From contig NC_017278.1 in NCBI RefSeq assembly GCF_000236585.1, positions 806,001-870,000 on the forward strand: DNA of 64,000 bases, written 5' to 3'. The stretch comes from Thermus sp. CCB_US3_UF1. GTDB taxonomy: Bacteria > Deinococcota > Deinococci > Deinococcales > Thermaceae. Shown in pieces: positions 1 through 64,000 of the stretch (the stretch's first letter is position 1; each line of letters begins with the position of its first letter). Position numbers and translations under genes: made by a program. Under the pieces are notes generated by a model that saw only the letters and a program-made list of their open reading frames with translations, did not search any database and was not told the DNA's origin.

Positions 1-1
1 C

Positions 2-256
2 CGGGACGTGGAGGCCCACCTGGGGGCCCTGCGCCAGGTGCTGGAGGACTGGGCGGGCTGGACCCTGAACCGCCTGCGGGAGGGCCTTACCCCAGAGGCC
101 ATGGCCGAGCGGTTTACGGCCTACTGGCGGGAGGGCCTGGCCCGCGCCGGGGTGGACGAGGCGGGGATGCGCCTCTATGAGCTGGCCGACCCCCCCTTCA
201 TGAACCTCCAGGGCCTGGTGCGCTACTGGGAGAAGCACCACCCGGAGGCCCTGTAG
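2..256 (+). CDS. C-terminal fragment of a probable metallo-beta-lactamase-fold hydrolase
   Basis: Only the last ~84 codons are in the window; the reading frame is open from base 2 and stops at 254-256. The fragment is helical, with a closing segment rich in aromatic and charged residues (ADPPFMNLQGLVRYWEKHHP). That tail resembles the helical C-termini of MBL-fold hydrolases of the RNase Z/glyoxalase II-like type as I remember them. The metal-binding part lies outside the window, so the family call is an inference from the tail only. The stop is 3 nt before purN, so the two genes are probably co-transcribed. Confidence 0.45.
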   Translation, partial: RDVEAHLGALRQVLEDWAGWTLNRLREGLTPEAMAERFTAYWREGLARAGVDEAGMRLYELADPPFMNLQGLVRYWEKHHPEAL

Positions 257-259
257 GCC

Positions 260-1150
260 ATGCTCACCCCTTTTCCCTTGGGCCGTCCGGCCCGGATGGC
301 GGTCCTGGCCTCGGGCCGCGGCAGCAACCTGGAGGCCCTCCTTGAGGCTTTTCCCCCAGGCCACCCCCTGGGGGAGGTGGTCCTGGTCCTCTCGGATAAC
401 CCAAGCGCCCAGGCCCTGGAGCGGGCCAGGCGGCGCGGGGTGGAGGCCTTGGCCCTTCCCTGGCGGGGCCGGCGGGCCTTTGAGGCCGAGGCCCTGGCCC
501 ACCTCGAGGCCCGGGGCGTGGACCTGGTCCTCCTGGCGGGCTTCATGCGCCTCCTCTCCCCGGGCTTCGTGGAGCCCTGGTATGGCCGCCTCCTCAACAT
601 CCACCCCTCTTTGCTCCCCGCCTACCCTGGCCTCCACGTGCACCGCCGGGTCCTGGAGGCCGGGGAGAGGGAAACGGGCTCCACCGTGCACTTCGTGGAC
701 CAGGGCATGGATACCGGGCCCATCCTCCTCCAAGGTCGCCTGCCCGTCCTGCCCGGGGATACCCCAGAAACCCTGGAGCGGCGGGTCCTTTTTCTGGAAC
801 ACCGCCTCTACCCAAGGGCGGTGCGCCTCCTCCTCCTGGGCCTGGCCTTCCCCCCTTCCCCAGCCCTAAAGCCCCTCCTAGGGGAGGCCTTTCCCCTCTT
901 CCAGGCCCTTCCCCCCCGGGAGAAGCCCCTCTACCTCCGGGCCCTGGCCCTCCTCCGCCGCTGGGGACAGGAGGCCTTGGCCCCCGCCCTCTTCCTGGGC
1001 CGGGCGGGGGAGATAGGCCGGGCGGCCTTCCTCGCCGCCCACCTCCTGGCCGAGGACCACCCGGCCCTGCGCCAGGAGCTCAAGGAGCTTCCCCTGGAGG
1101 TGCGCGCCCCGGCGGAGGCGGAGCTTGGGCGGGTAGAATCCTCTCCATGA
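260..1150 (+). CDS. purN: Phosphoribosylglycinamide formyltransferase (GAR transformylase) with a C-terminal extension
   Basis: PurN transfers a formyl group from 10-formyltetrahydrofolate to GAR, the third step of purine synthesis, in the cytoplasm. The phosphate-binding motif GRGSNL is at residues 19-24. The catalytic set is complete: N113 and H115 in NIHPSLLPA, and D151 in DTGP. The canonical fold ends near residue 200, as in ~210-aa PurN proteins. Residues ~200-296 are an extra Leu/Ala/Arg-rich helical tail that I do not recognise. The ATG at 260 has a weak GGAGG 12 nt upstream; ATG 296 (MAVLASG) would give a more conventional N-terminus. The gene overlaps purD by 4 nt. Confidence 0.93.
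   Translation: MLTPFPLGRPARMAVLASGRGSNLEALLEAFPPGHPLGEVVLVLSDNPSAQALERARRRGVEALALPWRGRRAFEAEALAHLEARGVDLVLLAGFMRLLSPGFVEPWYGRLLNIHPSLLPAYPGLHVHRRVLEAGERETGSTVHFVDQGMDTGPILLQGRLPVLPGDTPETLERRVLFLEHRLYPRAVRLLLLGLAFPPSPALKPLLGEAFPLFQALPPREKPLYLRALALLRRWGQEALAPALFLGRAGEIGRAAFLAAHLLAEDHPALRQELKELPLEVRAPAEAELGRVESSP
1134..1139 (+). promoter_or_regulatory. -10-like element TAGAAT ahead of purD
   Basis: TAGAAT lies inside the 3' end of purN, 7 nt before the purD ATG. This is the spacing expected if purD can also be read as a leaderless transcript. I see no good -35 hexamer 17 nt upstream, so this is a moderate call. Confidence 0.4.
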
Positions 1151-2397
1151 AGGTGCTGGTGGTGGGTTCCGGGGGGCGGGAACACGCCCTCCTCTGGAAG
1201 GCGGCGCAAAGCCCCCTGGTGGAGCGGCTCTACGCCGCCCCCGGGAACGCGGGGATGGCGGCCCTGGCCGAGCTGGTCCCCTGGAGCGGGGACGTGGAGG
1301 CCCTGGCGGACTGGGCCCTGGCCGAAGGGGTGGACCTGACCCTGGTGGGGCCCGAGGCCCCCTTGGTGGAGGGGATCGCCGATGCCTTCTTGGAGCGGGG
1401 TCTAAGGATCTTTGGCCCTACCCAGAAGGCGGCCATGATCGAGGGCTCCAAGGCCTTCGCCAAGGGGCTCATGGAGCGCTACGGCATTCCCACCGCCCGC
1501 TTCCGGGTCTTCCAGGACCCCCTCTTGGCCCTGGAATACCTGGAGGCCGTGGGGGTGCCCATCGTGATCAAGGACTCCGGCCTGGCCGCGGGCAAGGGGG
1601 TTACCGTGGCCCTGGACCTTCACACCGCCAAGCAGGCGGTGCTGAACCTCCTCTCCGGGCCCGAGGGGGGGGAGGTGGTCATGGAGGAGTACCTGGAAGG
1701 GGAGGAGGCCACGGTCCTGGCCCTGACCGACGGGGAGACCATCCTCCCCCTCCTCCCCTCCCAGGACCACAAGCGCCTTTTGGACGGGGACCAGGGCCCC
1801 ATGACCGGGGGGATGGGGGCGGTGGCCCCCTACCCCATGGACGAGGCCACCCTCAAGCGGGTGGAAGAGGAGATCCTCAAGCCCCTCCTCCAGGGCCTGC
1901 GGGCCGAGGGGGTGGTCTACCGGGGTGTGGTCTACGCCGGGCTCATGCTCACCCGGGAGGGGCCCAAGGTCCTGGAGTTCAACGCCCGCTTTGGCGACCC
2001 CGAGGCCCAAGCCCTCTTGCCCCTCCTGGAGAACGACCTGGTGGAGCTGGCCCTCAAGGTGGCCGAGGGGAGGCTTGAGGGGACGCGGCTTTCCTGGAAG
2101 GAGGGGGCCGCGGCCTGCGTGGTCCTGGCGGCCCCGGGCTACCCGGAGGCCCCCAGGAAGGGCATCCCCCTCCACATCCCCGAACCCCCGGAAGGGGTGT
2201 TGGTCTTCCACGCCGGCACCCGCCGGGAGGGGGAAGGCCTGGTGAGCGCGGGCGGGCGGGTCCTGAACGTGGTGGGCCTGGGGAAGGACCTAAGGGAGGC
2301 CTTGGGGAGGGCCTACGCCTTCCTCCCCCAGGTGGGCTTCCCCGGGGCCCTCTACCGCCGGGACATTGGCCGCCGGGCCCTGGGCCTCAGTACCTGA
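1147..2397 (+). CDS. purD: Phosphoribosylamine-glycine ligase (GAR synthetase)
   Basis: PurD is an ATP-grasp ligase that joins glycine to phosphoribosylamine, step two of purine synthesis. The N-terminal dinucleotide-like motif VVGSGGREHALLWK, the ATP-grasp core (KDSGLAAGKGV, VVMEEYLEGEEATV) and the metal/ATP motif FNARFGDPEAQ are all present. The length of 416 aa matches the family. The ATG overlaps the purN stop (ATGA), so the two consecutive enzymes are likely translationally coupled. The 3' end overlaps the convergent exonuclease-fusion gene by 11 nt. Confidence 0.97.
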   Translation: MKVLVVGSGGREHALLWKAAQSPLVERLYAAPGNAGMAALAELVPWSGDVEALADWALAEGVDLTLVGPEAPLVEGIADAFLERGLRIFGPTQKAAMIEGSKAFAKGLMERYGIPTARFRVFQDPLLALEYLEAVGVPIVIKDSGLAAGKGVTVALDLHTAKQAVLNLLSGPEGGEVVMEEYLEGEEATVLALTDGETILPLLPSQDHKRLLDGDQGPMTGGMGAVAPYPMDEATLKRVEEEILKPLLQGLRAEGVVYRGVVYAGLMLTREGPKVLEFNARFGDPEAQALLPLLENDLVELALKVAEGRLEGTRLSWKEGAAACVVLAAPGYPEAPRKGIPLHIPEPPEGVLVFHAGTRREGEGLVSAGGRVLNVVGLGKDLREALGRAYAFLPQVGFPGALYRRDIGRRALGLST

Positions 2398-4276
2398 GCC
2401 GGGCCAGGGGAAGCCGGGCGCAGGCCCGGAGCACCGCCCCCAGGGTGGCGTACCCCCGTTCCTTGAGGAGGGGGACCATGCGGGCGAAGACCTCGGCGGT
2501 CATGAGGGCGTCCCCCAGGGCGGTGTGCCGCCCCAGGACCGGGACCCCGAAGCGTTCCGCCAGGTGTTCCAGCCGGTGGTCCTTCAGGTCGGGGAAGAGG
2601 AGGTGGGAAAGGAGCAGGGTGTCCACCAAGGGGGGCTGGTCCAGGCCGGCCCGGCGCAGGAAGGCCATGTCAAAGGCCCCGTTGTGGGCCAGGAGCACGG
2701 TGTCCTCCACGAAGGCGCGGAAGGCGGGCAGCACCTCCTCCAGCCTTGGCTTGCCCTGGAGCATCTCCCAGGTGAGGCCGTGCACCTCGGTGGCGGCGGG
2801 GGCGATGGGCCGCCCCGGGTCCAGTAGGGCCTCAAACACCTCCTGCCTCAGCACCCGCCGCCCCAGGAGGTGGACTGCCCCCAGGGCGATGATGGCGTCC
2901 TTTTCCGGGTCTAAGCCGGTGGTCTCCAGATCAAAGGCCGTGTAGAGGAGGCCTTCCAAGGGGGCTTCCTCCAGGTCCTCGGGAACCTGGAGAAGGGAGA
3001 GGTCAAAGACCTCGGCCCGGGGGGGAGGGCCCTCCGGGGCGGGGAGCCTGGGGGCCTTGAGGGCGGGAAGGAGGAGGTAAAGGCGCGCCCCTTCCCGCCA
3101 GAGGTTACCCCCGGCCCTGGCCACGGCCTGTTGGAGCAGGGGGTGGGGTTCGGGGGCGGGGTGGGGAAGGACCAGGGTAAGGCGGAAGAGGTTTCCTTCC
3201 CGTTCCCCTTGGAGGAAGACCTCCTCCTCCGCGGCCAAGGTGGCGGCCAGGCCCCGGGCCAGGGCGTAGGTGTCGGCCCGCACGGCCCAGCCGTGGGCGT
3301 TTTCCCCCAGGGACCAGCCGGGGGAGAGGCCGGCCTCCCGTTCCAGGGCCTCGGCCAGGAGGGGGAGAAGGTCTTGGGCCAGAACCTCGGCCACCTGGGG
3401 CTGGGCTTCCAGGCCCTGCACCAGCCCGGCCAGTTCCTGGGCCGCAGCCTTGGCCGTGGCCACGAGGGGGGCAAGGCCAGGCGGGACCTCCCCTTCCAAG
3501 GCCTCCACCAGGGCCTTGAGCCCCGAGAGCTTGTCCTTCAGGCGGTGGAGGGAGGCCTCCTCCGCCCCCTCGGCTTCCTTGGCCTCCTCCAGGAGGACCA
3601 AAAACCCCCCTTCGCCCTCGAGGGGCACCGCCTGCAGGCGCAAGGGCCCCTTGGGCCCCTGGGCCAGGAAGCGCTCCTCGGGGAGGGCCAGGGCGTGGAC
3701 CAGAAGCCCCCGGTCCAGGAGGGCGAAGAGGCTTTTGCCCGCCCCCAACCCCTCCCCCAGGAGGCGGCGGGCCTGGGCGTTGTAGAGCAGGACCTGCCCC
3801 TTGGGGTTGGCCAGGACCACCCCTTGGGGCAGGTGGCCGATGAGGGCGGAAAGCCGTTGGCGTTCCCCCTCCAGAAGGGCCTTGGCCTCGGCCACCCGGG
3901 CGGCCACCTCCTTTTCCAGGGCCTCCTTTTCCGCGGCCAGGCGGTTGATGAGCCCCGCCAGGGCCTGGAGCTCAAAGGGCCCCCGGAGGCGCAGGCGGTG
4001 GCCGGGGTTGGCCAGGAGGACCTCGGCCTCCTGGCCCAGGGCCCGGGTGGCGGCCAGGTAGCCCAGGAAGAGGGGGTGGAGGAGGGCCGCCAGGACGGAG
4101 GCGAAGAGGAAGGCCAGGAAGAGGAGGAGGGGAAGCTTTTCCCGGGCCACCCGCAGAAGCTCCCGCCCCAGGGCTTCCTCCCCCTGGAGGAGGAGGAAGA
4201 AGCCCACCCCTAGGGTGCCCCCCACCAGGAGGAGGCCGAGGAGCAGGGCCCCCAAAAAGCGCCAGGCCTCCCTCAT
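2387..4276 (-). CDS. Membrane sensor-like protein fused to a DEDDh 3'-5' exonuclease
   Basis: A 629-aa composite. Two hydrophobic segments lie at residues ~7-30 and ~48-72, followed by a HAMP-like/coiled region (~75-140), a PAS-like domain (~141-235) and a region shaped like a histidine kinase dimerisation/ATPase part (~240-405) without a recognisable phospho-acceptor His or N/G boxes. A DNA polymerase III epsilon-type exonuclease follows (~443-610) with an intact DEDDh set: D449 and E451 in FDLETTG, D536 in HNGAFD, and H584/D589 in GRHTALGDA. It would place a nuclease at the inner face of the membrane. It is the last gene of the CrbSR-like operon and overlaps the response regulator by 4 nt (ATGA). 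Its target is unknown. Exonucleases of this type near DUF294 and acetate permease genes are, to my knowledge, recurrent in proteobacteria. Confidence 0.85.
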   Translation of the reverse strand: MREAWRFLGALLLGLLLVGGTLGVGFFLLLQGEEALGRELLRVAREKLPLLLFLAFLFASVLAALLHPLFLGYLAATRALGQEAEVLLANPGHRLRLRGPFELQALAGLINRLAAEKEALEKEVAARVAEAKALLEGERQRLSALIGHLPQGVVLANPKGQVLLYNAQARRLLGEGLGAGKSLFALLDRGLLVHALALPEERFLAQGPKGPLRLQAVPLEGEGGFLVLLEEAKEAEGAEEASLHRLKDKLSGLKALVEALEGEVPPGLAPLVATAKAAAQELAGLVQGLEAQPQVAEVLAQDLLPLLAEALEREAGLSPGWSLGENAHGWAVRADTYALARGLAATLAAEEEVFLQGEREGNLFRLTLVLPHPAPEPHPLLQQAVARAGGNLWREGARLYLLLPALKAPRLPAPEGPPPRAEVFDLSLLQVPEDLEEAPLEGLLYTAFDLETTGLDPEKDAIIALGAVHLLGRRVLRQEVFEALLDPGRPIAPAATEVHGLTWEMLQGKPRLEEVLPAFRAFVEDTVLLAHNGAFDMAFLRRAGLDQPPLVDTLLLSHLLFPDLKDHRLEHLAERFGVPVLGRHTALGDALMTAEVFARMVPLLKERGYATLGAVLRACARLPLARLRY

Positions 4277-4632
4277 CGCCCCTCCAAGAGCGCCTCCACC
4301 TGGCGCAGGAGGTCCTCAATGCCGAAGGGCTTGGCCATGAAGGCCGCGGCCCCCAGGGCCAGGGCCTTGGCCCGGTCCGCCTCCCGGCCCCGGGCGGTGA
4401 GGACCAGGACCTTGGGGCCTTGCGGCAGGGCCTTCAGGCGCTCCAGGACGGCAAACCCGTCCAGCCCGGGGAGCATGAGGTCTAAGACCAAAAGGTCGTA
4501 GGGGGCTTTCTGCAACTTCTCCAGGGCCTCTTCCCCCGTCTGGGCCAGGTCCACCTCGTGCCCGGCCTTCTTCAGGAGAAACTCCAAAGGCACCAGGATG
4601 CTTTCCTCATCGTCCACCACCAGGATCCTCAT
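4273..4632 (-). CDS. Receiver-only response regulator
   Basis: A 119-aa single REC domain with acidic pair D7/D8, phospho-acceptor D51 (LVLDLMLPG), T79 and K101 (MAKPFG), all in canonical places. There is no DNA-binding domain, unlike the LuxR-type CrbR of Vibrio and Pseudomonas acetate switches. It must therefore act by protein contact or relay, possibly on the sensor-exonuclease encoded next. Its start lies 26 nt inside the kinase gene and its stop overlaps the next ATG, so all three are tightly coupled. The cognate kinase is almost certainly the adjacent transporter-kinase hybrid. Confidence 0.9.
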   Translation of the reverse strand: MRILVVDDEESILVPLEFLLKKAGHEVDLAQTGEEALEKLQKAPYDLLVLDLMLPGLDGFAVLERLKALPQGPKVLVLTARGREADRAKALALGAAAFMAKPFGIEDLLRQVEALLEGR

Positions 4633-7096
4633 GGTTCACCTCCAAGGGCAGGGTGAAGGCAAAGCTGGCCCCACCTTGGCCTTCCTCCAGCCAGATCCTC
4701 CCCCCCAGGCCTTCCACCAACCTACGGGCCAGGAAAAGCCCCAGGCCCGTGCCGCCGGAGAAGCTCTGGAAGGGCTCAAACACCCGGGCCCGGACCCCTT
4801 CCGCCACCCCGGGGCCATCGTCCTGGACGCGGAAAAAGGCCTCCCTTCCCCGCCTGGAGAGTTCCAGGCGCACCCGGTTTCTGGCATGGCGGAGGGCGTT
4901 GTGCAGGAGGTTTAGGAGTACCTGGAGGACCCGGTCGGGGTCGGTGGGGGCCTCTACCCCCTCCAGGTGGGCCTCCATCCCGACCCCCCGTTCCCGGGCC
5001 AGGGGGGCGGCCAAGGCCAGGGCCTCCTGGGCCAGGGCCCTTAGGTCCGTGGGGGTGCGCCGCAAGGGGAGGCCCGCCTGCAGGCGGGTATAGGCCAGCA
5101 CCTCCTCCACCAACCGGGAAAGCCGCGCCGCCTCCTTGGCTAGAAGGGCGGTGAAGCGGCGCCGTTCCCCCTCGGGGAGGTCGGGGTGGGCCTCGAGGAT
5201 CTCCGCCAGGGCTCGCACCGAGGTCAAGGGGGTCTTGAGCTCGTGGGACACCGCGGCCAGAAGCTCGTCCTTGGCCTGGTCCAGGGCCTTTAGCCGCTCG
5301 TAGGCCTCGGAAAGCTCCTTCCGGGCCGCCTCCAGGGCCCGGGCGTAGGCCCGCACCTCTTTGGACTCCCGGGCCGCCTCCTCCACCAGCTCCTCCGGGG
5401 GAACCTCCCGGGTGGCGGAGAGGAGGAGGAGGCGGGCGGTGGCCGGCCCCAGGGCCCCCGAGAGCCAGGCCTCCGCCAGGGCTGCGGCCTGTGGGCCCCT
5501 TAGGCTCGAGGCCTCCTTGCGGAAGGCCTCCTCGGCCTCCGGGCCCAGGACCCGGCGCAGGAGGGCGGAAAGCTCCGCCACCTCCCCGGTGCGCTCCCCG
5601 GGAAGGGCTTCCTTGCGGGTGAAGAGGGAGACCCCCACGGCCAGGGCCAGGTTCAGCCCCAGGCTGGCCAGGAAGCCGTGGGTCACAGGGTCTAGCCCCT
5701 CCACCCCCAAAAGCCCCTCGGGGCGGAGAAGGGGGTGGGGCCCTTGGAGGAAGCCCAAGGGAAGCCAGCCCGAGCGGGCCAGGGCGGGCAGGAAGAGGGT
5801 GTAGGCCCAGACGGCCATCCCCCCCAGGAGGCCGGCCAAGGCCCCTTGCCGGGTGGCCCCCGGCCAGAAGAGGCCGAGGAGGGCCGGGGGGGCCAGCTGG
5901 GCCACGGCCACGAAGGAGATGAGGCCCATCCCCACCAGGGCGTAGGCCTCCCCCGCCAGGCGGAAGTAGAGGTAGGCCAGGAGCAACACCCCCAGGATGG
6001 AAAGCCGCCGCCAGAGGAGGAGGCTGCCCAGGGCGCGGAAGCGCAGGAGGAGGGGGGAGAGGAGGTGGTTGGAGATGAGGATGGAAAGGGCCAGGCCCTC
6101 CACCACCACCATGGCCGTGGCCGCGGAAACCCCTCCCAAAAGGGCCAAGGCCGCCAGGAGGGGACCTCCCCCCTCCAGGGCCAGGGCCAGGACGTAGAGG
6201 TCCGGGTTTTCCCCCGGCAGGAGGAGGCGGCCCCAAAGGGCCAGGGGGAGGATGGGCAGGTTGATGAGGAGGAGGTAGAGGGGAAAGGCCCAGGCCGCCA
6301 GGCGCAGATGCCCCGGGTCCACGTTCTCCACCACGGCCACGTGGAACTGCCGGGGCAGGAAGAGGAAGGCCAGGCCGGAAAGGACCACCAGGCTCCCCCA
6401 GGCCAGGTGGCCGGCAAGGCCCGGCGGGGGGAGGAGGAGGGGGTTGAGCTTCCCTTGGGCCTGGGGGAAGGGGTTGCCCAGGTGGAGGAGGACCAGCCCC
6501 CCCACCAGGAGGAGGGCCAGAAGCTTGACCAAGGACTCAAAGGCCACGGCCAGGACCAGCCCCTGGTGGCGCTCCGAGGGGTCCAGGCGGCGGGTGCCGA
6601 AGAGCACGGTGAAGAGGGCCAGGAGCAGGGCGGTGAGGAGGGCCACGTCGGCCAGGGGGCCCTCCTCCCCGCTCAGGAAGAGGAAGCCCTGGGCGATGGC
6701 CTTGAGCTGGAGGGCCAGGTAGGGGAGGAGGCCCACCACCAGGAAGGCCGCCGCCAAGGGGCCCAGGAGGGGGTGGCCGTAGCGGAGGTAAAGGTAGTCG
6801 GCCCAGCTGGTGAGGCGGTGGGCCCGGGCCAGTTGCAACAGCCTTCCGTGGAGGAAGGGCCAGAGCAGGAGGACCAGGGTGGGGCCCAGGTAGATGGGCA
6901 AAAAGGTGGCCCCTTCCGTGGCCGCCCGGCCCACGCTGCCGAAGAAGGTCCAGGCGGTGGCGTAGACCGCCAGGGAGAGGGCATAGGCCCAAGGGCTTTG
7001 CGCCAGGGCCCGGGCCCTTCCCTCTCCCAGGAGGGCCACCAGGAAGAGGAGGCCCAGGTAGAGGAGAAGGGAAAGGAGGAGGAAAAGGGGGCTCAT
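4607..7096 (-). CDS. Sodium:solute symporter-domain histidine kinase (CrbS/CbrA-like hybrid sensor)
   Basis: An 829-aa protein. Residues ~1-490 form a multi-spanning SSS-type transporter module, with the second segment entering a TAWTFFGSVG region typical of kinase-linked SSS domains. A coiled region (~560-610) leads to a HisKA domain with H618 (AVSHELKTPLTS). An HATPase domain carries the N-box (LLHNALRHA), G1 (DDGPG), and the F/G2 boxes (FEPFQSF, GTGLGL). In the CrbS family this layout senses acetate or related carbon flux and phosphorylates a regulator of acetyl-CoA synthetase. Acetate permease and three acs genes nearby support that role here. It overlaps both neighbours (58-aa ORF by 4 nt, response regulator by 26 nt). 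Confidence 0.9.
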   Translation of the reverse strand: MSPLFLLLSLLLYLGLLFLVALLGEGRARALAQSPWAYALSLAVYATAWTFFGSVGRAATEGATFLPIYLGPTLVLLLWPFLHGRLLQLARAHRLTSWADYLYLRYGHPLLGPLAAAFLVVGLLPYLALQLKAIAQGFLFLSGEEGPLADVALLTALLLALFTVLFGTRRLDPSERHQGLVLAVAFESLVKLLALLLVGGLVLLHLGNPFPQAQGKLNPLLLPPPGLAGHLAWGSLVVLSGLAFLFLPRQFHVAVVENVDPGHLRLAAWAFPLYLLLINLPILPLALWGRLLLPGENPDLYVLALALEGGGPLLAALALLGGVSAATAMVVVEGLALSILISNHLLSPLLLRFRALGSLLLWRRLSILGVLLLAYLYFRLAGEAYALVGMGLISFVAVAQLAPPALLGLFWPGATRQGALAGLLGGMAVWAYTLFLPALARSGWLPLGFLQGPHPLLRPEGLLGVEGLDPVTHGFLASLGLNLALAVGVSLFTRKEALPGERTGEVAELSALLRRVLGPEAEEAFRKEASSLRGPQAAALAEAWLSGALGPATARLLLLSATREVPPEELVEEAARESKEVRAYARALEAARKELSEAYERLKALDQAKDELLAAVSHELKTPLTSVRALAEILEAHPDLPEGERRRFTALLAKEAARLSRLVEEVLAYTRLQAGLPLRRTPTDLRALAQEALALAAPLARERGVGMEAHLEGVEAPTDPDRVLQVLLNLLHNALRHARNRVRLELSRRGREAFFRVQDDGPGVAEGVRARVFEPFQSFSGGTGLGLFLARRLVEGLGGRIWLEEGQGGASFAFTLPLEVNHEDPGGGR

Positions 7097-7269
7097 GGCC
7101 GGCGGAAGAGGAGGAAGGCCAGGAGGATCACCAAGGCCCAGGCGCCGTAGAGGTAAAGGTACAGGGGGGGAAGCCCCCAGGGGCCCTGGGCCTGGCGGAA
7201 GAGGAGGCCCAGGGGCAGGAGAAAGAGGCCGAGGGCCAGGAGAAAGAGGGCCAAGGCCTTTTCCCTCAT
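7093..7269 (-). CDS. Small two-helix membrane protein (58 aa), translationally coupled on both sides
   Basis: A short frame from ATG (7269-7267) to TGA (7095-7093) encodes 58 residues. It starts MREKALALFLL, has a first hydrophobic helix (~5-24), a short loop (RQAQGPLGAS) and a second hydrophobic helix (~36-54), and ends in FRRP. Its ATG overlaps the stop of the DUF294 gene (ATGA), and its stop overlaps the ATG of the kinase (ATGA). It therefore fills the only gap in the operon exactly, which is strong evidence of a real gene. I know no family for it. A small partner of the SSS sensor domain, by analogy with the DUF4212 partner of the permease, is inference. Confidence 0.8.
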   Translation of the reverse strand: MREKALALFLLALGLFLLPLGLLFRQAQGPWGLPPLYLYLYGAWALVILLAFLLFRRP

Positions 7270-9014
7270 CGCAGCTGGAAGCGGCTGGCGGTGCTTTCCT
7301 GGACTTCCTGGATGGCGCGGAACCCCTCGAGGGCCCGCCTCCTCTCCCCGGGGGAAAGGAGGGCCCAGGCCACCTTGTTGCCGATGGGCTTGCCCTCCCG
7401 CCAGGCCCGAAGCTGGTGGCCGAGGCGCAGGCCGAAGAAGAAGCGGTAGGCCTCCTCCAGCCGCTCCGCCCCCTCCTGGCTTAGGGTGCCCCCGGCCGCC
7501 GCCGCCCTGAGCCGCTCCACCGTCCCCTTGGCCAGGCTTCCCGCCATGAGGGCGTAGAGCCGGGCCAGGGCCACGATGGGGGCTAGGGCGTGCCGCTTCA
7601 GGTCCAGCATGCCCTCCTCGGTGCGCACCCGGCCAAAGAGGCCCAGGGGAGGGCGGAACTCCAGGCTGGCCCGGGCCAGGTGGTAGAGGAAGAGGCCCTT
7701 GCGGCTGCCCTCGAGGACCACCTCCTCCAGGGGGGCCAGGGAAAGGGTCCCGGCGGCGGAGCGCAGGTCAAAGAAGATCTGGGTTTCCAGGAGGGCCTGG
7801 GGTTCCGGGGCCTCCATCCACCTGCGGAAGGTGGCCATCCACTCCCCCAGGGGGAGCCGCCAGCGGGTGGCCATGTACCCTCCCCGGCACTCGGGGATAC
7901 CGGCCTGCAGAAGCCCCACCACCACCCGCTCCGCCAGGGCCTGGAAATAGGTCTCGTGCCCCCCTTCCCCCAGGACCAGGGCGTTGTCCTGGTCGGTGAG
8001 GAGGGCCTGTTCCCGGCGGCCTTCCGAGCCGAAGACCATGAAGCTGTAGGGCACCGGGGGGTTCCCCAAGGCCGCCTCCGCCTCCTTGACCAGGCGGCGG
8101 ATCAGGGCGTCGTTCAGGGAGGCCACCACCCGGCCGATCTCCACCCCCCCAAGCCCCCTCTGGAAAAGCCCCTCCACCAGCCCCGCCACCTCGGCGCTGT
8201 ACCGCTCCAGCTCCAGGCGCTCGATCCGCCTCAGGAGGAGGAGGGGGCTTTGCGCCTGGTGGAGGAGGAGGTCGGTGTGGGTCACCACCCCTACCACCTT
8301 CTCCCCCTCCGTGAGGGGTAGGTGGTGGATGCCCCGCTCCACCATGGCCGCCACCGCCTCGTACAGGGGGGTGGTGGCGCTTAGGGCGAAAAGGGGGGCG
8401 CTCATCACTGCCCCCACCGGGGTGGTGGGGGGAAGGTCTTGGGCCAGAACCCGGTTCCTCAGGTCCCGGTCCGTGAGGATCCCCAGGGGTTCCCCCTGGA
8501 CCAGGAGGCTGCTGATCCCCTCCTGGCGCATGAGGCGGGCCGCCTCCGCCACCGTGGCCGAGGGGGGCACGAAGACCGGGGGACGGCGTACCAGCCGCCC
8601 CACGGGGGCGAAAAGGGAAACGTCCGGGGCTGCCCGGAGCCTTATCCGCTCCACCAGGCCCTGACCGAAGAAGCGGGCGGCCTCCGCAAAGGCCATGAGC
8701 CTGCGGAAGGCCTCCTCGGGAAAGACGCAAAGCCGCACCGGGGTGCGGGCCACCACGCTCAAGGCCGGGGGCTCCCCGGAAAGCAGGGAGGGGAAACCGA
8801 AGAACTCCCCAGGCCCCAGGGTGCCCACCTCGGCCTCCCCCTCCAGGAGGGCCACCTCCCCCTCGAGGAGGAGGAAAAGGGCCTGGGCGGGCCTTCCCCC
8901 TTGCTCCAGGAAGCGGGTGCCCGCGGGGTGGGTTTCCTCCCGGGCTTCCCGGAGCAAAGCCTCCCGCTCAGCCTCGGGAAGGGCGTTCAGGGGCGGAACC
9001 GTCCGGGGGTCCAT
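7266..9014 (-). CDS. cNMP-binding / CBS-pair / DUF294 nucleotidyltransferase-like protein
   Basis: A 582-aa cytoplasmic protein with an N-terminal cyclic-nucleotide-binding fold (~10-115), two CBS motifs (~145-255), and a DUF294 nucleotidyltransferase-like domain. The latter carries the signature GSEGRREQ followed by D341/D343 (LLTDQDN), and there is a helical C-terminal substrate domain (~440-582). The cNMP domain lacks the PRAA-type phosphate-binding arginine, so it may not bind cAMP. GlnD-like DUF294 proteins of this layout recur beside acetate permeases and CrbS-type kinases (my recollection). The role may be energy or adenylate sensing. It starts at ATG 9014, overlaps the upstream membrane-protein gene by 47 nt, and shares ATGA with the 58-aa ORF. 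Confidence 0.85.
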   Translation of the reverse strand: MDPRTVPPLNALPEAEREALLREAREETHPAGTRFLEQGGRPAQALFLLLEGEVALLEGEAEVGTLGPGEFFGFPSLLSGEPPALSVVARTPVRLCVFPEEAFRRLMAFAEAARFFGQGLVERIRLRAAPDVSLFAPVGRLVRRPPVFVPPSATVAEAARLMRQEGISSLLVQGEPLGILTDRDLRNRVLAQDLPPTTPVGAVMSAPLFALSATTPLYEAVAAMVERGIHHLPLTEGEKVVGVVTHTDLLLHQAQSPLLLLRRIERLELERYSAEVAGLVEGLFQRGLGGVEIGRVVASLNDALIRRLVKEAEAALGNPPVPYSFMVFGSEGRREQALLTDQDNALVLGEGGHETYFQALAERVVVGLLQAGIPECRGGYMATRWRLPLGEWMATFRRWMEAPEPQALLETQIFFDLRSAAGTLSLAPLEEVVLEGSRKGLFLYHLARASLEFRPPLGLFGRVRTEEGMLDLKRHALAPIVALARLYALMAGSLAKGTVERLRAAAAGGTLSQEGAERLEEAYRFFFGLRLGHQLRAWREGKPIGNKVAWALLSPGERRRALEGFRAIQEVQESTASRFQLR

Positions 9015-9339
9015 ACGCGGGGGTGAGCCAGGCCAGAAGGGGGATGAGGAAGTGGAGGGCCGCCTGGGCGCCGAAGGCCAGGGTCAGGCCCATGCCTAGG
9101 ACGAAGGCCGGGGGCAGGAGGACGAAAAGGCGCACCACCCGGCCCCATCCGGGGGCGGGCAGGGGCCAGAGGCGGTGGTAGAGGAGGCCAAGCCCCAGGC
9201 CCACCGCCACGGCCAGGGCCAGCTGGAGGAGAAGGCCTGGGGTGGGAAAGGGAAAGCCCAGGAGGTAGTGCCCCCCCAGGTAGAAGGCGAAGAGGGCGGC
9301 CAGCGCCCCCAGGTAAAAGCGCAGGTAACGTAGGGCCAT
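8968..9339 (-). CDS. Four-helix hypothetical membrane protein, first gene of the sensor operon
   Basis: 123 aa with about four hydrophobic segments (~5-25, 33-55, 66-88, 93-108) and a polar tail rich in Pro/Gly/Arg. I do not recognise a family. The start is ATG 9339, preceded by GAGG and by TAGAGT 5 nt upstream. It overlaps the DUF294 start by 47 nt, so the final ~15 codons are shared in another frame. Position at the head of the operon suggests a membrane partner of the sensing module, which is inference. Confidence 0.65.
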   Translation of the reverse strand: MALRYLRFYLGALAALFAFYLGGHYLLGFPFPTPGLLLQLALAVAVGLGLGLLYHRLWPLPAPGWGRVVRLFVLLPPAFVLGMGLTLAFGAQAALHFLIPLLAWLTPAYGPPDGSAPERPSRG

Positions 9340-9353
9340 ACCTCACTCTACAA

Positions 9354-9385
9354 AAGCCCAAGGGCCCCCCTAGGGGGGCCCTTGG
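9354..9385 (-). terminator. Terminator after the acetate/solute symporter gene
   Basis: A 14-bp perfect inverted repeat, CCCAAGGGCCCCCC, with a TA centre starts 5 nt past the symporter stop. On the minus strand it is followed by CTTTTG. The stem is very strong and the U-run short. It separates symporter transcription from the downstream sensor operon. Confidence 0.75.
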
Positions 9386-9389
9386 GGCG

Positions 9390-11060
9390 TTAGTGCTCCA
9401 CGGCTTTCCCTGCCCCCTTAGGCACGCGGATATCGTCCACCAGCTTTTGGATCTCCGCAGGCGGGGGCGGGGTGGCCCGGGAGACCAGGTAGGCCACCAG
9501 GAAGTTGAGGAGCATGCCCACGGTGCCCACGCCCTCGGGGGAGATGCCGAAGAGGAAGCGGGGCCAGCCCAGGTAGCTGGTGCCCACGATGTAGGTGGCG
9601 GTGAAGACCAGCCCCACCAGCATCCCCGCCACCGCCCCCTGGGCGTTCATGCGCCGGTCAAAGATCCCCAGGAGGATGGCGGGGAAGAAGGTGCTGGCCG
9701 CCAGGCCGAAGGCGAAGGCCACCAGCTGGGCGATGAAGGCCGGGGGGTTGATGCCGAAGGGGGCGGCCAGGACCGTGACCAGGAGGATCACCACCCGGGC
9801 GATGGCCAGCTTGGTGGCCTCCGAGGCCTGGGGGTTGATGATGCGGGTGTAGAGGTCGTGGCTGATGGCGCTGGCCATGACGATGAGGAGGCCCGCGGCC
9901 GTGGAAAGGGCCGCAGCCAGGCCGCCCGCCGCCACCAGGCCCACCACGATGGGGGAGAGCTTGGCCACCTCCGGGGTGGAGAGGACGATGATGTCCCGGT
10001 CAATGGTGATCTCCGTGGTGTCCTTGGAGGCGGTGATCTGGTACACCCCGTCCCCGTTCTTGTCGTCCAGCTTCAGGAGGCCCGTCTTGCTCCACTTTTG
10101 CACCCAGTCGATGGCCTGGACCTCCTGCACGGGCTTGTTGGCCAAGGTGTTCAGGAGGTTGTACTTGGAGAAGACGGCCACCGCCGGGGCGGTGGTGTAG
10201 AGGAGGGCGATGAAGAGCAGGGCCCAGCCGGCGCTCCAGCGGGCATCGGAGGCCTTGGGCACGGTGTAGAAGCGGATGATCACGTGGGGCAGGCCGGCGG
10301 TGCCCACCATCAGGGTCAGGGTGATGAGGAAGACGTTGAGCTGGCTAAGGTTCTGGAAGGGCTTCACGTACTCCTGGAGGCCCAGCTCCACCTGCAGCTG
10401 GCTGAGCCTCACGGCGAAGTCGGAGAAGCTGAAGGCCAGCTGGGGGATGGGGTTGCCAGTAAGGAAGTTGGCCAGGGCGATGCCGGTGATGAGGTAGGCG
10501 ATGATGAGCACGGTGTACTGGGCCACCTGCGTCCAGGTGATGCCCTTCATCCCCCCGATCACCGCGATGAAGGCGGTGACCAAGACCGCGGCCCAGACCC
10601 CGGTGGCCACGTCCACCCCCAGGTAGCGGGAAAGCACGATGCCCACGCCGCGGAGCTGGGGCACCGCGTAGGTGAAGGAGACGAAGATGGCCGCGATCAC
10701 CGCCACCACCCGGGCCACGTTGGAGTAGTAGCGGTCCCCCACGAACTCGGGCACGGTGAACTTGCCGTACTTGCGCAGGTAAGGGGCGAGGAGGAGGGCC
10801 AGGAGCACGTACCCTCCTGTCCAGCCCATGAGGTAGACCGCCCCGTCAAACCCCAGGAAGGAGATGAGGCCCGCCATGGAAATGAAGCTGGCGGCGGACA
10901 TCCAGTCGGCGGCGGTGGCGGCCCCGTTGGCCACGGGGGGTACGCCGCGCCCCGCCACGTAGAACCCCGCGGTCTCCCGCACGCGGGCCCAGTAGCCGAT
11001 GCCTATGTAAAGGGCGAAGGTCAGGAGAACGATGATCCAGGTCCAGGTTTCCGCGCTCAC
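9390..11060 (-). CDS. Sodium:solute symporter, ActP / VC_2705-type (probable acetate or short monocarboxylate permease)
   Basis: 556 aa, about 13 hydrophobic segments. Typical SSS features are FYVAGRGVPP near residue 33, ADWMSAASFISMAG, and GGMKGITWTQVAQY. Pairing with a DUF4212 small subunit and location between acs genes and a CrbS-like kinase match the VC_2705 group, for which acetate or similar carboxylates are the expected substrates. The GTG at 11060 follows a GGAGGGAGCC ribosome site and lies 9 nt after the DUF4212 stop. A soluble loop around residues 330-360 (DDKNGDGVY) looks like a Ca-binding DxDxDG-type segment, which is unusual for a transporter loop. Substrate specificity is inferred from context. 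Confidence 0.88.
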   Translation of the reverse strand: MSAETWTWIIVLLTFALYIGIGYWARVRETAGFYVAGRGVPPVANGAATAADWMSAASFISMAGLISFLGFDGAVYLMGWTGGYVLLALLLAPYLRKYGKFTVPEFVGDRYYSNVARVVAVIAAIFVSFTYAVPQLRGVGIVLSRYLGVDVATGVWAAVLVTAFIAVIGGMKGITWTQVAQYTVLIIAYLITGIALANFLTGNPIPQLAFSFSDFAVRLSQLQVELGLQEYVKPFQNLSQLNVFLITLTLMVGTAGLPHVIIRFYTVPKASDARWSAGWALLFIALLYTTAPAVAVFSKYNLLNTLANKPVQEVQAIDWVQKWSKTGLLKLDDKNGDGVYQITASKDTTEITIDRDIIVLSTPEVAKLSPIVVGLVAAGGLAAALSTAAGLLIVMASAISHDLYTRIINPQASEATKLAIARVVILLVTVLAAPFGINPPAFIAQLVAFAFGLAASTFFPAILLGIFDRRMNAQGAVAGMLVGLVFTATYIVGTSYLGWPRFLFGISPEGVGTVGMLLNFLVAYLVSRATPPPPAEIQKLVDDIRVPKGAGKAVEH

Positions 11061-11069
11061 GGCTCCCTC

Positions 11070-11321
11070 CTAGTCCTCAAAGCCATACTTCCGGTCCAAG
11101 GCCGCCATGCGGGAGGCGTAGTAGAAGATGAGGATCACGAACACGTAGATGCTCCCCTGCTGGGCGATCCAGAACCCCAGGGGCGGGCCGCCAAAGACCC
11201 GCACGGCGTTCAGGGGTTCCGCCAACAGGATGCCCAGCACATAGGAGACCAGGGCCCAAACGAGGAGCAGGTTTCGGATAAGGCTTAGGTTTTCCTTCCA
11301 GTATGCCTCCAGCGCGCTCAT
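11070..11321 (-). CDS. DUF4212 small subunit of the sodium:solute symporter
   Basis: 83 aa with two transmembrane helices and the family features: N-terminal YWKENLSLIRNLL, a central LAEPLN, then FGGPPLGFWIAQQGSIYVF, and a basic C-terminus (LDRKYGFED). Proteins of this type are encoded with the large VC_2705-type symporter subunit and are thought to assemble with it. It is the first gene of the permease operon, behind a strong promoter at 11393-11421 and a ~65-nt leader with a GGGAGGGAG ribosome site. Confidence 0.93.
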   Translation of the reverse strand: MSALEAYWKENLSLIRNLLLVWALVSYVLGILLAEPLNAVRVFGGPPLGFWIAQQGSIYVFVILIFYYASRMAALDRKYGFED

Positions 11322-11392
11322 AACTCCCTCCCCCGCTCGGGAAGCGCCTTGCCTGCGCCTCCTCCCTTGGGCTTCCCTCGCGGTTGGCGGCT

Positions 11393-11421
11393 ATCTTAGG
11401 GAAGGATGAGGAGGGTGTCAA
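11393..11421 (-). promoter_or_regulatory. Sigma-A-type promoter of the permease operon, with TTTC-extended -35
   Basis: On the minus strand TTGACA (11421-11416), a 17-bp spacer and TAAGAT (11398-11393) are near consensus. The -35 is preceded by TTTC (TTTCTTGACA), and a GCCAAGG lies just further upstream. The same extended motif occurs at both acs promoters (15959-16011), which suggests common regulation of uptake and activation genes. Confidence 0.8.
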
Positions 11422-11470
11422 GAAACCTTGGCTTTGTAGCCATGCGCAAAAGGGGCTTTTTCCCATAAGC

Positions 11471-11501
11471 AAGGGGGCGGGGTGCAAGGCCCCGCCCCCT
11501 T
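11471..11501. terminator. Strong hairpin between acs and the permease promoter
   Basis: A perfect 12-bp stem (AAGGGGGCGGGG with its complement) around a 7-nt loop sits 11 nt beyond the acs stop. It lacks a clear U-run on either strand, so it may terminate inefficiently or protect the 3' end. Confidence 0.6.
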
Positions 11502-11512
11502 GGCGCCGGGGG

Positions 11513-13396
11513 TTACTCCTCGAGGGTGGAGAGGTCCCCGGGGTCCTTCCCCAGCTCCCGGGCCCGGAGCAGGCGGCGGAGGATCTTGCCCGAGCGGGTC
11601 TTGGGGAGCTTGTCCAAGAAGACCACCTCGCTGGGGGTGGCGATGGGGCCCAGTTCCCGGCGCACGTGGGCCACCAGGCTTTCCTTCAGGGCCTCCGAGG
11701 GTGCTTGCCCCAGGCGGAGCACCACGAAGGCCTTGATGGCCTCCCCTTTGAGGGGGTCGGGCACCCCGATCACCGCGGCCTCGGCCACCGCGGGGTGGGA
11801 GACCAGGGCGCTTTCCACGTCCGCGGTGCCGATGCGGTGCCCGGCCACGTTGAGGACGTCATCCGCCCGGCCCAGAACGCTGAAGTACCCCTCTTCGTCC
11901 CGGCTGGCCACGTCCCCAGCGGCGTACACCCCCCCGGGCACCTCCCGCCAGTACTGCAGGTAGCGCCCGTGGTCCCCCCAGACGGTGCGCATCATGTGGG
12001 GAAAAGGCCGCTTCAGGACCAGGAGGCCCCCTTGGCCGGGGGGGACGGGCCTCCCCTCCTCGTCCACCACCTCCGCCTCCACCCCGGGGAGGGCCACCCC
12101 GGCGAAGCCCGGTTTGGCCGGAAGGTTCAAGGGGGTGCCCAAGGTGGGCCCGCCCAGCTCCGTCTGCCACCAGTTGTCGGCCACAAACCCCCGCCGGCCC
12201 TCCTCCACCAGGTGGCGGTAGGCCCAACGGAGGGCCTCGGGGTTCAGGGGCTCGCCGGCCACGGCCACCAGGCGCAAGGAGGAGAGGTCGTACCGGGCCG
12301 GCCACTCGGGCCCGTACTTCATGAAGAGGCGCACCGCGGTGGGGGCGGTGAACATGATGTTCACCCGGTACCGCTCCACCACCTGCCAGAAGGCCCCGGG
12401 GTCGGGGTAGTCCGGGGCCCCTTCCCGAAGGACGGAGGTGAGGCCTTCCAGGAGGGGGGCGTAGACGATGTAGGAGTGGCCCACGATCCAGCCGATGTCG
12501 CTGGTGGCCCAGAAGACGTCCTCGTCCTTGGCGTCGAAGAAGGTGCGCAGGTGGTAGGTGGTGCCCACCATGTACCCCCCGTGGGCGTGGACCACCCCCT
12601 TGGGTTTGCCCGTGGACCCCGAGGTGTAGAGGATGAAGAGGGGGTGTTCCGCCTCCACCATCTCCGCCCGGGCCTCTGGGGGATTATTCCAGAGAAGTTC
12701 CTGGAAGTCGTGGTGGCCCGGGGGGAGTTCCGCCTTGTAGGCCCGCTGGAACCAGACCACCTCCAGGGGAAGGTCCTTGATGGCCTCCTCCACGATGGAG
12801 CGGAGGTCCACCCCCTTGCCCCGGCGGTAGCTCACGTCCCCGGCGATGAGGAGCTTGGCCCCGGCGTCCAGGATCCTCTCCCGCAGGGCGGAAACCCCAA
12901 GCCCGGCGTAGACCACGCTGTGGATGGCCCCCAGGTAGGCGGTGGCCAGCATGGCCATCACCCCCTCGAGGGTGAGGGGCATGTAGAGGACCACCCGGTC
13001 CCCCGGGCCCACCCCTAGGCGCTTCAGCCCGGTGGCTAGGCGGCGTACCCGGTCCAGAAGCTCCCCATAGGTGAGCTTGGCCTCCTGGCCGTCCTCTCCT
13101 AGGTAGAGGAGGGCCACCTTGTTCCTCAGGCCCCGGGCCACGTTCCTCTCCAGGGCGTTGTAGACCACGTTGGTCCTGCCTCCCAGGAACCAGCGGTGCT
13201 CGGGGAGGTTCCACTCCAGAACCTTTTGGAAAGGCGTTTCCCAATGGAACCGCCTGGCCCACTCCCCCCAGAAGCCCTCGGGGTCCTCGAGGCTCCGCCG
13301 GTACTCCGCCCAGAAGTCCTGCAGGTTGGCCCCTTGGCGCAGGGCCTCGGGGGCCCAAAGCCGCTCTTCCTCCTTAAGAAGCTTTTCCACCGCCAT
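11513..13396 (-). CDS. Acetyl-CoA synthetase paralogue (AMP-forming)
   Basis: 627-aa AMP-forming acetate:CoA ligase. It has the adenylation loop ([18 protein letters not shown]), the WWQTE motif that shapes the acetate pocket, hinge region [20 protein letters not shown], and catalytic lysine K604 (TRSGKILRR). It converts acetate, ATP and CoA to acetyl-CoA. The canonical WWQTETGG is WWQTELGG here, and residues after it (PTLGTPLNLPAKPG) are shared with the IclR-fused neighbour rather than with AcsA at 16054. The two minus-strand genes thus form a subfamily that may use other short acyl groups. Its ATG lies 23 nt inside the fusion gene, preceded by GGAGGAAGC. Confidence 0.92.
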   Translation of the reverse strand: MAVEKLLKEEERLWAPEALRQGANLQDFWAEYRRSLEDPEGFWGEWARRFHWETPFQKVLEWNLPEHRWFLGGRTNVVYNALERNVARGLRNKVALLYLGEDGQEAKLTYGELLDRVRRLATGLKRLGVGPGDRVVLYMPLTLEGVMAMLATAYLGAIHSVVYAGLGVSALRERILDAGAKLLIAGDVSYRRGKGVDLRSIVEEAIKDLPLEVVWFQRAYKAELPPGHHDFQELLWNNPPEARAEMVEAEHPLFILYTSGSTGKPKGVVHAHGGYMVGTTYHLRTFFDAKDEDVFWATSDIGWIVGHSYIVYAPLLEGLTSVLREGAPDYPDPGAFWQVVERYRVNIMFTAPTAVRLFMKYGPEWPARYDLSSLRLVAVAGEPLNPEALRWAYRHLVEEGRRGFVADNWWQTELGGPTLGTPLNLPAKPGFAGVALPGVEAEVVDEEGRPVPPGQGGLLVLKRPFPHMMRTVWGDHGRYLQYWREVPGGVYAAGDVASRDEEGYFSVLGRADDVLNVAGHRIGTADVESALVSHPAVAEAAVIGVPDPLKGEAIKAFVVLRLGQAPSEALKESLVAHVRRELGPIATPSEVVFLDKLPKTRSGKILRRLLRARELGKDPGDLSTLEE

Positions 13397-15926
13397 ACGC
13401 TTCCTCCAACCCCGAGGTATCCCCGGGGTCCATGCCCAAGAGTTCCGCCTTTAGAAGGCGCCTGAGGATCTTGCCGCTACGGGTGCGGGGCAGGCTTTCC
13501 ACGAAGACGATGCGGGGTGGGGGGACCGGCCCCAGGTGGCGGAGGAGGTGGGCCTTGAGCTTTTCCGCCAGGAGGGGTTTGAGCTCCTCGGGGAGTTCCT
13601 TGCTGCGGGGCACAGCGAAGACCACGATCTCCTCCCCCTCCTCCCCCGGCACCCCGATGGCCGCGGCCTCGGCCACCTGGGGGTGGCTGAGGGCGGCGGC
13701 CTCCACCTCGGCGGTGCCCAGCCGGGCCTCCCCCACCTTGATGACTTCCTCCGAGCGGCCCAGGATGCGGAAGTACCCCTCCTCGTCCCAGGTGGCCAGG
13801 TCCCCGGTCCAGTAGAGCCCTCCCTGCCAGGGGCTCTCCCCGCCCAGGAGGTCCACCATCTGGGCTGGCCCGGCCCGGAGAAGGACCAGGTGGCCCTTGC
13901 TCCCCGGGGGGAGGACCCGGCCTTCCCCGTCCACCACCCGGGCCTCCACCCCGGGCAGGGGCACCCCCACGAAGCCGGGTTTGGCGGGAAGGGCCAGGGG
14001 GGTGGCCAGGGCCGGGGCCCCCAGTTCCGTCTGCCACCAGTTGTCCAGGGGCCAGGCCAGGTGCTCCCGGGTCCAGCGCCAGACCTCGGGGGCCAGGGCC
14101 TCCCCCACGCTCCCCACCAGCCTCAAGGAGGTGGGCCTGGCCTCCCCGTGCCGCCTCAGGGTGCGGAGGACCGTGGGGGAGGTGAGGAGGATGTCCACCC
14201 CTAGGCGGGCGAGGCGCCCGTAGAAGGCCGAGGGGCTGGGGTGGTCGGGCCGGTCCTCCACCAGAAGGCTCGTCCCTCCCAGGAAGAGGGGGGCGTAGAG
14301 GCCAAAGGAGTGGCCCACCACCCAGAAGAGGTCGGCGGTGGTGTGGAGGACCTCCCCCGGCTTGAGGTCCAAGAGGTAGCGGAGGGCCCAGGCCACCCCC
14401 ACCATGTACCCCCCGTGGCCATGGACCACCCCCTTGGGCTTCCCCGTGGAGCCCGAGGTGTAGAGGACGAAAAGGGGGTGGTGGGCCTCCACCGGCACCG
14501 CCTCCACCGGCTTTCCTTCCGAGGCCCTTTCCAGAAACTCCGTGGTGCCCCGGGCGTGCCAGAGCACGGGAAGGTCCAGCCCGGAAAGGGCCGCCTCCAC
14601 CACGGGCTTCAAGGGGAAGAGCTGCCCCCGGCGGTAGTAGCCATCCGCGGCGATGAGGAGCCGGGCCTGGCTTTGGACCAGGCGCTCCCGCAGGGCCTCA
14701 GGGCCCAGGCCCACGGGCAGGGCCACGTGGACCGCCCCCAGGCGGGCCAGGGCCAGGAGGCTTAAGGCCGCCTCGAGGCCCGTGGGCAGGTAGAGGGCCA
14801 CCCGGTCCCCCGGGCCCACCCCCAGGCCCCGCAGGACCCCGGCCAGCCGGGCCGAGAGTTCCCAAAGCTCCCGGTAGGTCCACTTTTCCAGGTGCCCTTC
14901 CCCGTCCAGGGTGAGGAGGGCCACCTGCTGCGCCCGCTCGGGCAGGTGGCGGTCTAGGGCGTTGAGGGCGGCGTTGGTGCGCCCGCCCGCGAACCAGCGC
15001 CGGCTTTCCCCCTGGTAAACCTCCTTCCACGGGGCCTCCCAGGCAAACTCCCGGGCGAAGCCGCCGAAGAAGGCCTCGGGGTCCTCGAGGCTGGCCCGGT
15101 AGGCCTCGGCGTAATCCCGCAGGTTGGCCTTGGCCTTCAGGGCGGGAGGGGGCTCCACCACCTCCACCCGGGGGCTGGCCTCCGCCGGCGGGGGCAGGGG
15201 AGGGGGGGCAGGAGGGGAGAGGTGGGGGGAGACCTGGGCCACCTCGGAAAGGGCCCGGGCCAGGCGGCTGAAGGCGAAGGGGAAGCGGCGGGAGGGCACC
15301 ACCACCCCCAAGGCCCCTAAAACCTCCCCCCCTGGCCCCAAAAGGGGGGCGGCCAGGGCGGAAAGCCCAGGGGCATACTCCTCCATCTCCGCCGCCAGGC
15401 CCGATTCCCGCACCCGGGAAAGCTCCTCCTCCAGGGCCACGGGGTCGGTGAGGGTGTAGGGGGTGCGGGGGCGCAAGGGGGGGAGGGGCAGGGCCCCGTA
15501 GGCCAGGAGCACCTTGCCCAGGGCCAAGGCATGGGTTTCCTCGGGCAGGGTTTCCCCCAGGGGATGGGGCTGGCCCTGGCGGCCCCGGGTTTTCAGCCGC
15601 ACCCCCTCGGGGGTGAGGAGGGCCAGGTAGCACCGCTCCCGGGTGCGCAGGTAGAGCTCCTCCAGGGCCTCCACCAGGTAGGGGCTACGCCCGGAGGAAC
15701 TCCCCGGGATGGGGGCCAGCCCGGCCTGCCCAAGCCGGTAGCCCCGCTCGGTCTTCACGGCAAACCCCTCCTCCGCCAGGCTGTTCAAAAGGGCGTAGGC
15801 GGTGGAGAGGCTTTTCCCCAGGAGGCGGGCCACCTCCTTCACCTCCACCCCTTCGGGGTGCTCGGCCAGGTAGGCCAGGATGCGCAAGGCTGCCTGCACC
15901 GTGGAGAGGCTGCGCCTTCGGGCCAT
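13374..15926 (-). CDS. IclR-type transcriptional regulator fused to an acetyl-CoA synthetase domain
   Basis: 850 aa. Residues 1-66 are an IclR winged helix (TVQAALRILAYLAEHPEG, VARLLGKSLSTAYALL, GFAVKTERGYRLG). Residues ~80-232 are an IclR effector domain (ETHALALGKVLLAYGA, APGLSALAAPLLGPGGEVLGALG). A Pro-rich linker covers 233-262, and a full AMP-forming synthetase follows (~265-850) with [25 protein letters not shown] and lysine K819 (RTRSGKILRR). The hinge motif reads KVGEARLGTAEVE, so the usual GHR is changed to EAR, hinting at altered activity. It could couple acetate or acyl-CoA binding to DNA binding. ATG 15926 is chosen because MARRRSLST begins the IclR domain and a -10-like box lies 8 nt upstream. 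It is divergent from acsA and overlaps the second acs gene by 23 nt. Confidence 0.9.
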   Translation of the reverse strand: MARRRSLSTVQAALRILAYLAEHPEGVEVKEVARLLGKSLSTAYALLNSLAEEGFAVKTERGYRLGQAGLAPIPGSSSGRSPYLVEALEELYLRTRERCYLALLTPEGVRLKTRGRQGQPHPLGETLPEETHALALGKVLLAYGALPLPPLRPRTPYTLTDPVALEEELSRVRESGLAAEMEEYAPGLSALAAPLLGPGGEVLGALGVVVPSRRFPFAFSRLARALSEVAQVSPHLSPPAPPPLPPPAEASPRVEVVEPPPALKAKANLRDYAEAYRASLEDPEAFFGGFAREFAWEAPWKEVYQGESRRWFAGGRTNAALNALDRHLPERAQQVALLTLDGEGHLEKWTYRELWELSARLAGVLRGLGVGPGDRVALYLPTGLEAALSLLALARLGAVHVALPVGLGPEALRERLVQSQARLLIAADGYYRRGQLFPLKPVVEAALSGLDLPVLWHARGTTEFLERASEGKPVEAVPVEAHHPLFVLYTSGSTGKPKGVVHGHGGYMVGVAWALRYLLDLKPGEVLHTTADLFWVVGHSFGLYAPLFLGGTSLLVEDRPDHPSPSAFYGRLARLGVDILLTSPTVLRTLRRHGEARPTSLRLVGSVGEALAPEVWRWTREHLAWPLDNWWQTELGAPALATPLALPAKPGFVGVPLPGVEARVVDGEGRVLPPGSKGHLVLLRAGPAQMVDLLGGESPWQGGLYWTGDLATWDEEGYFRILGRSEEVIKVGEARLGTAEVEAAALSHPQVAEAAAIGVPGEEGEEIVVFAVPRSKELPEELKPLLAEKLKAHLLRHLGPVPPPRIVFVESLPRTRSGKILRRLLKAELLGMDPGDTSGLEEAYGGGKAS

Positions 15927-15934
15927 CTGGGCCC

Positions 15935-15964
15935 ATATTCCGCAGGGGGGACGCCCCCTGTCAA
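15935..15964 (-). promoter_or_regulatory. Promoter of the iclR-acs fusion operon (probably leaderless)
   Basis: TTGACA (15964-15959), 18-bp spacer, GAATAT (15940-15935), then 8 nt to the ATG at 15926. The perfect -35 is inside the left arm of the inverted repeat. The -10 matches poorly. Confidence 0.6.
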
Positions 15965-16011
15965 GAAAGGGGGCCTTTGGCAAATGGTGAGAAACCCCCC
16001 TTTTCTTGACC
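15959..16011. promoter_or_regulatory. Inverted repeat (candidate operator) carrying both divergent -35 boxes
   Basis: Left arm TGTCAAGAAAGGGGG (15959-15973) mirrors right arm CCCCCCTTTTCTTGACC (15995-16011), about 21 nt apart. Each arm contains one promoter's -35 hexamer with its upstream TTTC. A dimeric regulator binding here would affect acsA and the iclR-acs operon together. The fusion protein itself is the obvious candidate, since IclR proteins usually regulate divergent neighbours (inference). Confidence 0.65.
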
Positions 16012-16034
16012 CTGCCCTGGCCGCACCCTATCCT
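16006..16034 (+). promoter_or_regulatory. Promoter of acsA
   Basis: TTGACC (16006-16011), 17-bp spacer, TATCCT (16029-16034). The start site would fall near 16041, giving a short leader carrying AAAGGAGGG immediately before ATG 16054. Confidence 0.8.
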
Positions 16035-16053
16035 CAAGGCCAAAGGAGGGCGT

Positions 16054-18000
<1,947 letters not shown>

Positions 18001-18012
18001 GGCTAGGCCCTT

Positions 18013-18043
18013 GGGGAGGGCCGGGAGGTTCCCGGACCTCCCC
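18013..18043. terminator. Bidirectional hairpin between acsA and the SnoaL-like gene
   Basis: GGGGAGG pairs with CCTCCCC and encloses a second perfect stem CCGGGA/TCCCGG with a 3-nt loop, between two convergent stop codons. There is no clear U-run on either side. Confidence 0.6.
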
Positions 18044-18048
18044 GCTCT

Positions 18049-18435
18049 TCACTGGGCCGGGCTTTTGTGCACGTGCACCACCTTCCAGCCTTCGGGGAAG
18101 CGCACCGCCACCCGGCTTTCGTTCACCGCCCGGTGCCGTAGCCCCTCCTCCCCTTCCACGGTGAGAAGGAGGGTGTAGCTGAAGATGGCCACGTCCCCGT
18201 AGCGCTGGAGGCGCTTTTCCAGGAGGTCTATCCGGTAAGGCCTTCCTCCCGTGGCCCAGCGCCTTTCCGTCATGAAGAGGTGGAAGGGGAGGCCGTCCAG
18301 GCGGTGGGGGGTGACGAACCACTCGTAGAGGGAAAGGTCCTCGTGGGTGGTGGCCCGGTAGCCTTCGGGATCCCCCTCGTAGATGCTCTTGAGGTGCCCC
18401 TCCAAAAAGGCCCAGAGTTCCGCCTCGCCCTCCAC
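18049..18435 (-). CDS. SnoaL/NTF2-like (CaMKII association-domain type) protein
   Basis: 128 aa. The cone-shaped NTF2 fold is suggested by the N-terminal helix pair (LWAFLEGHLKSIYEGD), an acidic/aromatic middle (HEDLSLYEWFVTPHR) and a final strand pair ending WKVVHVHKSPAQ, which is typical of the SnoaL_3/DUF4440 group. Members act as small-ligand-binding or oligomerisation modules, and no specific reaction can be assigned. GTG 18435 is 3 nt after the mutase stop, with GGAGGTGA overlapping that stop, so it is translated as part of the mutase operon. Confidence 0.75.
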   Translation of the reverse strand: MEGEAELWAFLEGHLKSIYEGDPEGYRATTHEDLSLYEWFVTPHRLDGLPFHLFMTERRWATGGRPYRIDLLEKRLQRYGDVAIFSYTLLLTVEGEEGLRHRAVNESRVAVRFPEGWKVVHVHKSPAQ

Positions 18436-18438
18436 GCT

Positions 18439-19983
18439 TCACCTCCCCGGCTGGTACTCCCCCCACTCCTCCCGCAGGACCCCGCAGACCTCCCCCAGGG
18501 TGGCCCGGCGGCGGAAGGCCTCCAGCACGTAGGGGAAGAGGTTCTCCTCCCCCTTGGCGGCCCGGCGCAGGGCCTCGAGGCCCACCCGCACGCTTTCCCC
18601 ATCCCGCCTTTCCTTGAAGGCGGCCAGCTCCCGCTTGCGCCTTTCGTGGAGCTCGGGGTCGATGCGCTGCACGGGGGTGGGCTCGTTCAGGGGGCTTTGG
18701 GGGTCGGCGAAGCGGTTGACCCCCACGATGACCCGCTTCCCCTCCTCCACCTCCTTCTGGAACTGCCAGGCCGACTCCTCAATGGCCCGGCTGAAGTAGC
18801 CGCTTTCCACCGCCGCCACCGCCCCGCCCAGGGCATCGATCTCGCGGATCAGCTTTTCCGCCTCCGCCTCCAGCTGGTCCGTGAGGTGCTCCACGTAGAA
18901 GCTGCCCCCCAAGGGGTCAATGGCCCGGGTGACCCCGCTCTCGTAGGCCAGGATCTGCTGGGTGCGCAGGGCGAGGAGGGCGCTTTTTTCCGTGGGCAGG
19001 CCTAGGGCCTCGTCGTAGGCGTTGGTGTGCAGGCTCTGCGTCCCCCCCAAGACGGCGGCCAGGGCCTGGTAAGCGGTGCGCACCACGTTGTTCAGCGGCT
19101 CCTGGGCGGTGAGGGTGGAGCCCCCGGTCTGGGTGTGGAAGCGCAGGGCCCAGCTCCTCGGGTCCTTGGCCCCGAACTCCTCCCGCATGATGCGGGCCCA
19201 AAGCCGCCTGGCGGCGCGGAACTTGGCGGCCTCCTCCAGGATGTCCCCGTGGGCGGCGAAGAAGAAGGAAAGCCTGGGGGCGAAGGCGTCCACGTCCAGG
19301 CCCCGTTCCAGGGCGGCCCGCACGTAGGCCTTGCCGTCGGCCAGGGTGAAGGCGATCTCCTGGGCGGCGGTGGCCCCGGCCTCGCGGATGTGGTAGCCGG
19401 AGATGCTGATGGTGTTCCACTTGGGCACGCGCTGGGCGCAGAACTCAAAGATGTCCGTCACCAAGCGCATGGAAGGCCCTGGGGGGTAGATGTAGGTGCC
19501 GCGGGCGAAGTACTCCTTGAGGATATCGTTTTGCACCGTGCCCGAAACCTTGTCCCAGGACACCCCCTGCTCCTCGGCCACCAGGAGGTAAAGGGCCAGG
19601 AGCATCATGGCGGGGGCGTTGATGGTCATGCTGGTGGACACCCGGTCCAGGGGGATGCCCTGGAAAAGCCTCTGCATGTCCTCCAGGGTGGCGATGGATA
19701 CCCCCACCCGCCCCACCTCGCCCACGCTCATGGGATGGTCAGGGTCCAGGCCCAGCTGGGTGGGTAGGTCAAAGGCCACGCTGAGGCCGGTCTGGCCCTG
19801 GGCTAAGAGGTAGCGGTAGCGGGCGTTGGACTCCTCGGCGGTGGAGAAGCCCGCGTACTGCCGCATGGTCCAGAGCCGGTCCAGGTACATCCTGGGGTAG
19901 ATGCCCCGGGTGAAGGGGTATTCCCCGGGGCGGCCCAGCTTCTCCCGGTAGCCTTCGGGCAGGGACTCAAAGAGGCCTTCCAT
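18439..19983 (-). CDS. Methylmalonyl-CoA mutase large (substrate-binding) subunit
   Basis: 514 aa covering only the TIM-barrel acyl-CoA domain. Family features are [26 protein letters not shown] with the substrate Tyr, [47 protein letters not shown] with an Arg at the carboxylate-binding position, and [14 protein letters not shown]. These residues favour methylmalonyl-CoA over isobutyryl-CoA mutase. The B12-binding domain (DxHxxG) is absent, so it must pair with a separate small subunit encoded elsewhere. It interconverts methylmalonyl-CoA and succinyl-CoA. It may be co-transcribed with the 46-aa peptide gene 9 nt upstream. Confidence 0.93.
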
Positions 19984-19992
19984 GCCTTAGTT

Positions 19993-20133
19993 TTACAGGA
20001 AAACCCGCACGAGGAGGAGGAAGAGGAAGAGGGCTCCCAAGATGAGGAACAGAGGGGGCAGGAGGAGGCTGTAGACCGCCAGCACCAGGGCCAGGAAGTC
20101 CTTCCAGTCGGGTTTGGGATCCTTAGGCCGCAT
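19993..20133 (-). CDS. 46-aa single/double-helix membrane peptide
   Basis: A short frame, ATG 20133 to TAA 19993. It has a polar, Pro/Lys/Asp-rich start (MRPKDPKPDWKDFLALVL) followed by a long hydrophobic stretch that ends VRVFL. The stop is 9 nt before the mutase ATG. Coding pattern (G/C at third positions, charged N-terminus then hydrophobic core) supports a real gene. No family is recognised and no strong ribosome site is visible. It is too short to exclude chance. Confidence 0.55.
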   Translation of the reverse strand: MRPKDPKPDWKDFLALVLAVYSLLLPPLFLILGALFLFLLLVRVFL

Positions 20134-20183
20134 GCCTATCCCTAGGCTAGGATCCACGCCTGCCTCCCGCAAGGCTTCGCCCC

Positions 20184-20212
20184 TTCATAGCTAGGTTGCT
20201 TTTTGCTAGCAT
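20184..20212 (+). promoter_or_regulatory. Promoter of the winged-helix/min operon (leaderless)
   Basis: TTCATA (20184-20189), 17-bp spacer, TAGCAT (20207-20212), then 6 nt to ATG 20219. Confidence 0.55.
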
Positions 20213-20218
20213 TGGGCC

Positions 20219-20527
20219 ATGGCCCTAACCCGCAACGCCCGAAAGGTCCTCAAGGTTCTGGCCCGGCGGGGGGCTCCGGAGGTCCTCTTGGCCTTAAGCC
20301 GGGGGGCTTCCCGCTTCTCCGACCTGGAGAGCTCCCTCCTCCTCTCCCCCCGCACCCTGGCCGAACGCCTGCGGGAGTTTCACCTTCTGGGTCTGGTGGA
20401 CCGCAGGGCCTTCCCGGAGGTGCCGCCTCGGGTAGAATACACCCTGACCCCGCGGGGCAGGCGGGTTTTGGATTTCTTGCACGGATTGGAAGAGGTGTTG
20501 GATATGGCCCAGGAGGAGGTACGGTGA
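20219..20527 (+). CDS. HxlR-like winged-helix transcriptional regulator
   Basis: 102 aa. The layout is a helix (RNARKVLKVLARRGAPEVLLAL), recognition helix (SRFSDLESSLLLSPRTLAERLREFHLLGLVDRR is the region; key residues SPRTLAERL), and wing (VEYTLTPRGRRVLDFL). This is the HxlR/ArsR-like pattern. Its stop overlaps the minD GTG start (GTGA), so it is co-expressed with the division-site genes and may autoregulate them. No minC is seen in this position. Confidence 0.85.
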   Translation: MALTRNARKVLKVLARRGAPEVLLALSRGASRFSDLESSLLLSPRTLAERLREFHLLGLVDRRAFPEVPPRVEYTLTPRGRRVLDFLHGLEEVLDMAQEEVR

Positions 20528-21327
20528 AGGCGAGAGCCATTGTGATCACGTCGGGTAAGGGGGGGGTGGGGAAGACCACCACCACCGCCAACCTGGGGGC
20601 GGCCCTGGCCAAGCTGGGGGAGAAGGTGGCGGTGGTGGACGTGGACGTGGGCCTGCGGAACCTGGACGTGGTCATGGGCCTTGAGGGGCGGGTGGTCTTT
20701 GACCTCATCGACGTCCTGGAGGGGCGGGCCAAGCCCCGGCAGGCCCTCATCCGGGACAAGCGGGTGGAAAACCTCTACCTCCTCCCCGCTTCCCAGACCA
20801 AGGACAAGGAGGCCCTGGACCCTGCCAGGTTCCGCGACCTCATCGCCTTCCTCCTGGCCGAGGAGGGCTTTGACCGCATCCTCATCGACTCTCCCGCGGG
20901 GATTGAGAAGGGTTTCCAGACCGCCGCCACCCCCGCGGAAGGGGCCTTGGTGGTGGTGAACCCCGAGGTGAGCAGCGTGCGGGACGCCGACCGCATCATC
21001 GGCCTCCTCGAGGCCCGGGAGATCCGGGAGAACTACCTCCTCATCAACCGCCTCCGCCCCAAGATGGTGGCCCGGGGGGACATGCTCTCCGTGGAGGACG
21101 TGGTGGAGATCCTGGGCCTCAAGCCCATCGGCATCATCCCCGAGGACGAGGGGGTCATCGTGTCCACCAACCAGGGGGAGCCCCTGGTCCTAAAGGGGAC
21201 GGGCCCAGCTGCCCAGGCCTTCATGGACACCGCCCGGCGCCTAAGGGGAGAGGAGGTGCCCTTCCGCCAGCTGGAAGAGGCCCAGGGCTTCCTGAGCGTC
21301 ATCCGCAGGCTCTTCGGAGGGGGCTGA
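20524..21327 (+). CDS. minD: Septum-site determining ATPase MinD
   Basis: 267 aa, normal length. The deviant Walker A motif SGKGGVGKTT is at residues ~10-19, with VDVDVGLRNLDVVMGLE, switch region DSPAGIEKGF, and a C-terminal amphipathic helix (FLSVIRRLFGGG) for membrane binding. MinD with MinE positions the division septum. The start is GTG 20524, chosen because the N-terminus VKARAIVITSGKGG matches the family; an upstream extension in this frame would overlap the regulator gene entirely. It overlaps minE by 1 nt. Confidence 0.96.
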   Translation: MKARAIVITSGKGGVGKTTTTANLGAALAKLGEKVAVVDVDVGLRNLDVVMGLEGRVVFDLIDVLEGRAKPRQALIRDKRVENLYLLPASQTKDKEALDPARFRDLIAFLLAEEGFDRILIDSPAGIEKGFQTAATPAEGALVVVNPEVSSVRDADRIIGLLEAREIRENYLLINRLRPKMVARGDMLSVEDVVEILGLKPIGIIPEDEGVIVSTNQGEPLVLKGTGPAAQAFMDTARRLRGEEVPFRQLEEAQGFLSVIRRLFGGG

Positions 21328-21548
21328 TGTGGTGGCGTAAGCGGAGCAAGGAGACCGCCAAGGAAAGGCTCAAGCTGGTCCTGGCCTACGACCGGGCCCG
21401 GCTTTCCCCAGGCCTGGTGGAGAGCCTGAAGCGGGACCTTCTGGAGGTTCTCCGCCGCTACTTCCCCGCCCAGGAGGAGGGGCTTTCCGTGGCCCTGGAG
21501 GAGCGGGGGGAGAAGATGGTCCTGGTGGCGGACATCCCCCTCAAGTAG
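21327..21548 (+). CDS. minE: Cell division topological specificity factor MinE
   Basis: 73 aa. It has a basic N-terminal anti-MinCD segment (RSKETAKERLKLVLAYDRARLSPGLV) followed by the topological specificity domain (LKRDLLEVLRRYFP, LVADIPLK). MinE stimulates MinD ATPase and drives it off the membrane. The start overlaps the minD stop by one base, and rodA follows immediately. Confidence 0.95.
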   Translation: MWWRKRSKETAKERLKLVLAYDRARLSPGLVESLKRDLLEVLRRYFPAQEEGLSVALEERGEKMVLVADIPLK

Positions 21549-22628
21549 ATGTTCCGGCGCCGGGTCAACCTCCTGGCCTACGACTGGGGCCTCATCCTCC
21601 TGACCCTGGCCCTCGCCGCCTTGGGCCTCGTCAACCTGCACAGCGCGGCCCCAGACCCAAGCCTCCTCCCCCGGCAGGCCGTGGCCCTAGGGCTCGGCCT
21701 CCTCCTGGCCGTGGGGGTACAGTTCCTTTCCCGCCGGGCGGTCTTCGCCTGGGCCTACCCCCTTTACGCCCTCTCCCTCCTCCTCCTGGTGGCGGTGCTC
21801 CTCTTTGGACGGGAGATCAACGGGGCCAAGGCCTGGTTCGTCCTGGGCCCCTTGCAGTTCCAGCCCCTGGAGGTGGCCAAGCTGGGCCTGGTCTTGGCCC
21901 TGGCCCGCCTTTTGCAGGGCCGGGCCGTGCGCCGGGTGGGAGACTACCTCCTTCCCGGCCTCCTTACCCTGCCCGTGGCCGCCCTCCTCCTCCTCCAGCC
22001 CGACCTGGGGGGCACCCTGGTGGTCCTCTTCGGGGCCTTCACCGTCCTCTTCGTCCGGGGCCTTCCCGCCAAGCACCTTGGGGTCGGGGTCCTGGCCCTG
22101 GTCCTCCTGGTGCCCACCGTGGTCTGGCCCAACCTCAAGCCCTACCAGCGGGAGCGGGTCCTGATCGTGCTGGACCCCTACCGGGACCCCCTGGGCCAGG
22201 GGTTTCAGGTGATCCAGTCCACCATCGCCATCGGCTCGGGGGGGCTCTTGGGCAAGGGGTACGGCCAGGGTACCCAGACCCAGCTGGGCTTTGTGCCCTT
22301 CCGCCATACGGATTTCGCCTTTGCCGTCTGGGCCGAGGAATGGGGTTTTGTGGGGGCGGTGGCCCTGATTGGGCTTTACGCCCTCCTCCTGGTGCGCCTC
22401 TTCTCCTTGGCCTTGGAGTGCCCGCAGCCTTCGGACCGCCTTTTCCTGGCGGGGGTAGGAGGGATGCTGGGTTTCCAGATCCTGGTCAACCTGGGGGTGG
22501 CCTTGGGGGTGATGCCGGTGACCGGCCTTACCCTGCCCCTCTTTTCCTATGGGGGGTCTAGCCTCATGGCCACCCTCCTTTCCCTGGGTCTGGTCTTGCT
22601 GGTCCACCGGGACCGGGCGGAGCCTTAG
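21549..22628 (+). CDS. rodA: RodA/FtsW-family peptidoglycan glycosyltransferase (SEDS)
   Basis: 359 aa with about ten transmembrane helices. SEDS motifs are present: NGAKAWFVLGPLQFQPLEVAKLG, LQPDLGGTLV (with the Asp needed for polymerase activity in RodA), GQGFQVIQSTIAIGSGG and PVTGLTLPLFSYGGSS near the end. It polymerises lipid II during cell elongation. The start codon follows the minE stop directly. Rod-shape rather than division function is inferred from the sequence type and the min/rod pairing. Confidence 0.92.
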   Translation: MFRRRVNLLAYDWGLILLTLALAALGLVNLHSAAPDPSLLPRQAVALGLGLLLAVGVQFLSRRAVFAWAYPLYALSLLLLVAVLLFGREINGAKAWFVLGPLQFQPLEVAKLGLVLALARLLQGRAVRRVGDYLLPGLLTLPVAALLLLQPDLGGTLVVLFGAFTVLFVRGLPAKHLGVGVLALVLLVPTVVWPNLKPYQRERVLIVLDPYRDPLGQGFQVIQSTIAIGSGGLLGKGYGQGTQTQLGFVPFRHTDFAFAVWAEEWGFVGAVALIGLYALLLVRLFSLALECPQPSDRLFLAGVGGMLGFQILVNLGVALGVMPVTGLTLPLFSYGGSSLMATLLSLGLVLLVHRDRAEP

Positions 22629-22633
22629 GGTCC

Positions 22634-22661
22634 TTGCCCACCTGGGCCCACCTGCTAAACT
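22634..22661 (+). promoter_or_regulatory. Promoter of potABCD (leaderless)
   Basis: TTGCCC (22634-22639), 16-bp spacer, TAAACT (22656-22661), 7 nt to the GTG at 22669. Confidence 0.6.
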
Positions 22662-22668
22662 AGGCCCC

Positions 22669-23739
22669 GTGGCCAGGGACGTGCTGGTGCGGCTTTCCGG
22701 GGTGCGCAAGCGCTTTGGCAACGTGGCGGCCCTGGACGGGGTGGACCTCGAGGTCCACCGGGGGGAGTTCTTCAGCCTCCTGGGCCCCTCGGGGTGCGGC
22801 AAGACCACCCTGCTTAGGCTCCTGGCGGGGTTTGACACCCCGGATGCGGGGCGCATTGAGATCGCGGGCCGGGACATGGCCGGGGTACCCCCCTACGCCC
22901 GCCCAGTCAACACCGTCTTCCAGAACTACGCCCTTTTCCCCCACATGACCGTGGAGGGGAACGTGGCCTTCGGCCTGCGCATGCAGGGCCTGCCCCCGGC
23001 TGAGGTGCGCAGGAAGGTGGCCTGGGCCCTGGAGCTCGTGGACCTTTTGGGCCTGGAAAGGCGCTATCCCCGGGAGCTTTCCGGCGGGCAGAAGCAGCGG
23101 GTGGCCCTGGCCCGGGCCTTGGTCCTGGAGCCGGAGGTCCTCCTCCTGGACGAGCCCCTTTCCGCCCTGGACGCCAGGCTGCGCCAGGAGCTTCGGGTGG
23201 AGCTCATGCAGCTCCAGAGGCGGTTGGGTAAGACCTTCATCTTCGTCACCCACGACCAGGAGGAGGCCCTGGTGATGTCGGACCGCATCGCGGTCATGCG
23301 GGCGGGGCGGATTGAGCAGCTGGGCCTGCCCGACGAGGTTTACGAGCGGCCCAGAAACCGCTTTGTGGCCGAGTTCCTGGGCCGCTCCAACTTCCTCCCC
23401 GCCCGCCCCCACCCCATGGGGGCGGAGACCCCCTTGGGGCCTTTGCGCCTGCGGGAGCCCTTGCGGGCGGAGGGGCACCTGGTCATCCGTCCGGAGAAGA
23501 TCCGCCTCTACCCTGCGGGCAACGGGGCCCCTGCGCGGGAGAACCTGGTGCGGGCCCGGGTGGAGGAGATCGTCTACACCGGGGCGGAGAACCAGTACTA
23601 CCTGCGGGCGGGAGAGGTGCGGCTTCTGGCCTACACCCTGAACCAGGACCTGCAAGAGCCGGGAGCCGAGGAGTTTGCCTACGGGGAGGAGGTCTTCTGC
23701 TACCTTCCCCCGGAGAACCTGGTGGTGGTCCATGAATGA
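22669..23739 (+). CDS. potA: Spermidine/putrescine ABC transporter ATP-binding protein
   Basis: 356 aa. Walker A GPSGCGKTT, Q-loop (NYALFPHMTVEGN), signature LSGGQKQRVALARAL, Walker B VLLLDEPLSALD, H-loop (VTHDQEEAL) and a C-terminal TOBE-like domain (~240-356) identify a PotA-type ATPase. It energises uptake of polyamines, which are unusually abundant in thermophiles. The GTG at 22669 is chosen from the -10 spacing and because the conserved region starts at once. It overlaps potB by 8 nt. Confidence 0.92.
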   Translation: MARDVLVRLSGVRKRFGNVAALDGVDLEVHRGEFFSLLGPSGCGKTTLLRLLAGFDTPDAGRIEIAGRDMAGVPPYARPVNTVFQNYALFPHMTVEGNVAFGLRMQGLPPAEVRRKVAWALELVDLLGLERRYPRELSGGQKQRVALARALVLEPEVLLLDEPLSALDARLRQELRVELMQLQRRLGKTFIFVTHDQEEALVMSDRIAVMRAGRIEQLGLPDEVYERPRNRFVAEFLGRSNFLPARPHPMGAETPLGPLRLREPLRAEGHLVIRPEKIRLYPAGNGAPARENLVRARVEEIVYTGAENQYYLRAGEVRLLAYTLNQDLQEPGAEEFAYGEEVFCYLPPENLVVVHE

Positions 23740-24592
23740 GGCGGCCACCCCCTTCCAGCGCCTCTTCCGCATCCTGGTGACCGTGGGCCCCGGGGGGCTT
23801 TGGCTTTTCCTCTTCGTCCTCCTGCCCACCCTTCTGGTCCTCCTGGCCTCCTTCCTCACCCGGGGGCCTTACGGGGAGCTGGGGGGGCCCTTGGGGGTAC
23901 ACAACTACGCCCGGGCCCTGGAGCCCGTCTACCTCGAGGCCTTCGCCCAAAGCCTCCTCATCGGGGTCCTGGCCACCCTCCTTTCCGCCCTTCTGGGCTA
24001 CCCCTTGGCCTTTTACATCGCCCGCCACCCCCGGCGGAACCTCCTTCTCTTCCTCCTCCTCCTCCCCTTCCTCACCAACTTCCTCATCCGGGTCTACGCC
24101 TGGCTGGTCCTCCTGCAGCGGGAGGGGCTTCTCAACGCCTTTCTGGGGGCTTTTGGCCTTGGGCCTTACGCCTTCTACCCCTCCTTCCTCGCCGTCCTCC
24201 TGGCCACGGTCTACACCTTCTTGCCCTTTTTCGTCCTCCCGGTCTACGCCAGCGTGGAGCGCCTGGACTGGCAGCTTTTGGAGGCGGCCTACGACCTGGG
24301 GGCCAGGCCCTTTAGGGCCTTCCTCCACGCCGTCCTCCCCCAGACCTACCCGGGGGTTTTCGCCGGGAGCGTGTTGGTCTTCATCCCCGCCATGGGCACC
24401 TTCGTGGTGGCGGACCTCCTGGGGGCGGGGCGGGTGGTCCTCGTCGGCAACCTCATCCAGCAGCAGTTTGGCCTCACCCGGGACTGGGCCTTTGGGGCGG
24501 CCCTGAGCGTCTTCCTCATGGCCTTTGTCCTCCTGGCCCTTTACCTTTACGCCCGGATCCAGGGGGAAAGGGGGCTGGAGGAGCTGGTATGA
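23732..24592 (+). CDS. potB: Spermidine/putrescine ABC transporter permease PotB
   Basis: 286 aa with six transmembrane helices and the permease EAA-type loop (EAAYDLGARPFRAFLHAVLPQTYPG has the pattern EAAxDLGA...LP). Family-typical LLLPFLTNFLIRVYAW and PAMGTFVVADLLGAGRVVLVGNLIQ are present. It forms the channel with PotC. The start is ATG 23732, inside the potA end. Confidence 0.93.
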   Translation: MNEAATPFQRLFRILVTVGPGGLWLFLFVLLPTLLVLLASFLTRGPYGELGGPLGVHNYARALEPVYLEAFAQSLLIGVLATLLSALLGYPLAFYIARHPRRNLLLFLLLLPFLTNFLIRVYAWLVLLQREGLLNAFLGAFGLGPYAFYPSFLAVLLATVYTFLPFFVLPVYASVERLDWQLLEAAYDLGARPFRAFLHAVLPQTYPGVFAGSVLVFIPAMGTFVVADLLGAGRVVLVGNLIQQQFGLTRDWAFGAALSVFLMAFVLLALYLYARIQGERGLEELV

Positions 24593-25368
24593 GGCGGTGG
24601 CTTTCCCTGCACGCCCTTCTGGTCTACCTCTTCCTCTACCTCCCCCTTTTGGTCATCGTGGCCCTCTCCTTCAACGAGAGCCGCCGGGGGGTGCGGTTCA
24701 CCGGCTTTACCCTGGACTGGTACCGGGCCCTCTTCCAGGACCCCAGGGTCTTGGAGTACTTCCTCAATACCCTGGTGGTGGCCCTGGGCTCTACCCTGGT
24801 CTCCACCCTCCTCGGCACCCTCCTGGCCCTGGGCCTGGTGCGCTACCGCTTTCCCGGAAAAGGGGTGTTGCGCTACCTCCTCTACATCCCCGTGGTGGTG
24901 CCCGACGTGGTCATGGGGGTTTCCCTCTTGCTCCTTTTCGCCTTTAGCCGGGAGCTTTTCGGCTTTCCCAAGCTCTCCCTCCTTACGGTGATCCTGGGGC
25001 ACATCACCTTCCAGGTGGCCTTTGTGACCCTGGTGGTGCGCTCCAGGCTCCTCCTCCTGGACCCTGGCCTCGAGGAAGCCGCCCGCGACCTGGGAGCCCG
25101 GGGCTTCCAGACCTTCTGGTACGTGACCCTGCCCCTGGCCTGGCCGGGGGTGGCCGCGGGGGCCCTTCTGGCCCTCACCCTCTCCCTGGACGACTTCGTG
25201 GTCACCTTTTTCACCGCCGGGCCCGGGGCCACCACCCTACCCCTTTACATCTATTCCAGCGTGAAGCTGGGGGTAAGCCCCAAGGTCCATGCCCTCTCCA
25301 CCCTCATCGTGGGCCTCAGCGCCTTTTTCCTGGCCTTGGGGTATGCTCTAACCCGGAGGCGGGTATGA
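24589..25368 (+). CDS. potC: Spermidine/putrescine ABC transporter permease PotC
   Basis: 259 aa with six transmembrane helices and the EAA loop (EEAARDLGARGFQTF, LPLAWPGV). Conserved LYLPLLVIVALSFNES and LSLDDFVVTFFTAGPG are typical of PotC. It partners PotB. The ATGA start overlaps the potB stop, and its own stop overlaps potD in the same way. Confidence 0.94.
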   Translation: MRRWLSLHALLVYLFLYLPLLVIVALSFNESRRGVRFTGFTLDWYRALFQDPRVLEYFLNTLVVALGSTLVSTLLGTLLALGLVRYRFPGKGVLRYLLYIPVVVPDVVMGVSLLLLFAFSRELFGFPKLSLLTVILGHITFQVAFVTLVVRSRLLLLDPGLEEAARDLGARGFQTFWYVTLPLAWPGVAAGALLALTLSLDDFVVTFFTAGPGATTLPLYIYSSVKLGVSPKVHALSTLIVGLSAFFLALGYALTRRRV

Positions 25369-26420
25369 GGCGTGCGGGCATCCTGCTCCTTCTCCTGGCC
25401 CTGGTGGGCCTGGGCCTTTTCCTGCTCCGCCCCAAGCCGGCCCCTGGGGCGGGCACCCTGTACTTCCTGAACTGGGCGGACTACATCCCCGAAGAGCTCC
25501 TGCAGAAGTTCAGCCAGGAAACGGGGGCCAAGGTGGTCCTGGATACCTTTGAGTCCCCCGAGGCCATGCTGGCCAAGCTGAAGGCGGGGGCCGACCAGGA
25601 GTTCTCCCTGGTGGTGGCCCCGGACTACTACGTGCTCCAGATGGCCCGGGAAGGCCTCCTGGCCCCCCTGGAGAAGTCCAGGCTGAAGAACCTGGCCAAC
25701 CTGGACCCCTTCTTCCAGAACCCGCCCTATGACCCTGGCCTCGGCTACTCCGTCCCCTACCTTTGGGGCACCACCGGCCTTGCCTACCGGGAGGACCTGG
25801 TGCAGGGGCCGGTGGACTCCTACGCCGTCCTCTTTGACCCCGCCCGCCAGGTGGGGCCCTTCCTCCTCCTGGACGAGATGCGGGAGACCATCGGAGCGGC
25901 CTTGAAGTACCTGGGCTTCTCGGTGAACACCACCGACCCCCAGGCCTTGGAAAAGGCCAAAGGCCTCCTCCTCGAGGCCAAGGGCCGCTCGGTGGGCTTC
26001 GCCGGGGGGATTGAAGGCCTGAACCGCATCCTGGCTGGGGATGCGGCCGTGGCCTTGGCCTACTCGGGGGATGTCCTCCAGGCCCGGCAGGAGGATGCCC
26101 GCCTGCGCTACGCCCTCCCCAAGGAAGGGGCTACCCTGTGGACGGATGCCCTGGTGGTCCTGAAGCGGGGCCCGGCCCAGGACCTGGCCTACCGCTTCAT
26201 AGACTTCCTCCTGGAGCCGGAAAACGCCGCTACCCTTTCCCGCTACACCCGCTACGCCACCCCCGTGGCCCGGGCCCTCCCCCTCCTCCCCGAGGAGATG
26301 CGCACCGACCCCACCATCTTCCCCCCGGAGGCGGTGCGGGGGAAGCTGGAGTACCTGAAGGACCTGGGGCCGGAGATCGCCCTCTTTGACCGGGTCTGGA
26401 CCGAGGTGAAGGCTCGCTAA
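25365..26420 (+). CDS. potD: Spermidine/putrescine-binding protein PotD
   Basis: 351 aa. An N-terminal hydrophobic segment (residues 5-22) followed by RPKP and APGAGTL suggests an uncleaved anchor or a signal peptide; no lipobox Cys is seen. The mature part begins TLYFLNWADYIPEELL, the start of the PotD/PotF fold. It also has VPYLWGTTGLAY and YSGDVLQAR. It captures polyamines outside the membrane for PotABC and is the last gene of a fully overlapped operon. Confidence 0.92.
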   Translation: MRRAGILLLLLALVGLGLFLLRPKPAPGAGTLYFLNWADYIPEELLQKFSQETGAKVVLDTFESPEAMLAKLKAGADQEFSLVVAPDYYVLQMAREGLLAPLEKSRLKNLANLDPFFQNPPYDPGLGYSVPYLWGTTGLAYREDLVQGPVDSYAVLFDPARQVGPFLLLDEMRETIGAALKYLGFSVNTTDPQALEKAKGLLLEAKGRSVGFAGGIEGLNRILAGDAAVALAYSGDVLQARQEDARLRYALPKEGATLWTDALVVLKRGPAQDLAYRFIDFLLEPENAATLSRYTRYATPVARALPLLPEEMRTDPTIFPPEAVRGKLEYLKDLGPEIALFDRVWTEVKAR

Positions 26421-26443
26421 AGGCCAGGGGTGGGGGCGGGGGC

Positions 26444-26449
26444 TATACT
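26444..26449 (+). promoter_or_regulatory. -10 element TATACT of the cytochrome c gene
   Basis: TATACT lies 6 nt before ATG 26456, consistent with a leaderless message. The -35 region is not recognisable. Confidence 0.5.
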
Positions 26450-26455
26450 GTTTTC

Positions 26456-26841
26456 ATGAAACGCCTCTTCCTGCCCTTCCTGACCCTGGCCTGGGGCTCC
26501 TTCCCCGCCTGGGGCCAGGGGGTGGAGGCCCTTTGGGCCCGCGCCTGCGCCCAGTGCCACGGGGAGAAGGCCCTGGGGGTGCGCCCTTACCCCGGCCTGC
26601 AGGGCGCGGCCCCCCTCTTCGCCACCCCGGAGGGGCGGCGCTACCTGGTCCTGGCCACCCTTTACGGCAAAAAGGGGGAGGCCGGGCTCATGCCCGGCTT
26701 CGCCCAGCTGAAGGATGAGGAGCTCGCCGCCCTGCTCAACCACCTCAAGGCCCTCCTCGGGGCCAAGGGGGAGGCCTTCACCCCCGAGGAGGTGCGCCGG
26801 GGGCGGGGCCTGAACCTCACCCCCGACCAGGTCAAGCGCCC

Positions 26842-26845
<4 letters not shown>
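26456..26845 (+). CDS. Small class I cytochrome c
   Basis: 129 aa. The signal peptide is residues 1-~21 (MKRLFLPFLTLAWGSFPAWG), the haem site CAQCH is near residue 34, and the distal Met ligand is probably in GLMPGF. This is a soluble periplasmic mono-haem electron carrier of the type found with terminal oxidases or as a redox shuttle. It stands alone between potD and the convergent ilvD. Its stop and the ilvD stop share the four bases CTAG. Confidence 0.9.
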
Positions 26846-28505
<1,660 letters not shown>

Positions 28506-28509
<4 letters not shown>

Positions 28510-29240
28510 GCCTCCCTCCAGGTGGCGATTTTGCCGTGGAACTGACGGGCCCGGGGCAGAAGGCGCACCAGGGCCTTGGCCGCCGCCTCCGGGGTGAGGA
28601 GGCGGCCTTCCTCCTTGTAGCCGCGGAAGACCCGGTGCAGCACAGGGGCGGCGCTCCCCTGGGCCTCCCGGGCCGCCTGCTGCATGCCGGTTTCCACCAC
28701 CCCCGGGCGGTAAATAAAACAGGCCACCTCGGGCACCTCCGCGGCCAGCTGCCGGGCCAGGTGCTCCTCGGCGGCCTTGGCCACCGCGTAGGCCCCGATG
28801 CCGGGGAGGTTGCTCTCCGCCGCCCCCGAGCCCACGAAGACCGCCACCCCCTCCCCCCTCTGCCGCAGGAGAGGGTAGGCGAAGCGGGCAAGCTGGTACC
28901 CCGCCAGGAGGTTGGCCTCCAGCACCTCCAGGAAGAGGGGCTCGGCCAGCTCGTAGAGGAGGGGGCCGGGGTGGAGGACCCCGGCGTTGTGGATGAAGCC
29001 CTCCAGGGGGCCCAGGGCTTGGGCCCGCTCCACCAGGGCCTGGGCCACCTCGGCCTTGCCGGCGCTACCCGCCACGGCCTCGGCCTTGGCCCCTAGGGCC
29101 CGCACCTCCTCCAGCACGGCCCGCAGGGGGGCTTCCGAGCGGGCGTTCAGCACCAGGTCGTAGCCTGCCTTGGCCAGTTCCAGGGCCAAGGCCTTGCCGA
29201 TGCCCCGGCTGGCCCCGGTGAGGATCAGGGTTTTCCTCAT
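28506..29240 (-). CDS. Short-chain dehydrogenase/reductase
   Basis: 244 aa. The nucleotide-binding motif GASRGIG (residues ~9-15), NAG (~86-88), and the catalytic S-Y-K set (GSGAAESNLPGIGAYAVAKAA) are all present. Arg/Asn at the end of the second strand (LVLNARS) suggest NADP(H). The C-terminal GKIATWREA type ending resembles sepiapterin-reductase-like or YueD-like members. The substrate is unknown. It sits between Uma2 and ilvD with 4-nt overlaps on both sides. Confidence 0.88.
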
Positions 29241-29770
29241 AGCAAGGCCTCCACCGCCGCCTTCTGCCCCAGGGCCTCGAGGGCCTCCCCGGGGCCCAGG
29301 ACCGCCACCTGCCCGTAACCTTCCCCTTGGGGCTCCCGGTGGACCAGGACCCTCTGCCCCCCTAGGTCCACCACCCAGACCTCCGCCACCCCGGCCCGGG
29401 CGTAGAGGGGGAGCTTCACCCCCAGGTCGTGGTCCAAGGGGGTGTCCGCCACCTCCACCACCAGGAGGGCATCCCGGGCCCGGGGTAGCTCGGCCTCGTA
29501 AAAGTCCTCCCGGGGCCTGAGGAGGGCCAGATCCGGGTAGAGTTCCGACCCCCCCACCGCCAAGGGGCTTTGCACAAAGAGGATGGCCTTTTCCGGCACC
29601 AAGGGGGCAAAGAGGGCGGTGAGCCGGGCCACCTTGGCCGCATGGCGCTTGCCGATGGGGCTCATCTCCAAGAGTTCTCCTTCCACCAGCTCCAGCCTCA
29701 GGTCCTCGGGGAAGACCCCGGCCTCCACCATGCGGTGGAACTCCTCCAGGGAGATCCGGTGCCGGGTCAC
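29237..29770 (-). CDS. Uma2 family protein (PD-(D/E)XK nuclease-like, DUF820)
   Basis: 177 aa. Uma2 features include ISLEEFHRMVEAG, LELVEGELLEMSPIGKRHA, YPDLALLRPREDF, a VVEVADTPLDHDLGVKLPLYARAGVAEVWVV-type core with the D/E...K positions, and a final PGEAL. The family has a restriction-endonuclease-like fold and no established role. GTG 29770 is preferred over an upstream ATG at 29812 because AAGGAGGTG lies 6 nt before it. Its presence inside a branched-chain amino acid operon is odd and probably incidental. Confidence 0.85.
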   Translation of the reverse strand: MTRHRISLEEFHRMVEAGVFPEDLRLELVEGELLEMSPIGKRHAAKVARLTALFAPLVPEKAILFVQSPLAVGGSELYPDLALLRPREDFYEAELPRARDALLVVEVADTPLDHDLGVKLPLYARAGVAEVWVVDLGGQRVLVHREPQGEGYGQVAVLGPGEALEALGQKAAVEALL

Positions 29771-29776
29771 GGGAGC

Positions 29777-29785
29777 ACCTCCTTC
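29777..29785 (-). promoter_or_regulatory. Ribosome binding site that fixes the Uma2 start
   Basis: AAGGAGGTG, nearly complementary to the 16S rRNA 3' end, ends 6 nt before GTG 29770. It rules against the upstream ATG at 29812 that would lengthen the protein by 14 residues. Confidence 0.75.
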
Positions 29786-29808
29786 CGCCGGGGTTGCCGG
29801 CATCCCCC

Positions 29809-31448
<1,640 letters not shown>

Positions 31449-31458
31449 GGCTCACCTC

Positions 31459-32874
31459 CTAGCGCACCGCAATGCCAAAGACCTCGCGGGCGTCGGCGAT
31501 CTCGCCCGCCACCGCCGCCGCCGCCACCATGAGGGGGCTCATGAGCACCGTGCGCCCCCGGGGGCTTCCCATCCGCCCCTTGTAGTTGCGGTTGGAGGAG
31601 CTGGCGGCCAGCTCATCCCCCTCCAGCCGGTCGGGGTTCATGGCCAGGCACATGGAACACCCGGGGTTCCGCCACTCAAACCCCGCCTCGCGGAAAACCT
31701 CGGCGATGCCCTCCTCCTCGGCCTTCCTGGCCACCCACTCCGAGCCCGGCACCACCAGGGCCCGCACCCCCTTCTTCACCCGGTGCCCCTTCAGGAAGCG
31801 GGCCACCTCCCGCAGGTCGGAAAGGCGGGCGTTGGTGCAGCTGCCGATGAAGGCCACCTGGACGGGTACCCCCTTGATGGGCTGCCCCGGCCTGAAGCCC
31901 ATGTAGGCCAGGGCTTCCTCGGCCACGGGGCGTTCCTCCTCGGGAAGCTCCTCCAGCAAGGGGATCCGCCCGTCAATGGGGATGGCCTGCCCGGGGTTGA
32001 TGCCCCAGGTCACCGTGGGGGCGATGGCCTCGGCCCGGAAGGTGACCACGTCGTCGTAAGGGGCATCGGGGTCGGAGCGGAAGGAAAGCCAGCGCCGCTT
32101 GGCCTCCTCCCAGGCCTCCCCTTGGGGGCTGTAGGGACGGCCCTCCAGGTAGCGGAAGGTGGTCTCGTCGGGGTTCACGTACCCCACCCGGGCCCCGCCC
32201 TCAATGGACATGTTGCACAGGGTCATGCGGCTTTCCATGTCCATGGCCTCCACGGCGCTGCCCCCATACTCGTAGGCGTAGCCCAGGCCCCCCTTCACCC
32301 CCAGGTGGCGGATGATGTGCAGGATCACGTCCTTGGCGTAGACCCCGGGGGCCAGCCGGCCCTCCACGTTGATGCGCCGCACCTTCAGCTTCTGCGCCGC
32401 CAGGGTCTGGGTGGCCAGCACGTCCCGCACCTGGCTGGTGCCGATGCCGAAGGCCACAGCCCCAAAGGCCCCGTGGGTGGAGGTGTGGGAGTCGCCGCAG
32501 GCGATGGTCATCCCCGGCTGGGTGAGGCCCAGCTGGGGCCCGATCACGTGCACGATCCCCTGGTTCCCGCTCCCCAGGTCAAAGAAGGTGATGCCGTGCT
32601 CCCGGGTGTTGGCCCTAAGGGCTTCCAGCATGCTCTGGGCCAAGGGGTCCTGGAAGGGCTCCCTGCGGTCGTGGGTGGGGACGATGTGGTCCACGGTGGC
32701 GAAGGTGCGGTGGGGGTAGCGCACCTTAAGCCCCAAGTCCTTCAGCATGCCGAAGGCCTGGGGGCTCGTCACCTCGTGCAGGAGGTGCAGGTCAATGAAA
32801 AGCTGGCTCTGCCCGTTCCGCAGCTTGCGCACCTCATGGGCTTCCCATACCTTCTCGTAAAGCGTCTTCCCCAT
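31459..32874 (-). CDS. leuC: 3-isopropylmalate dehydratase large subunit
   Basis: 471 aa aconitase-family subunit. Motifs: [22 protein letters not shown] (region, key [12 protein letters not shown]), cluster cysteines in [12 protein letters not shown] and [11 protein letters not shown], and [11 protein letters not shown]. It holds a [4Fe-4S] cluster. It is the first structural gene of the leu operon. Its ATG lies 14 nt after the attenuator U-run, with GGGAGGGAG as ribosome site. Confidence 0.97.
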
Positions 32875-32887
32875 GCTCCCTCCCTAG

Positions 32888-32918
32888 AAAAAACCCCCCG
32901 GACCTTTGGGCCCGGGGG
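32888..32918 (-). terminator. leu attenuator: rho-independent terminator before leuC
   Basis: A 10-bp stem (CCCCCGGGCC with its partner, one G-T pair) around a 4-nt loop is followed by G and six T on the minus strand, ending 13 nt before leuC. The 5' arm (CCGGGCCC, 32908-32915) is also complementary over 8 nt to GGGCCCGG in the leader (32942-32949), which gives an alternative antiterminator. Confidence 0.85.
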
Positions 32919-32936
32919 AAAGCGGTAAGGGCTTTC

Positions 32937-32984
32937 CTAAGCCGGGCCCGCCCGGCCTAGGTCTAGCAGGATGCCCCGCCGCAT
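32937..32984 (-). CDS. leuL: leu leader peptide (15 aa, Leu codons in tandem)
   Basis: The frame MRRGILLDLGRAGPA ends at TAG. Three Leu codons fall within four positions (CTG CTA GAC CTA), preceded by Ile. CTA is rare in such GC-rich genes, as expected for a control peptide. A -10 box ends 8 nt before the ATG, so the peptide is read from a nearly leaderless end. Its 3' half forms a hairpin (GCCGGG/CCCGGC, 32941-32956) that competes with the antiterminator. A ribosome paused at the Leu codons would cover the first arm and favour readthrough. Confidence 0.8.
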   Translation of the reverse strand: MRRGILLDLGRAGPA

Positions 32985-32992
32985 TGCCCCCT

Positions 32993-33021
32993 AGCCTAAG
33001 GCCAAAGGGCCCGTGGGTCAA
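32993..33021 (-). promoter_or_regulatory. Promoter of the leu operon
   Basis: TTGACC (33021-33016), 17-bp spacer, TAGGCT (32998-32993). The expected transcription start is within 1-2 nt of the leader peptide ATG at 32984. Confidence 0.75.
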
Positions 33022-33028
33022 GCTTGAC
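33017..33028. promoter_or_regulatory. Perfect palindrome formed by two back-to-back -35 boxes
   Basis: GTCAAGCTTGAC, 12 bp, is built from the leu -35 on one strand and the tRNA-Leu -35 on the other, 2 bp apart. Two polymerases cannot both occupy it, so leu operon and tRNA-Leu initiation probably compete. It could also be a protein-binding site. Confidence 0.65.
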
Positions 33029-33052
33029 GAAAAGGGAGAGGCCCTCTACAAT
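33024..33052 (+). promoter_or_regulatory. Promoter of tRNA-Leu
   Basis: TTGACG (33024-33029), 17-bp spacer, TACAAT (33047-33052), 13 nt before the tRNA 5' end. Near consensus, as expected for a stable RNA gene. Confidence 0.85.
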
Positions 33053-33065
33053 GACCCTTGCGTCT

Positions 33066-33152
33066 GCCGGGGTGGCGGAATTGGTAGACGCGCACGATTC
33101 AGGGTCGTGTGTCCTCACGGACGTGCGGGTTCAAGTCCCGCCCCCGGCACCA
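33066..33152 (+). tRNA. tRNA-Leu (anticodon CAG)
   Basis: 87 nt including encoded CCA. Acceptor GCCGGGG pairs with CCCCGGC. The anticodon arm CACGA/TCGTG closes the 7-nt loop TTCAGGG (anticodon CAG, reads CUG). The long variable arm (tgtcctcacggacg region) marks a class II tRNA, and the T arm carries GGTTCAAGTCC. It reads CTG, the dominant Leu codon in GC-rich Thermus genes and one of the control codons of the adjacent leader peptide. Confidence 0.96.
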
Positions 33153-33156
33153 GAAA

Positions 33157-33183
33157 GGCCCCCGGAAGGGGGCCTACGCCTTT
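33157..33183 (+). terminator. Possible terminator after tRNA-Leu
   Basis: A 7-bp hairpin GGCCCCC/GGGGGCC with loop GGAA, followed by TACGCCTTTT. The T-run is displaced, so termination is uncertain. Confidence 0.4.
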
Positions 33184-33186
33184 TGC

Positions 33187-33192
33187 TACACT
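33187..33192 (+). promoter_or_regulatory. -10 element TACACT of trpS
   Basis: TACACT is 7 nt before ATG 33200, consistent with a leaderless trpS transcript. The -35 is not clear. Confidence 0.5.
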
Positions 33193-33199
33193 AAGGCCC

Positions 33200-34213
33200 A
33201 TGACGCGGGTCCTCTCCGGCATCCAGCCCTCGGGGGAGATCCACATCGGCAACTACCTGGGGGCCATCAAGCAGTGGGTGGAGCTGGGGGAACGCCTGGG
33301 GCGGGAGGCCTTCTTCTGCATCGTGGACTACCACGCCCTCACCAACCCCCTGGCCTACGACCCCCAGACCCTGGCCCGGCGCACCTTTGAGGCGGCCCTG
33401 GTCAACATCGCCGCCGGGCTCAACCCGGAAAGGGTGACCCTCTTCGTCCAGTCCCACGTGCCCGAACACACCGAGCTCTCCTGGGTCTTCACCACCCTCA
33501 CCCCCTTAGGGGACCTGACCCGGATGACCCAGTTCAAGGACAAGGCCGCCAAGCAGGAAGCCATATGGTCGGGCCTCCTCATGTACCCCGTCCTGCAGGC
33601 GGCGGACATCCTGGTCTACAAGGCGGATACCGTGCCCGTGGGGGAGGACCAGGTGCAGCACATTGAGCTCACCCGGGAGATCGCCCGCCGCTTCAACGGC
33701 CTCTTCGGGGAAACCTTCCCCGAGCCCCAGGCCCTCCTGAACCCCGAGGCCCCCCGGGTGCCGGGCATTGACGGCAAGGCCAAGATGAGCAAGTCCTTGG
33801 GGAACACCATCGGCCTCCTGGAGCCCGAGGAGAGCATCTGGCACAAGATCCAGCACCTACCCGACGACCCCCAGCGCATCCGCCTCTCCGACCCCGGGGA
33901 CCCGGAGCGCACCGTGGTCTTCACCTACCTCTCCTACTTCGCCCCCAAGGAGCTGGTGGAGGCCCTGAAGGCGGAGTACCGCCGGGCGGGCATCGGCACC
34001 CTGGCGGTGAAGCGCATCCTCTTTGAGGAGATGATGAAGGCTTTAAGGCCCATCCGCGAGCGGGCCGAGGCCCTCAAGCGGGACCCCGACTACGTGATGG
34101 ATGCCCTTCTGGAAGGGGCCAAACGGGCCCGGGTTGTGGCCCAGGCCACCATGGAGGAGGTGCGGGAGAAGGTGGGCCTCCTCCTGCCCCGGAAGCGTCC
34201 GGTGCGCACGTGA
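33200..34213 (+). CDS. trpS: Tryptophanyl-tRNA synthetase
   Basis: 337 aa class I synthetase. It has the HIGH-like HIGNYLGA near residue 15 and the KMSKS loop intact (KAKMSKSLGNTIGL). SGIQPSGEIH at the start and GEDQVQHIELTREIARRFN are family-typical. It charges tRNA-Trp. ATG 33200 is chosen from the -10 spacing and family N-terminus; a longer upstream frame would run through the tRNA. The stop overlaps scpA (GTGA). Confidence 0.97.
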   Translation: MTRVLSGIQPSGEIHIGNYLGAIKQWVELGERLGREAFFCIVDYHALTNPLAYDPQTLARRTFEAALVNIAAGLNPERVTLFVQSHVPEHTELSWVFTTLTPLGDLTRMTQFKDKAAKQEAIWSGLLMYPVLQAADILVYKADTVPVGEDQVQHIELTREIARRFNGLFGETFPEPQALLNPEAPRVPGIDGKAKMSKSLGNTIGLLEPEESIWHKIQHLPDDPQRIRLSDPGDPERTVVFTYLSYFAPKELVEALKAEYRRAGIGTLAVKRILFEEMMKALRPIRERAEALKRDPDYVMDALLEGAKRARVVAQATMEEVREKVGLLLPRKRPVRT

Positions 34214-34857
34214 TCCGCCTGGCCTTTCCCGGTTTTTCCGGTACCCCGGAGGCCCTGCGGGAGGCCCTGAGGCGGGGGCGGCTTTCCCCCAAGGCCCTTC
34301 CCGTTCTCCTCCTGGTGGAGCAGGCCCTGGCCCAGGTGCCGGAGGACCTGAGGGCCCGGGCCGAGCTTCTGCCCCTGTTGGCCGAGCTTTTGCTCCTGAA
34401 GCTGGCCCCGGAGAAGGCCCTAACCCCCAAGGAGGAGGGGGAGGAGCTGCCCCTGGTGCGGACCCTTCTGGACCTCTCCGATACCGTGGCCTTTTTGGAA
34501 GAACGCCTGAGGCGGCGGGCCCGCCTGGTGCCCGCCAAGCCGCCCCCGGTACCTAGGGCTCCCTTGCGCCTTTCCCCCAGGGCCCTGGCCGAGGCCGCCC
34601 GCCCCTTCCGGCGGGCAGTGCTCCAGCTTCCCCCGGAGGGGTTCGGCCTGCAGGAGGCTTGGCGCCGCCTGCGTGGCCTCCTAAAGGGGCGCATGCCCTT
34701 CCACCGCCTGCCCCTCAGGGGCTGGGAGGAAAAGGCGGTGGGCTTTGCCGCCCTTCTGGAGGCCCAGCGCCTGGGCCTGGTGGGGCTTTGGCAAGAGGAG
34801 AACTTCGGCCCCCTGTGGGTGGAGGCCGAGGAGGGGCTGGCGGAGCGGTTGGCCTAG
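34210..34857 (+). CDS. scpA: Segregation and condensation protein A (short ScpA)
   Basis: 215 aa kleisin. The N-terminal helical part (residues ~15-100) would contact the SMC neck, and the C-terminal winged helix (FAALLEAQRLGLVGLWQEENFGPLWVEAEE is the region; key LLEAQRLGLV and FGPLWVE) would bind the SMC head. It completes the SMC-ScpAB condensin. Sequence similarity to ScpA is moderate and the protein is shorter than usual, but the C-terminus is characteristic. The GTG overlaps the trpS stop. Its stop shares CTAG with the convergent glycosyltransferase. Confidence 0.78.
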   Translation: MIRLAFPGFSGTPEALREALRRGRLSPKALPVLLLVEQALAQVPEDLRARAELLPLLAELLLLKLAPEKALTPKEEGEELPLVRTLLDLSDTVAFLEERLRRRARLVPAKPPPVPRAPLRLSPRALAEAARPFRRAVLQLPPEGFGLQEAWRRLRGLLKGRMPFHRLPLRGWEEKAVGFAALLEAQRLGLVGLWQEENFGPLWVEAEEGLAERLA

Positions 34858-36005
34858 GGGGCGAGGGCCGACCTTGCAGGGAGGCTTCGGTATAGGCTTA
34901 GGGTTTCCCTGAACATCCTCTCCAGGTTCCGTTCTTCCGTCCAGGCCCTTCCCCGGGCACGCAGGCTCGCGCGGCGGTGGGGGTCCTGCTGGGCCTCGAG
35001 CAGGGCGGCGGCCAGGGCCTCTGGGGTGGGGGCCTCGGCCACCAGGGCGAGCCCTTCCTCCCCAAGCCACTCCCCTAGCCCCGGGGTAGGGGCGCTCACC
35101 ACGGGCACCCCGGCGGCGAAGGCCTCGAGGAGCACATAGGGCATCCCCTCGTAGGCGCTGGTGAGGAGAAGCCCGTCCAGGGCGGGCATGAGGAAGCGGG
35201 TATCCCTCCCGGGGACGAAGCGGACCCTCCTCCCCAAGCCCCTTCGCCGGACCACCGCCTCCACCTCTTCCCTCAGGGGGCCTTCGCCCATGAAGAGGAG
35301 GACCCCTTCCCCCCCTCCTTCCAGGAAGTGGGCAAAGGCCTCCAGGGCCAGGAGGGGCCTTTTCTGCAGGTCTAGCCGCCCCACGAACCCCACCGCAAAC
35401 TCCCCCTCCAAGCCCAAGGACCGCCTGGCCGCTTCCCGCGCCCCCTGGGGGTAGAGGGAGGGGTCCACGCCGTTGGGGATGAGGGCCACCCTTCCCTCGG
35501 GGTAGCCAAGCCTTAGGAGTTCCTCCCGCTCCCAGGGGGAGACGGCCACGGCAAGGCGGGTGAAGCGGGCGAGGGTCCTTTCCGCTAGCCCGTAAAGCCA
35601 CCTTTCCCAAGGGAGGAGGAAAGGGGAGAGGGTGATGGGGGCATGGGGGGTGTAGATCACGGGCACCCCCAGGAGGGGGCCGAGGAAGCGGGCCAAGGCC
35701 CCGCCCTTGGCGCTATGCCCGTGCACCAGGGCGAAGGGGCCTTCCTTCCGGGCGTAGGCCAGGAGGTGGAGGAGGGCACCCAGGTCCGAGGGGTGGGGGG
35801 CGCGGCGCATGGGAAGGGGGAAAAGGCGCACCCCGGCCCTTGCCAAGGCGGGAAGGGCCGAACGCAAGGGCTCGGCCAGGCGCAGAGGGGAGTAGGCCAG
35901 GTGGACCTCCACCCCTTCCCGGAGGAGAAGGGGGGCCAGGTCGGCCACGTGCCTTCCCGCCCCGCCCCCGCTGGCCTCGAGGACCCACAGGACCCTCAAA
36001 GCCAC
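34854..36005 (-). CDS. GT4-type glycosyltransferase
   Basis: 383 aa GT-B fold retaining enzyme. The N-terminal domain carries the acceptor-side GGGAGRHVADLAPLL motif and LVHGHSAKGGALARFLG. The C-terminal nucleotide-sugar domain carries VGFVGRLDLQKRPLLALEAF, EGPLREEVE and the E-x7-E motif region (YEGMPYVLLEAFAAGVPVV). It transfers a hexose during surface polysaccharide assembly. GTG 36005 follows GGAGGAGGG and avoids a 43-nt overlap that ATG 36038 would require. It is the last gene of the minus-strand polysaccharide operon. Confidence 0.88.
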   Translation of the reverse strand: MALRVLWVLEASGGGAGRHVADLAPLLLREGVEVHLAYSPLRLAEPLRSALPALARAGVRLFPLPMRRAPHPSDLGALLHLLAYARKEGPFALVHGHSAKGGALARFLGPLLGVPVIYTPHAPITLSPFLLPWERWLYGLAERTLARFTRLAVAVSPWEREELLRLGYPEGRVALIPNGVDPSLYPQGAREAARRSLGLEGEFAVGFVGRLDLQKRPLLALEAFAHFLEGGGEGVLLFMGEGPLREEVEAVVRRRGLGRRVRFVPGRDTRFLMPALDGLLLTSAYEGMPYVLLEAFAAGVPVVSAPTPGLGEWLGEEGLALVAEAPTPEALAAALLEAQQDPHRRASLRARGRAWTEERNLERMFRETLSLYRSLPARSALAP

Positions 36006-36802
36006 CCCCTCCTCCCCGGCAGGCGCCGCTTCAGCCACCCCACCAAGGGGGTGGGGGTAAAGAAAAGGGCGCCGTTTTTCAGGAGGCCAAGCCAGCTCTC
36101 CTTGAGGCCGGGGTCAAAGTTTTCCAGGAGGATGCGGAGGCGTGTTAGGAGTTGCCTGCGCCGCCCCTTGCCGCTTATCCCTTCAGGGTTTAGCAGCACC
36201 TCCACCACGGGCTCGTCCAGGTTGGCCACCTTGAACCTCTTGGCCAGGCGGAAGAAAAGCTCGTAGTCCTCAGCGGCAGGGTACCTTTCCGAGTAAAGGC
36301 CCACCGCCCTAAGGGCCTCGGTGCGCAGGGTGACGGCCGGGTGAAGGAAGGGGTTCCGGGCGTGCATGACCCGGCGGATCTCCCCGTCCTCGGTGGGGAA
36401 GCGCTCCCGGTGGGTTTCCCTTCCCGTGGGGTCCACAAAGCGGGCCTGCCCGCCCACCAGGGCGTACTCGGGGTGCTCTTCCAGAAAGCGGAGTTGCTTG
36501 GCGAACCGCCCCGGCAGGGCCACATCCCCGGCATCCAAGCGGGCCACATAGGGGTAGCCCCGCTCCAGGACGAAGCGGAGCCCCTCGTTCAGGGCCCCCG
36601 TGATCCCCCGGTTTCCATCCAGGCGCAGGAGGAAGGCCCGGTGGGGTGGGGGGAGTTGGGGGAGGGTGATGGGGGGTTGGCTTCCATCGTCCACCACCAC
36701 CACGTCCAGGGGGATTTCGCCCGGAAGGTGGGCAAGGGTTTCCTCCAGGCCTTCTTGGTCGTTGTAAACCGGGATGAGCAGGGCAACCTTCCTCTCAGCC
36801 AC
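35996..36802 (-). CDS. GT2-type glycosyltransferase
   Basis: 268 aa GT-A fold. It begins VALLIPVYNDQEGLEETLAHLP, has VVVVDDGSQ, GNRGITGALNEGL, and a DxD equivalent RLDAGDVALPGRF; ED near residue 207 (AAEDYELFFRLAK) is the catalytic base. It is an inverting glycosyltransferase for polysaccharide assembly, with unknown sugar. It overlaps the GT4 start by ~10 nt and the preceding GT2 by 8 nt. Confidence 0.88.
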   Translation of the reverse strand: MAERKVALLIPVYNDQEGLEETLAHLPGEIPLDVVVVDDGSQPPITLPQLPPPHRAFLLRLDGNRGITGALNEGLRFVLERGYPYVARLDAGDVALPGRFAKQLRFLEEHPEYALVGGQARFVDPTGRETHRERFPTEDGEIRRVMHARNPFLHPAVTLRTEALRAVGLYSERYPAAEDYELFFRLAKRFKVANLDEPVVEVLLNPEGISGKGRRRQLLTRLRILLENFDPGLKESWLGLLKNGALFFTPTPLVGWLKRRLPGRRGWL

Positions 36803-37706
36803 GGAATGCCTCCTCGTAGGGAAGAAGCTTACCCTGGAGCCCCAGAAAGGCTGCCCGGGCCCATAAGCGGAAGCCCCTCAGGTCTCCCCGGCGTACCAGG
36901 AGGAAGAACCAAGCGTGCCGGAAAAGGTCTAGAAGGGCCCACAAGGGCCAAGCCCTGCGGTAGGTGCGGAAGACATACATCCGATTGCGGTAGTTGTAGT
37001 AGTCCTTCCGGGGATTACCGGAATACCCCACCACCAACCGTTTGCCCAAGAGGATGGTCAGCTCTTTACGGAAGCTGGGGTGGCGTACCCGAACTTCAGG
37101 AAGAACCCCCAGCTGGACTCCCCTGGCCCGGAGGCGGTGGTTGTACTCCACCTCGTCTCCCCGAATGAATAGCCGTTTGTCGGGAAGACCCCCTTTGTCT
37201 ATAACTTCCCGCCGCAGGAGTACCCCCAGGAAGAAGGAGGCTTCCCCCCGGATAATCCCTGGGCGAAGCCCATCGGAGCGCCAGGTGAGGCCCAGGGGGC
37301 CATGGTGAGGGTAGGCGAGTTCTCCCTCGTCGTGGAGAGCCACGGGAAGAGGTCCAACCGCTTCCAGCCCCTCCTTTCGCGCCCCCTGCAGAAGACCCTC
37401 CAGGGTGTCGGGGTAGGGAAAGGTATCGTCGTCCATGACCCAAATCCACCCATACCCCGCTTCGTAGGCCCGCTTCATCCCCTCGTGGAACCCCCCGGCA
37501 CCCCCCTGGTTCTCCGGCAGACGGAGGACCTCCACCTCTCTAAACTCCTCCCGGAGCATCTCCCCGGTGCCGTCGGTGGAGGCGTTGTCCACCACCAGCA
37601 CATGGTCAGGGGGGCGGGTCTGGGAGAGGACGGCCTTCAGGCACTCCCTGAGGAGTTCCTTGCGGTTATGGGTCACGATCACGGCGCAGACTCCCTCATT
37701 CACCAC
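36795..37706 (-). CDS. GT2 glycosyltransferase, galactofuranosyl/rhamnosyl-transferase-like
   Basis: 303 aa. VCAVIVTHNRKELLRECLKAVLSQT, VDNASTDGT, NQGGAGGFHEGMKRAYEAG, and the metal motif WVMDDDT are the pattern of the GlfT/WbbL-like GT2 subgroup. The C-terminal part includes RGDEVEYNHRLRARG and a YYNYRNRMYV motif typical of that subgroup. Immediate linkage to UDP-galactopyranose mutase makes galactofuranose the likely donor. GTG 37706 lies 6 nt after GAGGAGG; GTG 37703 is equally possible. Confidence 0.85.
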   Translation of the reverse strand: MVNEGVCAVIVTHNRKELLRECLKAVLSQTRPPDHVLVVDNASTDGTGEMLREEFREVEVLRLPENQGGAGGFHEGMKRAYEAGYGWIWVMDDDTFPYPDTLEGLLQGARKEGLEAVGPLPVALHDEGELAYPHHGPLGLTWRSDGLRPGIIRGEASFFLGVLLRREVIDKGGLPDKRLFIRGDEVEYNHRLRARGVQLGVLPEVRVRHPSFRKELTILLGKRLVVGYSGNPRKDYYNYRNRMYVFRTYRRAWPLWALLDLFRHAWFFLLVRRGDLRGFRLWARAAFLGLQGKLLPYEEAFRG

Positions 37707-38817
37707 GGACCACCTCCTCAAAGAGCTTCAGGGCCCGGGCCACCGCCTGGTCCATGTTGTAGTAGCGGTAGTCCCCAAGCCTCCCGGCGAAGTAGACTCC
37801 TTTAAGCCCCTTGGCCTCCTCCAGGTAGCGGCGGTAGAGGGCCTCGTTCTCCTCCCTGGGGACAGGGTAGTAGGGCTCGTTCCGCCCGGGCTCGTAGGCC
37901 TCGGGGTACTCGTAGGCCAAGGTGGTGTGGGGCAGGTAGCCCTGGCCCGTGAGGTGCTTGAACTCGGTCACCCGGGTGTAGGGGTGCTCGTTGGGGTAGT
38001 TCACCGTGCCCACCTCCTGGAACCAGGGCACGGGATGCCCCTCCAGGCGGAAGCGCAGGGAGCGGTAGGGCAGGGGCCCATGGGCATGGCCGAAGAACTC
38101 GTCGATGGGCCCGGTGAAGATGAGGCGGCGGAAGCGGACCTCGCCTTCCACCTCCTTCCAGTCCGCCCCCAGGAGGACCTTGATGTGGGGGTGGCGGAGC
38201 ATGCGCCGGAAGAGGGCGGTGTACCCCTCCTTGGGCATGGCCTGGTAGGGGTCCTGGAAGTAGCGCTCGTCGTAGGAGACCAGGACGGGGACCCGGGCGG
38301 TGACCGAGGGGGAAAGCTCCTCAGGGCGCAGGCCCCACTGCTTGAGGGTGTAGCCCTCAAAGACTTGGCGGTAGACGTAGTCGGCCAGGAACCGCAGGTC
38401 GGGGTCCTCTTCTTCCTTGAGCCTCAGGATGGGCACCCGGGCCCCGTAGCCGTAGCGGGCCAGGAGCTTTTCCTCCAGGCGATCGGCAAGCCTTGGGGAG
38501 AAGAGGGCCCTTAAGGAGGCCAGGCTGAAGGGGAGGGGGATGGGCTTCCCCTCCACCACCGCCCGCACCCGGTGGTAGTAGGGGCGCCACTCGGTGAAGC
38601 GGGAAAGGTAGTCCCAGACCTTCTTGCTGGCGGTGTGGAAGATGTGGGGCCCATAGCGGTGGACCAGGACCCCCCGTTCATCGGGCTCGTCGTAGGCGTT
38701 GCCCCCGATGTGGTCCCGGCGTTCCACCACCAGGACCCGCTTTCCCGCCGAGGCCAGGCGCTCGGCCAGGGTAGCCCCGGTGAAGCCCGCCCCCACGATG
38801 AGGTAGTCCACCCTCAT
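37696..38817 (-). CDS. glf: UDP-galactopyranose mutase
   Basis: 373 aa FAD enzyme. It has a dinucleotide-binding N-terminus (DYLIVGAGFTGATLAERLA, VVERRDHIGGNAYDE) and the family motifs YGPHIFHT, LKQWGLRPEELSPSVTARVPV and GYLPHTTLAYEYPE. The final GRLGDYRYYNMDQAV holds active-site Arg/Tyr residues. It makes UDP-galactofuranose, a sugar reported in Thermus glycolipids. ATG 38817 overlaps the flippase stop (ATGA); a longer upstream frame is out of context. Confidence 0.96.
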   Translation of the reverse strand: MRVDYLIVGAGFTGATLAERLASAGKRVLVVERRDHIGGNAYDEPDERGVLVHRYGPHIFHTASKKVWDYLSRFTEWRPYYHRVRAVVEGKPIPLPFSLASLRALFSPRLADRLEEKLLARYGYGARVPILRLKEEEDPDLRFLADYVYRQVFEGYTLKQWGLRPEELSPSVTARVPVLVSYDERYFQDPYQAMPKEGYTALFRRMLRHPHIKVLLGADWKEVEGEVRFRRLIFTGPIDEFFGHAHGPLPYRSLRFRLEGHPVPWFQEVGTVNYPNEHPYTRVTEFKHLTGQGYLPHTTLAYEYPEAYEPGRNEPYYPVPREENEALYRRYLEEAKGLKGVYFAGRLGDYRYYNMDQAVARALKLFEEVVRGE

Positions 38818-40034
38818 CGGGCCACCTCCCAGGGGAGGAGCCCCCTCCGCCCCAAGTAGAGGAGCATCCCCCCCGTGACCGAGGCTTCCGCCAGGACCAC
38901 GGCCCAGGCCAGGCCCGGGGCCCCGAAGAGGAAGGCGAACAGGCTTCCCAGGAGCAGGTTCAGGACCCCTGCCCCCAGGATGATGGCGTTGAAGGGGCGG
39001 TCCAGCCCCAGGGCCAGCATCCACTGCAACCCCAGCAGGTTGGAGAGGGCCACCAGGGGGAGGAGGAGGGCCAGGATGCGCATGAGGGGCACAGCCCCCT
39101 CGTACCCCGGGCCGAGGAGGAGGGAAAGGAGGAGAGGAGCAGAGAGAGCCCAAAGGGAGGCCCCCAAGAGGGCTAACCCCCCCACCTTCCAGAGGAGAAA
39201 GGTAGCGAACTTCCCTGCTTGCTTCCGGTCTTCTTCCAGGAGGCGAACGAAGCGAGGGAAGAAAGCCCGGTTGAGGGGTTCCAACAAGGCCAGGACAGCC
39301 CTGGTGAGGCGCTCGGCCCCAACGTAAAGGCCCACCTGGGCAGGCGGGGTGAAGAAGCCCAAAAGCAAGGGTCCGCTTCCTGCATAGAGGAGGGTACCCA
39401 AGCGAGCGAGAAAGAAGGGAAGGCCCCATTGCAAGTAGAGGAGGGTTGCTTTGAAGGTAGGTTTTTCCTTTATTTCCCTGAAAATCCGCCAGCTCCCAAA
39501 ACCGAGAGCCATTAGGGCCCATGATCCCTGCAGTATGAGGGGCATATGGGGTTGGCTTTCCTGTACCAAGAGGAAGATGCTAAGGGTGGCGAGGGCCCGC
39601 GGCAAGATCTCCAAGAGGGCCACTTCCGCCATGCGCTCCAGCCCCTGGAAGAACCAGACCGGGCTCAGGCCCCAGGCGGCGGCCCAGAAGAGGGCGGAAA
39701 GGGCTACCTCCTCCTGGCCCCGAAGGGCGGGGAGGACCAGGTAAGCCAGGAGGGCCAGGAGGGAAGCGGGCAGGAGGAGAAGAAGCCTAGCCCCTGTGAC
39801 TCCCCAGTAGATGGAACCGAGCCTCTTCCCCCCGGCCTGGACCACTCTCCGCACGCCGAGGGGGGAGAGACCCCAGTCCACCACGGCCTGCAGGTAAAGG
39901 GCCAGGGATTGGCCCACGGCCAGGAGCCCAAACCCCTCCGGGCCCAGGACCCGGGAGAGGTAGGGGAGGGTGAGGAGGGGAAAGAGGTAGTTGGCCCCCT
40001 GGACGGCGTAGAGGTAGAGAAGACCCCTTTTCAC
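38814..40034 (-). CDS. Wzx-type polysaccharide flippase
   Basis: 406 aa with about 12 transmembrane helices. GLLYLYAVQGANYLFPLLTLPYLSRVLGPEGFG is the classical start of this family (key NYLFPLLTLPYLSRVLG), with LSPLGVRRV, WFFQGLERM and a repeated second half. It moves lipid-linked repeat units across the membrane. GTG 40034 overlaps the stop of the initiating transferase (GTGA). Base composition around 39400-39620 is visibly less GC-rich than its surroundings, which may point to past exchange. Confidence 0.9.
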   Translation of the reverse strand: MKRGLLYLYAVQGANYLFPLLTLPYLSRVLGPEGFGLLAVGQSLALYLQAVVDWGLSPLGVRRVVQAGGKRLGSIYWGVTGARLLLLLPASLLALLAYLVLPALRGQEEVALSALFWAAAWGLSPVWFFQGLERMAEVALLEILPRALATLSIFLLVQESQPHMPLILQGSWALMALGFGSWRIFREIKEKPTFKATLLYLQWGLPFFLARLGTLLYAGSGPLLLGFFTPPAQVGLYVGAERLTRAVLALLEPLNRAFFPRFVRLLEEDRKQAGKFATFLLWKVGGLALLGASLWALSAPLLLSLLLGPGYEGAVPLMRILALLLPLVALSNLLGLQWMLALGLDRPFNAIILGAGVLNLLLGSLFAFLFGAPGLAWAVVLAEASVTGGMLLYLGRRGLLPWEVAR

Positions 40035-41356
40035 CCCGCTCCCTCCCCCCTCAGGGCGGCCCAAAGGGTGCGGGCCAGGATGTAGAGGTCAAGCCAGGGG
40101 GACCAGTTCTGCACGTAGTAGCGGTCCAAGGCCACCCGGCGCTCGTAGGAAAGGCCATTCCGCCCGGAAACCTGCCACAGGCCCGTGAGCCCGGGCTTGA
40201 CCTTGAGGTAGAGGGGCAGGGCCTCGCCGTAGCGGGGGAGTTCCTCCTCGGTCACGGGCCTCGGCCCCACCAGGCTCATCTCCCCCTTGAGGATGTTCAC
40301 CGCTTGGGGAAGCTCGTCCAGGGAAAACTTCCTGAGCCACCGCCCCACCCTTAGCACCCGGGGGTCCTCCTTGAGCTTCCGGTGCCTTTCCCATTCCTCT
40401 TTGGCCCCAGGGTGGGCCTCGAGGTGGCGCTTCAGCACCTCATCCCCGTCCTTGCGCATGGTGCGGAACTTGAGCACAAAAAAGCGCTTCCCCCCCTGGC
40501 CCACCCGGGGGTGGCGGTAGAAGAGGGGCCCGCCGTCCTCCAGGTAAAGGGCGAGGGCAATGGGGGGCAGGAGGAGGAGAAAGAGGAGGAAAAGCCCCGC
40601 CCCGCCCAAAAGGTCCAGCCCCCGCTTGAGGAGGAGGTTCCCGGGGAGGAGGCCGTTTTGCCGCACCTCCAAGGCCCCCACCCCGCCCAGGTCCCGCACC
40701 TCGGCCCAAAGCAGGCCTTCCCCCACCTCCGGGAGGAGGAGGACCCGGGGAAAGCGCTCCAGGAGGGCCAGGGCTTCCTCCTTGGGCAGGCTTCCCGCCA
40801 CCACCAGGGCGTAGGCCCCTTCGGGGGTGGGGGTGGGTTTCAGGCCCAGGCCGGGGGCTTGCCGGAGGAGGGCCTCCACCTCCTCCCCCCTTGCCCCCAC
40901 CACCAGCACCTTGCCCCCCCACCAGGCCTTACGGGCAAAGAGGTGCCGGAGGAGGGCCCGGCCCAAGGGGACGAGGAAGAGGGCCAGGGCGAAGGCCAGG
41001 AGGAAGGAGAGGCGGGAGTAGAGGGGCCCGCTTTTGGAGAGGAAGGCCCCGGCGGCGAGGAGGAGGAACCCCAAGGCCGTGCCCCCGCTTAGGCGCTTGA
41101 GTTCCAGGGCCGGGTGGACCCCAAGCCCGGGGTAGAGGCCGAAGGCCCCGTAGAGGAAGGGGAAAAGGGCCAAAGCGGGCAGGAGGCGCAGGTAGAGGGA
41201 CGGGTCTATGCTTCCCCCTGTTCCCGCCCGGAGGGCCAGGGCCAGGGCCCAAGCGAGGAGGAGGCAAAGGAGGTCGGAAAGGAGGAGGGCCATGGCCGTT
41301 AGCCCAGGGAGGGGCCGGGCCCGGATGTAGGTGCGTTGTTCCCCGAGGGTGCCCAT
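40031..41356 (-). CDS. Undecaprenyl-phosphate sugar phosphotransferase, WbaP-like
   Basis: 441 aa. Four N-terminal helices (residues ~20-130) and a middle Rossmann-like domain (GKVLVVGARGEEVEALL) precede the catalytic bacterial sugar transferase domain. The catalytic part has LLLKRGLDLLGG, FYRHPRVGQGGKRFFVLKFRTMR, KFSLDELPQAVNILKGEMSLVGPRP and PGLTGLWQVSGRN. It starts repeat-unit synthesis by putting hexose-1-phosphate (often galactose) on undecaprenyl phosphate. ATG 41356 adjoins the divergent gene; an internal ATG before ALLLSDLL (residue ~22) is a possible alternative. Confidence 0.92.
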   Translation of the reverse strand: MGTLGEQRTYIRARPLPGLTAMALLLSDLLCLLLAWALALALRAGTGGSIDPSLYLRLLPALALFPFLYGAFGLYPGLGVHPALELKRLSGGTALGFLLLAAGAFLSKSGPLYSRLSFLLAFALALFLVPLGRALLRHLFARKAWWGGKVLVVGARGEEVEALLRQAPGLGLKPTPTPEGAYALVVAGSLPKEEALALLERFPRVLLLPEVGEGLLWAEVRDLGGVGALEVRQNGLLPGNLLLKRGLDLLGGAGLFLLFLLLLPPIALALYLEDGGPLFYRHPRVGQGGKRFFVLKFRTMRKDGDEVLKRHLEAHPGAKEEWERHRKLKEDPRVLRVGRWLRKFSLDELPQAVNILKGEMSLVGPRPVTEEELPRYGEALPLYLKVKPGLTGLWQVSGRNGLSYERRVALDRYYVQNWSPWLDLYILARTLWAALRGEGAG

Positions 41357-41374
41357 ATGATGGTTCCCATGATA
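41354..41374. promoter_or_regulatory. Overlapping divergent -10 elements between the polysaccharide genes
   Basis: On the plus strand TATGAT (41356-41361) lies 7 nt before ATG 41369. On the minus strand TATCAT (41374-41369) lies 12 nt before ATG 41356. The two divergent genes therefore have no spacer and their -10 regions interlock. The -35 boxes are not clear. Confidence 0.5.
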
Positions 41375-42742
41375 CTGAAGCTCCTTTGGCCCACCTTTGC
41401 CTTTCTTTACCCCTTTGTGGTCCTTCCCTGGCTTCCCAGCCATGCCGGGGTGGTCCTGGCCAAGCACGGGTTTGTGCTCCTCTTCGTCCTCTTAGGGGCC
41501 TTGCTGGAGATGCTGGCCCATCCGGCAACCCGCCTGGGCCACCTCCTCCACCTGCCGCGAAAGCTGCGTACCCAGCCGGTTTTGGCCCTCCTATTCGCCT
41601 TGGCCTTGGTGATGGTCCTGGCGGCCCTGTTCTCCCCCGAGCGGGCGGTGGCCCTTACGGGCTCAACCCACAACTACGCGGACGGCCTGGTCTGGAGCCT
41701 GATGATGCTGGCCGTGGCCCTTTTGGTGTACCTGCGCACCCGCGAGGACCCGGAAACCCCCAGGCGGGTGGCCTTTGGGCTGGTCCTGGGGGGAAGCCTT
41801 CTGGCCCTTCTTGCCCTGGCGGAGGTGCTCATGGGCCGCCCCCTCTTTTACGTCCGCGCTACCCCTGCCGATCTGCCCCTAGTGACCTTTCCGCAGAAGG
41901 GGCACCTCTCCGGCTACTTTGTCCTGACCGCGGGGGTGGCCCTGGGCCTTCGGAACCCTTGGGGCCTTTTCCTGGGGGCCTTGGGAATAGGCCTGGCCTT
42001 CAACCGGGCCGGGCTTTTGGCCCTTGCGGTCCTTGCCCTTCTGGCCCTTTGGCGGGCCCCCCGTTATGGCCTTCTGGCCGGCCTGGTTCTGGCCTTGGGG
42101 GTGGGGACGGGCATGGGGGCCGTCTGGCTGGCCTCCCGGGGGCCGGTGGAAGGCGGGGGGACGGTGCGGGAGGTGGCCAGCCCCAGCACCTTCCTCACCC
42201 GCCTCTACTACTGGAAGGCTGCCCTGGGGGGCATGGCCGCCAGGCCCCTCTTGGGCTGGGGGGGAGGGGTGTTTGAACAGCGCTGGCCCCAGTTTTTGCA
42301 TAAGGAGGATTTGGAGGCTTTTTTACGCACTGAGTTTGGATATACGGATGCTTCACTCGTGGAAGTAGCCAACGCACCCGGGGGTGACCCCGTGTTTTTG
42401 CTTAGAAAGGATGATGGAAGCTTTGTAAGGTTGCGGCTTTACCTCTTCCGTGCCCACAACCAGTTTCTGGAGGTGGGCCTCAAATGGGGGCTTTTAGGGC
42501 TTGGCCTCTACCTGGCCCTTCTCCTTTGGGGCCTTAGGGGTCTTGCTGGGCTCCATCCTGCCGCCACGGGATTGCTGGCCGTTCACGCCTTCTTCCTTTT
42601 CTGGTTTGCCCTTCCCGATGGGGAAGGGGCCCTCTGGGCCCTTTGGGGGGCGGGGCTGGGCGCCCTCGGGCCGCTAATGGCCAAGAGCGGGCAGGGAAGC
42701 CCGGAGGGCCATCAGGCTGGGCGAACCGGGGAAGTGCCTTAG
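41369..42742 (+). CDS. O-antigen ligase/polymerase-like membrane protein (Wzy_C)
   Basis: 457 aa with about 12 helices. The large external loop (~305-365) ends in the Wzy_C signature RAHNQFLEVGLKWGLLGLGLYL. Such proteins polymerise or ligate undecaprenyl-linked glycans outside the membrane. ATG 41369 is chosen from the TATGAT-7 nt spacing; ATG 41357/41360 would place the -10 inside the gene. The loop region 42290-42420 is markedly AT-richer than the rest. The 3' end overlaps the convergent gene by 69 nt. Confidence 0.82.
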   Translation: MILKLLWPTFAFLYPFVVLPWLPSHAGVVLAKHGFVLLFVLLGALLEMLAHPATRLGHLLHLPRKLRTQPVLALLFALALVMVLAALFSPERAVALTGSTHNYADGLVWSLMMLAVALLVYLRTREDPETPRRVAFGLVLGGSLLALLALAEVLMGRPLFYVRATPADLPLVTFPQKGHLSGYFVLTAGVALGLRNPWGLFLGALGIGLAFNRAGLLALAVLALLALWRAPRYGLLAGLVLALGVGTGMGAVWLASRGPVEGGGTVREVASPSTFLTRLYYWKAALGGMAARPLLGWGGGVFEQRWPQFLHKEDLEAFLRTEFGYTDASLVEVANAPGGDPVFLLRKDDGSFVRLRLYLFRAHNQFLEVGLKWGLLGLGLYLALLLWGLRGLAGLHPAATGLLAVHAFFLFWFALPDGEGALWALWGAGLGALGPLMAKSGQGSPEGHQAGRTGEVP

Positions 42743-44254
42743 GCCAAGCTCCAGCGCCCTTTGGGCCTCCTCCAGGTGGCCTGCTTCCAGGGCGGCTTGG
42801 GCCCAGAGGAGGTAGAAGCTTTCCCGGGCGTAGGGGAAGCGTTCGGCAAGCTTCCTGGCCAGGTCCAGGCGCGCTTCTTGGCCCTGGGCATGGCCTAGGG
42901 CCAGGGTGAGGGGCCAGGGGGAAAGGGGGTAGTGCCTTTCCGCTTCCCGAAGGAGCTGGGCCCGTTGGGCTGGGGCTGCGGCCTCCACGGCCTTGGCCGT
43001 GTGGGCAGGGAAGTACAGGTGCCTGGCCGCGCAGGCAGGGCCCTGGCAGGGCCAGTACCAGAAGAGGGTTAGGGCTGCCGCCGCCAAGGTGCCTAGAAGG
43101 CCCACAGGGCGGGCTGCGGGGGCTGGTGCCAAGGCCCCCAGGGGGAGGAAGGCCAGGGCCAGGTAGCCCGGGTAGTAGCCGGAAACGTCAAAAAGCATAG
43201 GGGTCCAAAGCCCAAGGACGCTCAGGGCCCAGGGCCAGTCCTTGCCCCGAAGGGCGGGCAGGGTGGGCCATAGGAGAAGGAGGAGGAGAAGCGTCCGCAC
43301 CCATCCCCCGGTGGCCAGGGTTTCCAGGAGGTAGTTGTGGGGGCTCCGGGACCACACCCCGGATAGGCCGGGGTAGTCCATGTAGGCCTCAAAGACCTGG
43401 CTATAGCTTCCGTTTCCCGTGCCTAGGGGGTGGTCCCAGGCCATGCGCAGGGCCAGGCGCCACATGAGGAGGCGGGCTTCCACGTTGCCGATGCTGGGCG
43501 TATCCCCTGCCTTGGCCTCCCCTCCCAAGGCCTCCCCTTGGGTGAGGGTTGCCTTGAAGGCCAGGGCGTTGAGGATGGCGTTCCCGGGTACGAAGGCTTC
43601 CAGCAGGGCCACGCCCCCGGCAAGGCCCAGGGCCAGCCCCAGGGCCCGGGCCCAGCCGCCCTCCTGGGCTAGGCGAAGAAGGGCCAGGGGCAGCAGGATG
43701 AGGAGGGGCAGGTACACCGCCCGCGCCCCGGAGATGAGGGCGGCGTACAGGGCCAGGGCCGCCAGGAGGAAGGCGGCTACCCGGTAGCCGCCTTCCCGGG
43801 CGGCATGGGCCCCCAAAAGGGGCAAGGCCCCCAGGGCCAGGGCCCCCAGAAGGTAGTGGTGGGAGCCGGAAACGTAGCTGACCAGCCCGGCCTGCCACAG
43901 GGCCAAGGCGGTGTAGACCCCTTCCAGGAGGAGGAGGCCCAAAAGGACCAAGACCCCAGCCCGCCACCGGCCCGCCCCCAAAGCGGCCAGGGCCCAGACC
44001 TCCCACAGGGAGGCCACCAGGGTGTGCCCGGGGGCCAGGCTCCAGAGAGCCGTGAGGAGCCCCCATCCCCACCAGAGCCAGGCCGCAACGGGTACGCCCC
44101 AACGGGATAGCCCCAGCAGGCCTACCAGGCCCAGGGCCAGGCCGGCTAGGGGGAGGGGAGGCTCGTGAAAAAGGTGGTGGGGAAAGCCTTGGAGAAGGTA
44201 GAGGCCCCCCAGGGCGAGGGCTGGGGCTAGGGGGAGGGGGAGCCTGGGGGGCAT
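42674..44254 (-). CDS. Second O-antigen ligase-like protein with TPR-like C-terminus
   Basis: 526 aa. About 11 helices (residues ~5-410) contain the Wzy_C-like motif SPHNYLLETLATGGWVRTLLLL and an arginine-bearing periplasmic loop (SGVWSRSPHN). Residues ~430-526 are helical repeats (QRAQLLREAERHYPLSPWP, YLLWAQAALEAGHLEEAQRALELG) of TPR type. O-linked protein glycosylases (PglL/PilO type) and O-antigen ligases share this plan. Adjacency to the pilin cluster makes pilin glycosylation worth considering, but this is inference. Confidence 0.8.
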   Translation of the reverse strand: MPPRLPLPLAPALALGGLYLLQGFPHHLFHEPPLPLAGLALGLVGLLGLSRWGVPVAAWLWWGWGLLTALWSLAPGHTLVASLWEVWALAALGAGRWRAGVLVLLGLLLLEGVYTALALWQAGLVSYVSGSHHYLLGALALGALPLLGAHAAREGGYRVAAFLLAALALYAALISGARAVYLPLLILLPLALLRLAQEGGWARALGLALGLAGGVALLEAFVPGNAILNALAFKATLTQGEALGGEAKAGDTPSIGNVEARLLMWRLALRMAWDHPLGTGNGSYSQVFEAYMDYPGLSGVWSRSPHNYLLETLATGGWVRTLLLLLLLWPTLPALRGKDWPWALSVLGLWTPMLFDVSGYYPGYLALAFLPLGALAPAPAARPVGLLGTLAAAALTLFWYWPCQGPACAARHLYFPAHTAKAVEAAAPAQRAQLLREAERHYPLSPWPLTLALGHAQGQEARLDLARKLAERFPYARESFYLLWAQAALEAGHLEEAQRALELGLRHFPGSPSLMALRASLPALGH

Positions 44255-44262
44255 GGGCCCGT

Positions 44263-44616
44263 TTAGGGAAGGCGGTGGGTGCGGCCGCTCTGGCTTACGA
44301 CTTCCACCTCGGGGGTGCCGTCCCCCCGGTCGCGCACGGTGCAGGAGCGGACGCTACCCCCCGGGTTGGGGACGGAGTAGCTTCCTGCCGTGTAGCCCGC
44401 GGCGCAGTCCCCGGTCACCAGGGCGCGGCCAGGCGCCTCGGCCACGTAGGCCCAGGCGGCCTTGAAGACGTTGTGACCGTGGGCCAGGGCGGCCCGGTCC
44501 CGGGTGGCCTGCCAGGAGCCAGACAAGCTGGCTACACCGGCGGTCATAACGAGCCCAAGTATTAGGATGACAACCAGGAATTCCAGGAGAGTAAACCCCT
44601 TGGTATAGGCAGACAT
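44263..44616 (-). CDS. Type IV pilin, PilA5-like, next to pilA4
   Basis: 117 aa. Class III leader MSAYTKG is followed by FTLLEFLVVILILG, with Glu at +5, a hydrophobic N-terminal helix, two Cys (DCAAGY, RSCTVRD) and a C-terminal beta region homologous in plan to the preceding pilin (AHGHNVFKAAWAYVAE versus AHAQNVYKAAYAYIAE). This paralogy indicates gene duplication. A pilin called PilA5 forms narrow pili in T. thermophilus; identity here is inferred from position and similarity. ATG 44616 gives a 7-residue leader; a TTG at 44643 would lengthen it. It lies downstream of a terminator. Confidence 0.8.
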   Translation of the reverse strand: MSAYTKGFTLLEFLVVILILGLVMTAGVASLSGSWQATRDRAALAHGHNVFKAAWAYVAEAPGRALVTGDCAAGYTAGSYSVPNPGGSVRSCTVRDRGDGTPEVEVVSQSGRTHRLP

Positions 44617-44641
44617 GGGGTTTGCGTTCCGCAGGTTGAAC

Positions 44642-44673
44642 AAAAACTTTGGGGCCCCCGTGTAGGGGGCCCC
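44642..44673 (-). terminator. Rho-independent terminator after the major pilin
   Basis: A perfect 9-bp stem (GGGGCCCCC/GGGGGCCCC) with a 5-nt loop, then AAAG and five T on the minus strand, 13 nt past the pilA4 stop. It lowers expression of the second pilin relative to the first, or separates them. Confidence 0.85.
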
Positions 44674-44685
44674 ACGTCGAGGCGA

Positions 44686-45045
44686 TTATGGCACCTTGAA
44701 AGAGGTGCCGTTAGAGCTCTTAACCGTAACGGTAGGCTCGGTACCGCTCCCACCCACTGTGCACTCTACTACTGCGGCTCCCGGATCCGGCACGCTGTAC
44801 TGACCTGCAGAGAAGCCCCCCTGCTTGCAGTTCGTATCGGTGATGCTGGCCACATCGCGGGAGGTATCCTCGGCGATATAAGCGTAGGCGGCCTTGTAGA
44901 CGTTTTGGGCGTGGGCCTGGGCTGCCCGGTCGTTGGCTGCCCGGCGGGCCTGGAGCAGGTTGGGCACCAGCACCGCAGCCAGGATGCCGATGATGGCGAT
45001 GACGATCAGGAGCTCAATCAGGGTAAAGCCTTTGGCGTTCCGCAT
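44686..45045 (-). CDS. pilA4: Major type IV pilin, PilA4-like
   Basis: 119 aa. Leader MRNAKG, then FTLIELLIVIAIIGILAAVLVP with Glu5, the classical prepilin peptidase site and assembly helix. There are two Cys (TNCKQGGF, VVECTVGG) and a short beta-rich head. It is the structural subunit of pili used for twitching, adhesion and DNA uptake in Thermus. It is separated from comZ by a 216-nt region with its own likely promoter and a structured leader, consistent with much higher expression than the minor pilins. AAAGGAGAT precedes the ATG. Confidence 0.93.
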   Translation of the reverse strand: MRNAKGFTLIELLIVIAIIGILAAVLVPNLLQARRAANDRAAQAHAQNVYKAAYAYIAEDTSRDVASITDTNCKQGGFSAGQYSVPDPGAAVVECTVGGSGTEPTVTVKSSNGTSFKVP

Positions 45046-45261
45046 ATTTCCTTATCTCCTTTAGGTTTTCCGCGCCCTTGATCTATGTGCGCGGCCATGA
45101 GTGCCTGTTGCCGCAAATCCCCGAAACCGAGCTTGGGTTTGTATACCTGCCTCCCACCTCCTTTCCCCCTTCTATCTTCCCCCGGGGCCTTAGGGCTGTC
45201 AACGGGGTTTCCGGGGGAGCCACCTTCAGGATGCCCTAGGGGTGTGAAGGCGGTGTGAAAG
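45046..45261 (-). promoter_or_regulatory. Upstream region and structured leader of the major pilin gene
   Basis: 216 nt without a gene. On the minus strand it holds TTGACA (45201-45196 region) followed by an AT-richer GAAGATAG, and further down TATACA. The leader part has two mutually exclusive hairpins: GCGGC/GCCGC at 45091-45114 and CCGCGC/GCGCGG at 45070-45094, which share 45091-45094. AAACC/GGTTT stems lie just upstream. The arrangement could act as a switch or thermometer. I could not match it to a known riboswitch class. Confidence 0.5.
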
Positions 45262-46929
45262 CTAGCGCCGCTCATAGGAAAGGATTTGGAAGACGGGGGT
45301 GCCGCCCCTGATGGCGGGCAGGAGGACGGGGCGGTTTTCCTGGGGGATGCGGATGTACACCACCTCGGCCTTCTGCCCGGCGTTGCAGTTCGTCTGGTTG
45401 CCTGCGCTGGTGGTGCAGAACTCGTTGCTGATGACCGAGCCGAAGAGGACGTTATCCTTCACCACGCGGAACGTGCCCCCGGCATACACGGGAGCCATCA
45501 CGTACTGGCCCCTTTGGTAGATGTCGTCTTCCGCCACCAGGCCCAGGGCGTGGTTGGGGAAAAGCCCGTGGTTGGTCTGGGGGAGAAGGTTGTCGTTCAG
45601 GTCCACGTTGCCGCCTTGGTTGTTCTTGGCCAGCACGGCGAAGGTGGCGTTCTTTTCGTTTCCGGAAAGGGCTTTGTACTCCGTGGGCTGGTTGAAGACC
45701 ACGTTCAGGCCTTCCAGGACCACGTCCCCGTAGATTTCCAGAAGCCCCTGGTTGCTGGCGTAGGTGTACTTGAAGCCGCCCTGGGAGCCGTCCAGCCGGG
45801 TGTAGGTGCAGTCCACGGTGCTCTTATCCAGGGTCAGGACCCCCGAGTTGTTGATGGCGTTGAAGCAGGAGGCGTTGAGGGTGACGCTCAAGGGATAGGC
45901 CAGGCTCACGGTGTTGCTCACGCGCTGGATGCGCAAGGCGGCCCTGTCCTGCAAGCAGGCCCGCCAGGTGCTGTAGTCCTTGCAGGCTTCGGAGTTGAGC
46001 CTGGCGTCCAGGGTGGGGAAGGCCGGGGGGTTGGCCAGGTCAAAGGGGCCCATGGCCTCGGTGCAGACCCCCTTGTTGTTCTGGCAGACGTCCACGTTCT
46101 GCCCGGTGATGTCCTGGCCGCCCCGGCCCACAAAGACCCCTTTGAGCTTGTTGCTGGGTTCCCCCAAGCGGGTGCTGCCGCCCACGGAAATCTTGCCGTA
46201 CTGCACCCGCAGGCTGGCGCAGAGGTCGTTGGCTTGGCGGTAGGCGGTGTCCACCCGGGCGGCGATGCCGCTGTAGCTGCTCAGGTCGTACCAGTTGAGC
46301 AGCTCAAAGTTGCCGTTGGCGTCTATGACCGTCTGGTTGGGGTTGCTGGGGCTACCCACGATGTAGATGCCCCCGCGGATGGTGGCCCCGCCGTTCAGCC
46401 ACTTGTTGGCCTGGCCGGTACCGGCAAAGATGGCCTGCTCCAGGTAGCCCGTGTTGCTGAGGCGGACCGTGGCCTGCACCGTGGCCTTGGCCCCGCCCGA
46501 GGTGCCCTGGGAAACCAGGGTAAAGAGCTGGCCGTCGTTGGCATCCCGGTAGAGGGTTACGGTGTAGCGGCCGATGGGGCGGTTGTCCGCGTCCACCACC
46601 ACCTCGTTGGTGGCCAAGGTGATCTGGTTGTTGACGAAGGTGAGGAGGTTGCCGTTGCGGTCCAGGTCCAGGCCCGTGACCAAGGAGGTAAAGCAGCCGC
46701 TACCCCCTCCCGTCTGGCCCTGCTGTTCCCGCCATACGTACTGCTGGAAGAGAACGGCCTTGTACTTTTGCAGGCCGGCTTCGGCGGCGTAAAAGGCCTG
46801 GACCGAGGTGGTGTCGTTGCGGGTTACCCAGAGTTCTATCTGGGTTCGGAAGAAGGTGCTGAAGACCAAAAGGCCGATCAGCACCATCAGGGCCAGGGTG
46901 GCTACCAGGGCAATGCCTTTAGACCGCAT
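45262..46929 (-). CDS. comZ: ComZ-like large minor pilin (competence)
   Basis: 555 aa. Starts MRSKGIALVATLALMVLIGLLVFSTFF, a PilX-like prepilin-type helix lacking Glu5, then a very large exported region with many Asn/Thr/Gly residues and paired Cys. In T. thermophilus ComZ is a pilus-tip component with a large beta-solenoid insertion, and it binds DNA for transformation. Size, order in the cluster and N-terminus match that protein. It is preceded by GGAGGAAGCC and lies 9 nt after the PilW-like gene. Confidence 0.85.
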   Translation of the reverse strand: MRSKGIALVATLALMVLIGLLVFSTFFRTQIELWVTRNDTTSVQAFYAAEAGLQKYKAVLFQQYVWREQQGQTGGGSGCFTSLVTGLDLDRNGNLLTFVNNQITLATNEVVVDADNRPIGRYTVTLYRDANDGQLFTLVSQGTSGGAKATVQATVRLSNTGYLEQAIFAGTGQANKWLNGGATIRGGIYIVGSPSNPNQTVIDANGNFELLNWYDLSSYSGIAARVDTAYRQANDLCASLRVQYGKISVGGSTRLGEPSNKLKGVFVGRGGQDITGQNVDVCQNNKGVCTEAMGPFDLANPPAFPTLDARLNSEACKDYSTWRACLQDRAALRIQRVSNTVSLAYPLSVTLNASCFNAINNSGVLTLDKSTVDCTYTRLDGSQGGFKYTYASNQGLLEIYGDVVLEGLNVVFNQPTEYKALSGNEKNATFAVLAKNNQGGNVDLNDNLLPQTNHGLFPNHALGLVAEDDIYQRGQYVMAPVYAGGTFRVVKDNVLFGSVISNEFCTTSAGNQTNCNAGQKAEVVYIRIPQENRPVLLPAIRGGTPVFQILSYERR

Positions 46930-46938
46930 GGCTTCCTC

Positions 46939-47643
46939 CTATTGGGGCAAGGGCTTGAGGTTGGGCATCAAGACCTCCTGCCTCAGGGCGTAGCAGGCCC
47001 TGCCCTGGGGGCAGGAAACCGATTGCCCGGTGTGGGTGGTGAGGGTGGCGGGGCCGGGGCCTTGCACGGGGCTTAGGGTGTATCCCACCACCTCCACGAT
47101 GGCCGAACGGGGGTAGGCGGCGGCGCCGCAGTCGGGGGTGTTCTTGGCGGTGCCGTCGCTGCACACGTACTGGATGTCCAGGGCCAGGATACCCTCGGCC
47201 AGGGGCTGGGGGCTGGAGGCGGGTTCGGTGCAGTCGTTGCCTGTGGTAGGGGTGGCGTTCACGTCGCTTCGCCGCAGGGTGTCGCCCTGGAAGTCGTAGC
47301 CCACCCGGCGGCAGGCCTCGTTCTGGCCCCGCAGGCTGGTGACGTAGTAGAGGCTAAGGGTGTCCTTGGCCCCGCCATCGGTGCCCAGGAGTACCTTGCC
47401 TAGGGGCAGGGTGAAGGCCCGGTTGGCGGTGCCCGCGTTCCAGTAGCGGGCCCCGGCCATCTGCAGGTCCCCGGTTGCCACCTGCATCACCATCCGCACC
47501 CGGTCCTGGAGTTCGCTTTTGGCCTGGGTATTCCGCCCGAGCTCGGCGGTGCTGGCGAAGTACCGCACCGCCACCCCCAGGAGGACCACCAGGATGGCCG
47601 CGGCCACCAGGACTTCCACCAGGGTGAGCCCCTTGCGCTTCAC
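46939..47643 (-). CDS. PilW-like minor pilin
   Basis: 234 aa. Prepilin leader MKRKG then LTLVEVLVAAAILVVLLGVAVRYF, Glu5 present, and a head with Cys pairs (NEACRRVG, GNDCTEP, QYVCSDG, SCPQGRACYAL). It is similar to PilW-type minor pilins that prime pilus assembly. It overlaps the PilV-like gene by 4 nt. In the T. thermophilus scheme this slot would hold a PilA3-like or unnamed pilin, so I give no symbol. Confidence 0.85.
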   Translation of the reverse strand: MKRKGLTLVEVLVAAAILVVLLGVAVRYFASTAELGRNTQAKSELQDRVRMVMQVATGDLQMAGARYWNAGTANRAFTLPLGKVLLGTDGGAKDTLSLYYVTSLRGQNEACRRVGYDFQGDTLRRSDVNATPTTGNDCTEPASSPQPLAEGILALDIQYVCSDGTAKNTPDCGAAAYPRSAIVEVVGYTLSPVQGPGPATLTTHTGQSVSCPQGRACYALRQEVLMPNLKPLPQ

Positions 47644-48248
47644 GGCCTACCACCTCCCGGCGGGGGGCAGGGGGCGGGTTTGTCCTGGGTGGGGGAAGGG
47701 TAGACGTCGTAGCAGGTGACCCGGCGGCCCATGGTCACCCGGGCCCCGCGGGGGTGCTGGGCGGTGACCACCACCGTCACCACGCCTTCCCCGCGGATGC
47801 CGCTTTCGCCGAAGATGCGCCAGTCTACCTCAATCCCCCCTTGCTGGACCGTGCCCACGCAATCCACCTGGCGGAGGCGGTTGGCGTTCCCGCCCCGCAG
47901 GGCCGGAGGGGGGGTGACGGGGGTGGGGCAGCGGTAGTAGTAGTCCACGAAGTAAAAGCTCCGCCCGGTGGTGGGGTCGTCCACCTGGGCGCACCGGGTG
48001 TCGCTGGGGTTGGTTTTGCAGAAGTCGGAGGCTAGACCGGCCAGGTCACTTGGGATCTCGCTGCGCAGCACCTGGGCCGAGCGGTCTTCCAGGACCCGGA
48101 CGGCCGCCGCCTTGGCGTCGGTGGCGTAGCGGCTTTGCGCCGAAGCCCGCAGGTTGGAAACCTGGCTCAGGAGGAGGGCACCGAAGGCGATGCCCACCAC
48201 CGCCAGGGCGACGAGGGTTTCCACCAGGGTGAGGCCTTGGGTTCTCAT
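47640..48248 (-). CDS. PilV-like minor pilin
   Basis: 202 aa. Leader MRTQG then LTLVETLVALAVVGIAFGALLLSQ with Glu5. The head contains DFCKTNPSDTRCAQ and YYYRCPTP, giving two likely disulfides. PilV-type subunits sit in the pilus initiation complex. It overlaps both neighbours by 4 nt, so the minor pilins should be made in equal amounts. Confidence 0.85.
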   Translation of the reverse strand: MRTQGLTLVETLVALAVVGIAFGALLLSQVSNLRASAQSRYATDAKAAAVRVLEDRSAQVLRSEIPSDLAGLASDFCKTNPSDTRCAQVDDPTTGRSFYFVDYYYRCPTPVTPPPALRGGNANRLRQVDCVGTVQQGGIEVDWRIFGESGIRGEGVVTVVVTAQHPRGARVTMGRRVTCYDVYPSPTQDKPAPCPPPGGGRP

Positions 48249-48718
48249 TGCACTTGCGCCCTCCCTTGCGCGGAGATGCTTACGGTCCGGGTGTAGGTGC
48301 CGCCGCGGTCGCTTAGGGTGAGGGTGACCGGGGCCAGGCTCGGGGGGATGCCCCGGGTGTCAAAGACCAGGGTGGAGCTGCCGCTCACGCCGGTAAGCCG
48401 GACACGGGCCCATTCCCCCTGGCCGAAGGTTACGGTCTGGATGGTAGGCTCCCCCGCGTCCTGGCTGGTGTTGCGGTTGGTGTCCACGAAGATGGTGTAG
48501 CTTCCAAAGCCCTGGGTACTGAAGTTGATGACCACAAACTCGTTGCGCCGGATGGCTTCCAGGCGGGCCCGGGTCACTTGGGCGGCCAGGGACTGGGCGG
48601 CCTGGTTCACGGCGATGCGGTCGGAGCGCAGGAAACCCGTCCCCAAGGCCAGAAGGATCCCCAGCACGGCCACCACCACCACGAGTTCCAGGAGGGAAAG
48701 GCCCAGGGGCTTCCTCAT
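48245..48718 (-). CDS. FimT/GspH-like minor pilin (second)
   Basis: 157 aa. Leader MRKPLG then LSLLELVVVVAVLGILLALG with Glu5. The head has the GspH pattern (AAQSLAAQVTRARLEAIRRNEFVVINF, IFVDTNRNTSQDAGEP, LVFDTRGIPPS). The conserved VFDTRG motif and a basic C-terminus suit the FimT family, some members of which bind DNA. ATG 48718 follows GGAGG and leaves a short leader; the upstream ATG at 48757 would give a 20-residue leader. Confidence 0.85.
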   Translation of the reverse strand: MRKPLGLSLLELVVVVAVLGILLALGTGFLRSDRIAVNQAAQSLAAQVTRARLEAIRRNEFVVINFSTQGFGSYTIFVDTNRNTSQDAGEPTIQTVTFGQGEWARVRLTGVSGSSTLVFDTRGIPPSLAPVTLTLSDRGGTYTRTVSISAQGRAQVQ

Positions 48719-48772
48719 GCCTCCATAAGGGTAGACCCGGGGGTGGGGTGGGTGCATCCCCCGAATGGGGGG

Positions 48773-49243
48773 TTAGTCCAGGCGGGGGCGGCCCTGCTGG
48801 CTGAGGATCACCTTGCGGGTGGCCGGACCAGAAGTGAGGGCGATGGTGGCGGTGATGGGCTTGGCGGGGATGCCGCGGGGGTCGAAGAGGAGGGGAAGGT
48901 TGCCGAGGGCGCTCTGCCCGGGGTCCAGCCGCACCCGGGCCCAGGCCCCTTCCCCGAAGCGCACGGTCTGGAGCTCCTCCCCTGGCGTGGGGCGGCGGTC
49001 CCCGTCCCGGTCCAGGAAGACCACGTACCCTCCCGCCCCTTCCGTGAACACGTGGAGCCCGGCGAAGGCGTTATGGCGGATGGCCTCCAGCCGCGTCCTG
49101 TGGACCTGGGCGGCCAGGGTCTGGGCTGCCCCGTTCAGGGCCAGGCGGTTGGGGGAGAGGAGGGGTAGGCCCAGGCCAAGGAGGACCCCCAAAAGGCCCA
49201 GAACCAGGAGAAGCTCCAGCAGGCTAAACCCCGGTTGCCGCAT
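48773..49243 (-). CDS. FimT/GspH-like minor pilin (first gene of the pilin operon)
   Basis: 156 aa. Leader MRQPG, then FSLLELLLVLGLLGVLLGLG with Glu5. The head parallels the next gene (AAQTLAAQVHRTRLEAIRHNAFAGLHVF, LLFDPRGIPAKP), so the two are tandem duplicates that diverged. A TATACT element (49259-49254) lies 10 nt upstream, giving a very short leader. The operon diverges from the thiolase gene. Confidence 0.87.
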   Translation of the reverse strand: MRQPGFSLLELLLVLGLLGVLLGLGLPLLSPNRLALNGAAQTLAAQVHRTRLEAIRHNAFAGLHVFTEGAGGYVVFLDRDGDRRPTPGEELQTVRFGEGAWARVRLDPGQSALGNLPLLFDPRGIPAKPITATIALTSGPATRKVILSQQGRPRLD

Positions 49244-49297
49244 TTACCTGGGAAGTATACCACTTTCTTGGCTCACCCTGCGGGCATTGGACCCTGG

Positions 49298-49303
49298 TAT
49301 GAT
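49298..49303 (+). promoter_or_regulatory. -10 element TATGAT of the thiolase gene
   Basis: TATGAT lies 6 nt before ATG 49310 (leaderless spacing). No convincing -35 was seen. Confidence 0.5.
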
Positions 49304-49309
49304 GGCCCC

Positions 49310-50500
49310 ATGCGCGAGGTCTACATCGTGGCGGCGGTGCGCACCCCCATTGGGCGGTTTGGCGGGGCGCTGAAGGACATGAGCCCGGTGGAGCTGGGGG
49401 CCCACGCCATGCGGGCGGCCCTGGAGCGGGCGGGGGTGGAGGGGAAGGCCCTGGACCTTTACGTCTTCGGCAACGTCCTGCGGGCGGGGCACGGGCAGCT
49501 TCTGCCTAGGCAGGCGGCCCTGAAGGCCGGCATCCCCAAGGAGGTGGACGGGTACGCGGTGGACATGGTCTGCGCCTCGGGGATGATGGCGGTGATGAAC
49601 GCCGCCCAGTTCCTGCGCACGGGGGAAGGGAATCTGGCCCTGGCGGGGGGGATGGAGTCCATGAGCCAGGCGGGCTTTTTCCTCTCCCACCGGGCCCGCT
49701 GGGGGTACAAGTTCCTCATGGGGGCCCCGGAGGGCCTACAGGACGTCCTCCTGCGGGACGGGCTTTCCGACCCCTTCACCGGGGAGGCCATGGGGGAGCA
49801 GGCGGAGAGGCTGGCCCAGGACCTGGGGGTAAGCCGCAAGGAGGTGGACGAGGCCGCCTTCCTCTCCCACCAGCGGGCCGCCGAGGCCACGGCCAAGGGG
49901 CTTCTGGCCCGGGAGATGGCCCCCATAGAGCTTCCGGGGAAGAAGGGCCCGGTGGTGGTGGACAAGGACGAGGGGATCCGGCCCGAGACCACCCTCGAGG
50001 CCCTGGCCGCCCTGAAGCCGGCCTTCAAGAAGGAGGGCGTCCTCACCGCCGGCAACGCCAGCCAGATCTCCGACGGGGCGGCGGCCCTCCTCCTGGCCTC
50101 GGAGGACGCGGTGAAGGCCCATGGCCTGAAGCCCCTGGCCCGCATCCTGGGCGGGGCCTGGGCGGCGGGGGAGCCCTGGCGCTTCCCCGAGGCCCCCATC
50201 CCCGCGGCCAAGCGGCTTCTGGACCGGCTGGGGATGAAGGTGACAGACTTCGGCCTCTTTGAGAACAACGAGGCCTTCGCCCTCAACAACGTCCTCTTCC
50301 ACCGCCTCCTGGGGGTGCCCTACGAGCGGCTCAACGTCTTCGGCGGGGCGGTGGCCCTGGGCCACCCCATCGGGGCCAGCGGGGCCCGGATCCTGGTCAC
50401 CCTCCTGAACGCCCTGGAGGCCAAGGGGGAGGCCCGGGGCCTGGCCGCCATCTGCCACGGCACCGGGGGCTCCACGGCCTTGGCGGTGGAGCGGGTTTAG
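49310..50500 (+). CDS. Acetyl-CoA C-acetyltransferase (thiolase)
   Basis: 396 aa. The nucleophile Cys is in VDMVCASGMMAVMNA (residue ~90), the second active-site set is NNEAFALNN, GHPIGASGARI and CHGTGGSTALA near the C-terminus. It condenses or cleaves acetoacetyl-CoA, serving beta-oxidation or butanoate/isoprenoid routes. ATG 49310 gives the standard N-terminus REVYIVAAVRTPIGRFGG. Its stop overlaps the convergent DUF503 stop. Confidence 0.94.
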   Translation: MREVYIVAAVRTPIGRFGGALKDMSPVELGAHAMRAALERAGVEGKALDLYVFGNVLRAGHGQLLPRQAALKAGIPKEVDGYAVDMVCASGMMAVMNAAQFLRTGEGNLALAGGMESMSQAGFFLSHRARWGYKFLMGAPEGLQDVLLRDGLSDPFTGEAMGEQAERLAQDLGVSRKEVDEAAFLSHQRAAEATAKGLLAREMAPIELPGKKGPVVVDKDEGIRPETTLEALAALKPAFKKEGVLTAGNASQISDGAAALLLASEDAVKAHGLKPLARILGGAWAAGEPWRFPEAPIPAAKRLLDRLGMKVTDFGLFENNEAFALNNVLFHRLLGVPYERLNVFGGAVALGHPIGASGARILVTLLNALEAKGEARGLAAICHGTGGSTALAVERV

Positions 50501-50805
50501 ACCAGGCCGTCCAGCTCAAAGGCCTCGAGGCGGAACTCCTCCAGGGCCACCCGGAAGGCCCCCTGGTAGGCCAGGAAGCGGGCGGCCTCCCGGAGGGTGA
50601 CCTCCACCCAGGCGGGGTCGTTGCCCAGGAGGCTCAGGCCCACCACCTCAAAGCCCCACGCATCCAGGCCGTACAGCCGGGCGGCGGACACGGGGAAGCG
50701 GGCCTTGACCCGCTCCAGGGCGGGCTTGATGAGGGCCCGCTTCTCCTTGAGGCTCCGGGCTGGGGTTTCCAGCCGGGCGGTGTAGAGGCCGAGGTAGGCT
50801 TTCAT
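50497..50805 (-). CDS. DUF503 (YlxP-like) protein
   Basis: 102 aa ferredoxin-like fold. Family motifs: SLKEKRALIKPALERVKARFPVSAARL, WGFEVVGLSLLGND. The function is not established; relatives often sit beside translation factor genes (infB/rbfA), which is not so here. ATG 50805 is chosen because conserved sequence begins at once; the longer upstream frame is compositionally unlike protein. Confidence 0.85.
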   Translation of the reverse strand: MKAYLGLYTARLETPARSLKEKRALIKPALERVKARFPVSAARLYGLDAWGFEVVGLSLLGNDPAWVEVTLREAARFLAYQGAFRVALEEFRLEAFELDGLV

Positions 50806-51091
50806 GGCCACGTCAAGACCAGTCTGGGGCAGGAGGCCCCTTTGGGCAAGCCGTCCCCTTGGCCGGCCCTGGGGGCTAGGTCCCCGCCATAGGGGCCACG
50901 GTCCAAGGGTCTTGGGGGCGTGGGGGCCCACCCCTTCTCCAAGGGGCCTAGGGGTTCTTCGGAAAGGGCCCAGGTCGCTTCCCTCCCCGGCCTCCCCCTG
51001 GGCCATGGAACCGAAGCCCAGGAGGCGGCGCACCCCATAGGGGTGGCCCGCCTCCTGGTGGGCTTGGGGTTGGGGAGCCAGGGGCCCGATT
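50806..51091. other. 286-nt gene-free region with strong hairpins
   Basis: No convincing reading frame on either strand. The best structure is a perfect 11-bp stem CCAGGAGGCGG (51018-51028) with its complement (51048-51058), enclosing an inner ACCCC/GGGGT stem (51032-51044), just beyond the bamA stop. Further small hairpins follow toward DUF503. It may be a bamA 3' end structure plus a DUF503 leader, or a small structured RNA. It does not match RNase P, SRP or tmRNA motifs that I can recall. Confidence 0.4.
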
Positions 51092-53557
51092 TCAGAACAT
51101 GGGCCCGATGCGGAAGTGGAGCCGGCCCGTGGGGCTTTCCGGGCTGAAGGCGTAGTCCAGGCGCAAGGAGGGGAGGAGGGCCCCAAAGAGGTCCAGGTCC
51201 AGCTGGAAGCCCACCCCCGCCCCCCACTTGACCCCGGCGGTGTTGTCGGCCACCCCCAGGTCGGCGAAGAGGATGCCGTAGAGGTTGGTCCCCCCCTGGG
51301 GGGAGAGGTTGAAGTTGTAGCGGTACTCCACGCTTCCCGTGGCGAAGGAGAGGCCCCCGTACTTGCGGTCCTCGTAGCCCCTGAGGAGGAAGGCCTCCGA
51401 ACCGCCCCCGGAGAGGTAGAAGCGCTCGCTTTCTGGGGGGAAGCCCAGGAGGGTGCCCGTGGAGAGGCGCAGGGCCAGGGCCTGGCGGCGCTCGGCGTCC
51501 AGGCCGAAGTAGGTCTTGCCCGTGGCCACCAGGGGGACGAAGAAGCTCCGCCCGCCCGTGTCGGGAAGGGCGAGGCCGAGGCCCGTGGCGAGGCCAGCCT
51601 CGTACCCCCGGGTGCGGAAGCGGGGGTCGTCCACGTCCAGGTAGGTGGCCCCGGTGTCCAGGCGCACGGTCCAGCCCGGGGTGGGGAGGAGGCCCTGGGC
51701 GGTGGCCACGCTCTTGTAGCCCGCGCCGTCGCAGAACTTGGGGTCGTTGGGGTCGCTCACCGCCGGGTTGCAGGGGGCATTGGGGTCCAGGGTTTCCAGG
51801 GCGTAGCCCGAACGGCGAAGGGAAAGGCCTAAGGAGAGGCGGAGGTTTTCCAGCTCCTTGGAGAGGGGGCGGGAGAGGCTGAAGCCCCCACCGGTGCGCC
51901 TTTCCGTGTACTCCCAGCCGGTGTCGGTGGTGCCGTCAAAGAGCTTGTTGTTGCCGATGGGGGTGGAGAAGAGGCTAAAGGCTAAGGCGGTGCGCACCTC
52001 CTTCAGGTCCAGGTAGTCCAGGTAGAGCCAGGGGATGGTGTAGCTGGCGGAGAAGGAGAAGTTGTCCCGGGCCTCGTTTTGCACGAAGGCCAGGTCCACC
52101 CCCACCTGGTGGGCCAGGCCGAAGAGGTTGGTCTCCTTGAAGGCCAGGGTACCCGACCAGCCCTCGAGGGAGCTCCAGCCCAAGGCCGGCTGGAAGAGGC
52201 CGGTGCGGGCCTCCTTCAGGGAGAGGACCACCACCACCCGGTCGGGGGCCTCCCCGGGGGCCAGGCGCACCCCAGGGGGCTCGGCCAGAAGGCCGGTGGC
52301 CATGAGGCGGCCAATCCCCTGGCGCAGGGCCCCCACGCTAAAGAGGCTTCCCGGCTTGGGGAGTTCCCGCAGGATCACCTCCTCCTGGGTGCGGTGCCCT
52401 CCCTGCCACTCCAGGCGGTACCCCCCGATCTTGAGCTCCACCACCTCCAGGCGGAAGACCCCGTCGGCGAAGCCGTAGCGGATGTCGGCCACCTCCAGGC
52501 CCTTTTCCCGGTAGAAGGCGGCCAGGGCCTGGGCGTCCTCCTGGGCCAGGGCGGGGGTGTAGACCTCCCCGGGCTTCAGGCGCAGGAGGGGGAGGAGGGT
52601 TTCGTTGGGAAAGGCGGTGTGCCCCTGGAGCTCCACCCGCTCGATCCGCCCCCCGGGGGGGCCCACCTCCAGGCGCACCACCACCCCTTCCCCTTCCGCG
52701 GCCAGGCCGAAGTTCACCACCCGGGAAAGCCGGCGGGAAAGGGCCTGCACCCCTTCCAGGAGGCGGTCGTAGCGCAGGTAGTCCCCAGGGCGCAAGGGGA
52801 AGCCGGAAAGGTCCAGGCCGGGGGCCTCGAGGCGCACCACCTTAAGCTCCCGCACCCGCACGGTGAGAACCCCGCCTACCAGGGCGCTTTCCTCCACGCT
52901 GGGGCCGCTAAAGCGGTAGCCGGCCCCCTCGTAGCGCGCGGCGATCCCCCTTAGGGCCTCCTGGTACTTGGCGAAGTCAAAGGGGCCCTTGAGGGGGTCT
53001 AAAAGCCGCAGGAGCTCGGCCTGGGGGAGGAGGCTTGCCCCTTCCAGGCGCACCTCCTTCACCTCGGGGGTTTCCGCCACCCGCAGGCTGAGGACCATCC
53101 GCCCCCCCTGCTCCTTGGCCTCCACCTCCACCTTGGGGAGGAAGGGGAAGCCGTTTTGCCGGTAGGCCTGGGCCAGCCCCCCTGCGGCCTCCTGGGCCCG
53201 CAAGGGGTTGTAGGTGGCCCCGGGGCCCAGGGCGTAGTTCTGCTCCAGAAAGCGCAGGAGGGCCTCCTGGGGGAAGGCCTTGGCCTCCACCCTCACCTCG
53301 GCGATGGCGGGGTAGGGGGTGAGGACCACCCGGAGCACCCCGCCCTCCAGGCGCACCTCGGCCTGGCGGAAGTAGCCCGTGGCCAGGATGGCCTTCCGGG
53401 CGTCCTCGAGGTTGCCGGGTTCATCCCCCACGCCAAAGGGCAAGGCGGCCCGGGCCAGGGCCTGGAGCACCGGGTCCCCTCCCTCCACCACCACCTCCCG
53501 GATGGGGGCGGCCAGGCTCACGAGGCCGAGAAAAAGCAAGGCTAGAAGGCGCTTCAT
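51092..53557 (-). CDS. bamA: Outer membrane protein assembly factor BamA / Omp85 family
   Basis: 821 aa. A signal peptide (MKRLLALLFLGLVSLAAP) is followed by about five POTRA repeats (~20-400; for example VEGGDPVLQALARAALPF, VRLEGASLLPQAELLRLLDPLKG region, VELQGHTAFPNETLLPLL). The C-terminal half is the beta-barrel, with GEAPDRVVVVLSLKEARTG, an FFVPLVATGKTYFGLD segment and a YRYNFNLSPQGGTNLYG segment. It ends in the aromatic residue F (IGPMF), as outer membrane barrels do. It inserts barrel proteins in the Thermus outer membrane. TATGCT is 7 nt before ATG 53557. The TamB-like giant gene lies 4.5 kb away. Confidence 0.93.
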   Translation of the reverse strand: MKRLLALLFLGLVSLAAPIREVVVEGGDPVLQALARAALPFGVGDEPGNLEDARKAILATGYFRQAEVRLEGGVLRVVLTPYPAIAEVRVEAKAFPQEALLRFLEQNYALGPGATYNPLRAQEAAGGLAQAYRQNGFPFLPKVEVEAKEQGGRMVLSLRVAETPEVKEVRLEGASLLPQAELLRLLDPLKGPFDFAKYQEALRGIAARYEGAGYRFSGPSVEESALVGGVLTVRVRELKVVRLEAPGLDLSGFPLRPGDYLRYDRLLEGVQALSRRLSRVVNFGLAAEGEGVVVRLEVGPPGGRIERVELQGHTAFPNETLLPLLRLKPGEVYTPALAQEDAQALAAFYREKGLEVADIRYGFADGVFRLEVVELKIGGYRLEWQGGHRTQEEVILRELPKPGSLFSVGALRQGIGRLMATGLLAEPPGVRLAPGEAPDRVVVVLSLKEARTGLFQPALGWSSLEGWSGTLAFKETNLFGLAHQVGVDLAFVQNEARDNFSFSASYTIPWLYLDYLDLKEVRTALAFSLFSTPIGNNKLFDGTTDTGWEYTERRTGGGFSLSRPLSKELENLRLSLGLSLRRSGYALETLDPNAPCNPAVSDPNDPKFCDGAGYKSVATAQGLLPTPGWTVRLDTGATYLDVDDPRFRTRGYEAGLATGLGLALPDTGGRSFFVPLVATGKTYFGLDAERRQALALRLSTGTLLGFPPESERFYLSGGGSEAFLLRGYEDRKYGGLSFATGSVEYRYNFNLSPQGGTNLYGILFADLGVADNTAGVKWGAGVGFQLDLDLFGALLPSLRLDYAFSPESPTGRLHFRIGPMF

Positions 53558-53564
53558 GGCTAGG

Positions 53565-53570
53565 AGCATA
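53565..53570 (-). promoter_or_regulatory. -10 element TATGCT of bamA
   Basis: Located 7 nt upstream of ATG 53557 on the minus strand, facing the divergent pnp promoter 29 nt away. Consistent with a leaderless message. Confidence 0.5.
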
Positions 53571-53598
53571 CCGGGGCCAGGTGAAGGGGAAGTGAGAG

Positions 53599-53604
53599 TA
53601 GAAT
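53599..53604 (+). promoter_or_regulatory. -10 element TAGAAT of the purine nucleoside phosphorylase gene
   Basis: Located 7 nt before ATG 53612, which selects that codon over the in-frame ATG at 53603 that overlaps the box. Confidence 0.5.
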
Positions 53605-53611
53605 GGCCGGC

Positions 53612-54430
53612 ATGGGGGTCTACGAGAAGATCCAGGAGGCGCTGGCCTATATCCGTTCCAAGACCGAGTTCGTCCCCGAGGTGGGCATCGTCCTGGGCTC
53701 GGGGCTTGGCCCCTTGGCCGAGGAGGTGGAGCGGGTGGCGGAGATCCCCTACGGGGAGATCCCCCACTTCCCCCGTTCCACCGCCCCTGGGCACGCGGGG
53801 CGGCTGGTGCTTGGGCATCTTGAGGGGAAGCGGGTCCTGGTCTACCAGGGCCGGGTGCACTACTACGAGGGCTACGCCCCGGAGGAGGTGGTCTTCCCCG
53901 TGCGGGTGGGCTTCTTCCTGGGGGCCAAGACCTTCTTCCTCACCTCCGCCGCCGGGGGGCTCAACCCCCGCTTCCACGCCGGGGGGATCATGCTCCACCT
54001 GGACTACCTGAACTTTGCCGGGGCCAACCCCCTAAGGGGTCCCAACGACGAGCGGCTTGGCCCCCGCTTCCCGGTGATGTTTGAGGCCTACGACCCGGGG
54101 CTCCAGGACCTGGCCCGCAGGGTGGCCCGCCGGCAGGACCTGCACCTCCTGGAGGGGGTCTACGCCTGGTTCATGGGGCCCAGCTTCGCCAGCCGGGCCG
54201 AGCTCAAGATGCTGCGGGACCTGGGGGCGGACGCCATCGGCATGTCCACGGTGCCCGAGGTCATCGCCCTGCGCCACCTGGGGGCCAGGGTTTTGGGGCT
54301 TTCCACCATCACGGACATGGCCGTGCCCGAGCGGGAGCACCACGCCACCGAGGCCGAAGTCCTGGAGGTGGCGGCCAAGACCGGCCCCCTGTTCCGCCGC
54401 CTGGTGCGCGGCATCCTGGCCGAGCTCTGA
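53612..54430 (+). CDS. Purine nucleoside phosphorylase (trimeric, PNP class II)
   Basis: 272 aa. Phosphate loop VLGSGLGPLAEE, PHFPRSTAPGHAGRLVLG, VYQGRVHYYEGY, TSAAGGLNP, and the purine site (GVYAWFMGPSFASRAELKMLRDLGADAIGMSTVPEV region; key GPSFASRAE and MSTVPEV) are present. The usual GPxYETPAE reads GPSFASRAE, so the loop differs from mammalian-type enzymes. It splits purine nucleosides with phosphate for salvage. Its stop overlaps the next ATG by one base. Confidence 0.94.
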   Translation: MGVYEKIQEALAYIRSKTEFVPEVGIVLGSGLGPLAEEVERVAEIPYGEIPHFPRSTAPGHAGRLVLGHLEGKRVLVYQGRVHYYEGYAPEEVVFPVRVGFFLGAKTFFLTSAAGGLNPRFHAGGIMLHLDYLNFAGANPLRGPNDERLGPRFPVMFEAYDPGLQDLARRVARRQDLHLLEGVYAWFMGPSFASRAELKMLRDLGADAIGMSTVPEVIALRHLGARVLGLSTITDMAVPEREHHATEAEVLEVAAKTGPLFRRLVRGILAEL

Positions 54431-55065
54431 TGGGGCTTTTGCAGGTGCTGGAGGCCATCGCCGCCGCTTGCCGCCGCGCCCACAGGCGGCCTGAGGAGGT
54501 GCGGCTGGTGGCGGTGACCAAGGGGCGCACCCCGGAGGAGATCCGGGAAAAGGTCCTCCGCTACGGGGCCTTTCCCTTGGGGGAAAGCCGGGTGCAGGAG
54601 GCCTTGCGCAAGATGGAGGTCCTCGAGGCGGAGTGGCACCTCATCGGCCCCCTGCAGCGCAACAAGGCCAAGTTCGCCCCCCGCTTCGCCCTGGTCCACT
54701 CCCTGGACTCCTTGCGCCTGGCCGAGGCCCTGGAACGGGTGGGGGAGAGGGCGGGGGTGCGGCTTCGCGTCCTCCTGGAGGTCAACCTGGGGCGGGAGCC
54801 GCAGAAGCACGGCTTTCTGGAGGAGGAGCTTCCCGAGGCCCTCTTCAGGGTGCGGGAGATGCCCCACCTGGAGGTGGTGGGCCTGATGACCGTGCCCCCC
54901 ATGGGCCCCGAAGGGGTGGTGCGCCCCCTCTTCCGCAGGCTTTCAGAGCTCGCGGACCGCTTCGGCCTGCCCGAGCGCTCCATGGGGATGTCCGACGACT
55001 TCCCCTGGGCCGTGGAGGAGGGGGCCACCCTGGTGCGGGTGGGCCGGGCCCTTTTTGTAGACTGA
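54430..55065 (+). CDS. Pyridoxal phosphate homeostasis protein (YggS/PLPBP)
   Basis: 211 aa alanine-racemase-like barrel. PLP lysine in VRLVAVTKGRTPEEI, then YGAFPLGESRVQEAL, WHLIGPLQRNKAKF, LLEVNLGREPQKHGF and MGMSDDFPWAVEEGATLVRVGRALF. It binds PLP but has no catalytic role; it maintains vitamin B6 and amino-acid balance. Linkage to divIVA downstream matches the yggS-divIVA cluster seen in Gram-positive bacteria. Confidence 0.93.
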   Translation: MGLLQVLEAIAAACRRAHRRPEEVRLVAVTKGRTPEEIREKVLRYGAFPLGESRVQEALRKMEVLEAEWHLIGPLQRNKAKFAPRFALVHSLDSLRLAEALERVGERAGVRLRVLLEVNLGREPQKHGFLEEELPEALFRVREMPHLEVVGLMTVPPMGPEGVVRPLFRRLSELADRFGLPERSMGMSDDFPWAVEEGATLVRVGRALFVD

Positions 55066-55072
55066 GGTGCCC

Positions 55073-55522
55073 ATGGACCTTACCCCCTTGGATGTACGCT
55101 ACCAGGAGTTCCCCACGGGGCTTCGGGGTTACCAGAAGGAGGCGGTGCGGACCTACCTGGCCCAGGTGGCCGAGGTGATGGAGGGCCTGATCCAGGAAAA
55201 CGAGGCCCTAAAGGAGCAGCTCAAGGCCCTGGAGGAGGAGAACGCCCGCCTCAAGGAGGCCGAGGGGGAGCTGAAGCGGGCGGTGGTGGCGGCGGAGCGC
55301 ATCGCCCGGGAGATCAAGGCCCAGGCGGAGCGGGAGGCCGAGCTCATCAAGAGGGAGGCCCTGGCCGCCAAGGAGCAGGTGCTCCGCGAGGCGGCGGAGG
55401 AGCTTAGGCGCCTAAGGGCCGAGATCGAGCGGGCCAAGCAGGAAAAAGCCCTCTTCCTGGGCCAGCTTAAGGCCCTTCTAGAGGGGTATTTGGACGCCTT
55501 GAAGCGGTGGGAAGCCCCTTGA
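55073..55522 (+). CDS. divIVA: DivIVA-family coiled-coil protein
   Basis: 149 aa. The N-terminal membrane-binding module (LTPLDVRYQEFPTGLRGYQKEAVRTYLAQV; key LTPLDVRYQEF and RGYQ) is followed by continuous coiled coil (~38-145) of Glu/Lys/Arg/Ala heptads. It marks curved membrane at poles or septa and recruits division or wall-synthesis proteins. ATG 55073 follows GAGGTG that overlaps the upstream stop. The 3' end overlaps the convergent DUF218 gene by 56 nt. Confidence 0.92.
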   Translation: MDLTPLDVRYQEFPTGLRGYQKEAVRTYLAQVAEVMEGLIQENEALKEQLKALEEENARLKEAEGELKRAVVAAERIAREIKAQAEREAELIKREALAAKEQVLREAAEELRRLRAEIERAKQEKALFLGQLKALLEGYLDALKRWEAP

Positions 55523-56033
55523 GGCCCTGCAGGGGCTTAAGGCCCAGGTAAAGCCAAAGCCGGTACAGGGCCTCCCGGGCCCAGTAGCCCAGAGGGTAGG
55601 GGCCAGGGACGGGGTGGCCCTCGGCCTCCAGGCCAAGCAGCCGGGCCAGGAAGAGGGCCCGCCCCAGGTGGGGGGCATCGGTGACCAAAAGGACCCTTCC
55701 CCGGAGGTGGGGCTTGAGGAAGAGGAGGTTTTCGTAGGTGTTCTGGCTTTGCGTTTCGCAGAGGAGGGCCCCTTCCGGTACCCCCCGTTGCGCCAGGTAG
55801 CGGCAGCCCACCTCCCCCTCGCTGTACCGGTCCCCCGGCATTCGTCCCCCCGCCACCGCCACCCGGGGGGCTTGGCCCTGGCGGTAGAGGGCCAGGGCGG
55901 CCTCGAGGCGCCGCTCCAGGGCGGGGGAGGGCTTGCCCCCGTACTGGGCCGCCCCCAGGACCACGATCCAGGCGTAGCCCCCATGGGCCCAGGCGGGTAC
56001 GAGGAGCACCAGGGCCAGGAGAAGGCCGCGCAC
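55467..56033 (-). CDS. DUF218 (YdcF/ElyC/SanA-like) exported protein
   Basis: 188 aa. An N-terminal hydrophobic signal or anchor (MRGLLLALVLLVPAWAHG) precedes the DUF218 domain: IVVLGAAQYGGKPSPALERRL, ALYRQGQAPRVAVAGG, SEGEVGCRYLAQRGVPEGALL, SQNTYENLLFLKPHL and VLLVTDAPHLGRALFLAR. Family members affect envelope precursor metabolism, but the reaction is unknown. GTG 56033 is chosen because TAGAGT (56046-56041) ends 7 nt upstream. A long N-terminal extension of the frame overlaps hflX and is rejected. Confidence 0.87.
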   Translation of the reverse strand: MRGLLLALVLLVPAWAHGGYAWIVVLGAAQYGGKPSPALERRLEAALALYRQGQAPRVAVAGGRMPGDRYSEGEVGCRYLAQRGVPEGALLCETQSQNTYENLLFLKPHLRGRVLLVTDAPHLGRALFLARLLGLEAEGHPVPGPYPLGYWAREALYRLWLYLGLKPLQGLKGLPTASRRPNTPLEGP

Positions 56034-56040
56034 GGCCCCC

Positions 56041-56046
56041 ACTCTA
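56041..56046 (-). promoter_or_regulatory. -10 element TAGAGT of the DUF218 gene
   Basis: Ends 7 nt before GTG 56033 on the minus strand (leaderless spacing). Confidence 0.45.
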
Positions 56047-56067
56047 CGCCAGAGGGGCCCCTTCGGG

Positions 56068-56073
56068 TATACT
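56068..56073 (+). promoter_or_regulatory. -10 element TATACT of hflX
   Basis: Located 9 nt before the TTG start at 56083; GAGGGAG between them could also act as a weak ribosome site. Confidence 0.5.
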
Positions 56074-56082
56074 GAGGGAGCA

Positions 56083-57732
56083 TTGGAGAAGATCTTCGGC
56101 AGGACGGAAGGGCTCAAGAAGAGCGAGCTAAGGAAGCTTTCCAATCTGTACCGGAGGCGGGTGCCTGCGGAGCGGGTCCTCACCCCGGAGCTGGCCCAGA
56201 CCCTGGCCCTCCTCTCCCAGGAGGTGGGGCGGCCCCTGAGCCTCCTCCTGGACCGGGAGGGGCGGGTGGTGCGGGTGGGGGTGGGGGACGCCAAGGAGCT
56301 GCCCATCCCCGAAGGGGCCCGGGCCGAGAACCGGCTTTCGGGTTTCCGCCTCCTGCACACCCACCTGGCCAAGGGGGGGCTTTCCCGGCCCGACCTTTCC
56401 GTGCTCTTCCTCCACCGCCTGGACAACCTGGCGGCCTTGGAGGTGGAGGAGGGCCGGCCCACCACCTTGCACCTGGCCTTCCTCTCCCCGCCCAAGGCGG
56501 AGGAGGAGGACTGGCGCATCCTTCCCCCCAGGCCCTACTTCCAGTACCTGGAGCTGGACCTGAAGGCGGAGGTGGCGGCCCTGGAGGAGGAGATGGCCCG
56601 CCAGGCCCGGGTGCACGAGCTCAGGGACGGGAGCGGGGAGCGGGCCATCCTGGTGGGGGTGGACCTGGGGGAAGGCCCCGAGGCCGAGGCGGCCTTGGGG
56701 GAGCTGGCCGAGCTCACCCGCACCGCCGGGGGGGTGCCGGTGCGCCAGGTCCTGGTCTTCCGCCAGGCCCTGGACCCCCGGTACCTGGTGGGCCTGGGCA
56801 AGCTGGAGGAGCTTAAAAGCCTGGCCTACCACGAAAACGCCTCCACCCTCATCTTCGGCCTGGAACTCTCCCCGGCCCAGGCAAGGGAGATCGAGAAGGC
56901 CACGGGCCTCAAGGTCCTGGACCGCACCCAGCTCATCCTGGACATCTTCGCCCTCCACGCCAAGACCCCCGAGGCCCAGGCCCAGGTGGAGCTGGCCCAG
57001 CTGCGCTACCTCCTCCCCCGCCTGGTGGGGAAGGGGAAGGAGCTGAGCCGCCTGGGGGGCGGGATCGGCACCCGGGGGCCGGGGGAGACCAAGCTGGAGG
57101 TGGACCGCCGCCGCCTCCTGGCCCGGGTGGCCCATCTGTCCCGCAAGCTGGAGGAGTACGCCAAGCGGCGGGAGGAGGCCAGGCGGCAGCGCAAGCGCCG
57201 CGGGGTGCCCCTCGTCGCCGTGGTGGGGTACACCAACGCCGGCAAGACTACCCTGCTCCAGGCCCTGGCCCGGGGCGGGGAGCCGGGGGAGGACAAGCTC
57301 TTCGCCACCCTGAGGCCCCTTACCCGCCGGGGCTTCCTGCCCGGGGTGGGGGAGGTGCTCTTCACGGATACCGTGGGCTTCATCCGCCGCATGCCCGAGG
57401 AGCTCCTCACCGCCTTCCGGGCCACCCTCGAGGAGGTGCGGGAGGCCGACCTCCTGGTCCACGTGTTGGACGCTTCCGAGGAGGGGGCCTTGGGACGCCA
57501 CCAGGTGGTGGAGGGCCTCCTGCGGGAACTGGGGGTGGAGGCCCCCAGGGTCCTGGCCCTCGCCAAGGCCGACCGGGCGGCCCCCTACGACCTCCTCTAC
57601 CTCCGGGAGCGGCTTGGGGGGGTGCCGGTTTCCGCCCTCAAGGGCACGGGCCTGGCCGAGCTGAAGGAGGCCCTGGCCCAGGCCCTCCTGCAGGCGGGGG
57701 TGCGCCCCCAGGCCTGGGCTCAGTACACGTGA
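56083..57732 (+). CDS. hflX: Ribosome-splitting GTPase HflX
   Basis: 549 aa, longer than the usual ~430. The extra ~130 N-terminal residues (JAB/MPN-like stretch with [20 protein letters not shown]) precede the HflX-N domain ([65 protein letters not shown]). The GTPase domain carries [20 protein letters not shown] and ALAKAD (variant of NKxD). It binds the 50S subunit and rescues stalled or hibernating ribosomes under heat stress. The start is TTG 56083. Confidence 0.92.
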
Positions 57733-57986
57733 AACCCCTTTAGGCCGGTTTCCTCGGCCCACATGGCCTCCACCGCCTCCACCCGGGCCAGTCGGGGGCC
57801 CTGCCGGAGGTGGTGCAAAAAGGCCTGGAGTTCCTCCTCTGGGCCCTCCGCCACCACCTCCACCCGGCCATCGGGGAGGTTTTCCGCGTAGCCGGAAAGC
57901 CCCAGTTCCAGGGCCTTCCGCTGGGCGAAGGCCCTGTACCCCACCCCCTGCACCCTTCCCTTCACCAAGGCCACCAGGCGCGGCAT
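57720..57986 (-). CDS. acyP: Acylphosphatase
   Basis: 88 aa. The family signature [13 protein letters not shown] (with the catalytic Arg) and the Asn-bearing loop [21 protein letters not shown] are both intact. It hydrolyses acyl phosphates in the cytoplasm; in an acetate-active organism acetyl phosphate is one possible substrate. TAGAAT (57998-57993) lies 6 nt upstream of ATG 57986. Its 3' end overlaps hflX by 13 nt. Confidence 0.96.
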
Positions 57987-57992
57987 GGCCCC

Positions 57993-57998
57993 ATTCTA
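57993..57998 (-). promoter_or_regulatory. -10 element TAGAAT of acyP
   Basis: Six nt before the ATG on the minus strand (leaderless spacing). Confidence 0.5.
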
Positions 57999-58032
57999 GG
58001 CCCCTTGCCACGCGGCTTTCATCTCCCCTTCT

Positions 58033-58038
58033 TATGCT
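58033..58038 (+). promoter_or_regulatory. -10 element TATGCT of the TamB-like gene
   Basis: Seven nt before ATG 58046; the intervening TAGGAGG could serve as a ribosome site if transcription starts earlier. It selects ATG 58046 over ATG 58034. Confidence 0.5.
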
Positions 58039-58045
58039 TAGGAGG

Positions 58046-61000
58046 ATGCGGCGGGGGCTTTTCCTCCTCCTGGGGGGGGTTCTCCTCCTGGCCCTTTTGG
58101 CCTGGCCGCCCCTCCTGAAGGGGGCGGTGGAGCGGGGCCTGGCCCTTGCCGGCTTCCAGGGCCAGGTGAGGGCGGTGCGGGGCCACCTCCTCCTAGGCCT
58201 CCGCCTGGAAGGGGTGGTCCTGAGGGGGCCCGGCCTGGCCCTGGTGGCCGAAGAGGCTGGACTTAGCTACGACCTTTTGGGCCTTTTGCGGCGGGAGCTT
58301 CCCCTTTCCCTTCGCCTCAAGGGGGCCAGGGTGGAGCCCACCTGGGAGGCCCTGATCCCCGAGAAGCCCGCCCCCCCCCCGGCCATCCGCGTCCTCTTCC
58401 GCCACCTCCACCTGGAGGGGGTGGAGGTGGTCCTCCCCCAGGGAAGGAGGCTTTTTCTCCCCTCCTTGCGCCTAAGCCTCCAGGGCGCAAACCCCTACGC
58501 CTTCCTGGCCCGGCTTCCCGGGGGCAGCTTCCAGGGGGAGGCCCGGGCCCTTTCCCCCGACCTTTCCCGCTGGGAGGTGCGCTACCGGGGAGAGGTCCAG
58601 GGGCTTTCCTTCTTCTACCCCGGGCTCAAGGGGGGGCAGGTTTCCGGGGTCTTCCACCTGGGCCCCGAGGGGGTGCGGGGGGAAAGCCGGGTGGCGGGGG
58701 GGGTGGTGGAGCTGGTGGGCTTCCGCCTGGATGGGGTGGAGGGGCCCATCCGTTTCCTGGGGGATAGGGTGGAGGCGAGCCTTCGGGGCAGGGGCCTCGA
58801 GGGGCCCCTCCAGGCCTGGGCCGAGGTGGACCTCAAGGGGGAGCGCTACCGCTTCGCCCTGAAGGGGCGGCCAAGGCTTCCCGCCCTGGCCCGGCACTAC
58901 GGCCTGGAGCTGCCCGTGGAGGGGACGGGGGAGCTCTTCCTGGAGGGGGAGGGCTGGGCCGAGCTCCGGCTCCAAGGCCGCTTCCAGGGGGAGGGGCGGC
59001 TTTTGGGGGAGCCCTTCCGCCACCGGGGGACCCTGGCCTTTGCCCGCGTCTTCCGCCTGGAGGCGGGGGTGGAGGGGCGGCTTTGGGACCGCACCTACCG
59101 CTTGGCCTTGGCCCTGGAGGGCCAGGGGTACCGGGCGGAGCTCGGGGACTCCCGGGGGAGCCGCCTCCACCTCCTGGGCCAGGGCTCCCGGGTGGAGGCC
59201 CGGGGCCAGGTGGCCTGGCCTGGCCCCTTGAGCGGCCAGGCCCAGGTGGCCTTCTGGGGCCAGGGAAGCCGCTGGCGGGCCCGGGTGGCGAGCCCGGGGG
59301 TGGGCCTTCCCCTCTTCCGCCCCCTGGACCTTTCCGGGGAGGTGGCGGGGGAGGGAGGCCGGGTGGCCGGGCGGCTTGGCCCCTTGGCCCTGGCCGGCAC
59401 CTGGGGCGACCTGGCCCTGCGCCTAGGGGAGGTGCCCTTGGCGGTGGGGGCCCTATCGGGCGAGGGGAGGCTTCTTGCGGGACGGCTCCAGGCCGACCTC
59501 CGTTTCGCCTCCCCTTACGCCAGCTTCCCCTTGCGGGTGGAAGGGGGGGCGGGGGGGTTCCGCTTCGCCAGCCCCCACGGGGAGGGCAGCTACCGGGGCG
59601 GGGTCTTGGCCCTGCGCCTGGAGGGGCTACCCCTGCGCTTCCTGGAGGAGGTTCGCCTTTCGGGGTGGGCCCGGTACGCGGGGGGCGGCCTTTCTGGGGT
59701 CCTTGCCCTCCGGGGGGCTCACCTGGAGGCCGAGGCCAGGCTCCGCCGCCTGGGGGCGGAGATCCAGGGGGCCCTCCTCACCCCTTGGGGGAGGCTTCTC
59801 CTGGCCGGGGCCTACGACCCGGGGCCGGGCCTGCGCCTGCGGGCGGGGGACCTCCGCCTCGCCTACCGGGAGGCCCTTCGCCTGCAGGGGCAGGCCCTCT
59901 TGGGCCCGGTGCGCCTCGAGGCCGACCTCCGGTATGGGCCTGGTTTTTGGGGATTTGCCGAGGCGGAGGTCTACGGGGTGAGGGGGCGGGTGGAGGGGAG
60001 GGGGGAGGGGCTTTGGCTCCGCCTCTCGGGGCACGTGGAGGGGGAGGGGGAGGTCTACCCAGGGCTTGGGGTTTCGGGGCGGCTTTTGCCCCCCTTGCCG
60101 GAGGGGCTGGAGCTTCCCCCCCTGGCCTTCCGCCTGGACCGGGAGGGGCTGGAGGTCCTTGGGGTGGGGCGGGTGGCCTTCCGGGAGGGCTTCCCCTTCG
60201 CCCTTGCCCTCCCCTTCCGCTACCGGGGGGTGGAGGGGCGGGTCTTGGCCGAGGGGGACCGGGAGGGGGGACGGCTGGAGGTCCGGACCCCCTACGGGGA
60301 GGCCAGGGGGGCGGGTCCCTGGGGGTCCCTGGCCCTGGAGGGGCGGGTGGCGGTGCCCCGGCTGGGGGCGGGGCGGCTGGAGGGGCGGGCCGACCTCCTG
60401 CGGCTGCGCTACCAGGGGGAGGCCTTTTGGGAGGGGCTTGGCCTGCGGCTTGGGGTCCTGGGGGAGGGGGGTAGGCTCCGCCTTTGGGGGACGGGGCCGG
60501 GCCTGAGGCTTCTGGGGGGGTACGAGGGGGGGCTTTCCCTCCTCCTGCAGGCGGAGGGGTGGGACCTTTCCCCCCTGGGCCTGCCCCTGCGGGCCACGGG
60601 GACCTGGGGGGAGCGGGGGGGGGACGGCTTCGGCTGGAAAGCCCCTACGGGGAGGCCCTCCTCACGGGGGAGGAGCTTCTGGCCGCCCGGGTGCGGCTTG
60701 AGGGGCCATACCTTCAGGGGGAGGGGGAGGTTTCCCCGGCGGGCTTTGCCCTCCGGGCCCGGGGGGCCTACCGGGCAGGGGGGGTGGAGGTCCAGGGGGA
60801 GGCCTGGGGGGGCGGGGCCTGGGGGGGGTTCTCCCTGGAGGTGAGGGGGGAGGCCCGGGCGCCCTACCTGGAGCCCCTGGCCTTCCGGGGTCGGGTGTGG
60901 TGGGAGGAGGGGGTGCGCTACCGCCTGGAGGGCCCCGTGGCCCTGGAGGGGGAGGGGCTTGCCTACCGGGGGCGGTTCCGCCTGCCCTTCCGCCTCCTGG

Positions 61001-64000
61001 GACGGGAGGGGTGGGTCCAGGGGGATTTCCAGGGGGAGGGCCTGCGGGTGCTAGGGGAAGGGGAGGGGCGCCTGGGGGGGCTTCCCTTTGCCTTCCGCGG
61101 GGGGTACGCGGGGGGGCTTTCCCTGGGCCTGGACTACGCCGGGGGGCGGGTGGAGGTACGGGGGGAGGAGGTGGCCTTCGCCCTGGAGGAGGTGGCCCCC
61201 CTGGGGGAGGCTTTGGGCCTGGCCCTTTCCGGGGAGGCGGCGGGGCGGGTGTCCCTGGGGGGGGAGGGGGAGGCCTGGGCGCGGGTGCGCTACGGGTCTG
61301 AACCCCTGGAGGTGGACTACGGGGAGGGGGTCTTGCGCCTTTTCTTGCCCGGCCGGGGGTGGGCCTGGCCTGGAGGCCGGCCGGGGGGGAGGTGGAGGGG
61401 CTAGGGGAGCTTGAGGGCGGGGGGAGGTTCCTTTGGCCCCGGGGGGAGGTGGAGGCGGCCTTCCGCTACCGGGAGGGGGAGGTGAGGCTTGGGGGGTCCC
61501 TGGGGGCCCTGGCCCTGGAGGCCCGCTTCCGCCGGGAGGGGGTTGGGGAGACGGGGCTTGAGGCGGGCCTGGACCTTCTGGGCCTGCGGGGAAGGGGGGT
61601 GGTGCGGCACGCCTCTTCCTATGCGGAGGGGGAGGTGGCCCTGGCCTGGGAGGGGGGGATGTACTGGGGGGAGGGCTGGCTCCGGGGCCTGGCCTACCTG
61701 GTGCAGGAGGGGCCCATCCGGGTCTGGGGGGAGGGGGGTAGGGTGGAGGCGCGCTGGGAGGCGCCCCTTTCCCTTTGGGCCCGGTACGGGGAGGGGCTCC
61801 GCCTGGGGGTGGAGGGGGAGGGGGAGGTGGCGGGGGTGAGGGTGCGGGCCCGCCTGGGCTACGGGCCGGAAGGGTACCGGGGGGGCCTCGAGGCCCAGGG
61901 GCTGGGCCTTCGCCTGGAGGGGAAGGGGGAAGGCCCCTTACGCCTCCGCCTCCTGGGGGAGGACCTGCCGGGAAGCCTCTCGGCCTGGGGGGCGCTGGAG
62001 GGGCTTACCTTTAGGGGAGAAGCCCAGTACGCCCTGGCCCTGGGCCAGGCCCGGCTGGAGGCCTCCGCCCACGTCCAGGGGGGGCTGTCCGGCCTCGCCC
62101 TCCAGGGGGAAGGGGCCCTCCGGGGGGAGGGGGAGGCCTGGCCCTTCCGCTTCGCCTACCGGCCGGAAGGATGGTCCCTGGACCCTGGGGCCCTGGTCCT
62201 GGAAGGGGAGGCCCCGGGCTTCCGCCTACGCCTTTCCGAGGGGCGCCTCGCCCTGGCCCTGGACCGGGACCTCACCCCCTTCGGCCTGCCCCTGCGCCTC
62301 GTGGCCCAGGGGGAAGGCCCCTGGGAAGCCCCCCTGGAGGTGGTCCTAAAGCGCCCCGAGGGCCAGCTTTCCGGGAGGGTCTGGCCCTGGCCCCTTAGGG
62401 CCGAGCTTTCCGGGGAGGCCCTGGGGGAGGGCCTGGCCCTGGAGTACCGGGAAGGGGAGGCCCGCCTCCGCTTCCTGGGGCCCCGGCTTTCCGGTACGGC
62501 CCGCTACGCCCGGGGGCTTTCCGGGGTCCTGGGCCTCCGCTACCCCCTGCCGGGAGGAAGCCTGGCGGGGGAGGTGGACCTGGGGCGGGGGGGCTTCCGC
62601 CTCTGGGGGGAGGGGGCCTGGGCGGGGGAGGTGGCGGGGGGCTTCTGCCTGCCCGCCCCCCTGGGAGGCTGTGCGGGCCTGGCCCTGGAGGCCTCGGGGG
62701 GGCTGGCCTACGGGGAGGTGGCCTTCCGGGGGGCCTACCGCTACCGGGCGGCTTCCGGCTACCTGGGAGGGCTTTCCGGGGAGGGGCGGCTTGCCACCCC
62801 TTATGGGGCGGTACGCCTCCTGGGCCGGGGCCTGGGGCTGGACCTGGCCGGGGAGGGGCTTCCCCTGGAGGGGCGGCTGGAACTCCACCCCCTCGGCCTG
62901 GCCTACCGCTACGCCGGACCCTTGCCCCGGGGCCTAGGGGAGCTGGAGGCGGAAGGGGTGTATCCCGGGGCCTGGCTTAAGGGGCGCTACCGCTACGGGG
63001 AGGTCCTCCTGGACCTGGAGGGCCTGCCCGGCTTCCGGGTGCGCCTCCTGGGAAAGGGGCTTAGGGGGGAGGTGGGGCCGGAAGGCCTCCGCCTGGTGGC
63101 CGAGGGCTTCGCCTACGGGCCCTTGGCCCTTTCCGGGGAGGTGGCCGGGGCCTGGGGGGCGGTGGGGGCGGACCTCCGCCTTTGGGGCCTGGGCCGGGAG
63201 GCCCGGGTGAGGGGGGAGTGGGGCCCCGAGGGGCTCCGCCTGGCCCTGACGGGGGACCTCCAGGGGGAGGTGGCCTGGAAGGGGGCCTGGCGGGGGAGGC
63301 TTGCCTTCCGGGAGGGGTTTTTGGACCTTTCGGGCCAGGGGGTGCCGGAACTCCAGGGGGAGGTGCTGGGGGAGGGGGTGCGCCTCCGCTGGCCCCTTTT
63401 GGAGGTGGGGGGCCTCTTGGCCCACCTGGCCGAGAGGCGGGTGGAAGGGGAAGGGAGGCTCTTGGCCGGCCTCCTCCCCGGGGGGCTTGGGGTCCGGGGG
63501 GAGGGGGAGCGGCTCCTCCTGGACTACCGGGTGCCCGGGCTTGGCCTGCCCCTGGTGGGGGCCTTGGACCTAAAGGACCTCGCCCTTTCCCTCGGGAGCC
63601 CTGAGGGGGAAGGGGAGCTTCGCTACGCTTCCGGTGGGGTTTCGGGCCGGCTTGTCCTCAACCTTGGGGGGTTCACCCTGGGCCTCGAGGGGGCGGGGGA
63701 CCGGGTCCGCCTCCTGGGGGAGCACCCGGCCTGGCCCTGGTGGGCGGCGGGGGCGGGGCGGCTCGAGGGGGAGGTGGACCTAGGGGGAGGGTACCGGGCC
63801 ACCTACCGGGCGGGGGCGCAGACCCTCGCCCTCACGGGCCGCCTCCTGGAGGCGCGGCTTTGGGCGGAGGGGCCCTACCTTTCCGGGGAACTCACCTACC
63901 CCCCGGGCGGGGAGCTCCGGCTGGACCTGCCCCTTCCCCCCTTGGAGAGCCGCTTCCAGGGCCGGGTCTTGGGGCCCGGGTATGGGCTGGAAGGGGTCTT
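58046..64000 (+). CDS. Giant TamB/AsmA-like envelope protein, with two apparent frame changes; runs off the window
   Basis: The frame opens with an N-terminal membrane anchor (MRRGLFLLLGGVLLLALLAW) and an AsmA/TamB-type start (VERGLALAGFQGQVRAVRGHLLLGLRLEGVVLRG region; key GHLLLGLRLEGV). It continues as ~1,950 residues of short alternating beta strands (patterns such as GEGR, YRLEG, VEARG), the beta-taco seen in bridge-like lipid-transport proteins. Coding moves from the frame of 58046 to the -1 frame at the 9-G run 60615-60623, and again at about 61350-61360. Each piece has the same composition and repeat style, so all belong to one gene. The third piece is open to 64000. It probably works with the Omp85 protein encoded at 51092-53557. 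Confidence 0.78.
60615..60623 (+). other. First frame change in the TamB-like gene (run of nine G)
   Basis: Upstream frame reads TWGERGG; downstream sense resumes as GRLRLESPYGEALLTG one frame lower, equivalent to one missing base. Without correction the first frame stops at 60844. Confidence 0.75.
61350..61389 (+). other. Second frame change in the TamB-like gene
   Basis: The second frame reads VLRLFLPG and then turns into a low-complexity stretch ending at 61404. The next lower frame gives GVGLAWRPAGGEVEGLGELEGG and remains open to the window end. The shift lies in or near GGCCGGGGGTGGG (61351-61363) or the 7-G run at 61383-61389. It too is equivalent to one missing base. Confidence 0.7.

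Follow-up and report, generated by a model that had tools for sequence, protein, structure and literature searches.

A putative leaderless leucine attenuator with conserved CTA codons upstream of leuC in Thermus and related Deinococcota

For the region upstream of leuC in the window (the whole 64-kb stretch of DNA analysed here, from a Thermus genome of 2.26 Mb in two contigs), the best reading, to which we assign a probability of about 0.88, is transcription attenuation mediated by the ribosome, with charged tRNA-Leu as the signal and leuCDB(-Uma2-SDR-ilvD) as the operon that would be controlled. The sensed tRNA-Leu is probably the CUA-reading isoacceptor. Both the leader ORF and the intrinsic terminator expected of a ribosome-mediated attenuator of an amino-acid operon were found, and each element named in the original prediction (leader, hairpin, pairing and terminator) is present in the window sequence (Table 1).

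The elements lie on the minus strand in the order promoter, leader ORF, 11-bp hairpin, terminator with six Us, and Shine-Dalgarno sequence and ATG of leuC, and the leader region sits between leuC and a divergent tRNA-Leu(CAG) gene (33066-33152, plus strand) with trpS. The leader ORF (ATG CGG CGG GGC ATC CTG CTA GAC CTA GGC CGG GCG GGC CCG GCT TAG) encodes the 15-aa peptide MRRGILLDLGRAGPA, whose Leu codons are CTG, CTA and CTA. As had been claimed, these three Leu codons occupy four positions of the ORF at 32984-32937 (minus strand), two of them being CTA. The description of CTA as rare held in that the codon is uncommon, making up 4.1% of Leu codons (22 of 534) across 12 genes of the window, but TTA is rarer; in the distinct Thermus leaders, CTA accounted for 32 of the 41 Leu codons (78%).

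The run of genes behind the attenuator, predicted to reach Uma2, SDR and ilvD, was recovered by Pfam as LeuC, LeuD, LeuB, Uma2, SDR and IlvD. leuD starts 10 nt past the end of leuC, and from leuB onward each gene has a 4-nt overlap with the preceding one. Because of these overlaps, Uma2, SDR and ilvD, which are contiguous with leuB, are possibly carried on the same transcript as leuB. On the other side of the leader, at 33016-33052, the -35 boxes of the leu promoter and of the divergent tRNA-Leu(CAG)/trpS promoter (TTGACG-17-TACAAT, plus strand) stand back-to-back in the palindrome GTCAAGCTTGAC, an arrangement that would hardly allow two polymerases to bind at the same time. This palindrome was found in exactly the 13 Thermus loci with a tRNA-Leu gene as neighbour.

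Table 1. Features of the leu leader region and the genes behind it (window positions)
Feature	Position	Strand	Basis
-35 box TTGACC of leu promoter	33016..33021	-	sequence
-10 box TAGGCT, ending 8 nt before leader ATG	32993..32998	-	sequence
Leader ORF MRRGILLDLGRAGPA plus stop, probably leaderless	32937..32984	-	sequence and conservation
Putative control codons Leu6 CTG and Leu7 CTA	32964..32969	-	sequence; Leu7 CTA invariant in 27/27 Thermus genomes
Putative control codon Leu9 CTA, within hairpin arm 1, paired with UAG stop	32958..32960	-	sequence, fold
Arm 1 of 1:2 hairpin, CCUAGGCCGGG	32951..32961	-	fold; Thermus alignment
Arm 2 of 1:2 hairpin, CCCGGCUUAGG, includes stop codon	32936..32946	-	fold; alignment
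Predicted antiterminator 5' strand GGGCCCGG	32942..32949	-	complementary to 32915-32908
Predicted antiterminator 3' strand CCGGGCCC, part of terminator 5' arm	32908..32915	-	complementarity, fold
Intrinsic terminator: hairpin 32919-32894 and U-tract TTTTTT 32893-32888	32888..32919	-	sequence
leuC, first regulated gene (predicted)	31459..32874	-	Pfam PF00330
leuD	30843..31448	-	Pfam PF00694
leuB	29809..30846	-	Pfam PF00180
Uma2	29237-29812	-	Pfam
SDR	28506-29240	-	Pfam
ilvD	26842-28509	-	Pfam

The leader ORF is probably leaderless, because 8 nt separate its -10 box from the ATG (TAGGCT at 32998-32993, ATG at 32984), within the spacing of about 6-10 nt taken to mark a leaderless start. This distance was constant at 8 nt among all Thermus loci and ranged from 6 to 10 nt in relatives, and the -35 box TTGACC was kept in 28/28 Thermus leuC upstreams scanned, with a spacing to the -10 box of 17-18 nt (17 nt in the window). 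A Shine-Dalgarno-led leader was rejected, since the -10 box, with the start site predicted from it, leaves no room for one. In Deinococcus-Thermus, transcription of leaderless mRNA from a TANNNT motif adjoining an ORF has been demonstrated (PMC12340547), and about 40% of the genes in sequenced members are predicted to be leaderless (PMC3160421). Like those genes, the leu leader has a TANNNT motif shortly ahead of its start codon and lacks a Shine-Dalgarno sequence (PMC12340547, PMC3160421), but the leaderless genes there are described as protein-coding, and the terms "leader peptide" and "attenuat" are absent from PMC12340547.

The 1:2 hairpin comprises 11 bp (32961-32951 with 32946-32936) and includes Leu9 and the stop codon; a hairpin with 6-bp arms had been proposed here, and these arms are included in the one found, which is longer. 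The further proposal that the arm 2 region pairs with the terminator 5' arm was borne out, GGGCCCGG being the exact complement of CCGGGCCC. Together they would form an 8-bp antiterminator that is mutually exclusive with the 1:2 hairpin. The 110-nt region folded better than its dinucleotide shuffles (z -2.4, 4/200). In the Thermus alignment, 99.6% of the cells of the 1:2 hairpin were paired, and one of its pairs showed seven compensatory G-C/A-U cells; for the 2:3 antiterminator the figure was 93%, lowered in part by sequences whose one extra C shifts the register. Covariation within Thermus is thin, with most pairs invariant and one double change in the 2:3 helix. In other Thermaceae and in a further family (f4), the arm sequences differ but complementarity is kept (GGGGTC:GACCCC, CCCGGGGGGT:GCCCCCCGGG, CTGGGGGTAG:CTGCCCCCAG).

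From this observed anatomy and its conservation we infer the start site, the translation of the leader and the response to leucine, as follows. Transcription would start at or within a few nt of the leader ATG, so the message would be leaderless, with the ribosome loading at its 5' end. When Leu-tRNA is short, the ribosome would stall at Leu6, Leu7 or Leu9 (CTG CTA x CTA) and cover arm 1, arm 2 would then pair with the terminator 5' arm (GGGCCCGG:CCGGGCCC), and polymerase would read into leuC. When leucine is plentiful, the ribosome would reach the TAG within arm 2, no antiterminator would form, and the terminator would stop transcription.

We assessed this switch by folding, at 65 C, the RNA between the ribosome front edge, set 10 nt beyond the A-site codon, and the loop of the terminator. 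In this equilibrium calculation on truncated RNA, a stand-in for kinetics only, the terminator 5' arm across the 27 Thermus loci had a mean upstream pairing of 0.92 when the ribosome was stalled at CTA, 0.16 when it stood at the stop codon and 0.58 when the upstream sequence was shuffled; in 23/27 loci the observed value was matched by no more than 3/60 shuffles. When the ribosome was left out, folding gave a mixed picture (0.30). Similar values were obtained for family f4 (0.91 stall, 0.18 stop, 0.65 shuffled) and lower ones for other Thermaceae (0.76 stall, 0.06 stop, 0.50 shuffled), where about half of the loci gave no clear gain over shuffled controls. In Trueperaceae, the CTA-stall antiterminator scored 0.52 against 0.52 for shuffles, and a classical antiterminator was dropped there. 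Folding therefore favours a classical switch in Thermus and f4 and does so less clearly for other Thermaceae, whereas Trueperaceae gave no such support; for Thermus, it predicts an antiterminator that excludes both the terminator and the 1:2 hairpin and becomes available once the ribosome stalls at the control codons.

The Leu codons and pairing predicted to be conserved in other Thermus genomes were so: the leader ORF with CTA-x-CTA was kept in 27/27, as were the stems, and the 1:2 hairpin showed the compensatory changes given above. M-R-R and R-A-G-P were nearly constant in these leaders and both CTA codons constant, with variable residues around them (GILLDL, AVILVL, SALLRL, RIALTL). One leader (L098) had lost a codon and retained the frame and the L-L-x-L pattern. 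A scan for a promoter, 5-10 nt and a short leaderless ORF gave five chance hits in 75 leuC upstreams of other phyla, none with CTA (0/75 CTA leaders), and no second such combination besides the leu site on either strand of the 64 kb. A chance ORF was ruled out by the conservation together with these two controls. The terminator hairpin with U-tract was present in 26/27 Thermus genomes; the exception, L103 (G014), keeps the leader and has a terminator without U-tract. Another locus, L117 (G049), keeps the leader with no recognisable promoter or U-tract, its promoter region being replaced by sequence like an IS200/IS605 end. Both are possibly decayed attenuators. A further locus, L109 (G019:C4:1354-2758), is a second leuC copy broken by stop codons, with an intact leader copy upstream.

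Judged on sequence, the leader design is far wider than Thermus and extends through most of the phylum as sampled. We surveyed 111 available genomes, among which Deinococcaceae proper seemingly have no member, and selected leaders by promoter score rather than by CTA. A promoter, 6-10 nt and a short ORF with in-frame CTA preceded leuC in about 84 of the 89 assessable Deinococcota genomes: 27/27 in Thermus, 12/12 in f4, 1/1 in f2, 0/2 in f3, 21/22 in Meiothermus-like genomes (the exception, L196, has CTG) and 22/24 in Trueperaceae-like genomes with enough upstream sequence (family f5 being taken as Trueperaceae, since two of its contigs, L171 and L168, correspond to the named records L055 and L074). 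Among the Meiothermus-like loci, L194 corresponds to Meiothermus granaticius (L007). G049, with its leader kept and its promoter not recognised, was counted additionally. In most Meiothermus-like leuC upstreams (L118-L136, L194-L196), a palindrome, TTTGGTATACCAAA, fills the -35/-10 spacer. Exact sites numbered one per genome (two in one) in 9/10 such genomes tested; no regulon was found for it, and it is absent from Thermus, the window's own genome included. The palindrome is operator-like and suggests a dedicated leu repressor that Thermus lacks.

The Trueperaceae leaders (L055, L074, L146-L174) carry the motif RRRLxx[IV] or a near form, and in 19 distinct leaders RRRL ends exactly 11 codons before the CTA Leu. 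Across these 19, Arg at -14 is encoded by six different codons and Leu at -11 by five, whereas position 0 is CTA in 19/19. As the -14 and -11 codons vary and position 0 does not, the amino acid appears to be kept upstream and the codon at the end. This hints at an arrest peptide acting together with codon decoding, and we treat it as a lead only. One could picture an ancestral leaderless leucine attenuator of Deinococcota built round a fixed CTA, in which peptide, hairpins and operators changed and whose Trueperaceae form became, or always was, an arrest-peptide sensor combining RRRL with CTA decoding; we regard this scenario as tentative and rather doubtful.

A nascent peptide might also be part of the sensor more generally, with the RAGP end in Thermus and RRRL in Trueperaceae arresting the ribosome and leucine or Leu-tRNA perhaps as the signal. 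RAGP is nearly constant at Thermus leader ends, and we take it to resemble the end of the SecM arrest motif; the 19 Trueperaceae leaders, with Arg -14 and Leu -11 kept through synonymous codons and Leu 0 always as CTA, point the same way. However, in Thermus the RAGP codons fall within the arms and loop of the hairpin, and RNA pairing may be what keeps them; the leader ends of other Thermaceae differ (SPARGV, PRAPWA, PPPRG). We consider this explanation quite improbable. Somewhat less remote, though still unlikely, is that CTA is kept for pairing with the UAG stop in the 1:2 hairpin rather than for decoding, the leader still attenuating through its Leu codons generally. Leu9 CUA does pair with UAG in Thermus, which could account in part for its conservation, and a CTA...TAG symmetry around the hairpin recurs in many relatives. 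Yet Leu7 CTA, which lies outside the 1:2 hairpin in the Thermus fold, is equally invariant, and CTA is kept where the stop is TGA or TAA (L007, L126, L129, L133 and also Trueperaceae leaders).

The explanation we consider least probable, and very improbable, is a terminator that is plain or controlled by a protein or RNA, with a short ORF that is incidental or only helps translation. The terminator is indeed strong and conserved, and the promoter palindrome of Meiothermus-like genomes suggests an extra protein regulator, but that palindrome does not occur in Thermus, and the frame, stop and CTA codons are conserved across genera whose leaders are otherwise divergent. The exclusion of a chance ORF by the controls also argues against it, as does Rfam: besides tRNA there was no match at gathering score, and up to E = 10 only unrelated families far below their gathering scores appeared. 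The models of the Leu leader (RF00512) and the T-box riboswitch (RF00230) found no match, whether at gathering score or at E values as high as 10, and a known RNA family was rejected for the element on these grounds. Attenuation by a ribosome decoding Leu codons stays the preferred reading.

A targeted search, which sampled operons beyond leu, revealed two further leaders in the same genome: MRSVLALSLALVLIVGPAGGRV followed by a stop codon before ilvB (G000:C2:914525), and MTLAFAPWWPG followed by a stop codon, with TGG TGG, before trpE (G000:C2:461686). The ilvB type, MR..L.LSL.LVLIVGPAGG, rich in CTA, ATC and GTA codons, occurred in 17/17 Thermus genomes sampled (L177-L193). The trpE leaders (L197-L204, L215) contain WW in 8/9 genomes and end, before the stop, in WWPG, once in PWPG and once in WWSG. 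By the -10 spacing criterion, both types are leaderless, and hairpins lie behind them.

Attenuation of this kind is already known from the leu operon of Salmonella and E. coli, in which leuA is the first gene and CUA codons exert the control. The Thermus element shares with leuL of those species (RF00512) clustered Leu codons, rare CUA among them, a set of alternative hairpins and, ahead of the leu genes, a terminator with a U tail. It differs in that the first gene is leuC, the leader, probably leaderless, encodes 15 aa of which 3 are Leu, and RF00512 does not match. The three CUA codons matter for sensitivity in S. typhimurium leu (Carter et al., as discussed in PMC1183508), and selective-charging theory singles out CUA as the leucine codon best suited to control in E. 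coli (PMC1183508). Sinorhizobium meliloti trpL/rnTrpL likewise has a leaderless leader ORF at the transcript 5' end, there encoding a 14-aa peptide, and transcription attenuation (PMC7298713), but it is alphaproteobacterial and senses Trp, and the terminated RNA, rnTrpL, is known to act in trans as well. The Corynebacterium ilvB-II motif and actinobacterial branched-chain leaders resemble the Thermus element in their short uORF (usually 15-17 codons), branched-chain codons, overlapping stems and terminator (PMC10272879, PMC1262725). They precede ilvB rather than leuC, actinobacterial leuA carries a pseudoknotted LEU element instead, and an invariant CTA is not known to be described for them.

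The wider pattern, with its leaderless messages, near-invariant CTA, three operons and Trueperaceae motif, adds to the interest of a known kind of control. We found no account of a Thermus leu attenuator in the open literature; older papers on T. thermophilus leuCDB may have described it. Classical attenuation would be an old and widespread control in a phylum for which the open literature searched holds no such report, and it would act at three operons (leuC, ilvB and trpE) of one thermophile on putatively leaderless messages. A leaderless attenuator requires the ribosome to engage an RNA that begins at the start codon, at a time when polymerase has come close to the terminator. The near-invariance of CTA offers an independent lineage for testing selective-charging theory, and the motif in the Trueperaceae leaders gives a concrete candidate for a novel arrest peptide.
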